Source: a bacterium
Lineage (GTDB): Bacteria > Vulcanimicrobiota > Xenobia > Xenobiales > JADMJV01
NCBI GenBank assembly: GCA_030149525.1
Contig: JASBRJ010000331.1
Location: 1 to 54,604 of the forward strand
Reading direction: 5' to 3'
Length of the DNA stretch: 54,604 nucleotides
Shown piece by piece: positions 1 to 54,604 of this stretch (its first letter is position 1; each line of letters starts with the position of its first letter). The translations under genes were made by a program, and so were the position numbers. The notes below the pieces were generated by a model. That model had not been told where the DNA came from. It searched no databases and was given only the letters and a program-made list of their open reading frames with translations.

Positions 1-83
1 CCCGACTGGTGGAAGCGGAAGCTCGAGTTCCCCTGGGTCTTGCCGCCGCTCTTCGTTCCGGTCGCTTGAACGCTAGGGCCTAG
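1..83 (+). CDS. floA: 3' end of flotillin-like protein FloA (partial, possibly truncated tail)
   Basis: Codons begin at position 3 and end at TAG 81-83. The visible 26 residues include VEAEARVPLGLAAALRSG, which closely matches the near-C-terminal segment of FloA/YqfA-type flotillins (VEAEA-VPLA-EALRSG). FloA is a membrane-anchored scaffold of bacterial lipid microdomains. In that family the segment is followed by a conserved MDY...QADT...MRDS tail; here it stops nine residues after the Leu-Arg-Ser-Gly motif. A tail-like MDFLRDLK occurs immediately downstream in another frame (from 89), so either the protein has a short tail or there is a frameshift between about 66 and 89. Only the end of the gene is in the window. 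Confidence 0.65.
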   Translation, partial: RLVEAEARVPLGLAAALRSGRLNARA

Positions 84-88
84 AGTCG

Positions 89-484
89 ATGGATTTTTTA
101 AGAGACCTCAAAGCCAAGCACAAATAACAGGAAGAGCACTCCCAGAAGACGGAAGAGCAACAACACCAGCAGCGCAAAGAGCTGTTCGGCGGAGGTCGAA
201 AAGGCAAAGCCGGCAGTCAAGCCAGCCGCCCCATGGTGAAACAAAGGCGGCCCCAACAACCACAACAACAACGACCAAATCCCCAGAAGCAACAGAAAAA
301 GCGAGTCCGACAACCCGTCGACTCGCCCAGTTGCCCGGTCGAGGAGATTACGTCACGTCACCAGCCCACAACAGCAGGCGGCACCGACCTCTCCATCTTC
401 GACAACCTCGGAGAGCGATTGGATGAAGCCTTCCTCCTTCAGGAGGTTCTCGGTCCACCGCGCTGTGTGAGGGAGTGGGAATAG
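89..484 (+). pseudogene. Gln/Lys-rich small protein with LGPPR C-terminal motif, interrupted by in-frame TAA
   Basis: Read from ATG 89, the frame gives MDFLRDLKAKHK, then a TAA at 125-127, then stays open to the TGA/TAG-free end at 484. The post-stop part is very rich in Gln, Lys and Arg and ends in a well-behaved segment with EAFLLQEVLGPPR. That ending resembles short bacterial proteins finishing in a leucine-rich helix plus LGPPR. The composition is continuous on both sides of the stop, and a single C-to-T change (CAA to TAA) would explain it. If the stop is genuine, only an 83-residue product from ATG 233 could be made, or a 12-residue peptide. It lies 5 bp after floA and before a strong terminator, so it looks like the last gene of that transcript. 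Alternatives are readthrough or a sequencing error. TAA is an ordinary stop elsewhere here (1381-1383, 40531-40533). Confidence 0.5.
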
Positions 485-500
485 GTTTCTGTTGTTACGG

Positions 501-524
501 AAGGCCCTTCGGGGTCTTTTTTTT
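501..524 (+). terminator. Rho-independent terminator with UUCG tetraloop
   Basis: The arms AAGGCCC and GGGTCTT pair, with one G-U wobble, around a TTCG loop. The loop is the especially stable UUCG tetraloop, and an 8-T run follows (517-524). It sits 17 bp after the small Gln/Lys-rich gene, so it should end the floA-linked transcript. Confidence 0.85.
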
Positions 525-567
525 ATGGGGGGACTTGTTGCCCCTTGAATCGCCACCCAATCTACCG

Positions 568-1383
568 ATGATCAGCATGATGAGCTGGTTGATAAAAAGG
601 CTTTTGACTTTGACAGTGCTTCTAGCATGTCTTCTTTTCTGCGGATGCGGAGACGGTGAGACTCCTTCCAGAACAACGACGGGAACGCTTCCGGCGGGCC
701 CCACGATGCTGGGCAGGACGGATCTGTCCTCCCATCTTCTCGATTCGCAATTCGACTCCGAAGGTTTGACACTCTATCTCTACCCCCATCATTATTGGAT
801 GTCTGAGGTGGCGGAGTTTTTTCAGCAGCCCGGTGAGGCACGAGCGCACTTGAAACTTCGGGGAGGTGTAGCGGGCCAGATGACCATGAAGCGGCTCGAC
901 ATGTTCTGGAACTCCGAGTTTCAGGAAGCTCGACTCAAGCTTGTGGGCTCCTCCCTACCGAGCCTCGTATCTCTGAGAAAGGTGGAGCTTCGAGCCCAGG
1001 CTACTTCTCCCACTCCTATCGGCACCATGAACTACAACGGGGATGATTTTACCTTAATTTCCTCACAGGGGACTCTCCTCACGGCCGAACCTGATACTCG
1101 CATTGAGTTTCCCGGGATATTCGTCGGGACGTTCACGGTGGAATTTCTAGCTGCTGAAACTCCCGCAGCTAAGCTTCTTCAGGCAAGCGCGCTCAACACC
1201 ATACCGCAACAAACCCTCACATTGATCGTCAATGAGAGTTCCGGAGCCCCCCAAACAGAGTTCTTGCTCAACAACGCCTGGCCCACAACCTATCAAGTGC
1301 TGGCCCACGACGCCTCCACCGGTATCTCCAAACTTTCCTTCACTTTCGCCTTTGAGACCCTGGTCATCCAGCCCGCTTCATAA
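568..1383 (+). CDS. Putative lipoprotein of unknown function
   Basis: Taking ATG 568 (or the tandem ATGs at 577/580) gives a 271-residue protein. It has a basic-hydrophobic leader (WLIKRLLTLTVLLACLLF) followed by CGCGDG. That is a type II signal peptide with cysteines at a plausible lipidation site, either after LLA or FCG. The rest looks beta-rich, with no catalytic motif or family I recognise. An upstream in-frame extension to 475 would run through the terminator at 501-524, so I reject it. No clear Shine-Dalgarno precedes any of the ATGs. The mature part has several hydrophobic beta-like stretches ending near VNESSG and a final Phe-rich segment. It may sit on the inner face of an outer membrane. 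Function is not inferable. Confidence 0.7.
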   Translation: MISMMSWLIKRLLTLTVLLACLLFCGCGDGETPSRTTTGTLPAGPTMLGRTDLSSHLLDSQFDSEGLTLYLYPHHYWMSEVAEFFQQPGEARAHLKLRGGVAGQMTMKRLDMFWNSEFQEARLKLVGSSLPSLVSLRKVELRAQATSPTPIGTMNYNGDDFTLISSQGTLLTAEPDTRIEFPGIFVGTFTVEFLAAETPAAKLLQASALNTIPQQTLTLIVNESSGAPQTEFLLNNAWPTTYQVLAHDASTGISKLSFTFAFETLVIQPAS

Positions 1384-1602
1384 ACTCCGCCCAACCCAAT
1401 ACTTCTAGTAATAAAGGATCAGAATTGTCTGACCCCGGGTAGCCTGAGGGATATCCAATTCATCGGGACTTTGTTGCATACTGACGGTGGTGATAAACGG
1501 GGTTGGCTTTGCATTTGCAGCCGGGATGAATCTCTGGGATGTTATTACAGAGCAGTAGATAGGTCTTAGACGTGATCTGTCCGCCAGGAGGTTTCCCAGT
1601 CC
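1384..1602 (+). other. Intergenic region with no convincing gene
   Basis: This is 219 bp between the lipoprotein and the 1012-residue protein. A 100-codon minus-strand frame crosses it but also overlaps the next gene and lacks a ribosome binding site or family match. The only clear element is the AGGAGG at 1586-1591 serving the downstream TTG start. No terminator with a T-run is visible. Confidence 0.5.
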
Positions 1603-4600
1603 TTGGGTACGGTTAGTCCGAATAAATTGCAGAGTCCCAACGCTCCAGAGGGAGCACCGGTCCATCTTGAACATCTGTTGGATAAGTTGCGCCATTCCCT
1701 TGAGCAAGATGCACCTGGGACGGCTCTTCGTGTCATCAAAGAGACTTTCGACTATCTCATGGAGCTTTTCTGTGACCTCTTAGAGAGTTTCTGTGAAAGC
1801 CTCGGCGAGAAAACGGAGCTAAAGAAAACGACCACGCTTGCCATTATTCAAGCTCATGTCAAAGCTCTTGCCGCCTCCTCTCAAAATGAACATCCCGATG
1901 TTCAGCTCATCCTCGGGGTTTTTCAAGATCAGGGAAAATACAGGGCTTTCGCTCATCTTCTCGGTCTGGGCGGCCGACCTCGCCGGGGCACCACGACGCT
2001 AGACAGTTTTATCAATTCCAAACAGCCTCCACGGCGTCAGTGTGTCCAGCAGGTCACTAACTACCTACCTCATCTCGCCGAGTGGCTGACTTCAGCCTCG
2101 GAACTCTTCTCTTTTTGGGGGCTGCTGGAAGAACGAACCTACTCCGACGGACAGCAAAGTTTACGAATTCAGCTCAGTGAACACCAGATTGAGGCTAAGA
2201 AACGGCTCAAAGTCTCCGGTTGCCAGAGATGCATCCCTAAACACGAAATTCTGGTTCCTCCCACTTTTTTTCAGAACGGGATGTACCTTTTTGTTCCCCA
2301 GCGGGTCCCGATATTTCTGAACAAAATTCTGGAAGAACTGGAGAAACAACTGCTGGCCCAGGAGGCGGCGCAATGTTGTCGTCAGTTGAGCCGAGCCCTG
2401 GAGTTTCTCATTCGCTATTTCGCCGGCGTGAGTGCCGGGGTGTGTCGAGAACTCAAGGTCTTGCCTAAAGAGTGCCAACTCCTTGTGGAAGGGCACAGAA
2501 GCCTTTTCAAGTCCGAGAGTCTCTTGAACGAATGCCTTGAGATTTTAAAGCAGCAGCCTGACTCGGAGGCCGCCATGAGCCTTACCGAGGTCTTCTTTCA
2601 GCGCAACGATCTCTACGACTTTATCCCCCGGTGGCACACGGAAATGTTGGCCCTCAGGGGTCAGTTATCAGGCTGGTGCCAGTTGGAACCAGGCCAGGGA
2701 GAGTTGCAAGACCCTGAGGTGTGCCGACTGGAATTTGAAAATCACATCCTGGTCCTGGCGGAGTGGCTGCGGGCTCTTGGCGGTTACTTGGCTGGAACGG
2801 AGCATTTCTTTGAGAAGCCGAGGGAGAACGGCTCCGTAGATTTTAGTCTTCGCGTGGGAAATCGGTTTGTGGAGGTCGCCGAACCAGGCTATCTTCTGTG
2901 GCTCAACAACCCCCGCGTGGAAGGCGAGTTGCTGGACGACGAGAGTAACGTTAAGCCACCTCTCATCACCGAGCCGCTCGTCATCCCTGAGAACGCTCCC
3001 GAGGTTCTCACTAGAATCCTCACTCGTATGGACATCTTTTTACGGAGAGGGGAGCCTGTCGAAGCCTGTACCTCGCTGCGGGATGCTATGGACTATCTGA
3101 CCAGATATTACGCTGGCCTGGCTGTCGCTGCCTATAAGCAGCTTGGAGATGTGCCGGAAGAGATCACCCGGATGGCCCAGTCCAGCCTCTCGGTTCATCA
3201 GTGTGAAAAACTATTGCTTCGAGCTCTGGAATTTATCGGCACGGCCTCTGATGAGCAACTAGGGGTCGCCATCCGTGAAGTGTTTTACTACACCGAGACG
3301 TTCTCTCAAACAGAAAAGCCCACCGGAGCCCACACTCGCCTGCTCATTCTCGATGCCGACACCTCCAATAATATCCAGTATATTGCCGACTTCTGTGCCC
3401 TGAAGCCGGGCGAAGGAGTCCTTTCTCACCCCACCCGCTCTCAACGTGAGATCGAGCGTTTTCTTCCGGCTCTCAGAGACTGGCTTGCTATGTCCGAACC
3501 TCTCTTCAACCAGTGCAAACACTTTGAAGAAAAGCCGGCAGACGACGGGCAGACAGAGCTTGTTATTGAGTTCAACGACATCTATTTGGAATTGGTCAAG
3601 CCGGACTACGTGTTCTATATCGTCCCCGGCTCCGACGAAGTCCCAGACCTGGAGGCCCCGGAACTCCCCGTCTTCGACGATCAATTCGAACAAGAGATGG
3701 CGGAGATGGGACAGAGGCGAGCCAAACGGTTCTCCGCTACCGAGCGCCCATTTCTGGTGCATAGGGTCGAGCAGATAGGAATGCGGGAGAACTCGAAAGG
3801 AGTGAAGTGTTTAGCAGGCTATATCGTTCTCACCAATGCCGGGGGCGGAAGTCTTTCAGGCGAAGCGGTTTCCACCGACCGGGTGGCTATCGAGGTCGAG
3901 CCTCGACGATTTCGTGGCAACAAAGTGCAACTTTCCTATTGGGTAGACGAGGCTGAAGTTCCGGAGACTCACGAGGTCTTCATCGAACTGAAGACTGCCC
4001 AGGGAGTTCGCACCGTTTCGACCTTCGAGCTCACCGGCAAAGAGAAGGGCCGAGCCGCCGGAGCGACCTCGGGAATGGGTCTGATGCTGGTGCCAACTCT
4101 CGTTCTCTTTCCGTTCTTCCTCGTTTCCTTTTTGCTCTTGAGTCAATATATGCACAACTATCTCACCGATGAGGTCACCGGCCAGTACGTGCTGCAAAAT
4201 CTTTATAGAGACGCCCCTGAAGTAGTGGACTATCTGGCTCAATTCACTCGCCCCGTGGGCTATCTGTATCTGCTGATGGCTGGTATCGTTCCTTATTGGG
4301 TGGGTCGGATTTATCGGAGTTTCAAGCCAAGTACCCAGCAACTTCTGGAGCGCCAACGGCGACTCCCCATGGTCTTGCCGACTCTGTTGGTGGGGCCCCT
4401 ACTTCTGACCCCGGTTCTTTCCAACCATTTCACAAGCGACCCCGACTTCAAAGCCGTTCATCTCACATCCATGTTCTTGTATTTTGTTTTTCTCAATCTC
4501 GGAGGAACCTATTATCAGGAACTTTCACTAGAAGAGCGGTTTGATGATCTCCTGGTGGACAAAGAGTTAGCGAAGAGATTGCCTCCGGCGCTCGCCCTCT

Positions 4601-4641
4601 TTATATTTTTGTGCGTCCTTTTGACGGGGGTGTCGTTCTAG
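1603..4641 (+). CDS. Large membrane-anchored protein with three copies of a ~230-residue domain
   Basis: A TTG start at 1603 has AGGAGG 11 bp upstream, giving 1012 residues. Three related segments begin near residues 20, 234 and 465. Each opens with a leucine-rich helical stretch and a Y-x-x-x-x-x-Y/F-A/C-x-L helix. Examples are the ALEFLIRYFAGVSAGV and AMDYLTRYYAGLAVAA segments, and each later has a W-L...F...FEEKP/EKP-like element. A beta-rich domain of about 110 residues follows (roughly 705-815). Then come five hydrophobic segments (from about 825 to the C-terminus), so the soluble repeats probably sit on one side of the membrane. I recognise no known family. The next gene is a hybrid histidine kinase on the same strand 131 bp away, so a signalling link is possible but unproven. 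Confidence 0.8.
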   Translation: MGTVSPNKLQSPNAPEGAPVHLEHLLDKLRHSLEQDAPGTALRVIKETFDYLMELFCDLLESFCESLGEKTELKKTTTLAIIQAHVKALAASSQNEHPDVQLILGVFQDQGKYRAFAHLLGLGGRPRRGTTTLDSFINSKQPPRRQCVQQVTNYLPHLAEWLTSASELFSFWGLLEERTYSDGQQSLRIQLSEHQIEAKKRLKVSGCQRCIPKHEILVPPTFFQNGMYLFVPQRVPIFLNKILEELEKQLLAQEAAQCCRQLSRALEFLIRYFAGVSAGVCRELKVLPKECQLLVEGHRSLFKSESLLNECLEILKQQPDSEAAMSLTEVFFQRNDLYDFIPRWHTEMLALRGQLSGWCQLEPGQGELQDPEVCRLEFENHILVLAEWLRALGGYLAGTEHFFEKPRENGSVDFSLRVGNRFVEVAEPGYLLWLNNPRVEGELLDDESNVKPPLITEPLVIPENAPEVLTRILTRMDIFLRRGEPVEACTSLRDAMDYLTRYYAGLAVAAYKQLGDVPEEITRMAQSSLSVHQCEKLLLRALEFIGTASDEQLGVAIREVFYYTETFSQTEKPTGAHTRLLILDADTSNNIQYIADFCALKPGEGVLSHPTRSQREIERFLPALRDWLAMSEPLFNQCKHFEEKPADDGQTELVIEFNDIYLELVKPDYVFYIVPGSDEVPDLEAPELPVFDDQFEQEMAEMGQRRAKRFSATERPFLVHRVEQIGMRENSKGVKCLAGYIVLTNAGGGSLSGEAVSTDRVAIEVEPRRFRGNKVQLSYWVDEAEVPETHEVFIELKTAQGVRTVSTFELTGKEKGRAAGATSGMGLMLVPTLVLFPFFLVSFLLLSQYMHNYLTDEVTGQYVLQNLYRDAPEVVDYLAQFTRPVGYLYLLMAGIVPYWVGRIYRSFKPSTQQLLERQRRLPMVLPTLLVGPLLLTPVLSNHFTSDPDFKAVHLTSMFLYFVFLNLGGTYYQELSLEERFDDLLVDKELAKRLPPALALFIFLCVLLTGVSF

Positions 4642-4772
4642 AACGGATGAAGCGAGGGGCTTTCGACACACCGGCGGGAAGGCAAAAAATCTCTTTTCAG
4701 AAGGCTTCTTGAATCAGATGTTCTATAGAGGAGTCCCTGGTTGACCATATAGTTTTGAGATGGAGTGTTCCC

Positions 4773-6746
4773 GTGCCGAAAGCGCCATTGCATCCGTATG
4801 AAAAAGAGCGTATCCAGTTTCTTCACCAGCTCAACATTTTGGATACCCCCGCGGAGCCGGCCCTTGACCGGATCGCCCAAAAGCTTGCCCAGAAGCTGAG
4901 CACTCCCATCGCCCTTATCAGTCTGGTGGACGAGGAGCGTCAGTGGTTCAAGTCTTGTTTGGGTTTGGATGTGAAGCAAACGCCACGAAATCAATCCTTT
5001 TGTGCCTTTACCATCCTTCACAAGGAGCCTCTTGTCATCGCCGACGCCACCAAAGATCCTAGGACCGCCGATAACGAGTTGGTCACAGGCCCTCCCGGAA
5101 TCCGGGCCTACGCCGGGTATCCTCTGGTGGTGGGAGGGATTCCCGTCGGTTCTCTCTGTGCCATCGACACTCGTCCTCGAGACTTCGCCGCCGAGGAGAT
5201 CGCCTATCTTGAACTGTTGGGGCAGTGGGCGGAGCGCGAGATTGAACTGAGGGACCGGTCCTATCTACTCCAAGAGAAGAATCATCATTTAGAGCGAGCG
5301 AGTCGACTCTTCACCAATGCGCCGGTGCCGCTCATGGTGTTGAGCAGTGACGGAACAGTTCTTGAGTCCAACCGCGCGGCTCAACAATTCTGGGAAGAGA
5401 CACTAGGGGATGTGGAAAACGTCGTTCAGGACCCTCGCCTTCCTGGGAGACGGATAGCCAAGGCTTTGCAAGAGGTCCTTCAGGGTAGACCTCCAGAACT
5501 CGATCCCCTGGAGATCGAAGGTAAAGACGGACCCGTCTTTGTCCGCTGTTCCCTGGAGTCCGGTCTGGAATGGGAGGGTGAACCTCGCGTTATCCTGGGT
5601 CTGGAAGACATCACGGAGTATCTCTGGGGGCTCGCGGGCCAGGCGGAGGCAGAGCAACTCGACGATGGTCAGGATGAGTTCATCTTTCGCCTCTGCCACG
5701 AGCTCAGAAATCCGGTCAACGGTATCGTGGGGATCATCGACCTTTGGAGAATGGGCTCCGAACGCAAAGCGTCCGATCTCGAGACCTTGGAGTCCTGCGC
5801 TCTCACCCTGAAAGGTTTGGTCGACGACACCCTGGACTTTAAGCGAATTGCGCAGGGCCGGGTCTCCATCGAGAAGCAAGAGTTCGATCTGAAAAAGTTT
5901 TTCCGTCAGGTGGTAGCCTCCACCCGCCGTGAGACCCAGAAGAAAAATCTCGATTTTCGATTCCGCATCCATCTAGACGACAATCATGGGATAAGCGATA
6001 AATTGCGTCTCAATCAGATTTTGTCGAACCTCCTCTCCAACGCCGTAAAATATACGGACGAGGGTCGCATTGAACTTCAGGTGGAGTTCAGGGAGGGACG
6101 GCTGAAAATGGTGGTCGCCGACACCGGTATGGGAATCTCGGAAGAGTTGAGGGATGTCCTCTTTGAGCCCTACACTCAGGCCAAAGCGAGAGATAAGGAC
6201 AGCAAAGCGGGTGTGGGTCTGGGCCTTTCCATCGTCAAGCAGTTGCTGGATCGCCTTGACGGGACGATTTCCTTGGACAGTCAAGTTGGTCAGGGGACAA
6301 CCTTCACGGTGGAAATGCCTGTGGAAGCTTCCACAGGAAGTAAGCTCAACGACTTGAGTCTTGAGATTCCCAAGCTAGAGATGACAATTCTTGTGGCCGA
6401 CGACAACCCGATCAATCGTTGCATCCTGTCGGCCCAGCTTTCAGGGATCGGTGCCAAGGTGTTGCTGGCAACCAACGGGCTGGAAGTTCTCGACATTCTC
6501 CAAAAGGAAGAGCCGGACGTTATCCTCTTGGACTGCCACATGCCGGAGTTGGACGGCTACGAAACGGTGGCCAGAATTCGAGCAGACGAGGAAACTTACG
6601 GCCGACCAATCGTGGTCGCTCTCACCGCGTCGGTTCGCGAAGATGCCGAGAAGAGATGCCGGGAAGCCGGAATGAATCACTTCCTGCAAAAACCGGTGCG
6701 GTTGCGCGAGTTGTCGTCGCTGCTCGGCGCGCTCAAATCACGCTAG
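4773..6746 (+). CDS. Hybrid sensor histidine kinase (GAF-PAS-HisKA-HATPase-REC)
   Basis: GTG 4773 is chosen because GGAG lies 7 bp upstream; TTG 4755 would add six residues. The product is 657 residues. Order of domains: GAF (about 18-160), PAS-like (about 185-285), dimerisation/phosphoacceptor with H-box CHELRNPV (His near 309), and HATPase_c with N-box LSNLLSNAVKY, G1 ADTGMG and G2 GVGLGLS. Last is a receiver domain from about 537 with acidic VADDN, phosphoacceptor in LLDCHMPELDG, and QKP lysine. No membrane segment or signal peptide is seen, so it should be cytoplasmic. The REC domain may act in a phosphorelay or autoinhibit the kinase. The stop overlaps the stop of the convergent antiporter gene by 4 bp. 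Confidence 0.92.
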   Translation: MPKAPLHPYEKERIQFLHQLNILDTPAEPALDRIAQKLAQKLSTPIALISLVDEERQWFKSCLGLDVKQTPRNQSFCAFTILHKEPLVIADATKDPRTADNELVTGPPGIRAYAGYPLVVGGIPVGSLCAIDTRPRDFAAEEIAYLELLGQWAEREIELRDRSYLLQEKNHHLERASRLFTNAPVPLMVLSSDGTVLESNRAAQQFWEETLGDVENVVQDPRLPGRRIAKALQEVLQGRPPELDPLEIEGKDGPVFVRCSLESGLEWEGEPRVILGLEDITEYLWGLAGQAEAEQLDDGQDEFIFRLCHELRNPVNGIVGIIDLWRMGSERKASDLETLESCALTLKGLVDDTLDFKRIAQGRVSIEKQEFDLKKFFRQVVASTRRETQKKNLDFRFRIHLDDNHGISDKLRLNQILSNLLSNAVKYTDEGRIELQVEFREGRLKMVVADTGMGISEELRDVLFEPYTQAKARDKDSKAGVGLGLSIVKQLLDRLDGTISLDSQVGQGTTFTVEMPVEASTGSKLNDLSLEIPKLEMTILVADDNPINRCILSAQLSGIGAKVLLATNGLEVLDILQKEEPDVILLDCHMPELDGYETVARIRADEETYGRPIVVALTASVREDAEKRCREAGMNHFLQKPVRLRELSSLLGALKSR

Positions 6747-8101
6747 ACCAGGACTTCTTCTCCCGCCAGAAGATCGTCTTCTTCGTCTTCCTCACGCTCC
6801 CCGATCTCTCCGGCCGCAGCCAGGCCGAATCGCATAATGACAGGACCAAAGACCTGATTGAGAGCAATGGCTGCTACGATGATGGTGCGCAGTTGATTGC
6901 CGATACTGGGAAAATCGTTGGAGACAAGAACGGCGAACCCGAGAGTCACTCCGGCCTGACCGAGAAAGCCGGTCCACGCGTATTTCACAACACTGCCGGA
7001 TTCTTTCGACAGCTTTGCCGCCGCCGAGGTGCCGAGCCAGGTGAAAAAGGCCCGTGCGGCCACCAGGATAGTGGCAACAAGTCCCACGACTTTGAGCGCC
7101 GGTAACTCCATCTGAGCACCGCCCAGGGTGAAGAAAATCACGTAAACGGGAAGGGAGTTTCTCTCCACGGCGTGGATGAAAGTGTGGCCATGAGGAGTGA
7201 AGTTCTCGACCACAAATCCTGCCATCATGCAGATAAGAAGACCGTGAAGGTGAAACGGCTCGGCCAGGTAGTCGGCTAGAAAAGCTACTCCCATAAGGAG
7301 TACTGGGAGTTCGGCTCCAATCTTGCCGATGTAGAGAGAGAGGAGGCCGCCCAGGACAACTCCTACCAAGAGAGAGCCTACGATCTCCCATCCCAGGTCC
7401 AGAGCGAAACCGAGATCCAGACCTTTTCCCGGAGTCATCATCGCTCGAGAGAAACTCATGGTGGCCGCAAAGCACGCGATCACCAGCATGTCTTTGATAA
7501 CGGTCACTCCCAAGGCAATTTCTGTCACCGGGCCTTCCGACTGTGTTTCATTGATGACAGCGATCGTTGTGGAGGGGGAGTTGGCCATGGCCGTGCAGGC
7601 CAGAAGGGAAGAAGCCACCATCAGTTGGGTCGGTGAGAAGTCCGACAAGCCGGGGAGTTGACCGCCCACGAAGTAGAGCAGACAGCCCACTCCCACGAAA
7701 GCTGAGAGAGACTGGATGAACGTGATGGAAAGAAGAGCTTTCCAGCGTGACTTGATGCTCTCTAGTTTGAGTTCGCCGCCGGCCGTAAAGGCGATGAGCC
7801 CGAGAGCCACATGATTTATCAATTCCAGTTCATGTATGGCGTTGTGGGAGAGAACGGCAAGAGACGGATCGATGAAAGCCAGAAAATAGGGTCCAAAGAA
7901 GACACCGGAAAGCATATAACCGGTGATCATGGGCATCTTTACTCGGGGGCAGAGGGTTCCAACCAGATAGGAGGCGATGAGGACAAAACCAAGGGCCATA
8001 GTGGTTTCCTCGGCCTTGCTATGGTGAGGACCGGCACCGAGTATCTGGGCTCCCAAAAGCAAGAAATAGGCGATAGAGACTTGAACGATTGTTGTGATCA
8101 C
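6743..8101 (-). CDS. CPA2-type cation:proton antiporter (distal gene of antiporter operon)
   Basis: This 452-residue polytopic protein has about 12 hydrophobic segments typical of the Na+/H+ exchanger (CPA2/KefB-like) fold, with repeats such as MITGYMLSGVFFGP. It begins with GTG overlapping the TGA of the upstream antiporter gene by 4 bp (GTGA), so translation is probably coupled. It ends in an acidic cytoplasmic tail (GEREEDEEDDLLAGEE) and has no RCK/TrkA-N domain. Ion control must therefore come from elsewhere, plausibly from the P-II-like/PilZ protein encoded first in the operon. Transported ion (Na+ or K+) cannot be told from sequence alone. Confidence 0.88.
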   Translation of the reverse strand: MITTIVQVSIAYFLLLGAQILGAGPHHSKAEETTMALGFVLIASYLVGTLCPRVKMPMITGYMLSGVFFGPYFLAFIDPSLAVLSHNAIHELELINHVALGLIAFTAGGELKLESIKSRWKALLSITFIQSLSAFVGVGCLLYFVGGQLPGLSDFSPTQLMVASSLLACTAMANSPSTTIAVINETQSEGPVTEIALGVTVIKDMLVIACFAATMSFSRAMMTPGKGLDLGFALDLGWEIVGSLLVGVVLGGLLSLYIGKIGAELPVLLMGVAFLADYLAEPFHLHGLLICMMAGFVVENFTPHGHTFIHAVERNSLPVYVIFFTLGGAQMELPALKVVGLVATILVAARAFFTWLGTSAAAKLSKESGSVVKYAWTGFLGQAGVTLGFAVLVSNDFPSIGNQLRTIIVAAIALNQVFGPVIMRFGLAAAGEIGEREEDEEDDLLAGEEVLV

Positions 8102-9285
8102 GCGTCACCCATTCGTTGCAGCATCTTAAGCTGAATCCAAGGTCCCACCATCTCATGGATGACCACGGCAGAGAGAACGACTCCCACAACCCAATCCACC
8201 AGATAGGCTCCAAAGGCCCATCGATAGCTGACCACCATGGCGATGGCGAGCCCACCCTGAGAGATGAGTCCCAAACCGGAGGTGACAGGTAGGGGCCAGT
8301 GGTTGGGAAGGCTTTGAACGGCCAGTGCCGTGCCCACGGTCTTGCCGATGAGTCTTGAGAGGACGTAGGCCAGGACCAGGGCAGGGAGGTTGGGGGTGAC
8401 GACCCAGAGGCACCCGCTCAGCAAGAGGAAGAGAACATAGAAGGCCCGTTCTCGGCGCACTAACCTCTGATAAATGGCCTCCGACCGGTCCGAGATGTTG
8501 ACCACCACCATCCCCGAGATGGCGCTCACGAAGAGCGGGGAAAGATGGAGGTACAGGCACAGTCCCGAGGACATTCCGATCACGCCGAAGACCATAAGGT
8601 CTCCTGCTGATTGGTCGAGGCTGCGAGCCTTCAATGTTCTTAAGAAAAAGCCAAAAATAACCCCCAGAAGAACCTGGAAGACAAACCAGAAAACGGGGTT
8701 GGTATAGTTGGCCTGGTGGAGACCTGGGCTAAAAGAGCACAGGACGCCAAGAGCCAGCAGGCCCGGAAAGTCGTCCAGGGTGGCGAAGAATCGCAGAGTT
8801 TCGAAGTTTGTGCCACGAACCAACCTCTCTCCTCCTAACATGAAAAGAGAGGCGGGTGCCGTGCCGGCTGCGGTTGCGGCCAAAAGGACGGCAGCTATGT
8901 AGGCTTCGGCCGTAGGGAGATGGAGATATTCTGAATCGAGGTAGAGGAAGGTGGCAAAAACAGCCGCGAAGGTGACAAGAGCTTGCAGCCAGGTGGCCAG
9001 GTACAATCGCAGGGGGAACTTGCGAAGAGTTCTGAACTCAAGGTTCGTGCCGAAAGTAAATCCCAACCAACCCAGACCGATGACGATGACCGGTCCGAGC
9101 TTGAGATAGGTCTCTTGATCGAGGATATCCAGTTCGTTGTAGCCGATACAGGCCCCCAGAAGAAGAAACAGGATTCCCGTTCTGGAGAAAAGGCGCAGTC
9201 CGGGGATTCGGCTTTTTCCTAAGACCTTGGCGGAACCGAGAAAAGAGACAAGCGCCAGTAAGGCGAGAAGCAGAATGGCTTTCAT
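8098..9285 (-). CDS. CPA2-type cation:proton antiporter (proximal gene)
   Basis: A 395-residue membrane protein starting at ATG 9285, 8 bp after the stop of the P-II-like/PilZ gene. It has about 12 hydrophobic stretches. The N-terminus starts directly with a transmembrane segment (MKAILLLALLALVSFLGSAK). GLGWLGFTFGTNLEF resembles the CPA2 helix region, and a later glycine-rich SGLGLISQGGLAIA segment resembles the discontinuous helix region of exchangers. No regulatory tail is visible. It is only distantly similar to the following antiporter, so the pair may be two separate transporters or halves of a heteromer. It is in the Na+/H+ exchanger superfamily rather than the NhaA type. Confidence 0.85.
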   Translation of the reverse strand: MKAILLLALLALVSFLGSAKVLGKSRIPGLRLFSRTGILFLLLGACIGYNELDILDQETYLKLGPVIVIGLGWLGFTFGTNLEFRTLRKFPLRLYLATWLQALVTFAAVFATFLYLDSEYLHLPTAEAYIAAVLLAATAAGTAPASLFMLGGERLVRGTNFETLRFFATLDDFPGLLALGVLCSFSPGLHQANYTNPVFWFVFQVLLGVIFGFFLRTLKARSLDQSAGDLMVFGVIGMSSGLCLYLHLSPLFVSAISGMVVVNISDRSEAIYQRLVRRERAFYVLFLLLSGCLWVVTPNLPALVLAYVLSRLIGKTVGTALAVQSLPNHWPLPVTSGLGLISQGGLAIAMVVSYRWAFGAYLVDWVVGVVLSAVVIHEMVGPWIQLKMLQRMGDA

Positions 9286-9293
9286 GAAAGTTG

Positions 9294-10508
9294 CTAGCTT
9301 CCGGCCGTGGTGGGACGCTTGACTAAATCGATGATGAGACTCCCCAAACGGTTCAGACGATTGGTTTCCAAAGCGTAGAAACGGATACTGTGAAGAAATT
9401 TATCTTCGGAAGGTCTCAGGTCGACCGTCATGCCTTCCAGGTATATCGCTTCATGGTTCTCGTGAGGCCCGAGAAGCAGGGCCACCTCGGTGCCGGGTGG
9501 CCAATCGACTTCCGATTCTATGAGGGCTCCCTGAACCCCGATGTCGAGAGCGACCGCCGGAACCGATTTTTCACCATCATACGTTTGCAAATCTGCGGGG
9601 ATTCTGGTCGCGATACGGCGGAGCTTTCGCCGTTGCACAAGGTGGTGGAGACTGTAACCCAGTTCTCGCAACAAATGGGCGATCCAGGAGGTGCTCAGTT
9701 TTTCGGGAGGTTCGTGATAGACCAGTCCACAGTGAAAGCCTCCCGCTACGGGTCGGCAAACCTCGACCTTGCAACGGATTCGCTCCTCCGACTCAAGAGA
9801 TTCTGGAGCGGTGATATCGACCACGCCGCTGAGTTCTTCCAAGCAGATTAAACCGAGGCCGAACAGACTGATGGAATGCAGCCTGGCGGGTAAAGCGTCG
9901 GCCGAGTTGGGCAGAACTGTGACCTGATAGTCACAGTCCACTCGTGGGGCGCGCCGTCTCTCTTTGAAGGCGTCCTCTTTTTGCAGCGGTTCCACGATGG
10001 ACTTCAGGCCGCTTGCCAACTTGGAGAGTAACCCGGGGGCTGGGAGATCGGCTCTCTTTAACGCCGCCAGCATGGCTCGCTCGAAGGTGGACTGACAGAT
10101 GTCCTCAGCTCCTAGGTCGGGAGCTGCGGAGCTGAGCGGTGTTTCACCGGCTCGCCTCACTTGAGGCCCGTTGGGGTGAAAGTTTACGAACTTGTCGACC
10201 GGGACCGTGAAGGCTATGCCGTGGGTCCCAGGATGTGTCCCGGGAAGCAGGTGATCTTCGATAGCTTTCATGGTCCGGTCGGCTAACGCGTCGTCTTCTA
10301 CCACGGAAAACACCGTATAATTGAAGCTACGCCCCTGGGTCACCAGATGGCGCAACCCTGCTATGACCGGGGCTTCACGAGAGAATTTATCTGTTCCTTG
10401 ACTCTCGATGACGGTGGCACCGGAAATACCCAGTTCCGCCATAGCCTGCAGCAGGTCGTTGAGACGCTTCGTTTCATTGAGAACACACACCAGCAATTTC
10501 ACAGCCAC
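9294..10508 (-). CDS. P-II-like signalling domain fused to two PilZ domains
   Basis: A GTG start at 10508 gives 404 residues. Residues 1-105 (MAVKLLVCVLNETKRLNDLL onward) match the P-II-like fold in beta-alpha-beta pattern, including the late V-P-V-D core strand. A linker follows, then two PilZ domains. The first has RRAPR with SISLFGLG, lacking the canonical Asp. The second has RKLRR/RRIATR with DIGVQGALI, close to the D-x-S/G-x-x-G c-di-GMP signature. P-II-like proteins bind adenine nucleotides and control transporters; PilZ domains bind c-di-GMP. As first gene of an operon with two antiporters, this protein is the likely regulator. No membrane segments are seen. The start lacks a clear Shine-Dalgarno. 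Confidence 0.8.
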   Translation of the reverse strand: MAVKLLVCVLNETKRLNDLLQAMAELGISGATVIESQGTDKFSREAPVIAGLRHLVTQGRSFNYTVFSVVEDDALADRTMKAIEDHLLPGTHPGTHGIAFTVPVDKFVNFHPNGPQVRRAGETPLSSAAPDLGAEDICQSTFERAMLAALKRADLPAPGLLSKLASGLKSIVEPLQKEDAFKERRRAPRVDCDYQVTVLPNSADALPARLHSISLFGLGLICLEELSGVVDITAPESLESEERIRCKVEVCRPVAGGFHCGLVYHEPPEKLSTSWIAHLLRELGYSLHHLVQRRKLRRIATRIPADLQTYDGEKSVPAVALDIGVQGALIESEVDWPPGTEVALLLGPHENHEAIYLEGMTVDLRPSEDKFLHSIRFYALETNRLNRLGSLIIDLVKRPTTAGS

Positions 10509-10576
10509 CGTGTTCGGGGCCGTGCGGGGCCCGTCCTGTGAGGGGTAACAGAGGAGATTCGGGCGAAGACGAGGCT

Positions 10577-11662
10577 ATGAAGGTTACCGTGGTTGGCGCC
10601 GGCCTGGTAGGACTGGCCGTGGCCTGGAGACTGGCCCAGCGAGGTGTTTCAGTTGTTGTAGTGGACGAGAGGCGAGCAGGAGCCGCTTCCAGGGTGGGAG
10701 CGGGTCTCTTGATTCCGGCCGGGGGGAGAGTCTCCAGGCATCAGTTGGCTCTCAAGGGCCGCTCGGCAGAGCTTTATCCTCACTTTATCGGCGAGTTGGA
10801 GGAAGAGACCGGTCTGGATTGCCAGTTTCGCGATGTCGACACTCTGACTGTGGCTCTTGAGCCGGGGGCGCAGAACGCTCTTAGCGGGATGAGCGGATGC
10901 CTTCGAGGCCTGGGAATTGAGCATGAGCTCCTGGATAAACAGCAGTGCAGAGAACGAGAGCCCGGACTCGGTCCCGAAGTAGGCGGTGGCTATCTAACGG
11001 CTGATCGCTCGGTCAACCCGGAGGCTCTTTTGAAGGCGCTGAGAGAAGCTTGTTCCAGCTGCTCGGTAGAATTTTTGTCAGAGGCCGCCGGAGCCGTGTC
11101 CCGTAGCTCCGTTACCCTGAGAAGCGGGGGCGTGGTGGAGTGCGATCGGGTGGTGGTTGCGGCGGGAGCCTGGATTGAGGAACTCCTTAAACTCCCGGTC
11201 TATCCGGTGAAAGGGGAAGTGGTCCTGTTGGAATGGTCGAAACCGCTGGTTTACCATCATCTTTGCGTGCAGAGAGAAAGCCTCTATCTGGTTCCAAGAG
11301 GAGAGTCGACTCTCGTTGTGGGTGCTACCGAGGAGGAGGTCGGTTTCGATGTCGCATCCGGTTGGCAGCGGAGTCTGATTGAACGGGCCGACCGGTTGGT
11401 GCCGGGAGTGGGGCAACTTAAGATTCTGGAGAGTCGGGTGGGCTTTCGCCCCAAGGTCGGCGACGGTCTACCGCTTCTGGGTGAATACCAGGGCGTTGTG
11501 GTGGCCGGGGGGCATTATCGTAACGGCATTCTTTTGACTCCGGTGACTGCGGAGCTGATAAGCGCCTATCTCCTCGAAGGAGAGATTTCAAAGTTCATGC
11601 GACCTTTTTTACCCGACCGCGATCTTCGTGACCGGCGAACCTGGGGGAGGGAGAAGAAATGA
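10577..11662 (+). CDS. FAD-dependent amine/glycine oxidase, ThiO-like (DAO family)
   Basis: ATG 10577 starts at the Rossmann dinucleotide-binding motif (KVTVVGAGLVGLAVAWRL, GxGxxG). The 361-residue length fits the D-amino-acid-oxidase family. Further family features are the ERRAGAAS/RVGAGLL segment after the second strand and a C-terminal FAD-contact block VGFRPKVGDGLPLLG...GGHYRNGILLTP. The HYRNGILL part is typical of glycine oxidase ThiO, which makes iminoglycine for the thiazole of thiamine. A GTG at 10538 would add 13 residues and has AGGAG inside it, so the start is not settled. No other thi gene is adjacent, so ThiO is a likely but not certain assignment. Confidence 0.82.
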   Translation: MKVTVVGAGLVGLAVAWRLAQRGVSVVVVDERRAGAASRVGAGLLIPAGGRVSRHQLALKGRSAELYPHFIGELEEETGLDCQFRDVDTLTVALEPGAQNALSGMSGCLRGLGIEHELLDKQQCREREPGLGPEVGGGYLTADRSVNPEALLKALREACSSCSVEFLSEAAGAVSRSSVTLRSGGVVECDRVVVAAGAWIEELLKLPVYPVKGEVVLLEWSKPLVYHHLCVQRESLYLVPRGESTLVVGATEEEVGFDVASGWQRSLIERADRLVPGVGQLKILESRVGFRPKVGDGLPLLGEYQGVVVAGGHYRNGILLTPVTAELISAYLLEGEISKFMRPFLPDRDLRDRRTWGREKK

Positions 11663-11706
11663 AAAAAGACCACGAGGCGGCCGTCTCTTTCAGCGAACAC
11701 CTACAT

Positions 11707-11725
11707 GGCCTTTCTTCGTAAGGCC
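11707..11725. other. Short hairpin between convergent genes
   Basis: GGCCTT and AAGGCC pair perfectly around a 7-nt loop in the 77-bp gap between the oxidase and metG stops. No U-run follows on either strand, so it is at best a weak bidirectional terminator. Confidence 0.35.
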
Positions 11726-11739
11726 CTCAATCAGCCGTA

Positions 11740-13734
11740 TTATCCCAGAGGGGTTCCGGGAGCAAGTTCGTTGATGGGCGCCACCAGGGTGACAGGATCG
11801 CCCTGACCGCCGGCGGCCACCAGCATGCCCTCGCTGACGATACCGAAGATTTTTCGGGGTTTGAGATTGTCGATGATGAAGATGGTTCGCCCGGTCATGT
11901 CTTCAGGAGTGTAGTCCTTGCGAATACCGGAGACGATGGTGCGGTCCTGGCGGCTTCCGTCGTCGACGGTGAGCCGGAGCAATTTGTCGGCACCTTCCAC
12001 GGCTTCGGCTTTGACAACCTTCACGGCGATAATCTTGATCTTCGTCCAGTCTTCATATCCGATGTAAGAAGGCTCTTCAGACTTCTTCTCGGCTTCTTTT
12101 GCGGGTGCGGCTTGTTCCACTTTGGTTTCCTTTCGCTCAGCCATTTCGTTTTCTAAATTCTCCAGGTCGAGCTTGGGCAAAAGAATTTCGGCCTTGCCCA
12201 GAGTCCAACCCAGTTCGATATCTGCCCGGAAGTCGTCCCAGTCCATGTCGTCCCAGGCTTTGTCGCCAGGATAGTTGATTTGGGCGTGAATCTTCTCGCT
12301 GAGACTTGGCATCACGGGGCTGAGTAACCCGAGCACCTTTCTCAGAATCTGGAAGGACACGGCAAAAAACGAATCCAGTCGCTCGTCGTCGCCCTGGTTC
12401 TGATTCTTCTTGAGAACCCACGGCTTTTCGTCGTCGATGAGCCGGTTGAGTTCTCTCACCAGCTCCCAGATAGCCTCCAGGGCTTCCTTGAATCGGTAGG
12501 TCTTGTAATCGTTAAGGGCGGAGTCAAAGTTACGATGCGCTTTCTGCATCAACTCCTGGTGCTCGGTGTATTCTCCGATCGTAGGCTGAATAACACCCTT
12601 ACGGAATCGACTTCCCATGGTGATCAATCGGTGGACGAGGTTGCCGAAGTCGTTGGCCAGGTCGTAGTTGTAACGTTTGGCCAGAGCCTGCACGGAGAAG
12701 TTTCCGTCGGAACCTACGGTGACCTCACGAAGCACGAAGTATCTCACACCGGCGGCCTGCACGAGCGCCACCGCATCCACGGGATGGAAGACGTTGCCGA
12801 GACTCTTACTCATTTTAGCTCCGTCGAAGTTCCAGTAGCCGTGAACCATGCACGATTTGGGCAACGGCAAACCGGCGGATTGGAGCAGAGCGGGCCAGAT
12901 CAGAGTATGAAACCAGGGGATGTCCTTGGCCATGATATGGACGTCACAGGGCCAATAGTTGCCTTCGGGCTGACCGTCTAAGGGGTCTTCTCCCTTGGAA
13001 AGCTTGTCGCAGGCCAATTCCACGTCGAAACCGCTACCTGTCATGTAGCTGAAAAGAGCGTCGCCCCAAACGTAAAAAACATGAGCCGGGTCCCAGGGTA
13101 GGGGAATACCCCAATTGGTGGAGGAGCGACTGATACAAAGGTCTCTTAGACCTTCCTTCAAACGGTTGAGCATCTCGTTGCGCCTGAAGTCGGGCACCAC
13201 AGCCTCAGGATTCTTCTGGTGGTATTCGGTGAGGAAATCCTGGTACTTGGAAAGTTTGAAGAAATAGGCGTCTTCGGTGAGGTATTTCAACCGAGGGTCT
13301 TTTTCCGGATTTTCCGGCAACTCGGATTCGTCTACGAACCGATTGTCGGTGGTATGATACCACCCGGAATAGTCGGCTTTATAAATATCGCCGTTGGCGT
13401 AGATCCTTTTGAAGACTGTTTGAACCGTCTTGTGATGTTCTGCGCTGGATGTTCTGACAAACTCATAGGGCCCGATTTCCAGCAGATCCCAGGCCTCATG
13501 AAAGTGAGGAATGAGACGGTCACAGAACGTCTTGGGAGTAATTCCCTCCTCGGCCGCCTTGTCGGCGATGTTCTGACTGTGCTCGTCGGAGCCGGTCACC
13601 AGCCGGCTGGAAATCCCGCAGCGACGATGATAACGGGCCAAAACGTCGGCAAGGATTGTGGTATAGCCCGTTCCCATGTGAGGGGGGGCGTTCACGTAGT
13701 AAATCGGAGTTGTGACGTAGTACTTGGAACTCAT
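11740..13734 (-). CDS. metG: Methionyl-tRNA synthetase with C-terminal tRNA-binding domain
   Basis: ATG 13734 (MSSKYYVTTPIYYVN) is the family start; an upstream in-frame extension is out of frame with ddl only by chance and is ignored. The 664-residue protein has the class I signatures PHMGTGYT (HIGH) and KMSKSLGN (KMSKS). A Lys/Glu-rich linker follows (ERKETKVEQAAPAKEAEKK), then an EMAP/Trbp111-like OB domain, including the KVVKAEAVEGADKLLRL region. It charges initiator and elongator tRNA-Met and acts in the cytoplasm. The catalytic domain lacks an obvious four-Cys zinc knuckle, as in short MetG types. It is divergent from ddl across 106 bp. Confidence 0.97.
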   Translation of the reverse strand: MSSKYYVTTPIYYVNAPPHMGTGYTTILADVLARYHRRCGISSRLVTGSDEHSQNIADKAAEEGITPKTFCDRLIPHFHEAWDLLEIGPYEFVRTSSAEHHKTVQTVFKRIYANGDIYKADYSGWYHTTDNRFVDESELPENPEKDPRLKYLTEDAYFFKLSKYQDFLTEYHQKNPEAVVPDFRRNEMLNRLKEGLRDLCISRSSTNWGIPLPWDPAHVFYVWGDALFSYMTGSGFDVELACDKLSKGEDPLDGQPEGNYWPCDVHIMAKDIPWFHTLIWPALLQSAGLPLPKSCMVHGYWNFDGAKMSKSLGNVFHPVDAVALVQAAGVRYFVLREVTVGSDGNFSVQALAKRYNYDLANDFGNLVHRLITMGSRFRKGVIQPTIGEYTEHQELMQKAHRNFDSALNDYKTYRFKEALEAIWELVRELNRLIDDEKPWVLKKNQNQGDDERLDSFFAVSFQILRKVLGLLSPVMPSLSEKIHAQINYPGDKAWDDMDWDDFRADIELGWTLGKAEILLPKLDLENLENEMAERKETKVEQAAPAKEAEKKSEEPSYIGYEDWTKIKIIAVKVVKAEAVEGADKLLRLTVDDGSRQDRTIVSGIRKDYTPEDMTGRTIFIIDNLKPRKIFGIVSEGMLVAAGGQGDPVTLVAPINELAPGTPLG

Positions 13735-13791
13735 AGAAATCCGCGTTCGATTGGAAAAACAAAGGTCCTTGCCTCCTGCCGCGTCAAGACG

Positions 13792-13807
13792 CTGCACTCG
13801 TGTGCAG
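13792..13807. promoter_or_regulatory. 16-bp perfect palindrome in metG/ddl divergent region
   Basis: CTGCAC and GTGCAG flank TCGT in the 106-bp gap between metG and ddl starts. It could be an operator for divergent promoters or a hairpin in the ddl leader, about 34 bp before ATG 13841. No confident -10/-35 pair is visible around it. Confidence 0.35.
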
Positions 13808-13840
13808 GGCCAATTCTTCAGATATGGAAATAATTTCAAC

Positions 13841-14977
13841 ATGAGCAAGAAATTGAATGTAGCTGTGGTTTTCGGAGGCCGTTCCGGAGAGCACGAAGTT
13901 TCGGTAATGTCGGCCCGTTCGGTGGTGGAGAACCTCGACCGAGAGAAATACAATGTTATCCCGCTTTACGTGAGCCGCGATGGGCAGTGGCTTCCGCCGG
14001 CCCAGGCCGAGGCCCAACTGGGAGGGGGAGATGTCAAAGCCCTCAAGACGGCCGGATTCGATGCCGACCAAAGTCTTGCTCTGGTCCCCGGAGTTGGGAG
14101 CACTCCCGGTCGCTGGCAGGGCGCCAATATTCAGTTAGACCAGATCGACATTATTTTTCCCGTCGTGCATGGCACCTATGGAGAAGACGGAACCCTGCAG
14201 GGTATGATGGAGATGGCCGATATCCCTTACGTGGGAGCGGGAGTTCTGGCATCAGCCCTGGGCATGGATAAGGCTCTTATGAAAGCTGTCTGTGAGCAGG
14301 CTGGAATTCCAGTGCTTCCGGCCTTCACCCTCACACGAGCCCACTGGGAGGCTACCCAGGGTTCGGGCCGGGAAGAGTTGCTGGAGCAGATCGAGAAGAC
14401 CGCCTCCTATCCCGCGTTCGTGAAACCGTGTAATCTCGGCTCCTCGGTGGGTATTTCCAAAGTGAGAAATCGAGAAGAGTTGCGCAAAGGGATCGATGAA
14501 GCGGCCCGCTTTGACCGAAAGATTCTCATAGAGAAGGGTCTGGAGTCACCCCGAGAGATCGAACTCTCCGTACTTGGAAACGATCACCCAGAAGTTTCTC
14601 TTCCCGGTGAAATCATCCACGGTGGCGACTTCTACGATTACCAAACGAAGTACTTCGAGACGCAAGGCCAGCAAACTCAAATCCCCGCCCACCTGACCGA
14701 AGAACAAACCCAAAAACTCCAGGAACTGGCCATTAAAACCTTCCTGACCCTGGATCTCAACGGCCTGTCTCGAGTCGACTTTTTGCTGGACGCCAAGGGT
14801 GACGAGTCGATCTATCTCAACGAAGTGAACACCATGCCCGGTTTCACCCCTATCTCAATGTACAGCATGATGTGGAAAGCGAGCGGTAGGCCGTATCATC
14901 AACTTCTGGACGAACTCATTCAACTGGGACTTGAGAGACACCGGGACAGAACGCGGAATCAGACAACCCCCGTTTAG
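13841..14977 (+). CDS. ddl: D-alanine--D-alanine ligase
   Basis: ATG 13841 begins the conserved start KLNVAVVFGGRSGEHEVS, with its GGRSGEHEVS signature. The 378-residue ATP-grasp enzyme also shows the FPVVHGTYGEDGT motif, KPCNLGSSVGISK (Lys and ATP-binding loop) and the C-terminal EVNTMPGFTPISMY metal/ATP block. It joins two D-Ala residues for peptidoglycan precursor UDP-MurNAc-pentapeptide. The Tyr/Phe at the specificity region was not analysed, so vancomycin-type D-Ala-D-Lac activity is not excluded, though the HGTYGEDG motif is the ordinary D-Ala-D-Ala type. It is not in a dcw-type cluster here. Confidence 0.96.
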   Translation: MSKKLNVAVVFGGRSGEHEVSVMSARSVVENLDREKYNVIPLYVSRDGQWLPPAQAEAQLGGGDVKALKTAGFDADQSLALVPGVGSTPGRWQGANIQLDQIDIIFPVVHGTYGEDGTLQGMMEMADIPYVGAGVLASALGMDKALMKAVCEQAGIPVLPAFTLTRAHWEATQGSGREELLEQIEKTASYPAFVKPCNLGSSVGISKVRNREELRKGIDEAARFDRKILIEKGLESPREIELSVLGNDHPEVSLPGEIIHGGDFYDYQTKYFETQGQQTQIPAHLTEEQTQKLQELAIKTFLTLDLNGLSRVDFLLDAKGDESIYLNEVNTMPGFTPISMYSMMWKASGRPYHQLLDELIQLGLERHRDRTRNQTTPV

Positions 14978-14988
14978 GCTCAGATTAC

Positions 14989-15029
14989 GCGTGGCGGAGC
15001 GAAGACTGTAACGCGGAGTTCCGCCACGC
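14989..15029. terminator. Perfect 10-bp inverted repeat between convergent genes
   Basis: GCGTGGCGGA (14989-14998) and TCCGCCACGC (15020-15029) pair perfectly around a 21-nt loop, placed between the ddl and secreted-protein stops. There is no T-run, so it may be a bidirectional attenuating hairpin or an mRNA 3'-end stabiliser rather than a classical intrinsic terminator. Confidence 0.6.
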
Positions 15030-15045
15030 CTCTTCTGGATGAAAA

Positions 15046-16077
15046 CTAGGACCCCGAGCGGGGCTCAATTTCCTCCAGCAGCTTTCGCTGGACCATCATC
15101 GACATTCGCATGAGGTCCTGCACGGTGCCCAAGCGCTCGTCCACAGCCAGCGTGACGGTCACGGCGTCTTCTGGAAAGAACGCCACCACCACCAGAAGCG
15201 ACTGAAGAACTTTAGGGTCCTTGCTTCGGCCCCGTTTGCTGGGCTCAACGTAGGTGATGGTCTTGCCGGCCAGATCTTTCACGGGGACTTCGTTGAAGGC
15301 GGGCGCGGTGAGGGCTTCGGCCTTCCCGCTATCCAGAAGTTCCGGGCGGGCCTCGCCTGTCGGTTCAAGATCTTCAAACGGCATTGCGTTGGGATCCTCT
15401 TCAGGGTCCTCGTCGGTCACTTCGATTCGGGTGAGGAAGGCCTCTTTGCCGATACCCTGGAGCATGGTCTGCCGGGTGGCTGCTTCTTTCATGGCACGGA
15501 ACGCCTCTTCGGCTTTGAATGAGGTCGTTCCACCGTAGGCGGCCACCTCAATGAAAACATCCTCTTCATCGAAGTAGCGACGTAAGGAGAAAGGCTCGGG
15601 AATCTCCTTCACCCGGAAAACAAACTGCTGGTCCACCGGAACCACACGGGGGGCCAGCAGAGCGGAGTTTCTTTGCTTCTCTTCTATCGGGGCCAGTTCT
15701 TCCCACACATCGGCAACCTTGGTCTCATCCTTTCGACGCGCCAGAATTCTTTGTGCATCCAAAGAGAGATTCTCGGGCAGAGCCGGGTCCAGAGTTGGCC
15801 AGGGAGGAACTTCCCATTGACTGGGACGCACCGGACGGTTGCCCAATTCGTTGGGAGCGGCAGCTATTTCAGCGAAGGGGGGCGGAGTGAGGATGAACAG
15901 CGGGTCGGCACTCTTACTCTCTTTTCGAAGCCGAGCACGGATATTGGTGACTCTTCGAATGTCGCCTGGGTTGGCTAGTCGCCAGGCGAGATCTTCGTCG
16001 TAGAGCACTTCGCTTTGAGCCGGTGCGCCCCACAAAAACATCATCAAACCTGCCGCTATCACCCAATGTTTACACAT
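15046..16077 (-). CDS. Secreted protein of unknown function
   Basis: The 343-residue product begins with a short basic/hydrophobic signal (CKHWVIAAGLMMFLWGAPAQ) and a plausible signal peptidase I site near APAQS. The mature part is acidic and Pro-rich, with repeated charged segments such as VTDEDPEEDPNAMPFEDL, and shows no catalytic motif known to me. Near the end, an extended beta-like stretch (LLVVVAFFPEDAVTVTLAV) precedes an amphipathic helix ending ERLGTVQDLMRMSMMVQRKLLEEI. It is probably periplasmic. Divergent from the next gene with only a short gap, so both promoters must lie in the 90 bp around 16078-16166. Confidence 0.7.
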   Translation of the reverse strand: MCKHWVIAAGLMMFLWGAPAQSEVLYDEDLAWRLANPGDIRRVTNIRARLRKESKSADPLFILTPPPFAEIAAAPNELGNRPVRPSQWEVPPWPTLDPALPENLSLDAQRILARRKDETKVADVWEELAPIEEKQRNSALLAPRVVPVDQQFVFRVKEIPEPFSLRRYFDEEDVFIEVAAYGGTTSFKAEEAFRAMKEAATRQTMLQGIGKEAFLTRIEVTDEDPEEDPNAMPFEDLEPTGEARPELLDSGKAEALTAPAFNEVPVKDLAGKTITYVEPSKRGRSKDPKVLQSLLVVVAFFPEDAVTVTLAVDERLGTVQDLMRMSMMVQRKLLEEIEPRSGS

Positions 16078-16166
16078 AAATCTCTGCCCAAGAACCCCTG
16101 AAAATGGTAAGCTCTCCTATACGACAATCTACCTCAGATTTTGTTCCGCAAAACTTTTCGGGGATT

Positions 16167-17480
16167 ATGCGAGATAAACTAACATTCAACGGCTTCCTTC
16201 TGGGTCTTGCAGAGGGAGGGGACAAAGACTCAGAGGGCTTCTTTACACTTAGCGCCGAGAAGACCGTGGAGCGCTTGACCGAGCAGTATGCCGGCGACTC
16301 CACTCTCGGCTACGTAGAGCTTCTCCAGGGGATGCAAGAACTAGGAAGCACACAGGTCGACCTGGTGCTCCACGATTCTCACCGTTTCGGGTTGTGGTCG
16401 AATTTTTCAGAGTCGCTCCCTGACTTTCGAGCTATTTTCGAGAATCCGTATCGATTACTTGATGCCAAAGACTCGCTTCAGAGTGCGGTGGCGCTTTTGA
16501 TGCTGGTTCACCGCAAAGACAGGGTTCTTGTCTCTCTCTATCCACACGGCCTGAGGCCGAGACATTATCGTTACCAAGCAAGTGAGCATCGTTTCGTGGA
16601 GGACCGTGACTACGAGTTCTCTTTGCCTCCCAAGTATCGGCGCAAAGGGGGGAGCTGGCTGGGGCTCAACATCGCCTCCGAGAAAGCTTTGGTTCTTCAG
16701 ACGGACCGAAGCAACAGTTGGAGAAGGACGGGTCTGTCCAAAGAGTTTGCCAACCGTCTAGCGTTCTACGGGGTTCCCCTCACCTTCCGGGGTCAAAATC
16801 TGCAGTGCCCTCTCCCCGGTCGTCTGGTGCCGGTGGATAACTCCGCTCGTTCTCCGGTGGGTGGCATGGGTCACAGTTGGATCCCGATGGCCTTCAAGTA
16901 TTTCCCGGCCACCGGCAGATCCTCTCATTACTTCCTGTCTGAGCCTTTTACCGGCTTCATCGCACCCAAAGTGAGACTCGGTGAGGCGCTCCTGGAAGGC
17001 AGGAACTCAAGTCAGAAGCCCTGCTTTGTAAGTTTTCCAGAGTGTCCGCAAACCGAGTATGGAGCGGTCGTTCCCTTTCTCGCCGGTTGGTGGCCCCTGG
17101 GCCGAGCGCTGACGGTTCCGGGCTTTCGAAGCTTCCCTCTCAAGCTTAAGAATCCGCGTCTTGAACCGCCACTTTTCATCGGCCAGGCTTCCGGGAAGCC
17201 GTTGCTGTGTTCCAAGGTGATCATGCTGAGTACGGCCTTGAAGGGGCCGAGCACCGTGGTCTTTGTCAAAAGCGGGACGGTCCTGGGAGCACATCATGCT
17301 GAGCTGGGAGTGCCGGGGACGTTGTGTGTGGTGGGAATGGACAACCTCACCACCGACCTTTCCAGGCGTTCGGTTCGGCGAGACGAGAATTATCATCAGA
17401 TGATCCAGCAGCTGACCCGTGAGGTCCAGGAGTTTTATGAGGAGACCGCCCAAGTTCTGGGGTTCTCACGGGCCGGTTGA
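16167..17480 (+). CDS. Uncharacterised cytoplasmic protein, possibly related to GHKL-type ATPase fold
   Basis: I prefer ATG 16167 (GGGG just upstream, AT-richer DNA before it) over ATG 16104, giving 437 residues. The N-terminal half shows FTLSAEKTVERLTE, then YVELLQGMQELGSTQVDLVL and SLQSAVALLMLVHRKDRVLVSL. This pattern recalls degenerate Hsp90-like N-terminal domains of some bacterial proteins, where a helix of the VELVQAA type is followed by a strand and a second A-L rich helix. I do not see intact ATP-binding glycines, so this is only a suggestion. The C-terminal half ends in an amphipathic helix. There is no signal peptide. No known partner is adjacent; the next gene is 245 bp away. Confidence 0.55.
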   Translation: MRDKLTFNGFLLGLAEGGDKDSEGFFTLSAEKTVERLTEQYAGDSTLGYVELLQGMQELGSTQVDLVLHDSHRFGLWSNFSESLPDFRAIFENPYRLLDAKDSLQSAVALLMLVHRKDRVLVSLYPHGLRPRHYRYQASEHRFVEDRDYEFSLPPKYRRKGGSWLGLNIASEKALVLQTDRSNSWRRTGLSKEFANRLAFYGVPLTFRGQNLQCPLPGRLVPVDNSARSPVGGMGHSWIPMAFKYFPATGRSSHYFLSEPFTGFIAPKVRLGEALLEGRNSSQKPCFVSFPECPQTEYGAVVPFLAGWWPLGRALTVPGFRSFPLKLKNPRLEPPLFIGQASGKPLLCSKVIMLSTALKGPSTVVFVKSGTVLGAHHAELGVPGTLCVVGMDNLTTDLSRRSVRRDENYHQMIQQLTREVQEFYEETAQVLGFSRAG

Positions 17481-17725
17481 GCTCAGCAGCCACCTGGAGA
17501 ACAGAGCGATTCAGAAACATAGAAATGCAAAAAAGACGACTCTCGCCGCCTTCTCCCTGTACCTTGTCGTGTCCAGCCACCTATCACGACGCCCGCCGAC
17601 ACTAAGTTCGGCACTCCATTGAGCTGTTGCTCAGGTACACTCACATTATGGAGAACCGAGTCCGAAGACATGTGAAATCCATGTAAACAAGACGGAGGTT
17701 TGCTTCCTCTTCCGAACCCTGGTCC
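17481..17725 (+). other. Intergenic region upstream of beta-CASP gene
   Basis: This is 245 bp with no frame of coding character. A purine-rich GACGGAGG at 17691-17698 lies 28 bp from the ATG, too far to be its ribosome site. A short GAGC-TGTT-GCTC hairpin lies near 17618-17631. No confident promoter was identified. Confidence 0.4.
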
Positions 17726-19102
17726 ATGGAATTGCAATTTCTGGGAGCCGCCGGTACGGTGACAGGCTCCAAGTTTCATCTTACACACAACGGGCGCAGT
17801 GCTCTCATTGATGCTGGAATGTTCCAGGGGCCCAGGGCACTTCGCAAAAAGAACTGGGAGCCTCTTCCCATCGACCCTGCCGACCTCGACGCGGTGATTC
17901 TCACCCACGCTCACATCGATCACACGGGCTACCTCCCTCGATTGGGACGCGACGGCTTAAAGGCTCCCGTACATTGCACCTGGGGAACTCGAGACCTGTG
18001 CAAGATCTTGCTCCCTGACGCAGCACGTTTGCAAGAGGAAGAAGCCAATTTTCGCAACCGCAAGAAGCGCTCTAAGCACAGTCCCGCTCTTCCTCTCTTT
18101 TCCATTGTGGATGCCGAGCAGGTGCTCAGTCGTCTGGTGGGTCACCGTTACCACGAGGCCTTTGAGCCGATTGAGGGTTGGCAAGCTTACTATCGGGACG
18201 CAGGTCACATCCTGGGTTCCGCCTGGATCGATCTGAAGATAGGGGAGAAGCGTCTCGTCTTCAGTGGGGATCTTGGCCGAACCAAAGCGCCCATCCTGAA
18301 AGACCCGGAGCCGCCGGAGGGCCGTTGTGACGTTCTGCTGCTGGAGTCGACCTACGGCAATCGAGAGCATCCTCACAACGACAAGCGCGAAGACCTGGGC
18401 GAGATCGTCAAAGAAGTGGCTAAAAGGAAGGGAACACTGGTGATTCCCGCCTTCGCCGTGGAGCGAACCCAGGAAATTTTGTACCTCCTGGAAGAGCTCT
18501 TGAGAAACGACGACATACCCAAACTCCCGGTGTTTATCGATTCTCCCATGGCCGTTCGCGCTACCCGTTTGTTTCGTGAGTATCACGAGTACTACGATGA
18601 GGAGACCAAAGCTTTAGTGGCTCAAGGTGAGAGAGTTCTCTCCTACAAGAACCTCCATCTTTGTGAATCGGTGCAGGAATCGAAAAGTGTCCTCAAGACC
18701 CCGGCACCCAAAATTGTCATCTCTGCTTCGGGGATGGCTACCGGCGGCCGAATCCTCCACCATCTCAAGAATTATCTTCCCGATCCGAAGAATCATGTTT
18801 TAGTTGTGGGCTACCAATCGGTGGGCACGCGAGGTTGGCGACTCATCACAGGCGACGAAGAGATCAAGATCTTCGGCGACTGGGTTCCGGTGAAAGCGGG
18901 CGTCAGCAAGTTGGAGGGCTTTAGCGGGCATGCCGATCACACGGAAATCATGAAATGGTGTGACGGATTTAGTGAGCCACCCACGACCACCTATTTGGTG
19001 CATGGAGAGCCGGACTCTCTTCAGGCTCAGGCTGAGGCTCTCAGGAATCGCGGCTGGAATGTGGTGGTTCCTGAGTATGGTCAGACGGTGGGTCTTGCTT
19101 AG
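17726..19102 (+). CDS. MBL-fold beta-CASP ribonuclease/exonuclease family protein
   Basis: A 458-residue protein starting MELQFLGAAGTVTGSKF. It has the metallo-beta-lactamase metal site HAHIDHTGYL (HxHxDH) and a second His in DAGHILGSAW. DSPMAVRATRLF marks the beta-CASP domain, ASGMATGGRILHHLK is the beta-CASP motif C region, and FSGHADHTEIMKW holds the final catalytic His. These are the features of the CPSF73/TTHA0252-like RNA-specificity (RMMBL) family, which cuts RNA with two zinc ions. It ends directly against the next ATG (TAG-ATG), so it shares a transcript with the arginase-like gene and speE. Confidence 0.93.
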   Translation: MELQFLGAAGTVTGSKFHLTHNGRSALIDAGMFQGPRALRKKNWEPLPIDPADLDAVILTHAHIDHTGYLPRLGRDGLKAPVHCTWGTRDLCKILLPDAARLQEEEANFRNRKKRSKHSPALPLFSIVDAEQVLSRLVGHRYHEAFEPIEGWQAYYRDAGHILGSAWIDLKIGEKRLVFSGDLGRTKAPILKDPEPPEGRCDVLLLESTYGNREHPHNDKREDLGEIVKEVAKRKGTLVIPAFAVERTQEILYLLEELLRNDDIPKLPVFIDSPMAVRATRLFREYHEYYDEETKALVAQGERVLSYKNLHLCESVQESKSVLKTPAPKIVISASGMATGGRILHHLKNYLPDPKNHVLVVGYQSVGTRGWRLITGDEEIKIFGDWVPVKAGVSKLEGFSGHADHTEIMKWCDGFSEPPTTTYLVHGEPDSLQAQAEALRNRGWNVVVPEYGQTVGLA

Positions 19103-19744
19103 ATGGCTCTCCCTTTGGTCAGGCTGAGTCTCTTCGGTGAGTTGGTGTCGCAGCTTCTGGAAGAGCTTCCTGGCGAATCCCCTTATTTTGCCCGAGAGCT
19201 GTCCTCCCTGAGTTGCCGGGAAGGGGAAATCGTTCTCGGCGGCAGCCCCCATGAAGTTGGGGAGCACTGGCGCTCCCGCCAGGATTTTCCCCTTCTCTAT
19301 CTCGGTGGGGATGGGAGTGGGGCACTTCGATGGGGGGAGACTCTCGGGGAGGGGCGCGTCACCGCGGTGGGAGCGACTCAGTTTAGTAAGTCGGAGGGCC
19401 ATCAGTTGCGGAGGAGTCAACGTTTCTTACCCTCCTGCGACCTGGGCTTCGATGTTGCCCTCAAGACAGCGCTATGGGAGCTTTCAGGGCGTGAAGTTGC
19501 CGTGAGTCTCCACATGAACCTATTTTCTCGAGCGACTCTCTTAAACCTAACGAATGGAAGTTTCCGGGGGCTTCAACCAGGAACTTTTCTCTCTTGCCTC
19601 GATTCGTGTCCTTCGGTTTCCGTTTCTCGACTCCATGTGTGGGGAGGCTTCCGTGAGCCGCTCGGTCCCAACGATCCGGCGGTGGCCTTGGGAGCTGAGA
19701 TAGTGAGAGACCTACTTCTTGCCTGGTGGCGAAAGGATACGTAG
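19103..19744 (+). CDS. Degenerate arginase/agmatinase-fold protein lacking metal ligands
   Basis: A 213-residue protein starting at the ATG that abuts the previous stop. The pattern aligns with ureohydrolases. LGGDGSGALRWG stands where agmatinases have GGDHS. REVAVSLHMNLFSRA stands where they have REVYLSIDIDVLDPA. VSRLHVWGGFREPLGPNDPAVALGAEIVRDLLLAW matches the C-terminal FD-EVNPPYD...TA-LAA-I-RELL helix. The metal-binding His and Asp residues (GGDHS, DAHxD, DIDxxDP) are replaced or absent, so hydrolase activity is unlikely. It lies 2 bp before speE, where an agmatinase is expected in many genomes, so a structural or regulatory role in polyamine metabolism is plausible. Family assignment is by eye and moderate in certainty. 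Confidence 0.55.
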   Translation: MALPLVRLSLFGELVSQLLEELPGESPYFARELSSLSCREGEIVLGGSPHEVGEHWRSRQDFPLLYLGGDGSGALRWGETLGEGRVTAVGATQFSKSEGHQLRRSQRFLPSCDLGFDVALKTALWELSGREVAVSLHMNLFSRATLLNLTNGSFRGLQPGTFLSCLDSCPSVSVSRLHVWGGFREPLGPNDPAVALGAEIVRDLLLAWWRKDT

Positions 19745-19746
19745 TT

Positions 19747-20625
19747 ATGGAACTTTGGTTTAGTGAAGATTTTTCCGGCGGGAGCCGGTTTGGAGCGAGG
19801 GTGACCCAGGTTGTGGCCTCTCATAAAAGCGAGTTCCAGCAGATCGATATTCTAGCCACCGAGGTTTTCGGAAAGATGCTTGTCATCGACGGCAAGGTTC
19901 AGGCCTGCGAAATGGACGAGTTTGTTTACCACGAGATGCTGACCCATCCAGCCTTGCTCAGTCACCCCAACCCCAGGAAGGTTTTGGTGGCAGGTGGGGG
20001 AGACGGCGGAACGGTGCGCGAGTGCCTCAAACATTCGTGTGTCCAGGAGGTGACTCTGGTGGAGATAGACCGCATGGTCATTGAGCTTTGCCAAACTCAC
20101 ATGCCCGGACTCGCTTCCAGATTGTCGGAAGACAGCCGGGTTCGCGTGGCTCCCGACGACGCTTCCAAGATTATACAGCAAGCACGCAATATGGACGTTA
20201 TTCTGGTGGATTCGAGCGACCCGGTCGGCCCTTCAGAGGCTCTTTTTCAGCCCGAGTTTTTCCAAGAATTACATACAGCCCTCAGCGAGGACGGAATCAC
20301 CTGTCTGCAAGCGGGTTCTCCTTTTCTCGGCCCAGAGCAAGTGGTCAAGATGGCTCTCGACCTGAAAAAGTTCTTTCCGGTGGTTCATCTTTTAACGATT
20401 CCCGTACCGTCCTATCCGGGCGGCACCTGGTGCCTGGCCCTGGCGTCGAAGGCCGATTGGAATCCTCGAGGGGACTCCGGTCAACTGATTCGCCAACGCT
20501 TCCAAGACCGTGGCCTCACCGATCAAACGAAGTATCTCACAAAGGATATGTTGGGTCCTTGCTTTGAGGTACCCGCTTTCTTGATGAGTATCTTCCGAAG
20601 AGAGCAGCAGGCGGTCGCCCGTTGA
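19747..20625 (+). CDS. speE: Spermidine synthase (polyamine aminopropyltransferase)
   Basis: ATG 19747 has AAAGGA about 9 bp upstream; an upstream GTG at 19726 overlaps the previous gene. The 292-residue protein has the N-terminal beta domain (SEDFSGGSRFGARV, FGKMLVIDGKVQ). The dcSAM site follows: VLVAGGGDGGTVRECLKH, then VEIDRMVIEL. The catalytic-Asp region is VILVDSSDPVGPSEALF, and the C-terminal YPGGTWCLALAS block is also present. It transfers aminopropyl from decarboxylated S-adenosylmethionine to putrescine in the cytoplasm. It is preceded by a dead arginase-fold gene and overlaps the start of gmhB by 4 bp, so these genes are co-translated. Confidence 0.95.
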   Translation: MELWFSEDFSGGSRFGARVTQVVASHKSEFQQIDILATEVFGKMLVIDGKVQACEMDEFVYHEMLTHPALLSHPNPRKVLVAGGGDGGTVRECLKHSCVQEVTLVEIDRMVIELCQTHMPGLASRLSEDSRVRVAPDDASKIIQQARNMDVILVDSSDPVGPSEALFQPEFFQELHTALSEDGITCLQAGSPFLGPEQVVKMALDLKKFFPVVHLLTIPVPSYPGGTWCLALASKADWNPRGDSGQLIRQRFQDRGLTDQTKYLTKDMLGPCFEVPAFLMSIFRREQQAVAR

Positions 20626-21170
20626 GTCGACCCTGGCTGATTTTGGACAGAGACGATACCATTCTCGACGATCCCGGCTACCTCAGCGACCCGCAGAAGA
20701 TTCGTTTCTTACCGGGAGCCGTAGCCGGGCTGAAGAGATTCCACGCTGCCGGATGGCCATTGGTGGTGGTGACCAATCAGTCCGGACTGGGACGAGGCTA
20801 TTTCGGCCTGCAAGAGTTGGAGAGTGTCCATGCTCGATTGCGCAGTCTCCTCTGCGATCAGGGAGTCGACTTGGCAGGGATTTATTTCTGCCCTCACGCT
20901 CCTGATGAGGGGTGTGATTGTCGAAAGCCGAAGCCGGATCTCGCCTACAAAGCCTCCCGGGCTCTCGGCCTTTCGCTTTCGGACTGTGTTGTCGTTGGAG
21001 ATAAGGAGTCGGATCTACGATTGGGATGGGCGGTGAAAGCCCGTTACGTGGCCCAGATCGTGGCCAAACAGAAGCCTTCGCCTCAGGCTCAGGGCCATTT
21101 TCAGGATCTAAATGAGATGGCGAACTTCTTTCTGGGCGAGTCTTTTAGCTCTGCTGAGCTGCGTTCTTGA
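20622..21170 (+). CDS. gmhB: D-glycero-D-manno-heptose 1,7-bisphosphate 7-phosphatase (HAD family)
   Basis: TTG 20622 overlaps the TGA of speE by 4 bp. The 182-residue HAD enzyme has DRDDT (nucleophile Asp), TNQSG (motif II Thr), the zinc-binding CPHAPDEGCDCRKP loop that distinguishes GmhB, and GDKESDL (motif III/IV). It dephosphorylates heptose bisphosphate on the way to ADP-heptose for lipopolysaccharide core, which supports a diderm envelope; histidinol-phosphatase-type relatives also exist. It overlaps the end of the convergent trmB by 26 bp. No other heptose gene is in the window. Confidence 0.88.
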   Translation: MSRPWLILDRDDTILDDPGYLSDPQKIRFLPGAVAGLKRFHAAGWPLVVVTNQSGLGRGYFGLQELESVHARLRSLLCDQGVDLAGIYFCPHAPDEGCDCRKPKPDLAYKASRALGLSLSDCVVVGDKESDLRLGWAVKARYVAQIVAKQKPSPQAQGHFQDLNEMANFFLGESFSSAELRS

Positions 21171-22071
21171 CGATATCCAGAGCCCTTTGAACCGAGGCCA
21201 CCGGGAGAAGCGGGGGGCCACCGGCGGGATGAATCTTCCACCCGTTTTCCTGCTTCTTAATTCGAATGTAGAAGTGTTGTTCGATGGTTTCCTCGTGGGA
21301 GTACACTTCGAGTAGACCGATGTTTTGCTCTGGATCGAAGATGAACTGTTTGAACTGAATGCTGTATGGGTCTTGCTCGTCTACCAGTTTGAGATTTCTC
21401 GGGTCGAGATGGGGAACCACATGATGCTTCACAATAAGTACCTCGGGATTCTGAATAGTGCGGTGGTCACGTTTATGAAAAATGAGCTTGTAGAACTCGG
21501 TCTGGCCGGTCTCTTCCCATTTTTTCTCGTATTTTGTGCTGAAACTTGCTGCGATGATCTCTAACTTCAGCTCCATGCCCGTTTTTTCCAGAGTGTTGTC
21601 TTCCAGAATTTCATCTTTATAATCGGCGGAGTCGGTGACCACGGTGAGGGTGCCTCCGTCGACGAGTCGAGAGTTGCAGAGGCGAATAAAGGCGGGTTTG
21701 AAGAGGCGAAACTTGGCGTGTCGCTTCTTGGGCCAGGGGCAGGGATAGAGGGCCGTGATGGAACTCACCGAGTGCTCCTGGAAGTCCCACACCAGGGCCG
21801 TTCGAGCATCCTCCCAGAGCAGTCGGACGTTTTTCAGACGGTTCCTATCGGCCAGGGCCGCAGCTCTCTTAATGGACCCCCAGGTCATTTCTATGCCCAG
21901 GTAATTGGAGTCGGGGTCGTCAGCGGCGCATCTGGTGAGATAATCTCCGTTGCCGAAGCCGATTTCCAGATGAAGGGGAGCCGAACGACCGAATTCCCGG
22001 TCCCACAGAATGGGAAGTGAGCGCGCCCTCCAGGGCACGTAATTTTCCAACGATTTTGACTTTGTCGCCAT
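21145..22071 (-). CDS. trmB: tRNA (guanine-N7-)-methyltransferase with C-terminal extension
   Basis: A 308-residue protein. The methyltransferase part runs to about residue 205. It has the SAM motif LHLEIGFGNGDYLTR, the acidic GIEMTWGSIKRA, the YPCPWPKKRHAKFR loop that TrmB proteins use in place of DPWPKKRH, and TEFYKLIF at the end. The remaining ~100 residues (EVLIVKHHVVPHLDPR onward) form an extension as in Aquifex-type TrmB and contain beta-like segments (GLLEVYSHEETIEQHFYIRI). It methylates G46 in the tRNA variable loop. The start at ATG 22071 is the family start. It shares a 123-bp divergent gap with folE2. Confidence 0.93.
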   Translation of the reverse strand: MATKSKSLENYVPWRARSLPILWDREFGRSAPLHLEIGFGNGDYLTRCAADDPDSNYLGIEMTWGSIKRAAALADRNRLKNVRLLWEDARTALVWDFQEHSVSSITALYPCPWPKKRHAKFRLFKPAFIRLCNSRLVDGGTLTVVTDSADYKDEILEDNTLEKTGMELKLEIIAASFSTKYEKKWEETGQTEFYKLIFHKRDHRTIQNPEVLIVKHHVVPHLDPRNLKLVDEQDPYSIQFKQFIFDPEQNIGLLEVYSHEETIEQHFYIRIKKQENGWKIHPAGGPPLLPVASVQRALDIVKNAAQQS

Positions 22072-22144
22072 GCCTGGAAGGCTACTGGAAAGAAGCGGCG
22101 GCCCCTGCCGATGACCTATAGGTTTCCCGGAACTCCATCTTCGG

Positions 22145-22150
22145 TATGAT
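22145..22150 (+). promoter_or_regulatory. Candidate -10 box for folE2
   Basis: TATGAT (one mismatch to TATAAT) lies 45 bp before the folE2 GTG. The -35 (TTTCCC 16 bp upstream) is poor, so confidence is low. The ribosome site AGGAG (22181-22185) is 9 bp from GTG 22195. Confidence 0.3.
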
Positions 22151-22194
22151 GGTAGACGACCCGGAAAGTCTAAACTTTGTAGGAGAAACGTTCG

Positions 22195-22992
22195 GTGGAA
22201 CTAGTTGACATTCAAAAGACAGAAGATCTCAGGAAAGTCGCCCTGGATCAGGTGGGGGTCTGTGATCTCAAATACCCCATTACGGTGTTGGATCGAACCC
22301 AAGGCAAGCAACAGACCATCGCTAATGTGGCGTTGAGCGTTTCCCTCCCCCCTGAGGTCAAGGGAACCCACATGAGCCGTTTCATTGCCATCATGAACGA
22401 CTATCGCGGCGAAATCACCATGACGGCCATTCCCTGCATCCTCCGCGATCTGAAGCTCAAGCTCGAAGCCACTGCGGCCCAGGTCTCCATGACGTTCCCC
22501 TACTTCATCGAGAAAGCGGCGCCGGTCAGTGGTCAGAAGGGCTATCTTGACTGCGAATGCACGTTCAACGGAGAGAGCGGTCCGGCGGGCGAGAAGTTTC
22601 AAATGATCGTGAAAGTGCCGGTGGCAAGCCTTTGCCCGTGCAGTAAGGCGATTAGCGACTACGGCGCTCACAACCAGCGAGGCGAAGTGGAGATGAGCGT
22701 TCGCCTGGCCGAAAACAATGATAAACTTTGCAAACTCTGGATTGAAGAGCTTTTTGAAATGGCCGAGAACTCGGCTTCGGCTCCGCTTTATCCACTGCTC
22801 AAGCGACCGGACGAGCGCTTCGTCACGATGCAGGCCTACGAGAACCCGGCCTTTGTGGAAGATATTGTCCGAAACGTTGCGGTCAAACTCAGAGACGACG
22901 AGCGAATCAAGGCGTTCGAAGTGAAAGTCACCAATTTTGAAAGCATTCACGCTCACAACGCCTTCGCGGTAGCTCGATTCAGTCGAGAATGA
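22195..22992 (+). CDS. folE2: GTP cyclohydrolase FolE2 (type IB)
   Basis: GTG 22195 has AGGAG 9 bp upstream. The 265-residue protein fits the FolE2 family, with KGTHMSRF, LCPCSKAISDYGAHNQRG (active-site Cys and family block) and ESIHAHNAFA near the C-terminus. FolE2 converts GTP to dihydroneopterin triphosphate for folate and queuosine and uses Mn2+ or other metals instead of Zn2+. It is often found where zinc is limiting. The stop overlaps the start of the FtsX-type permease (ATGA), so the two are translationally coupled even though their functions have no obvious link. Confidence 0.96.
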   Translation: MELVDIQKTEDLRKVALDQVGVCDLKYPITVLDRTQGKQQTIANVALSVSLPPEVKGTHMSRFIAIMNDYRGEITMTAIPCILRDLKLKLEATAAQVSMTFPYFIEKAAPVSGQKGYLDCECTFNGESGPAGEKFQMIVKVPVASLCPCSKAISDYGAHNQRGEVEMSVRLAENNDKLCKLWIEELFEMAENSASAPLYPLLKRPDERFVTMQAYENPAFVEDIVRNVAVKLRDDERIKAFEVKVTNFESIHAHNAFAVARFSRE

Positions 22993-25541
22993 TCGGTCTG
23001 CTCTGGACCTCTTACCTCCGTTATCTGCAGAAGAACAGATGGCTTCTTCTCCTTTCGTTGTGCGCCATCTCCACCGGTGTGGCCGTTATTCTGGCCATAG
23101 ACGTTGCCAGCATAAGTGCTAAGAAGTCTTTCGCTCTCTCCATTCAAGCTCTCACCGGTCGTTCCAATTACGCCCTCATCGGAGCCGGCCAGCCGATTGA
23201 GGAAGAGTTCTACAAAAAGCTCAGGGTGGATTGGGGGGTTCGGCAGTCCGCTCCGGTGGTGGAAGGTTATCTGAGTTTTCCCGATCAGGAGGCTCCGGAA
23301 GACCCGGCCCGCGCTATTCCCCTCACCCTGCTGGGGGTTGAGCCCTTTGTGGACGGAGATATCCGGAGTTGGACGGGCGGGCAGTTTCAAGCCGAAGGCT
23401 CGTCCGCCGACGACAGCATGGCCGACCTTATAGGCTCCACCGATCGGGTTATCTCAACTCGTGAAACCGCCCAAAGATTAGGTTGGAAAGTGGGTGGGAG
23501 CCGCACAGTCTTGGTGGGCTCGCAAACCAGGCAGCTAACCCTTGCCGGTACGTTTCAACCGGCCTCGGCCAGCAGTTCGGCGGCACTGAACAACGTCTTA
23601 CTGACCGACATCAGCGTGGCTCAGGCGATTTTTCAGAGTTTCGGGCGGATCACCCGAATCGATCTGGTCCTGGATGAGAGCGAGAAAGAAGCCTTGGAAA
23701 GCCGGCTTCCTAAGGGTCTCTTTCTTCAGAAGGCGGGGCAGAGCCAGGAGACGGCAGGGGAGTTGTCGGCGGCCTTTCACATCAACTTGCGGGCCCTTTC
23801 CTACCTCTGTTTATTGGTGGCGACCTTTCTCATTTTCAACGTGGTCAGTTTCTCCGTCTCTCACCGGCGCCAGTCCCTGGGTCGTCTCAGGGTCCTCGGT
23901 GTTACCTCGGCGGAGCTACAGCGTCTTCTTATCGGTGAAGCACTGGCTCTCGGCGCTTTGGGAAGTGTCTTGGGAACCGTCGCGGGATTGGCACTGGGTA
24001 GGTTACTGGTGCCTCTGGTGACTCGGACCCTGAACGACCTCTACTATGTCCACGCCATCACCGAGTTCAATGTCGATCCGCTGTTACTAATCAAGGCTTT
24101 CAGCGCCGGTTTCCTGGCCACCGGTTTGGCCGCTTTTATTCCGGCTCGACAGGCGGCCCATACCGAACCTCTGGAACTGCTTCGCCGGGTTCAACAAGGG
24201 CAGAGAAACTCCCAGGGAGCACGGCTGGCTTTTCTGTTGGGTGTCGTTTGCCTGGGCGGTGCGGCTCTGGTTCTGCTTCATCCCAGTCTCACGGCCGGAC
24301 TCTTCTCTTTACTTCTTATTGTCCTTGGGGTCGGACTTACTGTACCGCTGACCCTCCATTTGCTGGTCAACCTTTTGAGTCGCGCCGTGGGGGCCGTGTC
24401 GCTGAAAATGGCCCTGCGGGGGGTGTCGGCCTTTCTAGGTCGGACCTCTCTCGCAGCGGTCGCCCTTACTGTGGCGGTGGCAGCGACCATTTCCATCGGG
24501 ATGATGGTGAGTTCTTTTCGGGGAACTTTGCTCACCTGGTTGGAGACCACGCTCACCGCAGATATCTATCTCTCCTTGAAAGACCGCGCCGGTCTCCAGT
24601 CGGGAGCGGCGCTCATCCCTGAGAAGGTCGAGCAAGCCGTCGCACTCGCGGGGATTCGTGGCTGGATCGGCAAGCGCGCCAAAACCGTGCCTTCGAGTAG
24701 TGGAGAAACCTTATTGGTCGGGACGAGCACCCATCCCCAATATCGAGAATCCCTGGTTTTTCTGGAAAGTACCGACGACGCCTGGAGCGATTTTGAGGCC
24801 GGTCGAGGCATCTTTGTCACAGAACCCTACGCTCGACGAGCCGATCTTATGGTCGGCAACACCTTAACTCTGGCTACATCCGAAGGGAAAGTGGAACTTC
24901 CGGTGCTGGGGGTCTACTACTCTTATGCGCCGGATCGCAATCTGGCCCTTTTGGGAGCAGCCAAATTCCAAGAGCTGTTCCATGACACTCGATGGAGCGG
25001 CTTAGGGCTCTATTTGGAACCCGGTGTAGACCCGACCGAAATGGTCTCCCAACTTCAGCGAGTGTTCGGTGAAGGTGTGGAGATACGAGCCACCGGCAAT
25101 CTCAAGAAACTCGCTCTGGAGATTTTTGAGCGAACCTTCACCGTGACCGAGGTGCTCCGTTTTCTGGCCCTGGGAGTTGCATTTGTAGGTGTGTTCTTGT
25201 CTCTTCTCGCCCTTTGCTTCGAACGCTCGGAAGAAGTCGGAGTGTTGAGGGCCTTGGGGCTGGGGTCGCGGGAACTCTTTCAGCTGTCTATTGCCCAGTC
25301 TCAAATGATCGGTTGCGTGGCGGGTCTTGTGGCTTTTCCCCTCGGGATCGTGCTCTCTAAAGTTATGATTTCGGTGATCAATCGGCGCGCCTTCGGTTGG
25401 ACTATCACATTTCAACCCGACTGGTGGGCCACCGTGGAGTGTATGGGCCTGGCCCTCGGAGCCGCGTTACTGGCTGCTCTTTACCCGGCTTGGTACTGGA
25501 GTCGTCAGCACCAGGATGAGGCGTTACGAGAAAGAGAGTGA
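22989..25541 (+). CDS. FtsX/MacB-type ABC transporter permease, 10-TM
   Basis: An 850-residue protein. It has an N-terminal helix (LLLLSLCAISTGVAVILAI), a periplasmic MacB-PCD-like domain, three or four TM helices (about 270-390) and IPARQAA at the membrane-loop border. A second set of helices (about 410-510), another large extracytoplasmic domain and C-terminal helices ending LYPAWYWSR complete it. This is the two-module layout of LolCE/YbbP-like permeases. No ATPase or periplasmic partner is adjacent, so it is an orphan in this window. It probably moves lipid or lipoprotein, or releases a signal, using an ATPase encoded elsewhere. Starts at the ATG overlapping folE2 by 4 bp; its end overlaps the convergent deacetylase by 18 bp. 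Confidence 0.85.
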   Translation: MIGLLWTSYLRYLQKNRWLLLLSLCAISTGVAVILAIDVASISAKKSFALSIQALTGRSNYALIGAGQPIEEEFYKKLRVDWGVRQSAPVVEGYLSFPDQEAPEDPARAIPLTLLGVEPFVDGDIRSWTGGQFQAEGSSADDSMADLIGSTDRVISTRETAQRLGWKVGGSRTVLVGSQTRQLTLAGTFQPASASSSAALNNVLLTDISVAQAIFQSFGRITRIDLVLDESEKEALESRLPKGLFLQKAGQSQETAGELSAAFHINLRALSYLCLLVATFLIFNVVSFSVSHRRQSLGRLRVLGVTSAELQRLLIGEALALGALGSVLGTVAGLALGRLLVPLVTRTLNDLYYVHAITEFNVDPLLLIKAFSAGFLATGLAAFIPARQAAHTEPLELLRRVQQGQRNSQGARLAFLLGVVCLGGAALVLLHPSLTAGLFSLLLIVLGVGLTVPLTLHLLVNLLSRAVGAVSLKMALRGVSAFLGRTSLAAVALTVAVAATISIGMMVSSFRGTLLTWLETTLTADIYLSLKDRAGLQSGAALIPEKVEQAVALAGIRGWIGKRAKTVPSSSGETLLVGTSTHPQYRESLVFLESTDDAWSDFEAGRGIFVTEPYARRADLMVGNTLTLATSEGKVELPVLGVYYSYAPDRNLALLGAAKFQELFHDTRWSGLGLYLEPGVDPTEMVSQLQRVFGEGVEIRATGNLKKLALEIFERTFTVTEVLRFLALGVAFVGVFLSLLALCFERSEEVGVLRALGLGSRELFQLSIAQSQMIGCVAGLVAFPLGIVLSKVMISVINRRAFGWTITFQPDWWATVECMGLALGAALLAALYPAWYWSRQHQDEALRERE

Positions 25542-26444
25542 GCTTTCTTGAAAATGATGGTACGCGCAGCGGATGGTTTGAAGGTGGATGGAAACGATCT
25601 TGTCGACCTCCGGGCAGTAGCCGCCTCCCATGGTGACGGCCACCGGCAGGGCCCTCCGACGACACCAGTCAAGCACCATGCGATCTCGTTTTCGTAAGCC
25701 TTCGAAGGTTAGAGAGAGTCGACCCAGTTTGTCTCCGTGATAGGGGTCGGCACCGGACTGAAAAATGCAGAAATCGGCCGGCACACGGGTCATTTTTTTC
25801 AGAGCGCCCTCCAGAGCCGCCAGATAGTCGTCATCTTCGGTCCCGTCGGGGAGGCCTATATCCAGGTCTGAGCGCTCTTTGCGAAAAGGGAAGTTCTTTT
25901 CTCCATGGATGGAAAAAGTGAAAATGGACTCGTCGTTCTCTAGAATGTGGGCCGTTCCGTTTCCCTGGTGCACGTCGGTATCGATCACCACCGCTCGCTC
26001 GATGTCTCCCGCGTTTTGCAAGGTTCGGAGAGCCACAGCAGTGTCGTTGAAGACGCAGAACCCTTCCCCTCTGTCGGCGAAAGCGTGATGAGTGCCGCCG
26101 GCCAGGTTGACCGCCACACCGTCTTTGAGTGCGGCGCGACAAGCGGCCAAAGTGGCCCCCACCGAGCGGCGGCTTCTTTCCAGCATACCGGGGCTGTACG
26201 GAAAGCCTATGCGACGCTCGATCTTCGGGTCAAGCTTGCCCTCTTTCAAAGATTTCAGATAATCCAGGTCATGGACTTGGGTGAGCTGCTCATCGGTCGC
26301 TGCGGGTGGGAGCTCCAGGCGAACTTTTTGGCTGAGGATCTGGTCGGTTTGGATGGCTTTGCGCAGCAATTCGTATTTTGCCATGGGGAAGCGATGCTTG
26401 TCCGGAAGGGGTAAAACGAAAGTGTCGCAGTAGTAGGCCAGCAT
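25524..26444 (-). CDS. Histone deacetylase family protein, class IV-like (HDAC11/AcuC superfamily)
   Basis: ATG 26444 gives 306 residues; an ATG at 26477 would add eleven. Motifs of the arginase/deacetylase fold are present. GGTHHAF carries the catalytic His-His pair, DTDVHQGNG has metal Asp/His, SGADPYHGDKLGRLSLT has the third ligand Asp, and MGGGY ends the active site. HDAC11-like sequences share the HAFADRGEGFCVFND run. Bacterial members deacylate small molecules or proteins such as acetylpolyamines or acetyl-CoA synthetase. The polyamine gene speE is 5 kb away but no direct link is visible. It is divergent from the DUF429 gene by 36 bp. Confidence 0.9.
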   Translation of the reverse strand: MLAYYCDTFVLPLPDKHRFPMAKYELLRKAIQTDQILSQKVRLELPPAATDEQLTQVHDLDYLKSLKEGKLDPKIERRIGFPYSPGMLERSRRSVGATLAACRAALKDGVAVNLAGGTHHAFADRGEGFCVFNDTAVALRTLQNAGDIERAVVIDTDVHQGNGTAHILENDESIFTFSIHGEKNFPFRKERSDLDIGLPDGTEDDDYLAALEGALKKMTRVPADFCIFQSGADPYHGDKLGRLSLTFEGLRKRDRMVLDWCRRRALPVAVTMGGGYCPEVDKIVSIHLQTIRCAYHHFQESSLSFS

Positions 26445-26480
26445 GACTTCTTTTCCCCTGCGAACCGATTGGCGCAAACC

Positions 26481-27140
26481 ATGACTTCACTTGTCGGAGT
26501 AGACGGGTGTAGGGCCGGATGGATCGCCGTCTGCGAACGGGATGGTCGACTCAGTGTCGAACTCTGGCCCGATCTCGATTCGCTCTTTTCCCAGCGATGG
26601 ACCATGGCATGCGTGGATATTCCCATCGGCCTCAAACACGGGGACGGTCGACGAGCGTGCGATCAGGAGGCTCGCGACCTCTTGGGGAAGCAGCGCTCGT
26701 CGGTTTTTTACGCTCCTCCGCGCCAACTGCTTGCGGCCACGGACTACGAAGATGTGAGAGGGGAGGGCATGAGTCTCCAGACCTTCTACCTACTTCCCAA
26801 GATCCGAGAAATGGATGAGAGAATTGAGCCCCAGGATCAAAAGTGGCTGAAAGAGGCCCATCCTGAACTTTCCTTCCGGAGTCGATCCGAGCGGGTGCTT
26901 CACAGCAAAAAGAGTCCGTCGGGGAGAACTCAACGAACAGATCTGCTGAAGGATGTGGAGTCCCCTTTTGATATCCGCCGTTGGGAGTCCGGATTTTTGC
27001 GTCGGGAGGTGGCCGTCGATGATCTTCTTGATGCCGCCATACTGCTGGAGGTGGCCAGAGAGTGGTTCCTAGGCGAGGGCCAGGCCGTTGGAGGGGAAGA
27101 ACGAGATTCTCGCGGCCTTAAGATGGAGATTTGCTTCTGA
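26481..27140 (+). CDS. DUF429 family protein (predicted RNase H-like fold)
   Basis: ATG 26481 begins at TSLVGVDGCRAGW; TTG 26469 would add four residues. The protein has about 219 residues. It has the family pattern GVDGCRAGWIAV, CVDIPIGL, the HPELSF segment (EAHPELSFRSRS) and KKSPSGRTQR before the C-terminal DDLLDAAILL helix. The acidic residues in VDG and VDIP suggest an RNase H-like metal site. No function has been shown for the family that I know. It overlaps the likely start of the next gene (27088), so it may be co-transcribed with the exporter. Confidence 0.82.
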   Translation: MTSLVGVDGCRAGWIAVCERDGRLSVELWPDLDSLFSQRWTMACVDIPIGLKHGDGRRACDQEARDLLGKQRSSVFYAPPRQLLAATDYEDVRGEGMSLQTFYLLPKIREMDERIEPQDQKWLKEAHPELSFRSRSERVLHSKKSPSGRTQRTDLLKDVESPFDIRRWESGFLRREVAVDDLLDAAILLEVAREWFLGEGQAVGGEERDSRGLKMEICF

Positions 27141-28377
27141 TAGCGAACCTGTTTCCATCTTGCGCGATGTATTAGTTCTCACGCGGCGGGAGTTGCGGTC
27201 TGCCTTCAGAGAGTCCAGTGTGGTGCTCTATTCGGTGCTTCTGCCTCTGCTACTCTATCCTTTTCTCCTGTGGCTCATGGTAACGGCCATGACCTTCATT
27301 GAGGGTCAACAGGAGAAGCGCGTTTTTCGAATCGCCTATCATTCCGAGCTAGACAACGGCGAGTACGCTTCCTTTCTCCACTGGCTGGCAAGTCAAGAGC
27401 GTGTCTCTCTGGTTTCTGTTCCGGCAGAAACCCTGGACCTGGGAGACCACAACGCACTCTTGACCTCCGAAGACGGCACCCTCAATCTGAAGTTTGTGGG
27501 AAACCGCCCCGAGTCGAATGAAGCTAGGGAGTACATCAAGGACCGTCAGGAAGAGTTTAACCTGATGCAGCGCGAAAAGTGGTTGGAGCAGAACGGGATC
27601 GCTTCGGAGGCCGGCCGCCCGTTTTTCGTGGAGGGGCGCTCCACGGCCGGTTCGGGCGACGTGGGGGGATATCTGCTAGGTGCCCTTCTTCCCATCGGTC
27701 TTCTGGTGATGATCGCCTTGGGGGGAGCTTACCCGGCCATCGACACCACTGCAGGAGAGAGGGAGCGCGGAACTTGGGAAACGCTGCAGAGCTCCGGGCC
27801 CAGTTTGGCTTCCATCGTGGTGTCGAAGTATCTTTTTGTCTCTCTGGTCTGTTGTATCTCAGGTACTCTCAATCTTTTTGCCATGCTGATAAGCATCCGG
27901 TCCATCGTGGCACCACTGCTCCGAGAGAACGACAGCATCACTTTTTCCATAGGGCCGGTGACCTTACTGGTTCTCTTGCTCGGTGTGGTCGCCGTGGCTT
28001 TTTTCGTGGCGGCGGCGCTGCTGCTTTGCGCTATTTTTGCTCGCACTTTTCGGGAGGGTCAGGCTCTCACGACCCCCATGTTTATGATGATCGCTCTGCC
28101 CGTTTTACCGCTCTCCGATCCGGGTCTTGAGTTGAATGGAAGTTTGGCGCTGGTGCCGTTGGTTAACCTTGCTCTTGTCTGGCGTCAAGCGCTTCAAGGG
28201 CAGTACCAGCCCGTTTACATTTTGCAGACTCTGGTCACTCTGGGGATTTTGATAGTGATCGCCCTTTGGATAGGCTCTCGCCTGCTTCGAAATGAAACGC
28301 TCATGTCGGGTCAGGGACCTGAGATGACCTGGAGTAGATTCTTTACCGTAGTCAAAGGAGTACTCAGTGGACGCTGA
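27088..28377 (+). CDS. ABC-2 / NatB-type transporter permease
   Basis: TTG 27088 is the only early start giving the full protein; TTG 27160 is an alternative that avoids the 53-bp overlap with the DUF429 gene. The 429-residue permease has TM1 (SVLLPLLLYPFLLWLMV) and a large extracytoplasmic loop. Membrane segments follow after GDVGGYLLGALLPIGLLVMIALGGA and the family motif AGERERGTWE, then several TM helices to IVIALWIGSRLL. The loop-TM arrangement and GERERGT are typical of the NatB (Na+ efflux/ABC-2_3) group. The downstream ATPase GTG overlaps its end, with AAGGAG 6 bp upstream, so both are coupled. Confidence 0.88.
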   Translation: MEGKNEILAALRWRFASDSEPVSILRDVLVLTRRELRSAFRESSVVLYSVLLPLLLYPFLLWLMVTAMTFIEGQQEKRVFRIAYHSELDNGEYASFLHWLASQERVSLVSVPAETLDLGDHNALLTSEDGTLNLKFVGNRPESNEAREYIKDRQEEFNLMQREKWLEQNGIASEAGRPFFVEGRSTAGSGDVGGYLLGALLPIGLLVMIALGGAYPAIDTTAGERERGTWETLQSSGPSLASIVVSKYLFVSLVCCISGTLNLFAMLISIRSIVAPLLRENDSITFSIGPVTLLVLLLGVVAVAFFVAAALLLCAIFARTFREGQALTTPMFMMIALPVLPLSDPGLELNGSLALVPLVNLALVWRQALQGQYQPVYILQTLVTLGILIVIALWIGSRLLRNETLMSGQGPEMTWSRFFTVVKGVLSGR

Positions 28378-29212
28378 GACAAACCAAATAGAATCCGTGG
28401 TCGACGACCAACAGGAGAAGGAGCCCGTGCCCCCGAGGGAGACCAGGATCAAGGTTCGTGACCTGGTTAAAGTCTTTCAAGACGAGGGACGAGGGCAGTT
28501 GACGGCTGTTGCCGATGTTTCTTTCGAGTGCTACTCGGGCGAGATCTTCGGCTTGCTCGGTACCAACGGAGCGGGTAAAACCACAACCTTAAGGATGCTG
28601 AGCACCCTCCTCAAGCCCACCTCCGGTGAGGCGAGCGTCATGGGACACGAAGTGACGTCGCAGTCTCAACAGGTGCGCCGTTCCATAGGGTATCTCAGCA
28701 CGACGACCGCACTCTACCCGCGGCTGAGTTGCCGAGAGACCCTGGACTTCTTCGCTCGAATCAACGGCTACCCAGAGTCGAAAATTGAGGAGAGAGTGAA
28801 TCATTTAGTGGATCGATTCGGCCTGTCCGATTATGCGGATGCGAGAATCGAGCGACTTTCCACAGGCATGACGCAAAAGGTGGCTATCGCCCGCACGGTG
28901 GCCCACGACCCGCCTGTGGTGATTTTGGATGAGCCGACCAACGGTCTGGATATCCTCAACGTCTTAGACTTCCATAAGTTGATGCGGGAGCTTCAGGCTG
29001 CGGGCAAAACCGTGCTGTTTTCCACCCACACCATGAGCGAGGCCGAGAAACTTTGTGACCGAATCGCTGTGATCCATCGGGGTCGAATCCTGGCCTGCGG
29101 AACTCTGGATGAGTTGCGGGAACGGTCGGGGCATCGATATTTGGAAGATATTTTCGTTTGGTTACTCGATCAGCATGGTGAGGAAGCCGGACCCGAACTC
29201 GAGACGATGTGA
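28367..29212 (+). CDS. ABC transporter ATP-binding protein, NatA-like
   Basis: GTG 28367 has AAGGAG with 6-bp spacing and overlaps the permease stop by 11 bp. The 281-residue protein has Walker [10 protein letters not shown], an unusual signature [13 protein letters not shown] (for LSGGQ), Walker [13 protein letters not shown], and STHTMSEAE as the switch His. An N-terminal acidic tail of about 30 residues precedes the nucleotide-binding fold. It would power the two permeases beside it, one upstream and one fused to a CPBP domain. The LSTGM signature form is seen in NatA-type ATPases. Cytoplasmic face of the membrane. Confidence 0.93.
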
Positions 29213-31224
29213 GCAAGGTTCTCTTAAGATACGAACTGCTGGCCTTATTGCGCGACACGCGGACCATCTTTTTGTCGGTCCTGCTACCCATCGTCCTGCT
29301 GCCTATTTTGCTCTACACTCTCAACCGGTTTGGTCAGCGGGTGGGCGGGCAGTTCGATGATGTTTACAACATAGGCAGAGTGATCCCCTCACCCGGACTC
29401 GATGTGATCGTCGACGACGCTCTGAGTCCCCGCACCTTTCGAGAGATGCAGGTCGAGGACGGTCAAGCCATGTTGAAAGAGGGGCACCTGGACCTGCTCA
29501 TCAAGGTGCTTCCACCCAAAGAGAAAGAGCCGGAGTTGGCCGAGGATATTCTGAAGATGTATCCCGGCTTTGCTCCGCTTCTATCCCAAAAACCAAAAGG
29601 TCGGCCCACTCTTGAGTTGCTCTATCGATCCGACAAGGAGCGGTCGGTGAGGGCCTACGTCCAGGCCAGCCGCGATCTTCACCAATTTCGAGACGCTCTT
29701 CTGGCCGAATACTTAAGGCGCCAGAATGTTTCCCTGGGGGTGAGAATCCGGGCAGAAGATGTGAGCACCCCTCAGCAACGGGCGGCCCATCAGTACGGAC
29801 CGGCCCTCAGCGCCTTCATGGTTTTGATGCTGTTGGGTGGCGGCTCGGTGGCGGCGCTTGACAGTTTGGCCGGGGAGCGAGAGCGGGGCACACTTTCCAC
29901 TCTTTTCGTGAGTTCTATCTCTCGGCGAGAGATCGCTCTCTCCAAATTTGCGGCAGTGGCGCTCATCAGCGTTGCGGTCGCTCTGATCCAGATTTTGAAC
30001 CTAGGGGCCTATGTTTTTTTTGGCTTCGTGAAATGGCCCCTCAATGCCGCTCTGCCGGCGGGGATCGGCGGACTGATGGTGTTGTTAACGCTGTTCACCG
30101 TGGAAGCGATTTTTACCGCCTCACTTCTTCTCTACATATCCGCTCGAAGCAGTTCGTTCAAAGAGGCCCAGCTTTTCTTTTTCCCCACTTTTTTGGTCGC
30201 TTTCGCCCTCTCGCTCTCAGGTTTGATGCCGGCGCTTGTGAGTCGCTCGGTGGTGAGCTTGATCCCCCTTTCCGGTCCGGGGGTCTTCATTCCGGAACTG
30301 CTCTCCGGGCGATTGGATCTCCCGGTGTTCTTTCTTCAGGTGGCGGTGCACCTTGGATTTGCCTATCTTCTGCTCCGCTCCACGCTTGAGCGTATGGAGC
30401 GCGAAGACTTTTTAGGTGGCCAGGCTCCGGTGTTCGGCAAGGCTCTTCTTTTCGAACACTTTTCCCAGAGGACATTGCCGTTCTTCGCCCTCTTGTGTGC
30501 TGCTCTGTTCGTCATTCCCTCAAACTTCGAGGCTCTCGCCAGTTTGCAAGGTCAGGGACTCTTTAATCAGCTGATTCTGTTTCTGCTGGCCCCTTATCTC
30601 CTTCTTAAATACTACGGGCAGAGTTTGAAGGACGTCGTTCCGTTTAAAATGGTCGATCTGAGGATTCTCCTCATCTGTCTTCTTCTGATTCCCCTCGGCC
30701 AACTTGCCGCCACGGGTCTCTCCCATCTCCTTGGTCCGCTCTTACCGGCTCCGGTCAAAGCCCTGGAGATGATGATGGAACTCCTCGATATCGAGAACAC
30801 ACCGGCCTGGCAACTCTACCTTTTAATAGGCGTCATGCCGGGAATCTGTGAGGAGTTCGCTTTCCGAGGGGTTCTGCTCCACTCGCTTCACAAGAGATTC
30901 AGTCCCTGGATGTTGGCTTTTGTGGTAGCTCTCGTTTTTGGCTTCTTTCATGTCAATTTTTTCCGGGTCATGCCCACGGCGTACCTCGGGTTCATTATGG
31001 CGCTTCTCACTCTGTCCACCGGCTCGGTGCTCCCGGCCATGATGGTCCATATAGGCAACAACAGTCTTGCCGTCTGGGCTATGAAAAACAGTGTGGATTT
31101 TGAGGGTATGCCGGAATACGTTTATTTTCTGAGCTTTTTGGCTCAGATCGCACTGGTCTACGCGGTGATGAAATTAGGAAAAGGGTACCCGGGGACGCGC
31201 TGGGCGCGTGGGAAGACCAAATGA
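29209..31224 (+). CDS. ABC-2 permease fused to CPBP intramembrane protease
   Basis: GTG 29209 overlaps the ATPase stop by 4 bp (GTGA). The 671-residue protein starts with a permease half: TM1 near 20-38, a large loop, GERERGTLSTLF near 220-235, and helices to about 400. A CPBP (type II CAAX prenyl protease/bacteriocin-processing) domain follows at about 520-650. It has CEEFAFRGVLL (EExxxR) and GFFHVNFF (FxxxH), the metal/catalytic motifs of this membrane-glutamate protease family. The fusion places a transporter channel and a protease in one chain. It ends 1 bp from the convergent proA. Substrate is unknown. Confidence 0.9.
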   Translation: MSKVLLRYELLALLRDTRTIFLSVLLPIVLLPILLYTLNRFGQRVGGQFDDVYNIGRVIPSPGLDVIVDDALSPRTFREMQVEDGQAMLKEGHLDLLIKVLPPKEKEPELAEDILKMYPGFAPLLSQKPKGRPTLELLYRSDKERSVRAYVQASRDLHQFRDALLAEYLRRQNVSLGVRIRAEDVSTPQQRAAHQYGPALSAFMVLMLLGGGSVAALDSLAGERERGTLSTLFVSSISRREIALSKFAAVALISVAVALIQILNLGAYVFFGFVKWPLNAALPAGIGGLMVLLTLFTVEAIFTASLLLYISARSSSFKEAQLFFFPTFLVAFALSLSGLMPALVSRSVVSLIPLSGPGVFIPELLSGRLDLPVFFLQVAVHLGFAYLLLRSTLERMEREDFLGGQAPVFGKALLFEHFSQRTLPFFALLCAALFVIPSNFEALASLQGQGLFNQLILFLLAPYLLLKYYGQSLKDVVPFKMVDLRILLICLLLIPLGQLAATGLSHLLGPLLPAPVKALEMMMELLDIENTPAWQLYLLIGVMPGICEEFAFRGVLLHSLHKRFSPWMLAFVVALVFGFFHVNFFRVMPTAYLGFIMALLTLSTGSVLPAMMVHIGNNSLAVWAMKNSVDFEGMPEYVYFLSFLAQIALVYAVMKLGKGYPGTRWARGKTK

Positions 31225-31225
31225 T

Positions 31226-32494
31226 TTAGGCCGGTCGAGTCTGGCCGTTGCCTCGCACCTGATACTTGTAAGTGGTGAGTTGGTCTACCCCTACAGGTCC
31301 ACGAGCATGAAGGCGTCCTGTGGCGATTCCGATCTCGGCTCCCATTCCGAACTCGCCTCCGTCGGCGAATTGAGTGGAGGCGTTGTGCATCACGATGGCA
31401 CTGTCCACTCCCTTGAGAAAATGTTCAGCAGCTTCGAGATCTTCGGTGAGAATGCAGTCGGTGTGACCTGAGCCGAACCGGTTGACATGCTCGATAGCCT
31501 CCTGGATATCGCCGACCGCCTTGACGGACAGAATTGGGGCCAAATACTCGGTGCCCCAATCCTCTTCGCTGGCAGCCTTGATAGAGGAGACAGCACGACG
31601 ACACTCTTCATCGCCCCGGAACTCACATTCCGGCATGGCTTCCACCAGCATAGGAAGAAACGACTCAACGGCATCGCGATCAATGAGGAGCGACTCGGTG
31701 GCACCGCAGATTCCGGTGCGTCTCAATTTCGCATTTCGGACCACCTCCTTGGCTTTGTTCGGATCGGCTGCGGTGTGAATGTAGGTGTGACAGTTGCCGT
31801 CAAGGTGCTCAAAAGTGGGGATTTTACTATCGCGCACAACTCTTTCGATAAGAGACCGCCCCCCTCGAGGTACGATGACGTCGATCAGGCCGTGCAGCCC
31901 AAGCATAACGCCCACAGCCTCCCGGTCCTGGGTGGGTACCAGAGTGACGACGGCGCGGGGAAGCCCGGTGGCTTCCAGAGCATCTCCCATGAGCTTTGCG
32001 ATGAAACGGGAACTGTTCACGCTGTCGGAACCGCATCTCAGGATGACGGCGTTTCCCGCTTTCAAGCAGAGCGCTCCCGCGTCGGCGGTGACATTGGGTC
32101 GAGATTCATAGATCACTCCTATCACTCCTAGGGGCACGGCCACTCGTGCGATCTTGATCCCGTTAGGCCGGTCCCATTCAGCGAGCTTTCGTCCCACCGG
32201 GTCCGGCAGTTGGGCGACTTGTTCCAAGCCTTTGGCCATTCCCTCCACCCGAGTCGGAGTGAGCTCAAGCCGGTCCAGAAAAGAGCCCTTGACCCCCGCC
32301 TCCTTAGCCTTCTCAACATCCACGGCATTGGCTTCCAGTAGAGCCTGCTCATTGGCCCGAATCAACTCTGCGGCCTTGCAGAGAGCCTGGTTCTTAACCT
32401 CTGTCGGGGTAGAGGAGAGCACTCGTCCGGCCTCGCGTGCCTGGGTGGCCAAGTGGGTGAGAAGTTCCAGGTGAGAAGTTGCTTGAGTCATCAT
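31226..32494 (-). CDS. proA: Gamma-glutamyl phosphate reductase
   Basis: A 422-residue aldehyde-dehydrogenase fold enzyme. It contains YESRPNVTADAGALCLKAGN (substrate/NADP region), VIVPRGGRSLIERVV, HLDGNCHTYIH and the active-site Cys block RRTGICGATESLL, followed by GSGHTDCI, a ProA-specific stretch. It reduces gamma-glutamyl phosphate to glutamate-5-semialdehyde in proline synthesis, with NADPH. proB is not adjacent. Tandem ATGs (32494, 32491) leave the start open by one codon. Its end lies 1 bp from the end of the convergent transporter gene. Confidence 0.97.
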   Translation of the reverse strand: MMTQATSHLELLTHLATQAREAGRVLSSTPTEVKNQALCKAAELIRANEQALLEANAVDVEKAKEAGVKGSFLDRLELTPTRVEGMAKGLEQVAQLPDPVGRKLAEWDRPNGIKIARVAVPLGVIGVIYESRPNVTADAGALCLKAGNAVILRCGSDSVNSSRFIAKLMGDALEATGLPRAVVTLVPTQDREAVGVMLGLHGLIDVIVPRGGRSLIERVVRDSKIPTFEHLDGNCHTYIHTAADPNKAKEVVRNAKLRRTGICGATESLLIDRDAVESFLPMLVEAMPECEFRGDEECRRAVSSIKAASEEDWGTEYLAPILSVKAVGDIQEAIEHVNRFGSGHTDCILTEDLEAAEHFLKGVDSAIVMHNASTQFADGGEFGMGAEIGIATGRLHARGPVGVDQLTTYKYQVRGNGQTRPA

Positions 32495-32555
32495 ACTGGA
32501 TAAGCTTTTTCTCTTCGCTCATGGAGCCCTTCTGGGTGGACGCGGTGGCCGTGAG

Positions 32556-34772
32556 TCAATCAGAGGTTTCTCTTAAGGTGTCTTTGAGACTTTTTCCCAT
32601 TCTCACCCGAGTACCGGGGTTGGAAGCAAAAAATGTCTTCATATCGGCGGCTGAAACTTTAAACACATGAAGGTCGGTGAGAGCCTGGGCTTCTGAATGA
32701 TGATGAGTAGACTTCAATGAAGTCCCGAAGGCCCCCACGAAGGAGCCTGGTCCGAGTGTGGCTTCTCGGTCTCCGTTTCGGACTCTGACCTCACCGGAGT
32801 CTATCAGGTAATACCAGGAGATCGGTTCTCTCTCTCGGTAGAGAAAAGCTCCACGCGAGAGGGTGTCTTCCACCATCCAACACATGAGTTGGTTCTTCTG
32901 CAGAGGCGAGAGGGCCGCCAGAATACGGTGCTTTTCGAAGGTCTTTCGAGCCCCCCCGGACCGGTTCTTGTCCAGCCGTTTGAAAAGTTCCGGAAGAGGC
33001 GTGCCGCTGATGAATCTTAAAAAATCTTCCTTCTCAATATATAAAACCTCAGTCCGGGTGCGGGCCACGATATCGGCGTTTCGAGGCTGGTTGAGAATGA
33101 GGGCTGTTTCTCCGATATAGTCGTATCTTGTGAAGAAAAGTCGGCGGGGAAGATCTTCATGAACCACCTCCACTTCGCCTGAGAGGATCATATAGAAGCG
33201 GTCACCGTAGGTTCCGCGCTCGATGAATCGCTCTCCCTCCTTGAGAATCTTGTGATGAGTGATGGAGAGCGCTTCCTGAGCTTTGCGGACGTTCATTTCA
33301 GAAAAAAGATCGATATGACAGATGACATCGAGAATCTTGCTGGCAAGACTTTTCTGAGGGGTGGGGACGGGAATTTCAATCGTGTTGTCGGCACCGGGGG
33401 GAGCAATCACTAACTGGCTTTCTTCCGGTATGGCGCTCTCCGACACATGTACGAGATACATGCGCTTTTTGATCTCCAAGGGCAGGTCTGCCAGAAGCGA
33501 TAAGGGGGTGTGAATGGGAGGGATTCCGGCTTCATGAAAAATGAGAGAACTTTCCCACGGAACATTCAGGAGATCGTACATCCGACTCTTGGAGAGAATA
33601 CCCTGTTCATGCAAACTCCGAATGGTTTCCGGCTCGTAGAGGGTGTCGCACGAGTAGTAGAACGACTTGCCTTCGAATTCCACTTCAAATCCCACTGTGG
33701 GAATCGGATGAAGCGTGTAGCGGAAAGAGAATCTGGCTCCCGCGATGGTGCAGCGAGTGCCGACGGTGAGCGGGACAAACTCGAAAAGCGTCCGGAACTC
33801 CGAAGCTTTGAGTTGGGTCAGAGCGCTATATTTGGCCACGAAACTTCGCATCACCGTCTCGGTGGCGTGGATGCGGATGCGTCCTTCTTCCAGAACTTTC
33901 TGCAAGGTACCGGAGTCATGATCGGCGTGGCAGTGAGTGAGGATCAGATCTTCAATCAAACGAGGATTGATGCGGTTCTCCCTGAGCCATTCCGTCGAGT
34001 TGACGGGGGGATCAACCAGAATACCTTTGCCGTCCACCCAGATAATGAAGCCTGAAGTCTTGGACTCAGTATCGAACCCGTGACCGCTCCCAATTGTCGT
34101 GACGCCGAAGAGGGGAGGGGCGTAGAAGCAGCCGTGGGTGCCTCCACCGTCATCGGTCCCCACTTCCACCTGGGCTTCTCGGGTGGGATGAAAATTACAA
34201 CTTTGGGGCGGCGAATCTCCTCTTTGAACCTCATATCGGTTACCGCCCAGACGTCGGATCGTCACTCCGTCGACCTCGACCTGGTCCTTGTGATCAAACA
34301 CATGGAGTTCGATCATGTGTTTCAGACGGAGGCGACCTCCGGGGAGTTTCGGATCTTTCTTGTAAAAGAGCATCTCTTTGGCCAGATCGGGATATCCGGG
34401 ACTCTGGGGACCATCCGGATACTCTCGCTCCGTATAGACTTTGAAAGGACCGAAGATGGCTTCCCGAAGAACGCGAAGGATAGGACGAACCTGGTCTTTG
34501 CGACAGATGAAACGGCACTTTTGGCCTCGGATATAGAAATTGAAGTAAAGGGGAAACTCCAAGTCGGAGTTGCTGATGCCCCGATAGGTGTCGAAAAGGT
34601 CGTCGGGCAGTAAAAAAAGATCGGGAACGCCTGCTTCCAGCTTCATGGTGTCCTTGATGGTCTCCGGGTAGGAGCCGATCTGAAGTCGAAACTCTTCCCC
34701 TTCGACTAAAGTTCCACCGCGGGGGAGTTCGCTGACTCCGAAGTGAGGTTTTCCCTCCGTCTCTGTCTGCAT
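32556..34772 (-). CDS. MBL-fold metallo-hydrolase fused to two cyclic nucleotide-binding domains
   Basis: ATG 34772 has GGAGG 6 bp upstream, making it clearly better than two upstream ATGs. The 738-residue protein has an N-terminal region of unknown fold (to about 230) and a beta-lactamase-like domain with LTHCHADHDSGTL (HxHxDH, near 277-283). YYSCDTLYEP provides the second metal region. Two CRP-like domains end the protein, the first near 508-575 with ERGTYGDRFYMILSGEVEV and GETALILNQPRNADIV. The Arg-Asn-Ala-Asp of its phosphate-binding cassette is intact. The second (about 625-718) is degenerate. It may be a hydrolase switched by cAMP/cGMP. No membrane segment. Divergent from a GT2 gene. 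Confidence 0.85.
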   Translation of the reverse strand: MQTETEGKPHFGVSELPRGGTLVEGEEFRLQIGSYPETIKDTMKLEAGVPDLFLLPDDLFDTYRGISNSDLEFPLYFNFYIRGQKCRFICRKDQVRPILRVLREAIFGPFKVYTEREYPDGPQSPGYPDLAKEMLFYKKDPKLPGGRLRLKHMIELHVFDHKDQVEVDGVTIRRLGGNRYEVQRGDSPPQSCNFHPTREAQVEVGTDDGGGTHGCFYAPPLFGVTTIGSGHGFDTESKTSGFIIWVDGKGILVDPPVNSTEWLRENRINPRLIEDLILTHCHADHDSGTLQKVLEEGRIRIHATETVMRSFVAKYSALTQLKASEFRTLFEFVPLTVGTRCTIAGARFSFRYTLHPIPTVGFEVEFEGKSFYYSCDTLYEPETIRSLHEQGILSKSRMYDLLNVPWESSLIFHEAGIPPIHTPLSLLADLPLEIKKRMYLVHVSESAIPEESQLVIAPPGADNTIEIPVPTPQKSLASKILDVICHIDLFSEMNVRKAQEALSITHHKILKEGERFIERGTYGDRFYMILSGEVEVVHEDLPRRLFFTRYDYIGETALILNQPRNADIVARTRTEVLYIEKEDFLRFISGTPLPELFKRLDKNRSGGARKTFEKHRILAALSPLQKNQLMCWMVEDTLSRGAFLYREREPISWYYLIDSGEVRVRNGDREATLGPGSFVGAFGTSLKSTHHHSEAQALTDLHVFKVSAADMKTFFASNPGTRVRMGKSLKDTLRETSD

Positions 34773-34855
34773 GAAAGTCCTCCGAAAAAAGCTCATTCCG
34801 CGACGCGATGCCAACTCCTGGAGGGGAGGTGGTGAGAAGTCCAAAGGAATCGTCC

Positions 34856-35755
34856 ATGGTCAGTGTTGTCATTCCGGTCTACAATCGCGCCTCCGTGGTG
34901 GGTCGCTGCCTCGACTCCGTACTTCAACAGCAAGAGTGTGACTTTGAATTGATCGTGGTGGATGATGCTTCTTCTAACCCGGCGGAGGCGGTCTACCAGA
35001 GAGTGCGTGACCGGGGGCACACAGTTCTCGTCATGGAGGAAAATCGCGGACCCGGGTACTGTCGAAACCGTGGGGCCGAAGTAGCTAGAGGGGAGTGGCT
35101 CAGTTTTTTAGATTCCGACGATCACTGGCTTCCGGGAAAGCTGAGCCGCCATCTTGAGGCTCTTTCTCAGTCGGGTCTTGAGATCGGTCAGACGAGTGAG
35201 ATCTGGTACCGTGACGGTCAGCGGGTCAGCCCACCCAAGGCCCACAAGATTTCCGGCGGGGATCTCTTCAAACGATCTCTTAAAGCCGTCTGTGTTTCCA
35301 GTTCCACAGTGATGCTCAGGAAAGAACTCTTTCAGCAATTCGGGGGATTCGATGAGGAGATGTTCGTCTGCGAAGACTATGATTTATGGCTTCGGATAGC
35401 AGCTGAGAAGCGGTTTCAACACCTGGACGAGGAGTTGGTGGTGAAATACGGAGGGCATGAGGACCAACTCTCCAAGGCTCTGCCTGCTATGGATCGCTAT
35501 CGCATCCTATCGATTCTGAAATGGCTCAGCTGTTCTGTGGAAGGAGAGCAACGCCGGGCGGCCCGGACCGAACTGCTTCGTAAGTTGAGAATTCTTGGCA
35601 AAGGTTCGGCCAAGCGAGATCGGCATCGAGCCGTTGAGTTGTGCCGAGAGCTGACTTTCTGCGCCGAGCAAGGACACTGGAGTGAAGGATTAAAGCTTGC
35701 GCACGAACTCAATCGTTGCTGGCCTACTCGCCCCGACTCTCCAGAGCTTGCTTGA
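34856..35755 (+). CDS. Glycosyltransferase family 2
   Basis: ATG 34856 has AAAGGA 7 bp upstream; a start at 34808 overlaps the divergent gene. The 299-residue protein has the GT-A start VSVVIPVYNRASVVGRCLDS, VVDDASSNP (first Asp of the nucleotide site), RGPGYCRNRG, and FLDSDDHWLPG (DXD metal motif), followed by CEDYDLWLR, the family ED motif with catalytic Asp. It transfers a sugar from an NDP-sugar. The C-terminal 80 residues are helical and charged, with no TM. No polysaccharide operon is beside it, so the acceptor cannot be stated. The 3' end overlaps the convergent ankyrin-like gene by 32 bp. Confidence 0.9.
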   Translation: MVSVVIPVYNRASVVGRCLDSVLQQQECDFELIVVDDASSNPAEAVYQRVRDRGHTVLVMEENRGPGYCRNRGAEVARGEWLSFLDSDDHWLPGKLSRHLEALSQSGLEIGQTSEIWYRDGQRVSPPKAHKISGGDLFKRSLKAVCVSSSTVMLRKELFQQFGGFDEEMFVCEDYDLWLRIAAEKRFQHLDEELVVKYGGHEDQLSKALPAMDRYRILSILKWLSCSVEGEQRRAARTELLRKLRILGKGSAKRDRHRAVELCRELTFCAEQGHWSEGLKLAHELNRCWPTRPDSPELA

Positions 35756-36182
35756 GCATCTCTAGGCAGCGCTTGTCTTCCAGGGACTCGGCGATTTCCA
35801 GCGGCGTCTGGCACGGTTCTTCTCCTTCTCCGTCGTCAGGGTCCCAATCGCTTGTGATCATGTCGACTATCAGCTCTTCGGGGACCACTTCGAGAGCCAG
35901 GGCCAGCATCTCTGGAGCGTGATTCGGATTGCGTAGAGCCGCTTTTATCTCGTTGTTATCGGAGAACGGTAGTTCCATCTCTCCCACACCCTGTTCCAAA
36001 AGGAGCTTAACCATTTCAGGGGTTCCTCGATGCAGGGCGTACATCAGTCCGCTGGCGTTAAGATAAAACTGGAGTTCGGCCAACTGTTCCTTGGGAGCTT
36101 TCTCCAAGAGAGCCTTGGCTACAGCCCGGTCGTCGGCGTCGATGGCAAACTGAAGTTGAGTGATTTCGTCGTCTGTTAACAC
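35724..36182 (-). CDS. Short ankyrin-repeat-like protein
   Basis: The ORF upstream of 36182 overlaps the next gene, so GTG 36182 (VLTDDEITQLQ) is my choice; CTG 36191 is an alternative with better spacing to GGAGG. The 152-residue product has ankyrin-like helix pairs, for example GLMYALHRGTPEMVKLLLEQG and NPNHAPEMLALALEVVP, then an acidic loop DWDPDDGEGEEP and a last TPLEIAESLEDKRCLEMLKQAL helix pair. It is probably a protein-binding module in the cytoplasm. The gene follows the glycine-zipper gene by 40 bp, likely on one transcript. Start choice is weak. Confidence 0.65.
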   Translation of the reverse strand: MLTDDEITQLQFAIDADDRAVAKALLEKAPKEQLAELQFYLNASGLMYALHRGTPEMVKLLLEQGVGEMELPFSDNNEIKAALRNPNHAPEMLALALEVVPEELIVDMITSDWDPDDGEGEEPCQTPLEIAESLEDKRCLEMLKQALESRGE

Positions 36183-36222
36183 GCCCTCCAGGTTCCACCG
36201 ATACCGGTTGCCTCCTTCGCTC

Positions 36223-37158
36223 TTATTCCGATTGCATAAGAGCGCGATCGAGAATGCTGCTGGCGACCCCCACTCCAAAACCCACACCGGCTCCAAGAAC
36301 AGCTCCGCCAAGCAGGCCTGAGACGGCGCCGAATCTTGTGGAATCAAGCTCCTTTGTGGCGCTGATCATCTCCGGTCGGCCGTGTGAGTCGAGAACGGGG
36401 GCCTGCCGATAAACGGGAGTATTACCCCGTGGAGAATGGTCCCGATAATTGCCCGGTCGACCCCACTCCCAACGCCCGTGGTTCCATTCATAATGACTTC
36501 GAGGAATCTCGCCGATATTGCGAGACGCGGTAACAGGCTCTTGCCACACTCGGGACACCTTCACGGCTCCGCTCTGTTCCATTAAACCTGCCGCCAGACC
36601 GAGGGTGGCCCCTATTCCGGCACCGAGGGCGGTGCTTGCCGCCACGTTTTGGCCGGTATCATCGATCAACTTCTCCCGCACTTCGGGGGGAAGTTTCCGG
36701 CGTTCCAGGGGATGGGCGCCGACGAGTTTGCCCAGCACCCCCACAGCCAGCCCTAATCCCGCGCCAACTCCCGCTCCAAGGGCGGCGCCGGCTACAGCGC
36801 TACCGAGGTAGGTTCCGGAATGTGAGTGCTGCAAGGCGGGCTCGGAGTAGGAGCCGATGAGGCGGTCGTTGATACTAGGGGAGTAGTTGTGCCACCAACC
36901 GTCGAGTTGGCGTTCGCAGCGACGATACTCGTCGAACCCGGTGCAGTGGGTGCTCCAGTCGGACCGAACGTAGTAGCGGTGCCCTTGTAAAACCGGGTCG
37001 GTAATACTTCGGCGAACGGCAATTTCTGTGACCTGATCCCTTGATTGGTTGAGAAGGCCACGTCCTGCGCCCACCACACCACCCACAGCGGCTCCCGCAC
37101 TGGCACCCAGCAGGATTCCGTCGACCGTGCCGTCCTGTCGGGCAAAATCGTCGCCCAC
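36223..37158 (-). CDS. Glycine-zipper membrane/envelope-associated protein
   Basis: GTG 37158 is chosen: GGAGAG lies 8 bp upstream and a matching promoter ends about 30 bp before it (37196-37224). The 311-residue protein has three Gly/Ala/Val-rich zipper segments, for instance GASAGAAVGGVVGAG, AVAGAALGAGVGAGLGLAVG and GAVLGAGVGFGVGVAS, with GxxxG spacing. Between them are polar stretches rich in Trp/Tyr/Arg, such as YEWNHGRWEWGRPGNYRD. The zippers resemble those of envelope or pore-forming small proteins. No signal peptide is visible at this start; a longer N-terminus (TTG 37224) would lie inside the promoter. Family unknown. Confidence 0.7.
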   Translation of the reverse strand: MGDDFARQDGTVDGILLGASAGAAVGGVVGAGRGLLNQSRDQVTEIAVRRSITDPVLQGHRYYVRSDWSTHCTGFDEYRRCERQLDGWWHNYSPSINDRLIGSYSEPALQHSHSGTYLGSAVAGAALGAGVGAGLGLAVGVLGKLVGAHPLERRKLPPEVREKLIDDTGQNVAASTALGAGIGATLGLAAGLMEQSGAVKVSRVWQEPVTASRNIGEIPRSHYEWNHGRWEWGRPGNYRDHSPRGNTPVYRQAPVLDSHGRPEMISATKELDSTRFGAVSGLLGGAVLGAGVGFGVGVASSILDRALMQSE

Positions 37159-37195
37159 AATGGACTCTCCAACCTTTCGTTTTACTTGCTGAAAA

Positions 37196-37224
37196 AATTT
37201 ATTAAGGCTTGTTGCTATTCTCAA
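37196..37224 (-). promoter_or_regulatory. Sigma70-like promoter for glycine-zipper gene
   Basis: TTGAGA (5/6 match, 37219-37224) and TAAATT (4/6, 37196-37201) are separated by exactly 17 bp on the minus strand in locally AT-rich DNA. A start about 7 bp downstream would give a ~30-nt leader carrying GGAGAG before GTG 37158. Confidence 0.65.
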
Positions 37225-37364
37225 GAGGTTGCTCGCTTTCTGCAAGCAGGCGCAAGGCGGACCGAAGGTTCGGTTCCGGGGATGAGAAGGTTGGAGGTGA
37301 GGCACCTGCCGGAGGGTAGTATCGTTGGTGGATATCCGTCGAGGGTTAACGAGTTGTGAAAGTT

Positions 37365-37394
37365 TTGTCAGAAATGTTTGCCGAACGGTCTAAA
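37365..37394 (+). promoter_or_regulatory. Sigma70-like promoter for thiolase gene
   Basis: TTGTCA (5/6, 37365-37370) and TCTAAA (4/6, 37389-37394) are separated by 18 bp on the plus strand. The leader would be about 75 nt long to ATG 37477, which has an AAAGGAA ribosome site (37459-37465). The divergent promoter at 37196-37224 faces the other way. Confidence 0.5.
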
Positions 37395-37476
37395 AGTGAA
37401 GACTTATAGCTGACAATGAATTGTATCGCCGGGCAGAAACAGAAATCGCTCGGCACAGAAAGGAATCGGGTCTCGA

Positions 37477-38736
37477 ATGATACCTGTAAAAGACACATAC
37501 ATCGCAGCTTGCTCTCTCACTCCCTTCATCGGTAAGGGTCACCCTGACTTTATCTGGAAGAAGCATCCCGACTTCGGGACCAAAGAAAATCTTGATCTGG
37601 AAGGCTACCTGAAGTTGGCTCTCACCGATCTGTTCGGTCAAGGTTTCGATCCTAAACTGGTGACTCGCGGATACGTGGGAAACTTCGCCGGCGAACTCTT
37701 CAATAAACAAGGACACCTGGGAGCCCTTGTGCCTCGAGTGATGCCGGAATTGGCCGGTGTGGGCGTTGGAAGAACAGAGGCTGCTTGTGCTTCCGGTGGT
37801 ATCGCTCTGATGTCGGCGGCAGAAGCCATCTGCGCCGGACATGACGTTGTTCTGGTGGCCGGTGCTGAGTGCCAAACGACTGTGAGTGCCCGGGAGGGAG
37901 GAGAGTACCTCGCCCGAGCTGCCCACTTCCAAGATGAACGGCCCATCGACGATTTCACTTTCCCGGCTCTTTTCGCTCGCCGAATCAAGGCTTACCACGA
38001 AAAGTACGGACTGCCCCTCTCGGATCTTGCCCATTTCACCATGAAAGCCATGGAGAATGCCCGAAAGAATCCGCTGGCTCACATGAAAGCCAACAAATGG
38101 ACCTTCGAAGCGGCCGCCGAGGGTGGCGACCACAATCCTCAATTCCTGGGTAACCAGGAGCTCAAAGACTATCTCAAGGTGTCTGACTGCTCTCAGGTTA
38201 CCGATGGTGGAGCGGCTCTGTTGCTCTGTTCCGAAGAAGGACTGAAAAAGCTGGGTGTGGACAAATCCAAGGCTGTGAAGCTGCGCTCCTATCATCTGGC
38301 CACCAACGCGCTTGGTCAAACTGAAGACCTCACCCGAATGGACACCGCCGGTCTGGCTTTCTGCAAGACCTTCAACGACGGCAACGTCAAGGTCGACGAC
38401 ATCAATGTGGCCGAGGTTCATGACTGCTTCACCATCGCCGAACTGCTGATGATGGAAGCCATGGGATTGGAAGAGCCCGGCAAAGGCGTTGAGGCTGTGA
38501 AGTCCGGCAAGACAAAGCTTGACGGCAGCCTGCCTGTGAATACGGGTGGTGGTCTTGTTGGCTTCGGTCACCCGGTCGGTGCGACCGGGGTCAAGCAAGC
38601 CGCCGAGATCTATCGCCAGATGAAAGGTCTCTGCGGAGATTATCAAATCAAGTCTCAGCCCTCTCTCGGGGTCATGGCCAATATGGGCGGAGATGACAGA
38701 ACCTGTTTCACTGCCCTGTTCGAGAACATGGGCTAG
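37477..38736 (+). CDS. Thiolase family protein (acetyl-CoA acyltransferase, SCP-x-like)
   Basis: A 419-residue thiolase. EAACASGGIALMSA carries the nucleophilic Cys, AEVHDCFTIAELLMME has the HDCF motif of SCPx-type thiolases, NTGGGLVGFGHPVGATG is the conserved GHP block, and MANMGGDDRTCFTAL closes the fold with the second catalytic Cys region. It condenses or cleaves acyl-CoA in fatty acid or ketone metabolism; without neighbours the chain length cannot be set. It has its own promoter and a near-perfect terminator, so it is a monocistronic unit. ATG 37477 is supported by AAAGGAA. Confidence 0.92.
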   Translation: MIPVKDTYIAACSLTPFIGKGHPDFIWKKHPDFGTKENLDLEGYLKLALTDLFGQGFDPKLVTRGYVGNFAGELFNKQGHLGALVPRVMPELAGVGVGRTEAACASGGIALMSAAEAICAGHDVVLVAGAECQTTVSAREGGEYLARAAHFQDERPIDDFTFPALFARRIKAYHEKYGLPLSDLAHFTMKAMENARKNPLAHMKANKWTFEAAAEGGDHNPQFLGNQELKDYLKVSDCSQVTDGGAALLLCSEEGLKKLGVDKSKAVKLRSYHLATNALGQTEDLTRMDTAGLAFCKTFNDGNVKVDDINVAEVHDCFTIAELLMMEAMGLEEPGKGVEAVKSGKTKLDGSLPVNTGGGLVGFGHPVGATGVKQAAEIYRQMKGLCGDYQIKSQPSLGVMANMGGDDRTCFTALFENMG

Positions 38737-38753
38737 TCAAGAGTCTTACCGAG

Positions 38754-38785
38754 AAAAAAACGACCGGATTTCCGGTCGTTTTTTT
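38754..38785. terminator. Strong bidirectional intrinsic terminator after thiolase
   Basis: An A7 run, CGACCGGA, a TT loop, TCCGGTCG and a T7 run make a perfect hairpin extended by A-U pairs. This ends the thiolase transcript 18 bp after its stop and could stop readthrough from either strand. Confidence 0.97.
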
Positions 38786-38875
38786 CTTTTCGTCCAAAAA
38801 TGAGAACTTGCTCACATTCTGACCTCGGCAACCCGTGTTAGGCTGGAGACAGAAAGAAAGAAGGAGACATCCCAA

Positions 38876-39049
38876 GTGAGTTCTCAACTGATAAAACTTC
38901 TGAAGTACTATCGAGTGATATTCTTCTGGCTCGTTATGGCTTTAGGGATCGTCCTGGGAACGAATCCGGTGGTAGCCTCTGTCACACTTATTCTGTTTGC
39001 TGCCACTGCAGTGTACATTCATTCGTCCCGGTCCGTGCCTGTAGACTGA
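38876..39049 (+). CDS. Small two-helix membrane protein (57 aa)
   Basis: GTG 38876 follows AAGGAGA with good spacing (AAGGAG at 38861-38866). The frame runs to TGA 39047-39049 and gives 57 residues. It has a basic start (SSQLIKLLKYYR) and two hydrophobic helices (VIFFWLVMALGIVLG, then VASVTLILFAATAVYI), with a short polar tail. The strong ribosome site and two-helix hairpin argue for a real small membrane protein. No family is recognised. It lies between a strong terminator and rtcB, 83 bp from the latter, and may share its transcript. Confidence 0.65.
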   Translation: MSSQLIKLLKYYRVIFFWLVMALGIVLGTNPVVASVTLILFAATAVYIHSSRSVPVD

Positions 39050-39132
39050 GCCAAAGAACATAAAGACTTCAAAAGGTGGCCCGATTCTCTCGTAGAAGCT
39101 CGGGTCATTATGATTTCTAGACAGCACAGCCC

Positions 39133-40533
39133 ATGAACACGGAAGAATTGATGGCTCTGGGCTTTCACCCCTCGGTCCATAAGCACATTTTCCCTCACCT
39201 TAAACGCCTTTCTGCCGACGGCTTTAGCCCGAAGAAAATGAAGGCGCAACTCAAGCGCGTGGCGGATCATCCCCATAACTTTATCAAAGATGAACACTTC
39301 CAGAGTCTGGCCCAGGCGTTGGTGGCTTTTGTTCCGGAGTCCCACTTTCAAGAGCGAGAAGACAAGGCTCCCTGGATGCAGTGGGGTGAGGGGCTAGAGA
39401 AGAGTGCAGTGGATCAGATGCGCAACGCCTGTCGACTTCCAGTGGCTTTTCGGGGGGCTCTGATGCCCGATGCCCATACCGGTTATGGCCTTCCTATCGG
39501 TGGAGTTCTGGCCACGGTGGATTCCGTTATTCCCTATGCGGTAGGGGTGGATATCGCCTGCCGGATGAAACTTACCGTTCTGGATATGCCGGTGTCGGCC
39601 CTTAAGAATCGTCAGCAAGAGTTGACCAAGGCCCTGGAAGAAGAGACCTCTTTCGGCATGGGAGCAAGCTTTCAGAAGCCTCGGGAGCACCAGGTGATGG
39701 ACGAAGACTGGAGCTTTCTCCCTATGTTTCGGGGCATCCGGGACAAGGCTCGGAATCAACTCGGGTCTTCCGGCGGTGGCAATCATTTTGCCGAGTTTGG
39801 AGAATTGGAGGTTCCTGAACCACAGTTAGGTTTGGAGCCGGGCCGGTATCTGGCGCTTCTGACTCACAGCGGGAGTCGAGGGGCCGGAAGTGCCGTGGCC
39901 AATCATTATTCCAAACTTGCTATGGAGCTCCATCCGGAGCTTCCCAAAGAACTCAAACATCTGGCCTGGCTCGACATGAAATCCGAGCCCGGTCAGGAAT
40001 ATTGGGAAGCTATGAATTTGATGGGCCGATATGCGGCTGCAAATCATGACTGTATTCATCGAGAGATAGCTCGTCATTTAGGCGTAGAGGTTCTGGCCGA
40101 TGTGGAGAATCACCACAATTTCGCCTGGAAGGAAAAGCATTTCGGACAGGATGTCATCGTTCATCGCAAAGGAGCGACCCCTGCCGGAGAAGGCGTTCTT
40201 GGCATCATACCCGGGTCAATGGCAAGCCCGGCCTTCGTGGTCAGAGGCAAGGGGAAGGAAGAGTCCATGAAGTCCGCCTCCCATGGGGCCGGGCGAGTCA
40301 TGTCGCGCACTCAAGCTCTTCGGACCTTCAGCTGGGACGATGTCAAAAGGCAGTTGGACAAGGCCGGAGTGACCCTCTTAAGTTCCGGTCTCGACGAGGT
40401 CCCTGGAGTTTACAAGAACATTCATGAAGTGATGGACTTTCAAAAAGACCTGGTTGAGATTCTGGCGACTTTCCATCCCCGTTTAGTGAAAATGGCTCCT
40501 CCCGAAGGCCGGGGGCGCAAGAGTCGGAAGTAA
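39133..40533 (+). CDS. rtcB: RtcB family RNA ligase
   Basis: A 466-residue protein with RtcB motifs. MPDAHTGYGLPIGGVLAT and GVDIACRM carry metal Asp and Cys; the usual GCGM is ACRM here, but the Cys is kept. GGGNHFAE, LLTHSGSRGAG, VHRKGATPAGEGVLGIIPGSM (Arg/guanylate region) and SHGAGRVMSR, with the His that takes GMP, complete the active site. RtcB joins 2',3'-cyclic phosphate or 3'-phosphate RNA to 5'-OH ends using GTP and Mn2+. No archease or RtcA gene is beside it. The N-terminal ~70 residues are an extension not found in the short forms. The start at 39133 lacks a clear ribosome site. Confidence 0.92.
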   Translation: MNTEELMALGFHPSVHKHIFPHLKRLSADGFSPKKMKAQLKRVADHPHNFIKDEHFQSLAQALVAFVPESHFQEREDKAPWMQWGEGLEKSAVDQMRNACRLPVAFRGALMPDAHTGYGLPIGGVLATVDSVIPYAVGVDIACRMKLTVLDMPVSALKNRQQELTKALEEETSFGMGASFQKPREHQVMDEDWSFLPMFRGIRDKARNQLGSSGGGNHFAEFGELEVPEPQLGLEPGRYLALLTHSGSRGAGSAVANHYSKLAMELHPELPKELKHLAWLDMKSEPGQEYWEAMNLMGRYAAANHDCIHREIARHLGVEVLADVENHHNFAWKEKHFGQDVIVHRKGATPAGEGVLGIIPGSMASPAFVVRGKGKEESMKSASHGAGRVMSRTQALRTFSWDDVKRQLDKAGVTLLSSGLDEVPGVYKNIHEVMDFQKDLVEILATFHPRLVKMAPPEGRGRKSRK

Positions 40534-41997
40534 CTACTTCCCAACCACCACAGGCACTTTCAATTCCACCACCAGTCCGGCTCGGTCGGCTCTATTGCGG
40601 AGGCGAACCTGGCCGCCGACCTTCCGGATCATGGTGGTCACCATAGAGAGACCGAGGCCCATCCCAGGAACCTGACCGGTAAAGCCTTTTTCCGTTTGGT
40701 AGTAGGGTTTGGTGGCTTGCAGCAATTGATGGGGAGAGAGCCCTGTTCCGTTGTCGGTGAAGGTGATGTGAACGAACCCGTTTTCGAAACTGATCGTGAT
40801 GGTGACTTCCGGGTCGCCGGTAGGGTGAAACTTCTTACAGTTCTGCAGCAGTTCGAAACAGATGAGATCGAAGGCGGGCTTGGAAAGGAAGACGCTGGGA
40901 GGGAGAATGGCCCACGGTTCCAGTTTTACCTTTGTCAACTGCAATTGCTGGGAGGCCTCCTTCACCACATGCTCGATATTCTCCAAGGCCAGGCCCTGAC
41001 CGTCCGGGACGGCTGTCGGAGCGTTGATGTAGGCCAGAACCTCTTCCAACTCCGTCTGCAATTCCTGCACGCCCCCTTGAGCCTGGGTGGCGAATTCCGC
41101 TATCTGCTCCGGACTCAGCTTGTGGGCTTTTTTGCTTAAGAAAGTCACGCCCCAGGAGATTTTGGTTAAGGGCGTTCTGAGCTTGTGAGAAATGAGGGAT
41201 TCGAAAGTCCAAACGCTCTGCTGAGTGTTCATCTCAGTGGTGATGTCGGCCACTCTCAGAAGAGTCTCATTGGCTCCCCCCAACTGGTGAGTAATAGCTT
41301 TCACTTCCAGCCAGCAAGCCGGTAAAGACTCCGTTTCCGGCCGGAGAAGTTGGAGGTCTTCATGCTCGTCGAGATGAGGCCACTTTTCCCACGCCTCCGA
41401 TGGGAGCAAGGTGAACTCTCGGCGCAGATGGGGGTAGAGATTGAAGTCGTCGGTCTGGGCGGGGAGGTTGAGGAGTTGCCTCGACTTCATATTGGAAAAA
41501 GCGACGCGCCCGGCCTCGTCACAGAGCACGTAACCCTCGTTGGCGTTCTCCACCACCCAGACCAACCGGGAGCGCTGGGTCTGGATCCGACGGTAACGAT
41601 TCAGGCGAGTGACCGTTCTCACGCGCGCTTTCAGAAGACTGGGCTCGAAGGGCTTGGAAAGGAAGTCGTCGGCTCCGGCCTCGATCCCGATAACCCGCGA
41701 GTCGTGGTCTTCCAGCGAGGTGAGCATAATAACCGGGATGTCCGAGAGTTCCGAGTCCTTACGCACCCTGCGGCATAACTCGTAACCGTCCATATCGGGC
41801 ATGACAACATCGGTGAGCACCACATCAGGTTGGAGGGAGTGACAAAGACGAAGACCTTCCTGGCCGCAGGCGGCGACTTCTACGCTATAGCCCTCTCTCT
41901 CCAGCAAGCGACGCAGGGCGAGCCGGCTCGTTTTGTCGTCGTCGATAATGAGGATTATGGGCGCGGAATTGGACATTTGCAGCGGAACCTTCCGCAT
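40534..41997 (-). CDS. Receiver-first hybrid histidine kinase (REC-PAS-HisKA-HATPase)
   Basis: ATG 41997 has AAGGAGG 12 bp upstream; ATG 41976 is an alternative that removes seven residues. The 487-residue protein starts with a receiver domain (LIIDDDKTSR, Asp in VVLTDVVMPDMDG, Lys in LSKPFEP). A PAS-like region follows (about 150-250), then the H-box ISHKLRTPLTKI (His near 285), N-box ELLQNCKKF, and G1/G2 DNGTGLS and GMGLGLS. An N-terminal REC on a soluble kinase suggests it receives phosphate from another kinase, such as the GAF-PAS kinase at 4773, but this is only an inference. No TM helices. It overlaps nothing at the convergent rtcB end (adjacent). Confidence 0.92.
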   Translation of the reverse strand: MRKVPLQMSNSAPIILIIDDDKTSRLALRRLLEREGYSVEVAACGQEGLRLCHSLQPDVVLTDVVMPDMDGYELCRRVRKDSELSDIPVIMLTSLEDHDSRVIGIEAGADDFLSKPFEPSLLKARVRTVTRLNRYRRIQTQRSRLVWVVENANEGYVLCDEAGRVAFSNMKSRQLLNLPAQTDDFNLYPHLRREFTLLPSEAWEKWPHLDEHEDLQLLRPETESLPACWLEVKAITHQLGGANETLLRVADITTEMNTQQSVWTFESLISHKLRTPLTKISWGVTFLSKKAHKLSPEQIAEFATQAQGGVQELQTELEEVLAYINAPTAVPDGQGLALENIEHVVKEASQQLQLTKVKLEPWAILPPSVFLSKPAFDLICFELLQNCKKFHPTGDPEVTITISFENGFVHITFTDNGTGLSPHQLLQATKPYYQTEKGFTGQVPGMGLGLSMVTTMIRKVGGQVRLRNRADRAGLVVELKVPVVVGK

Positions 41998-42055
41998 GAC
42001 CTAACTCATCCTCCTTGTTTCCATGTCGAAAGGTTCAAATTCTCTTCACAAGCTT

Positions 42056-42066
42056 GAGCACTGCTC
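42056..42066. promoter_or_regulatory. GAGCA-C-TGCTC palindrome in the kinase/peptidase divergent gap
   Basis: An 11-bp inverted repeat lies in the 85-bp region shared by the kinase and peptidase starts. No supporting promoter is confident, so it is a candidate operator only. Confidence 0.25.
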
Positions 42067-42082
42067 GACATAGATTGGGTGA

Positions 42083-44398
42083 GTGAAGATATCAAACTCT
42101 ACATACCCTATGCCCACTCATCTCAGAGCGAGAGTCGAAGCAAAAACGGAACCCAACGCCTCCTCCGCACAGCCGACAGAATCACTCGCCTTCTCGGCCC
42201 CCTTCGATCTGGACGCGCTCAAGGAGGCCACCAGAAGTCGGGCGGTGGCCCTGGGTAAAGATATGGCCCCGCACCGAGCACGCCAGGTTCTGATCAAGCT
42301 ACCTCCCGAAACGGACTTCAACGGACAGGATACCCGTCAACTGTTCACCGACTTCGGCTTTGCCTCCAGTCGAGAGTTGAGAATGACCGAAGAGATGACG
42401 AGCAGGCTTGGTGGACGTTATTACCTGGCCGAGTTGACCAGCAAAACTTCGGTTCCCGAGGCCGTGGCGGCCCTGGAGGCCGACGGCAGATGTCTCACGG
42501 CAGAACCCAATTTCATCGTAACCCAAGATCAGGTTGTCATCGACAGTGCGCCGGGCAAGCCTTCCGAGGATCAGTACGAGCCGCCGGCGGGGGCTCCCAT
42601 CGATCTCCGTCGTAGCCAATGGAATCTTCATAACGAAGGGCAGACCGGAGGGGTGGTAGGAGCGCATGTCAACGCTATCGACGCCTGGGCTGAGTCAAAG
42701 GGCACCGGCGTTGTTATTGCTCTGATGGATACGGGTATCGACCTGGAAAATCCGGATCTCCGACCCAACCTTTGGGTCAATCCGGGTGAGATTGCCGGAG
42801 ACGGAATCGACAACGACGGGAACGGCTACATCGACGATGTTCACGGCATCAATCTGGTTGAGCGCACCGCCCCCCCCGACGACGACAATGATCACGGTAC
42901 CTACAACGCCTCGGTGATCGGTGCGGTGGAAGGCAACGATGAGAATGGGCTGGTGGGTCTGGCCCCCGAAGCCAAAATGATTTCCATTAAGTTTATGGAG
43001 TCCAGCGGCCGAGGCGACATTGCCGCCGCCATCGAGGGGATCTCATACGCCGAGGCGCAGGGCGCCCGGATCGTGCTCAACGGTTGGATGAGTCGCACCC
43101 AGAATCAGAGCCTGTTTGAGGTGATTGAAGCCTCCTCGGCTCTCCATGTGTGCTCCGCCGGAAACGACGGTTACGATAACGACTTGAGACCGGCTCACCC
43201 GGCTTCATTCCCGCTCCCCAATGTGGTTGCGGTGGCTGCCACCGATCATCACGACGATTTTACCCGTTTCACCAATCGGGGCGCCGTCTCCGTGGATGTC
43301 GCCGCACCGGGAAGAAAGGTGCCGGTTTACAATCGGGACGGTGCTCTTTCCAACCAGGGCGGGGCCTCTATCGCCGCAGCACACGTGGCCGCTGCGGGCG
43401 CTCTCGTGGTTTCCAAGTTCCCGGACATCTGTAACGAACAGCTGGCAACCCGTCTGATCTACAACGGCGATCCCATGCCGGAGGACGCGGATAGAATTGT
43501 TTCGGGTAAGCGTCTCAATGCCGCAGCCGCCCTCAGAGACGACGACATGCCGCCGGCGGCTCCCGGTGGGTTCTCGGTGGAGCCTGAGGATGGCAATACG
43601 CTCAGGCTGAATTTTCAAACCGTCAGCGATAACGGTGGAATGAGCAAAGAGCCGGTAGCTTTCTACGAGGCTCGTATCTCTTCGCGTCCTATCGTTCCCG
43701 ACGACCAGGTGGAGGAGGGAGCGGTTGGTTTTAGTCAGGCGACGCCGGTTCCACTGGGTTTGGAACAAGACATGCTCCCGGGCAAAGAAGTGACTTCTCG
43801 ATTTGCCGTAGGACCCTCCGGAAATGTTCGCAATTTCCATCTGGCCATTCGCGCCACCGATAAGGTCGGCAATCAGTCGGAACTCAGTACGGCCGAGGTG
43901 TCGGTTCCCAGCAGTCGGGTTATCTATGAGGAAGGCTTCGAGTTGAAAGAGGGTCAGCCCGACGGTTGGACTCTTGAGGGCGAGTGGGCAAGGGTGCCTT
44001 TCAGCGGTCGTGGCACGATCATGACCGACTCTCCCGACGGCGATTACAAGAACGACTACGAAGCTTCGCTCATTTCACCCAAAATTGATCTTCGCAATCT
44101 GACCAACGCGGAGTTGCACTTCGATGCCCGATACACCATCGAACCCAAGCATGATGCCTGCGTGGTAGAGATCGAGCACGACGGTTGGTTCGGTAAGAAA
44201 TGGTCCAAGCTGACTAAGCTTGACGGCTTTAGCGAGTGGCAGAATATAAAGCTTGATCTGAGCCGTTACACCGGGCAAGAGGTTCGCCTCCGCTTTCGTA
44301 TGGACACGGACCGAGATAGGGTGGCCTACGGCATTCAACTCGACCACTTGAGCATCTCAACCAAGGATCCTAGCGAGCAAGCAAATCCGCCCGGTTGA
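42083..44398 (+). CDS. Subtilisin-like serine peptidase (S8) with C-terminal beta domains
   Basis: GTG 42083 is the earliest start; ATG 42110 is also possible. The 771-residue protein has no signal peptide. A propeptide-like domain (about 55-150) is followed by the S8 domain. The catalytic Asp is in IALMDTGID, the calcium-type loop is GDGIDNDGNGYIDD, His is in DHGTYN (usual HGTH), oxyanion Asn is in SAGNDG, and Ser is in GGASIAAAHV (usual GTSMAAPH). The altered motifs keep the triad but change conserved neighbours, so activity is likely but not sure. From about 490 come fibronectin-like and jelly-roll-like beta domains; the latter (YEEGFE...GWTLEGEW) resembles a carbohydrate-binding or MAM-type fold. 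Without a signal, either another export route or cytoplasmic work is implied. Confidence 0.85.
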   Translation: MKISNSTYPMPTHLRARVEAKTEPNASSAQPTESLAFSAPFDLDALKEATRSRAVALGKDMAPHRARQVLIKLPPETDFNGQDTRQLFTDFGFASSRELRMTEEMTSRLGGRYYLAELTSKTSVPEAVAALEADGRCLTAEPNFIVTQDQVVIDSAPGKPSEDQYEPPAGAPIDLRRSQWNLHNEGQTGGVVGAHVNAIDAWAESKGTGVVIALMDTGIDLENPDLRPNLWVNPGEIAGDGIDNDGNGYIDDVHGINLVERTAPPDDDNDHGTYNASVIGAVEGNDENGLVGLAPEAKMISIKFMESSGRGDIAAAIEGISYAEAQGARIVLNGWMSRTQNQSLFEVIEASSALHVCSAGNDGYDNDLRPAHPASFPLPNVVAVAATDHHDDFTRFTNRGAVSVDVAAPGRKVPVYNRDGALSNQGGASIAAAHVAAAGALVVSKFPDICNEQLATRLIYNGDPMPEDADRIVSGKRLNAAAALRDDDMPPAAPGGFSVEPEDGNTLRLNFQTVSDNGGMSKEPVAFYEARISSRPIVPDDQVEEGAVGFSQATPVPLGLEQDMLPGKEVTSRFAVGPSGNVRNFHLAIRATDKVGNQSELSTAEVSVPSSRVIYEEGFELKEGQPDGWTLEGEWARVPFSGRGTIMTDSPDGDYKNDYEASLISPKIDLRNLTNAELHFDARYTIEPKHDACVVEIEHDGWFGKKWSKLTKLDGFSEWQNIKLDLSRYTGQEVRLRFRMDTDRDRVAYGIQLDHLSISTKDPSEQANPPG

Positions 44399-44783
44399 GC
44401 AAGAGCCTGCGGGCTTCGTATCCTTGCTTGAGCGGGACTTTGCCGTCGTAGAGAACCACAAAGGGAAGGGATTTCAGGTTTAGATCCTGGGCCAGGGGAG
44501 ACCTCCAGTCGATGCTGGTGGCGTTTTTGCGGTCAATATTCAGCAGGCTGACTTCCAGTTGAGAATCCGCTGAGGCGAGCGTCTCCAGTCTCTTGAGGAA
44601 GGCTAGTGAGGCCGGGGAATACTCACTGTAAAAGACAACGACGTTCATCTTCCCCTTCTTGAGATAGTATCCCACATCAAAGTGCTCACCCGGTCTGGAC
44701 TGGTTGAGAACTCTTGTCGGTTCAGCCTGAAGGGGGCTAAGAAGAAGAAGGGCCGTGGTTATTACCAACAGTTGGTCTCGCAT
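44370..44783 (-). CDS. Secreted thioredoxin-like protein without CXXC
   Basis: ATG 44783 gives 137 residues with a signal peptide (RDQLLVITTALLLLSPLQA). The thioredoxin-fold pattern is clear: NVVVFYSEYSPASLAFLKRL, a middle VSLLNIDR strand, and LPFVVLYDG with the cis-Pro before the last strands. The active site that should be CXXC reads SPAS (no Cys), so it is not a disulfide oxidoreductase. It follows the TauE/SafE permease gene by 32 bp on the same strand, so the pair may be co-expressed, perhaps in sulfur transport. It could be a chaperone or sensor. The 3' end overlaps the convergent peptidase gene by 29 bp. Confidence 0.75.
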   Translation of the reverse strand: MRDQLLVITTALLLLSPLQAEPTRVLNQSRPGEHFDVGYYLKKGKMNVVVFYSEYSPASLAFLKRLETLASADSQLEVSLLNIDRKNATSIDWRSPLAQDLNLKSLPFVVLYDGKVPLKQGYEARRLLLNRADLLAR

Positions 44784-44815
44784 GATGCGGAGCTTTGGAG
44801 TGGGTCTGAGGAATC

Positions 44816-45610
44816 CTATCCCCTGGCTGTGAGAACGTGATGCCCCCAGTCCAGAAAAGCCTTCATGGCCAGGAGGGTGAGAAGGCCCAAACTCAGCCAC
44901 TGTAAACGGTTCACATCGAGTTTGTCTCCCAGCTTCAGAGTCACTGCAGACACCAGCAGGCAACAAGGTACGGAAACGGCCAGGTAGGGAAGTGAGGTGG
45001 CGAGCAGTGAGGGGGAGTGCCAGCTCATCAGGACGATCTGAAAGGGAATGGTGAGCAGATAGACACCGTAGAGAAAGACTCGGGACTTCTTGGGGTCTTG
45101 GCGACCGGTGAGAAGCCAGAACACCAGGGGAGGGCCGCCCATCCCCAGCCAACCCATGAGGAGGCCGCTGCTCAGGAAGGCCCAAGGGGCTGCCCTCCGG
45201 GAAGGCTCCACAGGTTCCGCGCTTCGCTGGGACGGTTGAGAGTAGACGGACAACTTCTTGGCTTGAGCGAGCACTCCGAGCCCGATGGCAAAGCCTATGG
45301 ACGCCTTGACGTGAGCGGGGGAACTTTGACTCAGGAGGACCGCTAGGCCAAAACCGGGGATCATGCCTATGGCGCGGTAGATAGATGCCAATCCGGAGAG
45401 TCTAAGATCGAAGTTTGCGCGCAGCCGGCTCACTCCCAGCAGCGCCGTGACGAAGCTTACGCACAAAACCAAAAAAACTGCTTGCAGAAGCGGAATATTC
45501 GCAAGAATTAAGAGTGGGACGGCGAAAAGAGCTAAACCGAAGCCAACGACGCATTGGATGGTTGTCGCGATTGAAAGAATTATTAAAATCAGGGCGATTT
45601 GAGACATCAT
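44816..45610 (-). CDS. TauE/SafE-family sulfite/sulfonate exporter permease
   Basis: A 264-residue protein with about eight TM helices in the family's repeated pattern. Helix 1-2 contain CVVGFGLALFAVPLLI, and the second half has LLMGWLGMGGPPLVFWLL, the G-x-x-G-M-G-G-P-P block typical of TauE/SafE. Tandem ATGs at 45610 and 45607 leave the start open by one codon. It probably exports sulfite or an organosulfonate. Divergent from the Gly/Pro-rich gene across 110 bp of AT-rich DNA. The downstream thioredoxin-like gene is likely on the same transcript. Confidence 0.85.
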   Translation of the reverse strand: MMSQIALILIILSIATTIQCVVGFGLALFAVPLLILANIPLLQAVFLVLCVSFVTALLGVSRLRANFDLRLSGLASIYRAIGMIPGFGLAVLLSQSSPAHVKASIGFAIGLGVLAQAKKLSVYSQPSQRSAEPVEPSRRAAPWAFLSSGLLMGWLGMGGPPLVFWLLTGRQDPKKSRVFLYGVYLLTIPFQIVLMSWHSPSLLATSLPYLAVSVPCCLLVSAVTLKLGDKLDVNRLQWLSLGLLTLLAMKAFLDWGHHVLTARG

Positions 45611-45625
45611 GTTTTAATCAAATGG

Positions 45626-45675
45626 TAACAAATAAGCCTTGTTTGCAGGTTGCAGCTTGTTATAAAGTTGTTACA
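45626..45675. promoter_or_regulatory. Inverted GTAACAA/TTGTTAC pair in TauE/Gly-Pro-rich divergent gap
   Basis: GTAACAA (45626-45632) and TTGTTAC (45669-45675) face each other at 36-bp distance, flanking the candidate promoter at 45639-45666. The arms may be two half-sites for one regulator controlling both divergent genes. Confidence 0.35.
45639..45666 (+). promoter_or_regulatory. Sigma70-like promoter for Gly/Pro-rich protein
   Basis: TTGTTT (45639-45644), a 16-bp spacer and TATAAA (45661-45666) lie 54 bp before GTG 45721. The GGAAGGGA ribosome site (45709-45716) precedes it. Both hexamers fit sigma70 reasonably. Confidence 0.55.
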
Positions 45676-45720
45676 AAGGCGACAGACGACTCTTAATCGT
45701 CACATACGGAAGGGAACAAC

Positions 45721-46974
45721 GTGGCATTTATAAACAGCTCTTTTAACTTTCAAGCAAACTTTCAGGCAGGATTCTCGCCTGGAGTTCCTACATTCGGCGC
45801 CCCCCAGGTCGCGCGCCCTCAGGGAGTTAACCCGCAACAACTCCAAATGCTCCTCAAGTCTTTGATGGGAGCGATTCAGCAACTCGCTTCAGGATATCAA
45901 GGTTTCGGAGGAATGCCCGGTGGAATGCCAGGTGGTTTCCCCGGCGGTTATCCAGGTGGGTTTCCCACCTTCCCCCAGCCTCAGTTCCCTGGACAGAACC
46001 CCTTTCAGTTTTATCCCTCACCGGGAACGCCACAGTTCGGCTACCAGCCTGGCTATCCCCAGCAGCCTCAGCAGCCGCGCCCGCCAGGTTCGCCCGGAAC
46101 TCCCGGCAACCCGGTCGCGACCGGCCCCGGCTTCGATCCCAATATGGACTTCACCAAGCTGAGCAAGACGGAGCGTACCAACGTTTCCGGTCTCAACGAC
46201 CGCGGCCGTGCGGCCCTCCACCTTTGGGGTATTCAGATGGCCTCGGGTGGTAAAAACGACGGCGGAGTTTACTTCAATGTTTTGAACAATCCGGAGAACT
46301 TTCAGCCTGCTGAAGTCCAACTCGTCCGCGAGATGTACAATCAGGAGATGGCGATGTTCGGTGGAGTCACCGGTCGCCTGCTCGACCAGCACTTCTTCGG
46401 CGTGCACAAGCAGTTGACCGGCGAGGACCTCTCCGCTCGTTACGCCAATCGCCCCATCCAGTTTGCTCAGGGGCCGGTGAACATGGATAACCGTCTCACC
46501 GGTAACAACGGTCTCAACAGTTACGAGAACACCGTACTCCGTCTCTACGGACACGATTCCCTGGACAACGGAGTTCAAGATGGCTCCGTTACCGAGTTCA
46601 CTCTGTCCAGCCAGTTCGCTCTGGACAAGACCGACGGCTCTCGTGGCTCTATCAGCAGGCAAGAGGTTCAGACTCTACTGGCCGCCGACCTGGCCGACGG
46701 AGTGAGAGACGGGAACGCCCTCAACACGGCTTTCATTGATACCCTGGATAAGCTTTACCTCGGTGGACCGGGTGCCAGCCAGCAAAAAACTATGGCTCAG
46801 GCCGGGATCAACCAGACCGGTGTGAACGACATTATCAGTCAGTGGTCTAAGAATCCGCCTCCGGGAATCCCGCCGGGAGTGGATATTACAAACACGCAGA
46901 ACATCGGCAAGTGTCCTGTTCTCGGGCCGATGGTGACCCAGCAAGGTGGCGCCGGCGGCATCCAGTTCGGATAG
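45721..46974 (+). CDS. Gly/Pro/Gln-rich N-terminus plus globular domain, unknown function
   Basis: GTG 45721 is supported by GGAAGGGA. The 417-residue protein has an N-terminal Phe/Asn-rich stretch and a helix (QLQMLLKSLMGAIQQLAS). A low-complexity region (GMPGGMPGGFPGGYPGG, then Pro/Gln-rich to about 135) follows. The rest is a globular domain with several DG/DNG loops (NGVQDGSVTEF, KTDGSRGSISR, DGVRDGNALN) that look like Ca2+-binding or EF-hand-like turns. It has its own promoter and a good terminator, suggesting strong, single-gene expression. No signal peptide is seen. Secretion by another route (Gly-rich harpin-like) is a possibility I cannot test. Confidence 0.75.
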   Translation: MAFINSSFNFQANFQAGFSPGVPTFGAPQVARPQGVNPQQLQMLLKSLMGAIQQLASGYQGFGGMPGGMPGGFPGGYPGGFPTFPQPQFPGQNPFQFYPSPGTPQFGYQPGYPQQPQQPRPPGSPGTPGNPVATGPGFDPNMDFTKLSKTERTNVSGLNDRGRAALHLWGIQMASGGKNDGGVYFNVLNNPENFQPAEVQLVREMYNQEMAMFGGVTGRLLDQHFFGVHKQLTGEDLSARYANRPIQFAQGPVNMDNRLTGNNGLNSYENTVLRLYGHDSLDNGVQDGSVTEFTLSSQFALDKTDGSRGSISRQEVQTLLAADLADGVRDGNALNTAFIDTLDKLYLGGPGASQQKTMAQAGINQTGVNDIISQWSKNPPPGIPPGVDITNTQNIGKCPVLGPMVTQQGGAGGIQFG

Positions 46975-46995
46975 ACCACCAACCTTCTGCAAGGA

Positions 46996-47037
46996 GAGCC
47001 AGGTGAGGAAATTTATTTTCCCACCCGGCTCTTTTTT
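46996..47037 (+). terminator. Intrinsic terminator after the Gly/Pro-rich gene
   Basis: GAGCC (46996-47000) pairs with GGCTC (47027-47031), with an inner stem of GGTG and GGAAA matching TTTTCC and CACC. A 6-T run ends it (47032-47037). The gene stops 22 bp before. Confidence 0.88.
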
Positions 47038-47058
47038 GTTGTATCATAGGTCTAATTT

Positions 47059-48255
47059 ATGAGCGTTTTCGATAAGCCACTTGAGAAATTAACGGAAGAT
47101 GACCTTCACACTCTCCGCGCTGAAATGGTTGAGGAGGGGGTCCTTCTCGACTATAAAGCCGATTGGATTGAAAATAAGAAGTTAGCCAAGGCTGTTGCCT
47201 CTTTTGCCAACACTCACGGGGGGCACCTGGTGATCGGTGTGGCCGCTGATAAAGAGAAGAATGTTCCGCTCGATTTTCCCGGTCTTGAGAACATGGATGG
47301 GATCAAAGAGAAGGTTGGTGCCGTATGCCGTTCGCGAATCAGTCCTGCGCCGGTATTCCGAATGAAGCTCATTCCGCTCTCCGACAAACCGGGTCGAGTC
47401 GTCTTGATCATCGAAGTCCCTGAAAGCCCTCAACCACCCCACTATGTGAACGGCGTCATTTATGTTCGCAACGGGGAGTCCAGCCGTCCGCTCGAGCCTT
47501 TGCGCAACTTCTTCCTGATTGAAAAGCTGTATGAAAAAAGAGCCTATCAAGAAGACCGGGTGGAACGCTTCGTGACCGGCCGGCGAGTGGCTCACAGCTT
47601 TGATAAAGCCGATTACTCCTTAACTCTTTTGACTTGTCCGAGCTTGCCGGGGAAGTCTCCGTTGCCCCTCTTTCGGCGTGATTTTTATCATTACTTGAGC
47701 CATCTTTGGAAGTATAAGGGGATCAAAATTGAGCCCAAATGTGTCTCGCTTTTCAATGAGGACCGATGGCAGGAGCGTACTGCGGTGGTATCCGATGAGG
47801 GCTGGATTGAGCAGGCGGCGGGGGTATGCTTCCCGGCACGTCAGCGAGAGTTGATTCAGGAGCACAAGCTTTTTGACGACATACTTCCCTCGGCCTTGGA
47901 ACGTGCCATCAAAGTCTATTGTCACAGTTTCGTGCAGTATTACGGAAGTCTCCGAATTCGAGTTTCGCTGCAAGGGGCCAAGGGGAGGCGGATGCTTTTG
48001 AGCCAGGGGAACGAGGATGAGGTCTGCGAGACTTCGGGAAGCCCCGATGTCGACCCCGTGGTGTGTGACCGAACGACGGCCGTGCCGGCTCTCTATGAGA
48101 GTTCGGGACGCAGCGCCTTCGTGGAGAGTATCGTTCGCGAGGTTCGTCGAGCCTTCGGAGAGTTGGTTTTTGAACCAGAGGCATCGGCTTTCAATTTTGA
48201 CTCTCTGGAAGAAGACTTCAGAAGTTCTTCTTCCCAGGAGGCCGTTGGGCTTTAG
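47059..48255 (+). CDS. AlbA_2 / Schlafen-type ATP-binding or RNA-directed domain protein
   Basis: The 398-residue protein has the AlbA_2 pattern in its first ~150 residues: LLDYKADWIEN, AKAVASFANTHGGHLVIGVA (Gly-Gly turn), and VIYVRNGESSRPL, the usual closing motif (YxRxGxxS-P). The rest (about 160-398) is unassigned, with two beta-rich parts and a charged C-terminus ending SSSSQEAVGL. AlbA_2 proteins include Schlafen-like nucleases and transcription factors, so an RNA or nucleotide role is likely. It is followed, after a strong hairpin (48261-48298), by a MazG-like gene and a giant TPR gene on the same strand. ATG 47059 is used; no strong ribosome site is seen. Confidence 0.85.
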   Translation: MSVFDKPLEKLTEDDLHTLRAEMVEEGVLLDYKADWIENKKLAKAVASFANTHGGHLVIGVAADKEKNVPLDFPGLENMDGIKEKVGAVCRSRISPAPVFRMKLIPLSDKPGRVVLIIEVPESPQPPHYVNGVIYVRNGESSRPLEPLRNFFLIEKLYEKRAYQEDRVERFVTGRRVAHSFDKADYSLTLLTCPSLPGKSPLPLFRRDFYHYLSHLWKYKGIKIEPKCVSLFNEDRWQERTAVVSDEGWIEQAAGVCFPARQRELIQEHKLFDDILPSALERAIKVYCHSFVQYYGSLRIRVSLQGAKGRRMLLSQGNEDEVCETSGSPDVDPVVCDRTTAVPALYESSGRSAFVESIVREVRRAFGELVFEPEASAFNFDSLEEDFRSSSSQEAVGL

Positions 48256-48260
48256 GCAAG

Positions 48261-48298
48261 CGCAACAAATTACCCAAAGTAACGTTTGAGTTGTTGCG
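48261..48298 (+). other. 38-nt two-part hairpin between AlbA_2 and mazG-like genes
   Basis: CGCAACAA (48261-48268) pairs perfectly with TTGTTGCG (48291-48298). An inner stem ACCCAAA against TTTGAGT (one mismatch) encloses GTAACG. No T-run follows, so it is not a standard terminator; it could be an mRNA processing site, operator or attenuator. Confidence 0.55.
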
Positions 48299-48370
48299 AT
48301 AACTCATTCCGGAATTCCCAATAAAACTTGGCTTGGTAGAGCGAAGGAGCCCTCTCGGCCGACTCAGAAC

Positions 48371-48673
48371 GTGTCCTTTATGGAGAGTGCTCAGTTGTCT
48401 TTTGTCGAGTTTCAGCGATTTATCGCTGAACGTTACGGCGAAAAGGACGGACAGCGTGGTGTCGCTCAGACATTTCTCTGGTTTATGGAGGAAGTTGGGG
48501 AACTCGCAAGTGCGCTCCAGAAAAGCGGAACGGACAACTCGGTGGATCTCGAAGGAGAGTTCGCCGACGTCTTGGGATGGTTGACCACACTGGCCAACAT
48601 GAAGGGGATAGATCTCACGGGAGCTCTCCAACGCAAGTATCTTCAAGACGGTGGAAGAAATCATAAAGCGTAA
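48371..48673 (+). CDS. MazG-like nucleotide pyrophosphohydrolase
   Basis: A 100-residue (GTG 48371) or 97-residue (ATG 48380) protein. MEEVGELASAL has the EEvgEL metal motif, and LEGEFADVLGWLTTLAN has the E-x-x-D motif of all-alpha NTP pyrophosphatases. This fits the short integron/phage-type MazG proteins, which remove abnormal or signalling (d)NTPs, for example 5-methyl-dCTP or ppGpp. It is 12 bp before the giant TPR gene, so they are co-translated. No ribosome site is clear at either start. Cytoplasmic; likely works as a dimer or tetramer. Confidence 0.85.
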   Translation: MSFMESAQLSFVEFQRFIAERYGEKDGQRGVAQTFLWFMEEVGELASALQKSGTDNSVDLEGEFADVLGWLTTLANMKGIDLTGALQRKYLQDGGRNHKA

Positions 48674-48685
48674 GCGGACAGATAA

Positions 48686-51600
48686 GTGGCACTCAACAAT
48701 TTTATAGGCAAGCGGAAGTGGAAGGCTCAATTTGAAGCAGGTCGTGATGCGATGGCCGCTGGAAATTTCCAGCAAGCCGAGCAGAATCTGCAACAGGCCT
48801 TAGAACATGCAGTCAACATCAGTGAAAGGGACTCATCCTACGGGGACACGGCTCTTTTGTTGGGTCAAGTCTATCGGCGAACTGAGCGGCTCTCCGAGGC
48901 CGACGACATGTCGAAGAAGGCCTTCGAGTACTACAAAAGCGTTTTTGGTCCCACAGACCCTCGCACCATCCAAGCCCATCTAGCCATCGTTCTGTCCCAT
49001 CCTGAAGAAAGCCAGCAGGACGTGGACGTGATTAAGGCCACTCACGAACTTGCTCGCAGTCAGTTCGGCGACGGTAGTTGGCAAATGATTCGAACAGCCG
49101 CTCTCGCCCTGCCGAGTTTTTCTAGCAAAGAACGAGAAAAGGTTTTGGCCGATGTGCAAAAGGCCTGTCAATCGGTTCTTGGCGAGGAGCGCATGAAGCT
49201 TGCCACCTGGCCGGGCGTGGCGGAAGAGTTTGCCATGGCTTTGTCCGATCAAGGCTATCGTGAGCTGGCGGCCAAGTTCATGGGACTTCAGCTTCGCATG
49301 AATGAAGAGCGGTTCGGTGCTAAGTCTCAAGAGGCAGCCCTGGCTCGACTGAATCTTGGAGAGCTTTTTTTGCAGGCCGGAATGGCCCACAAGGCAGAGA
49401 TTGCATTCTCCCGTTCCATTGAGCAACTTAAGCTCAAGATCGGTCCGCGTTCCCCGGAGGTGCAGCGAGCTACCGTGTCTTTGGCTAGAGCGCTGGCTCA
49501 GCAGAAGAAGTTGGACAAGGCTGCTCCTCACCTCACCGAAGCTTTGTCCTTACTGAGTTCCACCCAGATCACCGAGCGCCTCGACGTGCTCGCCGCTCTG
49601 TTGGAGCAGAAATGCCTGGCTGCCGGGACCGACAGTGAGCGAGGGGCTCTCTGGCAGGAGTTGGAGAGTCTTTGGGAGCGTTCCAACGACGTCGGAATCA
49701 AAGAGCGAATCTTCGCCGGTCTCATGGCGGCCCAGAATCGTTTGCAGCAGGCTTGGGAGCTGTCGTCGGCTGATCGTTTTCTCCATGCCGTTCTGGCCCG
49801 GGTAAGACAGTGGCGGGGTCCCCATCATCCGGATGTCGCCCTAGTGATGATGGAGCTTTGTTCCTGCGCTGTCGGCTTAGGCGACAATACCAAGGCGGAG
49901 AGTTTTTTGGAGCAGAGTTTGGCCCTTGACGAAGGAGTCGACAACGTTCTTCGAGCGGCCTATCACTATGCTCGCCTGGGAGATGCGAACAAAGCCAGTC
50001 AACAAGCTAATCAGGCCAAGAGGCTCCTCAAGACTTACCCTACCGGTGTGGATCAAGGGCGTCGCCAGTGGCGATTGTCCCTCGCCTATCTGGCCAATGG
50101 GGATCTTCCGCAGGCGCGCGAGTATTCTTATCTTTCTGAACGACAACTCCCGGAGTCGGAAAGGCTTAACGCCCTGGCAACATTGGGTCGAATTGACGTC
50201 CTAGAAGGTAAGTTCAAGCACGCTATTGAGCGATTTCAAAGCGCCGCATCTCATATGACGGACCCCTTCGACCGCAGTGTCACAAGCCTTCACCTGGCCT
50301 GGGTTCTTACCAGATGCGGGCAGTTTACCGAGGCTCGGGAGGCTCTCAAGGAAGCCGAAGTTCTGACCTCGATGAGGCCCGAGCACCCGGTGGCCTACCA
50401 AGTGATGGCCGTCTCAAGCCAAATCGCTTTCTACACCGGTCAGGTGTATGAGGGGCGCGAGTTGCGTGGCAAGGTGCTCAATTTTCTCCGATCCGGCCGC
50501 CACGAGCAGACGGTGCGCTCTCTCGACCTTCTTCTTTTGCTCGAGCCGTTCGGTCCCGACGACGGACCTCAAGAACTCGATATCGGAACTCAGATTCTTG
50601 CTGCGACCGAGTTCCCCGAGAAAATGATGGTTGTTTTCCCCGCTCTGGATGCTGCCTCGGTAGGTCTGCGTCATGTGACGAGGGCTCTCAATTTCCAGGA
50701 TCAAGAAGAGCTTGCTACGGAGCGTCTCAATCAATACCGAGAGCGCTTTTTCAGCTTCTACCCACCGGAACATCCCGTGGCTTCCATCGTTCATTTGACT
50801 TACGCAAGCTTGACAAACGACGAGGCGGAGAGGCTCAAATCTCTGGAGTTCGCCGTCCGGGGGCTGAGAGAACTCAGTCCAACGCACATCTCCCTCTTCC
50901 CAACCCTGAGCAAACTTACGGAATCCTATATCCTGGCGGGGAATCTCGAAGCCGCCAGATCGACCTGCCGGTCGGCGCTGGAGTTTCGCCAAAGTCCTCG
51001 GCTGGTGGAGTGGTCTCAATCTCTGGAGGCGGGGACGCTTCCCGCTTTGGAAGGGCAAGAGCCCCCGAAACCGGCAGAAAAGCCAGCTTCCATCGTTCTG
51101 GAGAAAGAAGAGAAGTTTGTTCCTGAGCCTTCGGAGGAGCTTCCCGTAGAGCCGTCTGCGGCTGCGACTCTTTCCATCGATCCGTCACCGGTACGAACCC
51201 CTCCCGCGGCGCCGGTAACCGAGCCGGAACCGGATCTGGCGCCCGAGCCTCTTTTCACCGAGGAGGAAGACGACGAGGATGACGACATCGCCAATCGTTC
51301 CACCGCCGACATCAAAGTCCCCAGCGCCATTATGGAAGAGGAACCTACCCGTCCGGCTCTCAGTCAGGCACCGGCGGTAGCCGTTGCCGGCGGAACCGGA
51401 GATCTTGCCCAACTGAAGCTGGCTCGTTTCCTTTCCGAACGTGCCGAGGCACCGACACCTGATGAAACTCAGGAGTTTCTCAACGAAGTCAAGGCGCGCT
51501 TTGGGCAGGAGGTTCAGCCCAACTTGGAGGCCCGCGTCCTCCTAGCCCTTCTTTTTTCCGACGGTGCCCCCGAGGCAGCTGTTCTCTGGAAAGATGCCCT

Positions 51601-54600
51601 GGCGCTTGTCCCGGACGATGCCGAAAGTATTTTACTGTTGGAGAATCGTGCCCGAGACGCCGGTTCCTGGAGCCTTGTTGTTCAAACCATTAAGGAAAAG
51701 CTACATCGCGAGAACCAACGTTACGGCGAAAACGCGGTAGAGACTCTCGAGACCCAAATGCGTTTGGCCAAAGCGTTGGAGGCTCAAGGACGAGCAGACG
51801 ATGCCTATCGTCGCCTCACCATGGTGGCCGAGATTCTTCGCTCCTGGTTCGGTGCCCGAAGCCGGCGTTTGTTGGAACCTTTGGCCGAGCTTATCAGAGT
51901 TGCGGAGAGTCTCAACGATGTTCAGGCTGCCTTCGAACATCAACTTGAGCGCCATCGACTGCTCGAAGCCGCCGACGGCGACGCCGAGGAACTCTTTAAC
52001 TCAAGAATTAGCTTGCTGCCCATCCGTGGCAGGCTGGGCCAAATGGAGGAACTCCTCCAGGAAGCTGCATCCTGTGAACAGGAATTGATGGGCTTCAAGA
52101 GTCACGCTGCCTCGGAGTTTGTCCGGGTTTTGCTTCTGGCTGCGAATCGAGCCGACGGACTTCATTGGAGAAGTGACGTGGCCAGCGTCTTGCTGGAAAC
52201 AGCCTTACGAGTGCTCCCTGAGAACGAGGTCTCTCTCGGCTGTCAGGTGCGGATCGCTCTAGCTGAGTGTCAATTCCGTAAGGATTATCGTTCCCAGGCG
52301 CGTCGCGTTCGTGACGAAGCGGTCAAGAAGGCGGGCTCTCTGGATGCTGATGCTCGAGCAGAGATGCTTTATTTGGCTGCCGAATCATGCATGAGAATTC
52401 ATGACGTTGATGAGGCTCGGAGCCTGGCCGAGAAGGTTCTGGAGGAGCGGATCGCTCAAGCCGGACGAAAGGATCTTTGGGCAGGCCGGGCTCTCCTTGT
52501 CATGGCCGAAGCTGATCTCAAGACTTATCGCCTTGAGGGCACAGAAACGGCTATCGGCATGAGCGCTCCCAGTCTTCAGGGCACCCGCTACTGGTCTGAT
52601 GCCCAGGCTCTCAAACTGCAGGCTCTTTTCTTCCTGAATCGATTCCAAGAGGCCGATCAAATTCTCGACGGTATGAGTGCCGAGCGCGCCTTAGATCTCA
52701 AGCTCAAGCTCTCCCTTTGGAAAGGCGACGCGCAGGAGTATCTGCGTCAGATGATGGAGGAGCCGGATTCCTTGCTGGGCCAAAGATGGTCCAATCTTGA
52801 AAGCCTGGGTCTCGATCACGCCGTCACTATCTTAGAATTTCTATCCAAGACCGGGCAGGTGGCCCTGCTCACCGAAGGATACGCAAGGATCGCAGATCGG
52901 GCCAACAGCGTGTTGCAGTCGGATTTGAGATTCGCTCGCTTGAAGATCGTGGAGGCTCGCCTCTCGTTCTGGATGTTCAAGTGGGAGGAGACGGCCTTCA
53001 ATCTTCAGAGAATCATCGAGTTGATCCCCGAGGGCGCTATCTCTTTCCCGGATGGTCTTCTGGCCAACGCTATCCGGATAGCCTTACTCACCTGCTTTTT
53101 GAGAGACGGACGGAGTTCTGCAGCGTTGATGCAGGCGCAGCAAGGAGCCTCAGAATCGGCTGAGTTGCTGGGAGAGGAAGACCTGCGTGCTGTTGCCTTC
53201 AGGATGAGATTAGCCCAGTGCGCTCAGGCTTTGGGTCAACTGGAGGACGCCTTAGAGATTCTGGATGAGATCATGGAACCGATCCAGGAGCTTCTGGGGG
53301 AAAATCATGTCCTTTTGCACGACGTCTATCGCACCTTTGCTCAAACGTTCCTGAAAATGGGAGACCTGGATTCGGCTCGGATGTCTGCAGAGGAGGCTCT
53401 GCGGATCAACACAGAATGTCGTGGTCTCTCTATTCATCTGCTTCATGATCTTGAGTTGTGTGCAGATATTGAAGCCGAAGAAGAGCTTTCCGAGGCTGTC
53501 AATATTTTGGACACCGCTCTGTCCTACTGTAGAGAAGTGCTCCCTGAGGGGCATCCTTACATCGAACATCTCGGCAACAAGCGGGACACACTCCAGACAA
53601 GAGAAGAAGAGGCTCCGGTGCCTGAGCAAGCTCTCGTCTCACCCCAGGAGGAGGCCGAGGAGCCTGGCAGCGAGGTTGAAGAGTCGGTGGATTCGGCCGA
53701 AGCGCTCTTCACACCAGAGGTTGACGATGTGGAGGACAAGTCCACGGAAAGTGAGCCCACGGAAGCGGTCGACTCGGCTGAGACCCTGTTTGCTCCGGCC
53801 GCAGAGCCGGCGGAGTCTGAGACAGACGACTTCGACGATTTAGAATTGAGTCCGGAAGAGAGCGCGGAACTGGCGGCGGCGGGTCTCTTAGAGTTGGAAG
53901 AGTCTCGGTCCGGCGCTCGTAGGGGAGACAGTGAGTCTTTGGAGACCGGTCCGGAAGAAGCTGTCTCTGCAGGTCAGCCTGAAGTGCTGGAGGTTGAGAA
54001 TCTTTTTGACCCGGTTCCTCAAGAAGCTGAGGAAGTTGCGGAGCTTGTCGAGGATGACGATGAAGCTGAGGCTGAAGAAGCTGCCGAGCCTGTAGAAGAC
54101 GAGACCGACGACGAAGACGAGGCTGAGGAAGTTGCCGAGCTTGTCGATGACAAATCCGACGATGAGGACGAAGCTGAGGAAGTTGCCGAGCTTGTAGAAG
54201 ATGAAGCCGACGATGAAGCCGAGGCTGAAGAAGTTGCCGAGCTTGTAGAAGATGAAGTCGACGATGAGGACGAGGCTGAGGAAGTTGCCGAGCTTGTAGA
54301 AGACGAGACCGACGATGAAGACGAAGCTGAGGAAGTCGCCGAGCTTGTAGAAGACGAGGCCGACGATGAAGACGAGGCTGAAGAAGTTGCCGAGCTTGTC
54401 GATGACGAGGCCGACGATGAGGACGAAGCTGAGGAAGTCGCGGAGCTTTTAGAAGACGAGACCGACGATGAAGATGAGGCTGAAGACGTTGCCGAGCTTG
54501 TAGTAGATGAAGCCGACGATGAGGACGACGCTGAGGAAGTCGCGGAGCTTGTAGAAGACGAGACCGACGATGAAGACGAAGCCGACGATGAAGATGAGGC

Positions 54601-54604
54601 TGAA
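48686..54604 (+). CDS. Giant TPR protein with acidic linkers and acidic tandem-repeat tail (partial)
   Basis: GTG 48686 opens a frame still running at the window end, so at least 1973 residues. It begins with NNFIGKRKWKAQFEAGRDAM. A helical TPR-type region spans about 1-775, with A/G/L spacing such as AALARLNLGELFLQAGMAHKAE. A Pro/Glu-rich acidic linker follows (about 776-885). A second TPR region (about 900-1625) contains ALRVLPENEVSLGCQVRIALAECQF and related helices. An acidic tail contains at least eleven 17-residue repeats (see the 54023-54604 feature). No signal peptide or TM is seen. It is probably a cytoplasmic scaffold; the MazG-like enzyme just before it may be a partner. Confidence 0.85.
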   Translation, partial: MALNNFIGKRKWKAQFEAGRDAMAAGNFQQAEQNLQQALEHAVNISERDSSYGDTALLLGQVYRRTERLSEADDMSKKAFEYYKSVFGPTDPRTIQAHLAIVLSHPEESQQDVDVIKATHELARSQFGDGSWQMIRTAALALPSFSSKEREKVLADVQKACQSVLGEERMKLATWPGVAEEFAMALSDQGYRELAAKFMGLQLRMNEERFGAKSQEAALARLNLGELFLQAGMAHKAEIAFSRSIEQLKLKIGPRSPEVQRATVSLARALAQQKKLDKAAPHLTEALSLLSSTQITERLDVLAALLEQKCLAAGTDSERGALWQELESLWERSNDVGIKERIFAGLMAAQNRLQQAWELSSADRFLHAVLARVRQWRGPHHPDVALVMMELCSCAVGLGDNTKAESFLEQSLALDEGVDNVLRAAYHYARLGDANKASQQANQAKRLLKTYPTGVDQGRRQWRLSLAYLANGDLPQAREYSYLSERQLPESERLNALATLGRIDVLEGKFKHAIERFQSAASHMTDPFDRSVTSLHLAWVLTRCGQFTEAREALKEAEVLTSMRPEHPVAYQVMAVSSQIAFYTGQVYEGRELRGKVLNFLRSGRHEQTVRSLDLLLLLEPFGPDDGPQELDIGTQILAATEFPEKMMVVFPALDAASVGLRHVTRALNFQDQEELATERLNQYRERFFSFYPPEHPVASIVHLTYASLTNDEAERLKSLEFAVRGLRELSPTHISLFPTLSKLTESYILAGNLEAARSTCRSALEFRQSPRLVEWSQSLEAGTLPALEGQEPPKPAEKPASIVLEKEEKFVPEPSEELPVEPSAAATLSIDPSPVRTPPAAPVTEPEPDLAPEPLFTEEEDDEDDDIANRSTADIKVPSAIMEEEPTRPALSQAPAVAVAGGTGDLAQLKLARFLSERAEAPTPDETQEFLNEVKARFGQEVQPNLEARVLLALLFSDGAPEAAVLWKDALALVPDDAESILLLENRARDAGSWSLVVQTIKEKLHRENQRYGENAVETLETQMRLAKALEAQGRADDAYRRLTMVAEILRSWFGARSRRLLEPLAELIRVAESLNDVQAAFEHQLERHRLLEAADGDAEELFNSRISLLPIRGRLGQMEELLQEAASCEQELMGFKSHAASEFVRVLLLAANRADGLHWRSDVASVLLETALRVLPENEVSLGCQVRIALAECQFRKDYRSQARRVRDEAVKKAGSLDADARAEMLYLAAESCMRIHDVDEARSLAEKVLEERIAQAGRKDLWAGRALLVMAEADLKTYRLEGTETAIGMSAPSLQGTRYWSDAQALKLQALFFLNRFQEADQILDGMSAERALDLKLKLSLWKGDAQEYLRQMMEEPDSLLGQRWSNLESLGLDHAVTILEFLSKTGQVALLTEGYARIADRANSVLQSDLRFARLKIVEARLSFWMFKWEETAFNLQRIIELIPEGAISFPDGLLANAIRIALLTCFLRDGRSSAALMQAQQGASESAELLGEEDLRAVAFRMRLAQCAQALGQLEDALEILDEIMEPIQELLGENHVLLHDVYRTFAQTFLKMGDLDSARMSAEEALRINTECRGLSIHLLHDLELCADIEAEEELSEAVNILDTALSYCREVLPEGHPYIEHLGNKRDTLQTREEEAPVPEQALVSPQEEAEEPGSEVEESVDSAEALFTPEVDDVEDKSTESEPTEAVDSAETLFAPAAEPAESETDDFDDLELSPEESAELAAAGLLELEESRSGARRGDSESLETGPEEAVSAGQPEVLEVENLFDPVPQEAEEVAELVEDDDEAEAEEAAEPVEDETDDEDEAEEVAELVDDKSDDEDEAEEVAELVEDEADDEAEAEEVAELVEDEVDDEDEAEEVAELVEDETDDEDEAEEVAELVEDEADDEDEAEEVAELVDDEADDEDEAEEVAELLEDETDDEDEAEDVAELVVDEADDEDDAEEVAELVEDETDDEDEADDEDEAE
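54023..54604 (+). repeat. 51-bp tandem repeat encoding 17-residue acidic units
   Basis: Units encode EAEEVAELVEDETDDED with small changes, starting at 54023. The first is 15 codons and divergent; those from 54068 to 54577 are ten regular 17-codon units. The last visible, from 54578, has lost 11 codons (EADDED then restarts EAE). The array runs past the window end. Variation is mostly at codon 13 (T/A/S/V) and at V/L positions, and synonymous codons (gta/gtc, gag/gaa) differ between units. The period keeps frame (51 = 3 x 17). Confidence 0.97.

Follow-up and report, generated by a model that had tools for sequence, protein, structure and literature searches.

The three genes described here are best explained overall as one regulated ion-antiport unit with a PII-like-PilZ regulator, and we consider this reading reasonably probable. 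In the window (the whole stretch of 54,604 nucleotides that was analysed), the gene for the regulator is followed by two genes for CPA2 antiporters, here called CPA2a and CPA2b (Table 1). The trio is a real, conserved module, of which the fused PilZ variant is the only local novelty. The sequence-only reading had placed the three genes on one strand with spacings of 8 and -4 bp, and the open reading frames agree with this exactly and lie on the minus strand: the first and second genes are separated by 8 bp, and the second and third share a 4-bp ATGA overlap. The likelier start of the regulator is the second GTG at 10502, as MKLLV is where the family aligns. A promoter scan returned nothing exceeding chance. 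Elsewhere in the window (32556-34844), a 762-aa ORF combines a metallo-beta-lactamase-fold domain with two cyclic-nucleotide-binding domains.

Table 1. Features of the regulator-antiporter locus, in window coordinates.
Feature	Position	Strand	Extent	Basis
Fused regulator gene (P0001)	9294-10508	minus	404 aa; PII-like, helical linker, PilZ, PilZ	ORF, Pfam, alignment
CPA2a gene (P0002)	8098-9285	minus	395 aa	BLASTP, hhalign, active-site columns
CPA2b gene (P0003)	6743-8101	minus	452 aa	Pfam Na_H_Exchanger, clade of second CPA2 genes
PII-like domain	10188-10508	minus	residues 1-107	Pfam P-II, predicted fold, Foldseek
T-loop			about residues 38-62 of the PII-like domain	motif positions
B-loop LPGTHPGTHG	10218-10247	minus	residues 88-97	
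Linker	9972-10187	minus	residues 108-179 (boundary inferred)	predicted low-confidence helices (low pLDDT)
PilZ1	9660-9971	minus	residues about 180-283	Pfam second stretch, alignment to 37 tandem-PilZ relatives
PilZ2	9333-9638	minus	residues about 291-392	Pfam 292-392

According to its predicted structure, the N-terminal domain of the regulator folds as PII. The Pfam P-II family (PF00543) matches residues 7-108 with E=1e-4 and 23.0 bits, against a cut-off of 25, and the same stretch reaches 25.6 bits, above this cut-off, in the scan of the whole genome. In the model of residues 1-105, pLDDT is mostly 76-92 and falls to about 45-50 at the tip of the T-loop; the full-length model is poor outside the PII-like domain. 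Alignment of the N-terminal domain to P-II-like folds had been named as a check, and Foldseek matched the model of residues 1-105 with probability 1.00 to solved PII, GlnK and SbtB chains. The fold alignments to SbtB chains have 13-19% identity with the window domain, and identity with members of its own family is up to 42%. Pfam matches and fold thus agree with the proposed composition of the first gene, a P-II-like domain and two PilZ domains. Judged by its motifs, the PII-like protein is not GlnB, because both the uridylylation-site motif Y[KR]G[AS][AE]Y and the canonical PII ATP-loop/B-loop motif GDGK are absent from P0001, from P0004 and from all 93 family sequences. The B-loop in the window is one residue longer, and the G-R of the conserved GMGR is replaced by D-K. 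A separate GlnB-type protein is encoded in the same genome.

The two antiporters were assigned by different routes. CPA2b has a match to PF00999 (Na_H_Exchanger, E=1.6e-25), lies within a clade of 17 second CPA2 genes with 100/100 support, and finds CPA2b genes as its best matches, at about 218-298 bits. CPA2a has no Pfam match of its own; BLASTP matches it to a CPA2 antiporter, and the profile of its family aligns with the CPA2 profile over the full length (383 columns, hhalign probability 100, E=2.5e-43). CPA2a matches best to the first CPA2 genes of pairs from another phylum (150 bits to the CPA2a of locus L156), and its assignment is based on match scores and gene position, since long branches make its placement in the tree unsafe. 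Neither the CPA2a profile nor P0003 matched the PDB by sequence, and the predicted structure of P0002 was set aside (mean pLDDT 38). In agreement with the claim that the antiporters have no regulatory RCK tail, TrkA_N and TrkA_C (RCK) gave no Pfam match in either of them, nor in the regulator.

In the single CPA2 family, the D-D column aligns with the D-D of NapA, and the CPA2a profile places residues D171-D172 there. The conserved catalytic Asp of CPA2 is thus present in both window proteins, as D171-D172 (8770-8775) in CPA2a and as K203-D204 (7490-7495) in CPA2b, which also has an acidic C-terminal tail. All 17 CPA2b relatives keep the second catalytic Asp (K-D in 13, M-D in 4). Of the 17 CPA2a relatives, one has D-D, four have D-G and twelve are without Asp, although these sequences are very divergent, which makes the residue at the catalytic column less certain for those that have decayed most. 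The second Asp, retained by CPA2a in the window, is hence lost in 16 of the 17. On this sequence evidence, CPA2a and CPA2b are a fixed, unequal pair. Because CPA2b always keeps the second Asp and CPA2a has mostly lost it, the simplest reading, as the sequences suggest, is a CPA2a/CPA2b heterodimer in which CPA2a is mostly without catalysis. The pair in the window would then represent an early stage of this heterodimer or a partly active one. It is also conceivable, but rather unlikely, that each of the two proteins forms a homodimeric antiporter of its own, with a different role (for example for different ions or pH ranges), under one shared PII-like-PilZ regulator. The D-D of CPA2a in the window would allow it to catalyse alone, even as an active homodimer, and PII-like genes often have a single CPA2 gene beside them, mostly with D-D. 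For an independent transporter, however, it would be odd to lack the second Asp in nearly all relatives and yet to stand next to CPA2b.

The C-terminal half of the regulator matches PilZ (PF07238, E=1.1e-12) in two stretches, and by sequence it is a member of a tandem-PilZ family that is abundant in this lineage. This genome and its relatives have many tandem PilZ proteins, and the best relatives of the PilZ half come from the same order. At loci L002, L010, L025 and L033, long, acidic, low-complexity proteins of the lineage have a tandem PilZ pair at their C-terminus. A search of the PilZ part against the PDB by sequence gave no match at E<=1. PilZ domains are usual c-di-GMP receptors. In PilZ1, the RxxxR motif is retained (RRAPR, 185-189), and [DN]xSxxG is changed to SISLFG (212-217), with loss of the D/N. 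PilZ2 has RKLRR (294-298) and DIGVQG (322-327), as in most paralogues of the lineage. These departures would fit a PilZ pair that does not bind c-di-GMP and acts as a structural or docking module, leaving the PII-like domain as the sole sensor, since the second motif has lost its D/N in PilZ1 and carries G for S in PilZ2. We consider this rather improbable: neither RxxxR motif has been lost, and in the paralogue family (37 tandem-PilZ relatives aligned) the second motif of PilZ2 most often reads [DN]xGxxG, so that PilZ2 may still bind the ligand.

Relatives of the PII-like domain were surveyed from a Subdoligranulum plasmid relative and a scan of genome contigs, with an alignment of the domain as the query. 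At the set cut-offs, they were found in 52 of 393 genomes from the phylum of a Spirochaetes locus, in 76 of 398 from a second phylum (Clostridia locus) and in 27 of 396 from a third (Aminicenantes locus). In the phylum of the window, this genome alone gave a strong match. An antiporter gene lies within 1.5 kb at 81 of 93 PII-like places (CPA2 at 54, Mrp at 26, NhaB at 1); these 93 are mostly the best-scoring places per search, and the proportions describe them rather than every relative. One of the other 12 is beside a DUF1538-like permease gene and 11 are without any, 10 of those having a PTS-EIIA gene. Among 20 lower-scoring places, CPA2 was recognized at 12 by script and at one more (L183) by reading. 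By comparison, an antiporter was found at none of 35 control loci around tandem-PilZ genes. Of the fused sensor that had been proposed to control antiport, it is the dedicated PII-like antiport regulator that the comparison strongly supports, by the fold and by these neighbourhoods.

The plasmid relative, the only one that plasmids yielded, is a stand-alone PII-like gene 35 bp upstream of an RCK-less CPA2 gene (Subdoligranulum variabile, L040:4001-5547). In Spirochaetes and Aerophobetes (L047, L048, L049 and L050), PII-like genes head Mrp-type operons with PTS-EIIA and MrpE-F-G. In the phylum of the window, a PII-like gene is directly downstream of a gene that was typed as NhaB by reading (L054:1480-3152). 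At L055:1495-3253, a permease gene, typed by reading as DUF1538-like, precedes the gene of a protein that has two PII-like domains, and a ClC channel gene accompanies EIIA and PII-like genes at L174:3-3547, a stretch in which no cation antiporter was found.

The neighbourhoods are indirect evidence, and they could reflect shared transcription only, if the regulator acted on expression, folding or something else. The 10 places of the 93 with EIIA only and no recognized antiporter within 1.5 kb would be consistent with this. We nevertheless judge it to be improbable, as the antiporter families differ between phyla (CPA2, Mrp, NhaB) and gene order varies, which is the pattern known from SbtB and GlnK. 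A broader proposal, for which we would put the chances at slightly below even, is that the PII-like clade is, across phyla, a general regulator of cation/proton antiporters of the CPA2, Mrp and NhaB types with an exchangeable second input (PTS-EIIA or, in the window, tandem PilZ), one branch having a heterodimeric CPA2 with a catalytically dead subunit.

Conservation of the gene trio outside this genome had been proposed as a check, and the trio without PilZ does recur in another phylum. The operon EIIA, PII-like, CPA2a, CPA2b is found in the third phylum (L149-L155, L157-L159), and four more genomes have the order CPA2a, CPA2b, EIIA, PII-like (L169-L172); in L159 and L173, the gene in the place of CPA2a was unrecognized by the script and was assigned by position. 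Genome G1319 has the window arrangement, PII-like, CPA2a, CPA2b, without PilZ and without EIIA. A search for the domain order of P-II-like and two PilZ domains beside CPA2 genes had also been proposed, and among the genomes searched the PilZ fusion is found in this one only. Likewise, the first scan of genome contigs gave no full-length relative of the fusion, and among relatives only the PilZ half was matched. EIIA-PII-like fusions in a single protein adjoin CPA2 genes in L061, L090 and L091, which shows the fusion of a second domain to be a recurrent solution.

In the reading that we prefer, one regulated antiport unit, the product of the first gene would be a soluble regulator of the antiporter, which is probably a heterodimer of CPA2a and CPA2b that performs Na+/H+ or K+/H+ exchange. 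Through its T-loop, the PII-like domain, which is probably trimeric, would bind to the antiporter on its cytoplasmic side. By analogy with SbtB-SbtA and GlnK-AmtB, the bound nucleotide would decide whether the domain opens or blocks the antiporter. Many relatives probably receive a second input from a PTS-EIIA that can be phosphorylated, either separate or fused. The trio in the window has no EIIA gene next to it, and the tandem PilZ, fused at the C-terminus, stands as the second domain, so that c-di-GMP is the likely second input. There is one precedent for a link between PII and c-di-GMP signalling, in Azospirillum, by a different route (PMC7646526). Several observations count against the preferred reading: the absence of GDGK from the PII-like family, the lengthened B-loop and the D-K of the window, the lost D/N of PilZ1, the D-D of CPA2a, and the occurrence of the PilZ fusion in a single genome.

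With regard to the origin of the locus, the closest relatives of the antiporters were found in another phylum, and therefore transfer was probably the source of the module, whose fusion to a native PilZ pair would have followed, as read from the sequences of one draft genome. GC and GC3 of all three genes, and of both halves of P0001, match those of the flanking genes. That the fusion is an assembly or binning artefact, either a foreign operon or a chimeric ORF, is very improbable: about 147 genomes of this phylum, apart from the window's own, gave no close relative of the trio, and the genome is a draft of 398 contigs with 4.5% estimated contamination, but the ORF is open across the PII-like/PilZ junction, the composition of both halves and of the antiporters is that of their surroundings, and a foreign contig would not explain why the PilZ half has its best relatives in the same order.

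The earlier statement that no system of exactly this form was known agrees with a limited search of titles and abstracts in the open-access literature, which found no description of a PII-like protein with an antiporter, of PilZ with an antiporter, or of a heterodimeric CPA2. If the proposal is true, PII-type control would reach beyond ammonium channels and a bicarbonate transporter, where it is known, to sodium/potassium-proton antiporters of several phyla, and PTS phosphorylation or c-di-GMP would supply a second input. One protein could then link two internal signals to ion balance. In the paired CPA2 genes, an antiporter would have evolved from a homodimer to a heterodimer with a degenerate subunit, and as the intermediates (D-D, D-G, N-N and none) persist in living genomes, this evolution would be directly testable.

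Among known systems, SbtB is a cyanobacterial PII-like regulator that is encoded with the bicarbonate transporter SbtA. The window protein resembles it in that a small PII-like protein is linked by its gene to a transporter, and SbtB is among the fold matches of the window domain; in contrast, SbtA is not an antiporter, and SbtB has no PilZ. GlnK is a PII protein that controls the ammonium channel AmtB. It shares the PII fold, and its T-loop docking to gate a partner is the working model for the window protein, whereas the window clade is without the uridylylation-site and GDGK motifs and adjoins cation/proton antiporters. Signalling by c-di-AMP bears on K+ homeostasis, and PstA/DarA are c-di-AMP-binding proteins of the PII-like type, for which we know of no dedicated antiporter partner gene. 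Unlike the window domain, PstA/DarA have loop lengths that are reversed relative to PII (PMC6516651). Borrelia BB0017 was considered as a counterpart and dropped, being a different PII-like protein with a membrane domain (PMC6516651). The RCK-regulated systems KefC/KefF, KhtT/KhtU and CpaA are similar in combining a CPA2 antiporter with a cytoplasmic ligand-binding regulator, but the window antiporters are without RCK and the regulator is PII-like and PilZ. Finally, the PII-partnered CPA2 family has its closest relative of solved structure in NapA of Thermus thermophilus (4bwz/5bz2). Both subunits of the NapA homodimer have D-D, whereas in the window D-D and K-D are found in different subunits, together with a gene for a dedicated regulator.
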